A stretch of 7,677 nt of DNA, taken from positions 1 through 7,677 of the forward strand of contig JAHEZC010000112.1 of the NCBI GenBank assembly GCA_023251275.1, given 5' to 3'. The position numbers and the translations under genes are program-made. Below, piece after piece: positions 1 through 7,677 of this stretch. How positions within the stretch are numbered: position 1 is the first letter of the stretch; each line of letters begins with the position of its first letter. Source of the stretch: Parafilimonas sp. (GTDB lineage: Bacteria; Bacteroidota; Bacteroidia; Chitinophagales; Chitinophagaceae). The notes beneath the pieces were generated by a model that was not told the DNA's origin, searched no databases, and saw only the letters and a list, made by a program, of their open reading frames with translations.

Positions 1-150
1 AAGTTCGTCTAACTGCATCGCTTCTGCCATATCAGCAGACTGAGTATTCTCTGTTGGTTTAAGCAGTTGCTCTTTGGAGCATGAAAATACTGTAAGTACA
101 ATTGCTGACAAGGCAAGCAACATAAGCGGTTTGAAAGATTTCTGTTTCAT
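1..150 (-). CDS. Partial lipoprotein, N-terminal 50 residues only
   Basis: The minus strand reads open from an ATG at 150 to the window edge, giving 50 codons of an unfinished gene. The N-terminus is a lipoprotein signal peptide: a basic start (MKQKSFK), a hydrophobic core at about residues 8-21 (PLMLLALSAIVLTV), and a lipobox-like VFSC with the acceptor cysteine at residue 24. The mature part begins CSKEQLLKPTEN, a polar linker typical of exported Bacteroidota lipoproteins. The product is therefore probably lipidated and sorted to the outer or inner membrane. Its function cannot be judged because the mature domain lies outside the window. The ATG is preceded by an A/T-rich leader with no Shine-Dalgarno sequence, and a TAnnTTTG box lies 23 nt upstream. 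The gene is divergent from the cystathionine beta-synthase gene. Confidence 0.75.
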   Translation of the reverse strand, partial: MKQKSFKPLMLLALSAIVLTVFSCSKEQLLKPTENTQSADMAEAMQLDEL

Positions 151-173
151 AAGTATTAAATTTTTTAGTTTAC

Positions 174-181
174 CAAAACTA
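174..181 (-). promoter_or_regulatory. Candidate -7 box for the lipoprotein gene
   Basis: The minus strand reads TAGTTTTG here, an exact match to the Bacteroidota -7 consensus TAnnTTTG, 23 nt upstream of the lipoprotein ATG. I see no good TTTG -33 element about 19-21 nt further upstream, so the call rests on the -7 match and its position. Confidence 0.4.
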
Positions 182-354
182 ACTTCAGGAATATGCTGTG
201 TAAGAATGAATTCCGCCCGACGGGATAAAATGAACATCCGGCAGGGATTTTATCTTATTATACCGGATTTGTGATTATCCGTATTACTGAATTATTTAAA
301 ATCATTAGTGGTTTCAAGATTAAATTATTACAATCACAGCCAATTCTTAAATTG

Positions 355-362
355 TATTTTTG
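355..362 (+). promoter_or_regulatory. Candidate -7 box for the cystathionine beta-synthase gene
   Basis: TATTTTTG matches the Bacteroidota -7 consensus TAnnTTTG exactly and ends 19 nt before the ATG at 382, implying a very short leader. No convincing -33 TTTG is present at the usual spacing. The same octamer precedes aguB. The rest of the 231-nt divergent intergenic region (151-381) holds only the opposing -7 box and a short 6-bp inverted repeat. Confidence 0.45.
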
Positions 363-381
363 CCGGAAATAATTATCGAGT

Positions 382-1869
382 ATGTGGCTTAATAATATTC
401 TTGAAACGATTGGCAATACGCCCCTGATAAAGCTTAATAAAATAACAAAAGATATTCCGGCCACGGTGCTGGCAAAAGTCGAATATTTCAATCCCGGTAA
501 TTCCATCAAAGACCGGATGGCGCTGAAGATGGTTGAAGTGGCAGAAAAAGAAGGCAGGCTGAAACCGGGCGGAACGATTATCGAATGCACATCTGGCAAT
601 ACTGGTATGGGCCTTGCACTTGCTGCCTGTGTAAAAGGATACAAGTGTATTTTCACCACAACGGATAAGCAGAGTAAAGAGAAAAGTGATATTCTGAAGG
701 CAGTGGGCGCTGAAGTAATTGTGTGCCCCACCAATGTAGAACCCGATGATCCGCGGAGTTATTATTCCGTTGCAAAAAGGCTGGAAAAAGAAATTCCCAA
801 TTCCTATCTCTGCAATCAATACGATAATCTCGCAAACCGTCTTGCCCATTACGAAACCACGGGCCCTGAAATATGGAAGCAGACGGAAGGAAAAATTACG
901 CACCTTGTGTGCACCGCAGGCACAGGTGGCACAGTTACGGGAACAGCGATGTACCTGAAAGAGGTTAACCCGGCAATACAGGTTTGGGCTATTGATGTAT
1001 TTGGTTCATTGCTGACCAAATATTTCCGCACCGGTGAAGTTGATATGCATGAAGTGCATCCATATATCAGCGAGGGTTTTGGAGAAGATTTTGTGCCGGA
1101 TAATTATGATATGCACGTGATTGATTATTTTGAACAGGTAACGGATAGAGATGGAGCTATCATGGCACGCAGGCTTGCCAGGGAAGAAGGGTTATTCTGC
1201 GGGTATAGCGCCGGCAGTTGTATGCAGGGATTAATGCAACTAAAAGACCGTTTAACAAAAGATGACATTGTAGTGTGCATCCTGCATGACCACGGCAGCA
1301 GGTATGTTGCCAAAATTTATAATGATCAGTGGATGATGGAACGTGGCTTTTTGGAAGTAAAAACATTCAAGGATATTGTGAATGCGAGAACAGGAAAAAA
1401 ACTGGTGACCATCGCACCTGCTCAAACCGTTTCGCAGGCTGTAGAACTGATGAAGGAAAATGATATTGAACAAATTCCTGTAGCAAACGGTAATGGTATT
1501 ATCGGCGCCGTGAGTGAAAGCGGTTTATTTCAAAAAATATTTAATAACCCGGAGATAAAAAATACAACTGTTGAAAGCGTGATGGAGCCAGCCTACCCGG
1601 TCGTTGCATTCGACACACCTGTCGAAAGATTAGGCAACCTGATCAATAAAGAAAACGGAGCGGTACTTTCGAGAGATGAAAAAGGGGATTATCATATTGT
1701 CACCAAGTATGACATCATACAAGCAGCCTTGCAATTATATCCAGGCAATTGCAAAAGTCATTCTCTATTTCACCCTCATTTCACTGTGGAAATCAGCATA
1801 AATGCTGCTGAAAAAATTACCCGCTTTCTCACCAACAGTAACCCGGAAAATTTTCAACCAAAAAAATAA
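382..1869 (+). CDS. Cystathionine beta-synthase (PLP-dependent, with C-terminal CBS pair)
   Basis: This is a cytoplasmic fold-type II PLP enzyme that condenses serine and homocysteine to cystathionine (transsulfuration), or acts as a cysteine synthase with activated serine. The catalytic lysine is K43 in NSIKDR. The substrate loop TSGNTG is at 70-75, the phosphate-binding glycine loop GTGGTVTG at about 180-187, and the GYSAGS motif that contacts the PLP ring is at 274-279. Two CBS domains follow, at about 334-390 and 396-452, forming a Bateman module that often senses adenosyl ligands. That architecture separates it from plain CysK/CysM, which lack the tandem CBS domains. The protein is 495 aa, whereas bacterial relatives of this layout usually end soon after the second CBS domain at about 450-455. 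The last 40 or so residues match no domain I know. The ATG at 382 suits the family N-terminus (NNILETIGNTPL). No transsulfuration partner gene is adjacent. Confidence 0.93.
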   Translation: MWLNNILETIGNTPLIKLNKITKDIPATVLAKVEYFNPGNSIKDRMALKMVEVAEKEGRLKPGGTIIECTSGNTGMGLALAACVKGYKCIFTTTDKQSKEKSDILKAVGAEVIVCPTNVEPDDPRSYYSVAKRLEKEIPNSYLCNQYDNLANRLAHYETTGPEIWKQTEGKITHLVCTAGTGGTVTGTAMYLKEVNPAIQVWAIDVFGSLLTKYFRTGEVDMHEVHPYISEGFGEDFVPDNYDMHVIDYFEQVTDRDGAIMARRLAREEGLFCGYSAGSCMQGLMQLKDRLTKDDIVVCILHDHGSRYVAKIYNDQWMMERGFLEVKTFKDIVNARTGKKLVTIAPAQTVSQAVELMKENDIEQIPVANGNGIIGAVSESGLFQKIFNNPEIKNTTVESVMEPAYPVVAFDTPVERLGNLINKENGAVLSRDEKGDYHIVTKYDIIQAALQLYPGNCKSHSLFHPHFTVEISINAAEKITRFLTNSNPENFQPKK

Positions 1870-1916
1870 ACCTGCTTTCCTCGACTTTAACCTGGTAGTT
1901 GCGTTGTAACAAACCT

Positions 1917-1924
1917 TATTTTTA
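1917..1924 (+). promoter_or_regulatory. Weak -7 box candidate for the serine hydrolase gene
   Basis: TATTTTTA differs from TAnnTTTG only at the last base and lies 25 nt before the ATG at 1950. A TTG at 1899 gives a spacer of only 15 nt, shorter than usual. The 80 nt between the flanking genes show no clear terminator, so read-through from upstream is also possible. Confidence 0.25.
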
Positions 1925-1949
1925 TCCCGCAATCAAAAACATTATTCTT

Positions 1950-3215
1950 ATGAGAAAAATTTCCTTCTTTTTTATTATTACTTCTTTAATCACACAAGTT
2001 GTTTCTGCACAAAAATTATCACCTGCAGCTACTCCTGAATCAGCCGGCTTTTCCGCAGAGCGATTAAAAAGAATTGACACCAGTATGGCAGGATGGGTAA
2101 ACCGTAACTGGATGAATGGCGCAGTTGGCCTTGTGATAAGAAATGGAAAAATCGTGTATTACAATTCGTTCGGTAATAAAGATACAGATGCAAAAATACC
2201 CATGCTGAAAGATGATATTTTCCGGATTGCGTCGCAAACAAAGGCAATCACGTCTGTTGCTGCGATGATGCTCTATGAAGAAGGAAAATTTTTACTCGAT
2301 GATCCGGTGTCAAAATATATTCCCTCCTTTACCCATGAAACAGTACTCGATAAATTCAATACTGCAGATACTACCTATACCACTTTTCCTGCAAAAAGAG
2401 ACATTACCATTCGCGACCTGCTTACCCATACTTCGGGTATTGACTATGCGCAGATAGGCAGCAGCAATGCAAAAGCTATTTACGGGAAAAATCATCTCAT
2501 GGGCGGACTTTTGGTTACCGATGAAAAATTATCCGATGCTATGACGAGGCTTGGCGCCTTGCCGCTGATGCATCAGCCTGGTGAAAAATGGACATATGGA
2601 TTGAATAGCGACCTGTTAGGTGATCTTGTGGAAATATGGAGCGGCATATCCCTCGATGCATTTTTCCGTACCCGCATTTTTGAACCTCTCGGCATGTCGG
2701 ATACGTATTTTAACCTGCCGCAGGAAAAGGCAAACAGGCTCGTGAATCATTATATTGAAACCGGGGGACATTTTACCAAACAAAACATTGTATTTGCTGT
2801 GGATGCAAATTATCCGCTCATAAATAAAACCTATTTTTCAGGCGGCGCAGGATTATCTTCCACCATTTATGATTATGCTGTTTTCCTGCAGATGCTGCTC
2901 AATGGTGGTGAGTATGATGGCAAGAGAATATTAAGCCGCAATTCTGTCCGCATGATGACGATGAACCAGATCGGGGATATTAAACTCGGTGAAGACAAAT
3001 TCGGCCTGGGCTTCAGAATAGTTACGGACAGCAGCAGCAGGTTTTTTCCAAACCAGGCCGGAAGCTATGGATGGGGCGGGGCTTTTTCCACAGTCTATTG
3101 GGTTGACCCGAAAGAAAAAATGATCACAATTCTTTACCGGCAGATGTGGGGTTCACATGGCGGTGAACTTGATGAAAAATTTCGTGTGCTCGCTTATCAG
3201 GCTTTGAATGACTGA
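1950..3215 (+). CDS. Secreted serine hydrolase, beta-lactamase class C/EstB-like family
   Basis: This 421-residue protein belongs to the Beta-lactamase (PF00144) superfamily, which includes class C beta-lactamases, D-aminopeptidases and EstB-type esterases. A signal peptide is visible: MRK, a hydrophobic run at about 4-17, and probable cleavage after VVSA (residue 20). The product is thus expected in the periplasm or outside the cell. The nucleophile motif SxxK is S95-Q-T-K98 in FRIASQTKAITS. The tyrosine motif is Y216 in KWTYGLNSDLLG, and a GWGG motif at 374-377 takes the place of the KTG box, as in EstB-like esterases. This favours an esterase or peptidase over a true beta-lactamase; the substrate is unknown. 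I chose the ATG at 1950 because the signal peptide begins there. An upstream in-frame TTG at 1899 would put 17 polar residues in front of it. Neighbours give no functional clue. Confidence 0.88.
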   Translation: MRKISFFFIITSLITQVVSAQKLSPAATPESAGFSAERLKRIDTSMAGWVNRNWMNGAVGLVIRNGKIVYYNSFGNKDTDAKIPMLKDDIFRIASQTKAITSVAAMMLYEEGKFLLDDPVSKYIPSFTHETVLDKFNTADTTYTTFPAKRDITIRDLLTHTSGIDYAQIGSSNAKAIYGKNHLMGGLLVTDEKLSDAMTRLGALPLMHQPGEKWTYGLNSDLLGDLVEIWSGISLDAFFRTRIFEPLGMSDTYFNLPQEKANRLVNHYIETGGHFTKQNIVFAVDANYPLINKTYFSGGAGLSSTIYDYAVFLQMLLNGGEYDGKRILSRNSVRMMTMNQIGDIKLGEDKFGLGFRIVTDSSSRFFPNQAGSYGWGGAFSTVYWVDPKEKMITILYRQMWGSHGGELDEKFRVLAYQALND

Positions 3216-3238
3216 GGAATTTTCTCAGGAGATTTTTT
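3212..3238 (+). terminator. Weak intrinsic terminator candidate after the serine hydrolase gene
   Basis: CTGAG (3212-3216) pairs with CTCAG (3224-3228) around a 7-nt loop, followed by a run of six T at 3233-3238. The stem overlaps the stop codon at 3213-3215 and is only 5 bp long, so termination may be partial. I recognise nothing else in the 178-nt gap to the permease gene apart from an A-rich stretch just before its ATG. Confidence 0.35.
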
Positions 3239-3393
3239 GTTACCGGCAGAATAATATATTAAGCTTTTCTTGTGTCACTCACTGGAGCGGTTTGTGCTTA
3301 GTGCAGCAAATCAGAATGGCGTGTTGCCTGATTGAAGGCTCAGGTTAAGCATAAAGCCATTCACCAAATAAAAAAAACTACAATAAAATCAGT

Positions 3394-4653
3394 ATGGAAA
3401 AAGTAATCGCCAAATCTCGTTGGTACCGATTGATACCGGTTGCATTCATTACCTACAGCCTCGCCTACCTTGACCGCGCAAATTTCGGATTCGGAGCGGC
3501 AGGCGGCATGGCCGAAGACCTGCACATTACAACTGCCATATCTTCCTTATTGGGATCACTTTTTTTCCTGGGTTATTTTTTCTTTCAAATTCCGGGGGTT
3601 TATTATGCTTCTCATAAAAGCGTAAAGAAACTAATCTTTTGGTCATTGATTCTGTGGGGTGCATTTGCAATGGCAACGGGTATAGTCAGTAATGTAAAGA
3701 TCTTAATCATCATACGATTTATGCTTGGCGTAGCAGAGAGCGCCATCTTTCCTTCTATGCTTGTTTTAATGAGCAGGTGGTTTACAAAAAAAGAACGTTC
3801 ACGGGCAAATACTTTTTTTATCCTTGGTAACCCTGTAACCGTACTTTGGATGTCTGTCATATCAGGATACCTGATAAATTCTTTCGGATGGCGATGGATG
3901 TTTATCATCGAAGGATTTCCTGCTTTGCTTTGGGCATTTTTCTGGTGGCGACTGGTAGATAACAGACCGGCAGATGCAAAGTGGCTTTCACAAAATGAAA
4001 AGCAGGCTTTGGAAGAGCAGCTACAAAAAGAACAACAGAATATTAAAGCTGTCAAGAATTATGCGGCAGCATTCAAATCGAAAGCAGTCATTTTACTAAG
4101 CCTGCAATATGCCTGCTGGAGCATTGGCGTATATGGATTTGTGATCTGGCTCCCTACTATCATTAAAACAGCCCCTGGCCTTGATATTGTAAAAACAGGA
4201 TGGTTGTCCGCCGTCCCGTATGCATTGGCTATTGTCGCTATGTCGTTAGCATCGTATTTTTCTGATAAGACATTAAAAAGAAAAGTATTTGTCTGGCCGT
4301 TCCTGTTGATTGGCGCTGTTGCCTTCTATTGTTCATACCTTACAGGCGCACATAATTTCTGGTTGTCATTTGTGCTGCTGATAATTGCCGGTACGGCCAT
4401 GTATGCACCTTACGGACCTTTCTTCGCCGGAATCACAGAGATTTTACCTGCGAATGTTGCCGGCGGCGCCATGGCCCTCATCAACAGTTTTGGAGCCCTG
4501 GGATCATTTGCCGGGGCTTATCTTGTCGGCTATCTCAATGGAACCACCGGGGGCTTCGGTGCATCTTATATATTTATGGCAGGCTCACTTTTACTTGCGG
4601 CTGTGCTGACGATGATCGCTTTAAAAAATTCTGCCCGGTTACATAAAACATAA
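3394..4653 (+). CDS. MFS permease, anion:cation symporter (ACS)-like family
   Basis: A 419-residue inner-membrane transporter of the major facilitator superfamily. About 12 hydrophobic segments are visible: roughly 11-30, 49-70, 80-100, 104-126, 138-160 and 167-186, then a charged cytoplasmic loop at about 187-230 (rich in K/E/Q), and 231-256, 268-290, 297-315, 320-345, 353-381 and 389-410. Features typical of the ACS family (organic-anion importers such as hexuronate, glucarate or tartrate permeases) are YLDRANFGFG after TM1, RFMLGVAESAIFPSML in TM4, the RSRA motif before TM5, and WRWMFIIEGFPALL in TM6. The usual D and G of motif A between TM2 and TM3 are missing (YASHKSVKK). The substrate is probably a carboxylate or sugar acid, but this is inference from the family and no catabolic genes adjoin it. 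The ATG at 3394 follows an A-rich leader (AATAAAAAAAACTACAA), as usual in Bacteroidota. Confidence 0.88.
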   Translation: MEKVIAKSRWYRLIPVAFITYSLAYLDRANFGFGAAGGMAEDLHITTAISSLLGSLFFLGYFFFQIPGVYYASHKSVKKLIFWSLILWGAFAMATGIVSNVKILIIIRFMLGVAESAIFPSMLVLMSRWFTKKERSRANTFFILGNPVTVLWMSVISGYLINSFGWRWMFIIEGFPALLWAFFWWRLVDNRPADAKWLSQNEKQALEEQLQKEQQNIKAVKNYAAAFKSKAVILLSLQYACWSIGVYGFVIWLPTIIKTAPGLDIVKTGWLSAVPYALAIVAMSLASYFSDKTLKRKVFVWPFLLIGAVAFYCSYLTGAHNFWLSFVLLIIAGTAMYAPYGPFFAGITEILPANVAGGAMALINSFGALGSFAGAYLVGYLNGTTGGFGASYIFMAGSLLLAAVLTMIALKNSARLHKT

Positions 4654-4663
4654 ACACACAAGC

Positions 4664-4716
4664 TTATGCAACATGATCTTGCTTTTTTCATTCATGATTT
4701 GCATAAAGTTGCATAA
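4664..4716 (+). repeat. Three TTGCATAA copies: an inverted pair plus a tandem copy at 10-nt spacing
   Basis: TTATGCAA (4664-4671) is the reverse complement of TTGCATAA at 4699-4706, which is repeated at 4709-4716. The two direct copies start 10 nt apart, about one helical turn. The inverted pair extends inward: CATGA (4672-4676) pairs with TCATG (4692-4696), leaving a 2-nt bulge and a T-rich 15-nt loop. The element starts 10 nt after the permease stop codon and ends 50 nt before the probable aguB -33 element. It could be a terminator-like hairpin for the permease or an operator for aguB. The phased tandem copies favour protein binding, but no regulator is identified. Confidence 0.5.
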
Positions 4717-4766
4717 CCCAAAAAATTTGTTTTATTCACTTTGCAAAATGTATCTGCCGGAAACTA

Positions 4767-4797
4767 TATGATGCTTTCAGCCTAAGGATTATTTTTG
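4767..4797 (+). promoter_or_regulatory. Probable aguB promoter
   Basis: TATTTTTG at 4790-4797 matches the Bacteroidota -7 consensus TAnnTTTG exactly. TATG at 4767-4770 matches three of the four bases of the -33 element TTTG with a 19-nt spacer. The -7 box ends 14 nt before the aguB ATG. It is the best promoter in the window, and no comparably complete one appears again before aguA, so it may drive the whole polyamine locus. Confidence 0.55.
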
Positions 4798-4811
4798 CAC
4801 AAATACCTATC

Positions 4812-5687
4812 ATGCCAACAGTAAAAACAGGCTTGGTGCAAATGACTTGCACAAATGACAAACAGGGCAATATTGATAAAGCCATTTCAAAAATTAAAGA
4901 TGCGGCGGCGAAAGGCGCGCAGATAGTTTGCCTGCAGGAATTATTTGCATCATTGTATTTCGGGGATGCGGAAGACTATGAAAATTTTAAGCTGGCAGAG
5001 CCCGTTCCCGGGCCTTCCACGGCATTATTCAGCAGCCTTGCTGCAGAACTAAACATCGTGATCATCGCCTCGTTGTTTGAAAAAAGAGCGCAGGGTATTT
5101 ATCACAATACCACAGCAGTGCTGGATGCGGACGGAACTTATCTTGGTAAGTATCGCAAAATGCATATTCCTGATGATCCTTCTTACTACGAAAAATTTTA
5201 TTTCACACCAGGCGATCTCGGGTACAAAGTTTTCAAAACAAAATATGCAACTGTTGGTGTTTTGATCTGCTGGGATCAATGGTATCCCGAAGCAGCACGT
5301 ATCACTGCATTGATGGGCGCAGAGATATTATTCTATCCCACAGCAATTGGCTGGCATGCTTCCCAGGATGAAGCTACCAATGCAGAACAATACAATGCAT
5401 GGCAAACCATTCAACGCAGTCATGCAATTGCCAATGGCGTGCATGTAGTGAGTGTAAATCGTGTTGGATATGAGCAGGACGGCAATATGAAATTCTGGGG
5501 TGGTTCATTTGTCAGCAATCCCTTCGGAACACTTTTGTATAAGGCATCTCACGAAAACGAAGAAGTGGCTGCAATAGAAATTGAATTAAGTAAATCTGAT
5601 GTTTACAGAACACATTGGCCATTCCTGAGAGACAGGAGAATTGATTCCTATCAGCCGATTACAAAAAGGTTCATTGATGGGGAGTAA
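4812..5687 (+). CDS. aguB: N-carbamoylputrescine amidase
   Basis: A 291-residue cytoplasmic nitrilase-superfamily (carbon-nitrogen hydrolase) enzyme. It hydrolyses N-carbamoylputrescine to putrescine, CO2 and ammonia, the last step of the agmatine route to polyamines. The Glu-Lys-Cys triad is visible: E43 in CLQELF, K116 in KYRKMHIPDD, and C153 in VLICWDQWYPEAAR. Other family marks are the DDPSYYEKFYFTPGD stretch at 121-135, IGWHASQDE at 179-187, and the C-terminal RTHWPFLRDRRIDSY at 266-280, which is characteristic of this subgroup. Length is normal for the family. The ATG at 4812 directly precedes the conserved first strand (VKTGLVQMTC). The partner enzyme gene aguA lies downstream, separated by the four-helix-bundle gene and its repeats. 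The first array begins only 3 nt after the aguB stop codon, which is itself followed at once by TAG. Confidence 0.95.
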   Translation: MPTVKTGLVQMTCTNDKQGNIDKAISKIKDAAAKGAQIVCLQELFASLYFGDAEDYENFKLAEPVPGPSTALFSSLAAELNIVIIASLFEKRAQGIYHNTTAVLDADGTYLGKYRKMHIPDDPSYYEKFYFTPGDLGYKVFKTKYATVGVLICWDQWYPEAARITALMGAEILFYPTAIGWHASQDEATNAEQYNAWQTIQRSHAIANGVHVVSVNRVGYEQDGNMKFWGGSFVSNPFGTLLYKASHENEEVAAIEIELSKSDVYRTHWPFLRDRRIDSYQPITKRFIDGE

Positions 5688-5689
5688 TA

Positions 5690-5737
5690 GTCGGGAAAGT
5701 CGGGAAAGTCGGGAAGATCGTAAGTAATTTCTATAGT
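5690..5737 (+). repeat. Left repeat array and inverted-repeat arm of the four-helix-bundle cassette
   Basis: Nearly three tandem copies of GTCGGGAAA (5690-5716) start 3 nt after the aguB stop. On the other strand the unit reads (C)TTTCCCGA, the same motif as in the arrays downstream. The stretch 5690-5718 matches the reverse complement of 6162-6188 at 24 of 29 aligned positions with two 1-nt gaps. The similarity continues inward through TAA and TTTCT (5721-5732), which align with the complement of 6150-6161. The remaining 50 nt up to the gene are A/T-rich and hold two isolated motif fragments, GACTCCT (5738-5744) and CGGACTT (5751-5757), in the orientation of the right arrays. Confidence 0.75.
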
Positions 5738-5789
5738 GACTCCTGGCGCTCGGACTTATTTTTAATTTTAATTAATCAAACTTTTTTCT

Positions 5790-6143
5790 ATGCCATTTAA
5801 ATTTGAAAAACTTATTGTCTGGCAAAAGGCCCTTGATCTTTCTGCAACTGTTCATGAAATTGCGATAAAGTTTCCGAAAGAAGAATTATACATTCTTACT
5901 TCGCAAAAAAAGAGAGCAGCGGATTCTGTTTCATTAAATATTGCTGAAGGTTCTACCGGGCAATCAAATGCTGAGCTTAAGCGGTTCCTGGCAATTGCAT
6001 TAAGATCAGACATTGAGGTAGTTGGATGCATTTTTATTGCACAAAAAAGAAACATGATCAGCCGGGAAGATTTTAATAAAATATATTATGCCTGTGAAGA
6101 AATCCTGGTGATGATAAATGCGCTTCGCAATTCAATGAAATAA
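5790..6143 (+). CDS. Four-helix-bundle protein (S23/Avd-like family)
   Basis: A complete 117-residue protein of the small four-helix-bundle family (PF05635/TIGR02436). That family is known from ORFs within 23S rRNA intervening sequences and is related to Avd, the accessory protein of diversity-generating retroelements. Hallmarks are FEKLIVWQKALDL at 5-17, FPKEELYILTSQKKRAADSV at 28-47, the core SLNIAEGSTGQSNAELKRFL at 48-67, and a last amphipathic helix at about 91-115. Predicted helices are at about 8-27, 34-54, 59-88 and 91-115. Basic residues around 40-42 (KKR) fit nucleic-acid contact. The family forms pentamers in Avd; its cellular role outside retroelements is unknown. No reverse transcriptase or variable repeat is present here. 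The gene is intact, uses an ATG after an A/T-rich leader, and is flanked by inverted arrays. A near -7 box (TATTTTTA, 5757-5764) may give it its own promoter. Confidence 0.9.
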   Translation: MPFKFEKLIVWQKALDLSATVHEIAIKFPKEELYILTSQKKRAADSVSLNIAEGSTGQSNAELKRFLAIALRSDIEVVGCIFIAQKRNMISREDFNKIYYACEEILVMINALRNSMK

Positions 6144-6144
6144 A

Positions 6145-6176
6145 ATGATCAGAAAATTAAAATCTTCCGGACTTTC
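6145..6176 (+). repeat. 32-bp direct repeat, copy 1
   Basis: This 32-bp stretch begins ATGATCAGAAAATTAAAATC and runs into the array unit CTTCCGGA. It is repeated without a mismatch at 6258-6289, 113 nt away. It is also the right inverted-repeat arm facing the left array. It starts 1 nt after the four-helix-bundle stop codon. Confidence 0.9.
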
Positions 6177-6255
6177 TGACTTTCGGACTCCCCATCTTTC
6201 AGTCTTCCAGACTTTTCGTCTTCCCTACTCCTCACTCAGTAACTCATCAAAATAA
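6145..6255 (+). CDS. Possible 36-aa leader ORF encoded by the repeat array
   Basis: An ATG 1 nt after the four-helix-bundle stop codon opens a 36-codon frame ending in TAA at 6253-6255, 2 nt before the aguA ATG. Its first 11 residues, MIRKLKSSGLS, are identical to those of the aguA product because both starts lie in the 32-bp direct repeat. The rest is translated array (Ser, Thr, Leu, Phe and Pro rich) with no domain. It is probably not a functional protein. The stop-start spacing would nevertheless allow translational coupling from the four-helix-bundle gene through this ORF into aguA. Whether it is translated cannot be told from sequence. Confidence 0.3.
   Translation: MIRKLKSSGLSDFRTPHLSVFQTFRLPYSSLSNSSK
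6164..6235 (+). repeat. Right array 1: degenerate 8-bp tandem units
   Basis: Eight consecutive 8-bp units lie in exact register from 6164 to 6227: CTTCCGGA, CTTTCTGA, CTTTCGGA, CTCCCCAT, CTTTCAGT, CTTCCAGA, CTTTTCGT and CTTCCCTA. They end in CTCCTCAC. The consensus is about CTTYCNGA. The first three units are complementary to the left array at 5690-5718. The 8-nt period and lack of spacers exclude a CRISPR array. Confidence 0.8.
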
Positions 6256-6257
6256 TT

Positions 6258-6289
6258 ATGATCAGAAAATTAAAATCTTCCGGACTTTC
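6258..6289 (+). repeat. 32-bp direct repeat, copy 2 (contains the aguA start codon)
   Basis: Perfect copy of 6145-6176. Its first three bases are the aguA ATG, so codons 1-10 of aguA and the first two bases of codon 11 are repeat sequence. Identity stops after the second CTT unit begins (CTTTCT versus CTTTCC), which suggests that a longer duplication has since diverged. Confidence 0.9.
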
Positions 6290-7376
6290 CGTCTTTCCGA
6301 CTTTCGGACTCTTTACAACTTCCGCACTTCCCGTCTTTCCGACTCCTCATCAACTCGGTTATTATTTTCCCGCAGAATTTGCACCGCATATAGCTACCTG
6401 GCTAAGCTGGCCGCATAAAGAAGCAAGCTGGCCGGGAAAAATTGAAAGGATATTTCCGGGCTATACTTTATTTATAAAATATTTATCGCAAAGTGAAAAT
6501 GTCCGTATCAATGCGAATGATGAAGCGATGAAAGAATTTGCTTTACAAAAAATTTCGGAAACAGGGGCTGATATTAATAACATTGAATTTTTCTTTCATC
6601 CCACCAATGATGCATGGTGCAGGGATCACGGGCCTGCCTTTCTTATTAATCCTCATACCGAACAGAAAAAAATTATTGCTGACTGGAATTATAATGCCTG
6701 GGGCGGAAAATATCCGCCTTATGATAAAGATGATGTGATACCCACATTGATTGCAAAGCATTATCATATTCCTGTATATTATCCCGGGATAATCATGGAA
6801 GGAGGTTCAGTTGATTTTAACGGGAAAGGCACTGTAATAACCTCCGCCTGTTGTTTGCTGAATAAAAACCGCAATCCGCATCTCGATCAGCAACAAATTG
6901 AAGAATATCTTATTCACTTTTATGGTGTTGAGCAGGTATTGTGGGTAGATGAGGGCATTGCGGGTGATGATACAGACGGGCATATTGATGATACAGTTCG
7001 ATTTGTAAATGAAGATACCGTGATTGCAGTGATCGAAGAAAACAGGAATGATGAGAATTATGCATTACTGCAAAAAAATTTACAGCAACTGAAACAAATG
7101 CGGTTACTGAATGGCAGTCAATTAAATATTATTGAACTGCCTATGCCTGAAGAAGTAATCTATGAAGGACAAAGATTGCCTGCTTCTTACGCCAACTTTT
7201 ATATCTGCAATAAATATGTGATCGTTCCAACATTTCGCTGTGCAAAAGATGAAAAAGCATTACAGATCATTCAGCAATGCTTTAATGACCGCGAAGTGAT
7301 CGGAATTGATTCAACAGATATTATCTGGGGGCTTGGGAGCTTTCATTGTTTGAGCCAACAGGAGCCGGAAGTGTAA
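6258..7376 (+). CDS. aguA: Agmatine deiminase (agmatine iminohydrolase) with repeat-derived N-terminus
   Basis: A 372-residue cytoplasmic enzyme of the peptidyl-arginine-deiminase-like (PAD_porph, PF04371) family. It converts agmatine to N-carbamoylputrescine and ammonia, the step before AguB. The conserved protein starts at about residue 30 with TPHQLGYYFPAEFAPHIATWLSWPH. The substrate-binding NDAWCRDHGP is at 117-126, DWNYNAWGGKYPPYD at 142-156, MEGGSVDFNGKG at 180-191, and the catalytic histidine motif DTDGHIDD at 238-245. The nucleophile is C364 in GLGSFHCLSQQEP. Relatives usually have GGGNIHC there, so the loop is slightly unusual. Residues 1 to about 29 are translated repeat array, unlike the short N-termini of relatives. 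No other ATG, GTG or TTG occurs in frame before the conserved block, so the ATG at 6258 is the only standard start. The ATG follows the leader ORF stop by 2 nt. Confidence 0.93.
   Translation: MIRKLKSSGLSVFPTFGLFTTSALPVFPTPHQLGYYFPAEFAPHIATWLSWPHKEASWPGKIERIFPGYTLFIKYLSQSENVRINANDEAMKEFALQKISETGADINNIEFFFHPTNDAWCRDHGPAFLINPHTEQKKIIADWNYNAWGGKYPPYDKDDVIPTLIAKHYHIPVYYPGIIMEGGSVDFNGKGTVITSACCLLNKNRNPHLDQQQIEEYLIHFYGVEQVLWVDEGIAGDDTDGHIDDTVRFVNEDTVIAVIEENRNDENYALLQKNLQQLKQMRLLNGSQLNIIELPMPEEVIYEGQRLPASYANFYICNKYVIVPTFRCAKDEKALQIIQQCFNDREVIGIDSTDIIWGLGSFHCLSQQEPEV
6277..6350 (+). repeat. Right array 2: 8-bp units inside the aguA coding region
   Basis: Units CTTCCGGA, CTTTCCGT, CTTTCCGA and CTTTCGGA (6277-6308), a 10-nt interruption, then CTTCCGCA, CTTCCCGT, CTTTCCGA and CTCCTCAT (6319-6350). 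The order of the first units and the closing CTCCTCA match array 1, which supports duplication of the whole block. In the aguA frame it encodes SGLSVFPTFGL and ALPVFPTP. Because the unit is 8 nt, gain or loss of one unit would shift the reading frame. Confidence 0.8.
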
Positions 7377-7455
7377 TACGAGAGCGGAAGGCTACAACAA
7401 TGAACTGAACATGACAAATTGGTGTGACAATAAACATGTGTTAATGAAATAAAAA

Positions 7456-7677
7456 TCACAAACATTTCGAAATGCTATTCCATAATAAAATGGAGGTCTT
7501 TTCCCATGAAAACATTTCTTTTCTCACCCTTCCTCTATTTATCAGCATATTTCTTAATTTCAGGCTTTCATGTATTTCAATCATAGCATTGGCAATAGAC
7601 CCCCAATTAAATGGGTCAACTAACAATGCCGCATCACCTATCACTTCGGGCAAGGAAGTACGATTAGATGAAATCAC
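7456..7677 (-). CDS. Partial glycosyltransferase family 4-like protein, C-terminal 73 residues
   Basis: The minus strand is open from the window edge to a TGA at 7456-7458. The fragment reads ISSNRTSLPEVIGDAALLVDP, followed by a helix with IANAMIEI, LRNMLINRGRVR and FSWEKT. This is the typical end of GT-B glycosyltransferases of the Glycos_transf_1 (PF00534) group, where the LPEV.GDA.LLVDP segment helps bind the sugar nucleotide. The GTG at the edge is an internal valine codon, not a start, since the catalytic EAM-type motif and the N-terminal domain must lie beyond 7677. A role in polysaccharide or lipopolysaccharide synthesis is likely from the family. The gene is convergent with aguA; the 79 nt between them (7377-7455) show no clear terminator. 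Confidence 0.85.
   Translation of the reverse strand: MISSNRTSLPEVIGDAALLVDPFNWGSIANAMIEIHESLKLRNMLINRGRVRKEMFSWEKTSILLWNSISKCL

Follow-up and report, generated by a model that had tools for sequence, protein, structure and literature searches.

Layout of the aguB–aguA junction

The window, i.e., the whole stretch of 7,677 nucleotides that was analysed, is the entire contig C334 of a Parafilimonas sp. draft genome with 645 contigs. The upstream operon gene, an N-carbamoylputrescine amidase-like aguB (positions 4812–5687, + strand; PF00795, E-value 1.9e-58), has TIGR03381 as its best NCBIfam match at 313 bits, which is under the 410-bit cutoff of that model, and ends with a stop codon at 5685–5687. 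It is followed by a 5′ arm of tandem GTCGGGAAA/GTCGGGAAG units (5689–5718, + strand), by a leader whose second half is AT-rich (5719–5789, + strand), and by a four-helix-bundle gene of 117 aa (5790–6143, + strand; stop codon at 6141–6143), hereafter called FHB. Inverted units then follow in two copies of a 3′ arm. Copy 1 (6145–6232, − strand) carries CTTYCSGA-type units from 6164, located downstream of an incomplete duplicate of the aguA start, and copy 2 (6258–6350, − strand) overlaps the aguA start as an in-frame N-terminus; 6145–6189 and 6258–6302 are 93% identical over 45 nt, i.e., the 3′ array is duplicated. The agmatine deiminase-like aguA frame (6258–7376, + strand; PF04371, E-value 8e-117) has PRK13551 as its best NCBIfam match (297 bits, under the cutoff of 483 bits), and about its first 30 residues are array-coded, provided that the ATG at 6258 is used. 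Across aguB–aguA junctions, the median number of residues ahead of the GYYF core of AguA was 27 with FHB (5 of 7 loci measurable) and 9 without (25 of 28).

The best arm pair, 5689–5718 against 6275–6302, reached a complementarity score of 17 (direct orientation: 7) and exceeded all of 500 dinucleotide shuffles, the maximum of which was 13.5. In the window, no Rfam family reached its gathering score, and neither PADLOC nor PHROGs gave a match. A preliminary description of the window had located FHB at the aguB–aguA junction and flanked by inverted arrays, with the GTCGGGAAA repeats starting 3 nt past the aguB stop and the complementary array 21 nt past the FHB stop. Direct reading of the sequence agrees with this arrangement, with the first unit at 5690 (third nucleotide) and CTTCCGG units from 6164, and the inverted flanks are those that no shuffle equalled. 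The inner inverted match that had been described was recovered as 5704–5723 against 6157–6176 (20 nt, 85% complementary) but is surpassed by the pair given above, and the 3′ array, for which an end at 6289 had been given, extends to about 6350.

The FHB protein

Genes of the PF05635 family are known from intervening sequences (IVSs) of 23S rRNA and as Avd in retroelements, and Avd, a relative of FHB, binds nucleic acids; we know of no role proposed for PF05635 genes beyond rRNA inserts and diversity-generating retroelements (DGRs). FHB belongs to PF05635 (108.5 bits; curated cutoff 33.8) and to TIGR02436, the IVP/S23 family (99.5 bits; cutoff 24). Its AlphaFold model consists of four helices (pLDDT 94) and has a 2GSC-type fold, the nearest solved structures according to Foldseek being 2GSC (TM-score 0.95) and 2RLD, and DGR Avd (8UB7/4DWL) was matched at a TM-score of about 0.8 with E-values of 0.08–0.16 and 5–9% sequence identity. 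PF05635 was the sole domain matched in the cassette protein, in which no catalytic domain was found. As there was no reverse transcriptase among the seven window ORFs scanned (contig of 7.7 kb), the locus was not classified as a DGR. PF05635 was present in 90 of 118 genomes drawn across Bacteroidota, and a relative of the window FHB in at least 65 of 98 genomes drawn from the family of the window. FHB evolves under purifying selection (median dN/dS of 0.14 in 22 unsaturated pairs); some copies contain in-frame stops (L051, L055, and L061).

Complementary flanks at FHB loci

For the comparison of flanks, 110 FHB loci were taken from the upper part of the matches listed, with some entries (fragments and others) skipped, and nine of these loci were dropped for a short frame or a missing flank, leaving 101 that were scored. 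Inverted arrays also flank other FHB genes: of the 101 family loci, 86 had complementary flanks (score of at least 12), whereas 12 reached this score when the flanks were compared in direct orientation. The same score was attained by 5.1% of the 2020 mismatched pairs and, among 81 other genes located in these loci, by 4. The remaining 15 loci scored below 12. Outside the family of the window, the threshold was reached by 16 of 30 FHB loci (direct orientation 4 of 30, mismatched pairs 2.5%), and in the named loci by 57 of 75 (direct orientation 10 of 75), for which the mismatched control (45%) was unusable, as the majority of these loci lie at the same junction. One relocated relative (L050) was without inverted arms (score 7), and L055 had units in both orientations. 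An arm motif common to all FHB loci of one genome, i.e., a genome “dialect,” was rejected on account of near-background complementarity: scores of at least 12 were obtained by 85% of flanks within their own locus, by 5% between different sites of the same genome, and by 3% between different genomes and sites. Energies computed with RNAduplex for 150-nt flanks were not stringent enough and were set aside (43 of 101 loci under the 5th percentile of mismatched pairs).

Operon junctions and site recurrence

The 110 loci occupied 51 sites, 17 of which had two or more loci (among the matches listed; neighbouring genes were assigned by a simple longest-ORF choice). Recurrent sites were argC–argD (17 loci), pepP–pssA (10), and aguB–aguA (7), and further leuA–leuB, atpD–atpC, rfbB–rfbA, hemB–hemL, and rpoB–rpoC, where all site names other than aguB and aguA are a reading of the neighbouring sequences. 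FHB had the same direction as both neighbours in 94 of 110 loci. In the 77 loci with both neighbours co-directional that were measured, the arms fill the junction: the median gap is 4 nt between the upstream stop and the 5′ arm and 5 nt between the 3′ arm and the downstream ATG, and the arm core is 27 nt long; in 23 of the 77, the 3′ arm extends into the downstream frame. In five loci (L084, L105, L110, L117, and L119), both neighbours have the same orientation and FHB lies on the opposite strand; by eye, these neighbours are parts of an ABC exporter operon. On the FHB tree, the 17 site groups needed 19 changes, with 16 being the minimum possible and 53.7 the mean of shuffled assignments (quick search, 122 columns, many open forks), so that each FHB subfamily mostly keeps to one junction.

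Empty sites, scars, and apparent residence at aguB–aguA

Adjacent aguB and aguA were found in 35 genomes, with FHB between them in 7 and absent in 28, the tightest FHB-less junctions having no more than about 20 nt between the aguB stop and the aguA start. Relatives thus have pairs both with and without the insert, and FHB is not a fixture of this place in all of them. The preliminary description had proposed a small arm–FHB–arm cassette that inserts at operon junctions; these insert-free junctions and the 110 loci at 51 sites (among the matches listed) are in line with the cassette, but its presence at aguB–aguA has mainly the look of a long-term resident instead of a fresh insert. Of the 80 best named loci (best 80 of 410), 55 lie at this junction, and the named aguB–aguA loci span Chitinophagaceae, Sphingobacteriaceae, Cytophagales lineages, and Weeksellaceae. 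No target-site duplication or fresh insertion was seen at aguB–aguA or at the Mucilaginibacter site described below, where no close strain pair was available and the flanks had diverged.

In two FHB-less junctions (L193 and L195), a piece of the 3′ arm is retained at the aguA start (by eye), and these scars indicate losses. An inverted repeat better than 100 of 100 shuffles was detected in 4 of the 22 FHB-less junctions long enough to be tested; these four are L189, L198, and L202, which resemble inverted arrays of other units with no gene between them, and L196, which resembles a plain terminator-like hairpin and not an array. Genomes with FHB at aguB–aguA were spread over the host tree, on which its presence needed 6 changes, compared to a mean of 6.5 after shuffling. 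For 49 loci, FHB shared 13 of 46 splits with AguB+AguA, compared to 15 of 46 shared by AguB and AguA, and in AU tests of the same loci the FHB data rejected the host trees and the AguB and AguA data rejected each other's trees as well. Deep branches were unresolved in this comparison, and groups were shared within genera (Pedobacter, Mucilaginibacter, and Epilithonimonas groups were common to both trees). Frequent homing into aguB–aguA was rejected, since FHB shares about as many splits with the operon genes as AguB and AguA share mutually; horizontal entry may nevertheless have occurred. At present, the cassette at this junction has the appearance of a settled resident with repeated losses.

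At a second junction, in Mucilaginibacter (among L316–L347), the full cassette was present in L316, L319, and L325, arms without the gene in, e.g., L321, L323, and L324, arrays of a different unit in L320 and L327, and a short site without either in L340; these states were assigned by eye, and 13 of 31 loci without the other neighbour were left out. At L326, there seems to be another small frame between such arms (by eye).

Site-specific subfamilies (19 changes for 17 recurrent sites, minimum 16), within-genus groups common to FHB and the operon genes, and a dN/dS of about 0.14 would also be expected if FHB were a host regulator of its resident operon and the arms were control sites. We consider this improbable, because FHB is missing from 28 of 35 aguB–aguA junctions, scars and decayed copies occur, and the 51 sites (among the matches listed) include, by reading of the neighbours, rpoB–rpoC, argC–argD, and leuA–leuB.

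Arm pairing at the RNA or DNA level

The co-directional placement of most FHB loci and the membership of FHB in the protein family of rRNA IVS proteins would also suit an RNA element resembling an IVS, in which the arms would pair in the operon mRNA, the FHB frame would be looped out, and RNase III would excise it. According to the available part of the source, the IVS of Coxiella is closed by a terminal stem of 28 bp, is cut by RNase III, and carries heptamer repeats at the start codon (PMC4990558). The folded cassette RNAs also close arm-to-arm, with a median of 38.5 pairs compared to 13 with a foreign 3′ flank; this folding follows from complementarity alone. Against such an element, arm mismatches of the G.U-tolerant types were not in excess of the A.C types (119 vs. 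121; 335 vs. 381 with looser scoring), the named set leaned the opposite way with looser scoring (126 G.U-type vs. 163, p 0.03), the RNA fold of the window had a z-score of only −1.27, and some copies lie against their neighbours or between divergent ones. Selection at the RNA level via compensatory G.U pairs was thus not chosen as the best explanation for want of an excess, and an IVS-like RNA element was retained as an unlikely alternative. The missing G.U excess favours recognition of the arms as DNA.

The arm unit tracks the FHB clade

At unrelated junctions, too, the sequence of the arms goes with the FHB clade. Between different junctions, the mean 6-mer cosine of flanks was 0.078–0.081 at less than 40% FHB identity, 0.126 at 60–70%, and 0.203 at 70% or more, compared to 0.192 at the same junction, and the trend with identity was reached in none of 300 permutations. 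The unit type of the window, hereafter aguBA-type, was found in 47 of 54 named aguBA loci and in 1 of 94 other family FHBs; at named other sites it occurred in 11 of 21 loci as filed, or in 9 of 18 after removal of three with aguB upstream. For a second FHB clade, a unit of the GTC-ATAG type recurs at other junctions, including Runella and L303 (by eye). The latter, on a metagenome contig of Candidatus Schekmanbacteria, encodes an FHB 61% identical to that of the window between inverted arms with a score of 31.5, and may represent cross-phylum transfer or misbinning.

Dispersed arrays without the gene

All 9 genomes with the aguBA-type FHB clade contained at least one match to the aguBA-type unit, as did 24 of the 89 others; the unit of the second clade was matched in all 10 genomes with that clade and in 18 of the 88 others. 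The arms of the cassettes themselves are counted here. Single matches are at the level of the reversed control pattern, which gave 0–4 matches in most genomes (aguBA-type survey) and up to 310 in one genome (survey of the second unit), and therefore genomes with at least six matches were also counted: 5 of 9 vs. 7 of 89 for the aguBA-type unit (p 0.001) and 9 of 10 vs. 7 of 88 for the second (p 7e-8). Matches to the aguBA-type pattern ranged from 0 to 107 per genome. Some genomes of the clade had a single match only (G007, G010, G021, and G066), and many matches were found in genomes without the aguBA-type FHB clade (G099 with 97, G094 with 55, G098 with 54, and G044 with 35), of which G098 had no match to the window FHB among the matches listed. 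G099, G094, G098, and G088 had 54–107 unit matches each, three of the four being without an aguBA-type FHB.

Of 29 array loci returned, 8 were pairs in FHB order within 150 nt, 4 were pairs in the opposite order, 1 was an FHB locus, and 16 were unpaired. Twenty stretches of 0.8–2.4 kb around dispersed copies in other genomes contained FHB in no case and units in FHB order in 14, which is no rate because the stretches were hand-picked, several of them for listed opposite-strand pairs; in 11 of these 14, the units were separated by less than 50 nt. Gene-less hairpins of the aguBA-type unit were present in G088, G097, and G105. In the genome of the window itself, arrays were found on C318, C434, and C557, none of which is among the FHB contigs, and one gene-less hairpin was identified (L013). 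FHB is thus flanked by its own repeat, which is dispersed as hairpins in the same genome, along with half arrays and opposite-order pairs. Two arrays of the aguBA-type unit in a single orientation (L008 and L015, same genome) seem to lie inside reading frames. The preliminary description had held that arrays occurring across the genome without a link to FHB genes would speak against its cassette: arrays apart from FHB do exist, on the three contigs and in the 20 stretches, but array and FHB clade are associated and not unlinked.

GxxExxY genes with similar arms

PF13366 (GxxExxY) genes of the window's family had inverted arms with a score of at least 12 in 21 of 29 loci (among L157–L186), compared to 10 of 29 in direct orientation and 8% of mismatched pairs, and consequently arms of this kind are not exclusive to FHB. 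By reading of the neighbours, GxxExxY and FHB share two junctions, rfbB–rfbA and sdhA–sdhB. By eye, some of the armed PF13366 genes are at operon junctions with nuo, sdh, and rfb neighbours.

These shared arms and junctions are what would be seen if the arrays were a general junction repeat with its own mover, between the arms of which FHB and GxxExxY genes were passengers, and the abundance of arrays in some genomes without that FHB as well as the apparent other frame at L326 point in the same direction. Since the arm unit tracks the FHB clade over junctions and genomes, and FHB is under purifying selection, we regard mere passengers as rather unlikely, less so than a host regulator and slightly more so than an IVS-like RNA element.

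Interpretation and comparison with known systems

We assign a probability of about 0.5 to the following reading: the gene and its two inverted arrays are one cassette with a unit that tracks the FHB clade, and the protein is predicted to recognise this unit in DNA and likely spreads or keeps it, as RAYT does for REPIN. FHB would bind the repeat unit of its own clade, recognition would take place at the DNA level, and the protein would drive copying of the repeat, for which it would need a partner enzyme because it has no known catalytic domain. The Pfam name of PF13366, PDDEXK_3, makes a nuclease a natural idea for such a partner, and one may exist. It is likely that the gene and its repeat constitute a single repeat-spreading system, either selfish or tamed, with a protein without known cutting activity. 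By analogy, the best reading would be a gene–repeat partnership of the REPIN/RAYT kind with FHB in the place of the transposase. More tentatively, and with greater doubt, PF05635 proteins in general might be trans-acting partners of phylum-wide junction hairpin arrays, each clade reading its own unit of 7–9 nt and moving repeats without a transposase domain of its own, and rRNA IVSs and DGR Avd might be specialised branches.

The tie between clade and repeat offers a testable claim on PF05635 function, namely that the protein binds that unit. If the cassette reading is true, it would add a system analogous to REPIN/RAYT in which no transposase is known, would account for many short periodic arrays in Bacteroidota operon junctions (rpoB–rpoC and atpD–atpC by reading of the neighbours), and would suggest a possible origin for rRNA intervening sequences. 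Searches of the open-licence PMC literature brought up no paper that describes operon-junction cassettes in which PF05635 genes lie between inverted arrays.

The likeness to REPIN/RAYT, as described in the available parts of the sources, includes a gene flanked by its partner repeat, with different protein groups having different repeats, and gene-less hairpins that are dispersed, with repeats also in genomes lacking the gene (PMC8049555, PMC8266576, PMC3733652). RAYT genes are described as vertically inherited in the accessible text of PMC8049555, to which the within-genus groups shared by FHB and AguB+AguA may correspond. RAYT is, however, a HuH tyrosine transposase, whereas FHB is a PF05635 helical bundle and therefore not a member of REPIN/RAYT, although it would work like one. 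The FHB arms are tandem units of 7–9 nt instead of single palindromes, and copies are usually fewer (0–107 unit matches per genome compared to 69–235 REPINs in E. coli, the latter from the part of PMC8049555 available).

With the IVS of 23S rRNA and its S23/IVP gene, the cassette shares the protein family, complementary ends around the gene, and, going by the accessible part of the Coxiella report, short tandem repeats by the start codon (PMC4990558); it differs in its position between protein genes instead of within 23S rRNA, and in arms without an RNA-strand signature. DGR Avd, to which PF05635 is linked in the portion of PMC10053308 available, has the same fold as FHB but little sequence identity, as given above. 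TAACTGA heptamer arrays of Beggiatoaceae and five Bacteroidetes are likewise short-unit arrays beside start codons, but are direct and of one fixed heptamer (with one inverted case), and the available text names no linked PF05635-family gene (PMC4679880). The BrickBuilt MITE of Porphyromonas gingivalis is also an intergenic repeat with inverted ends from Bacteroidota; it is a 23-nt minisatellite with no gene inside in the part of the description available (PMC4596501), whereas the arms of the FHB cassette are arrays and enclose a gene.
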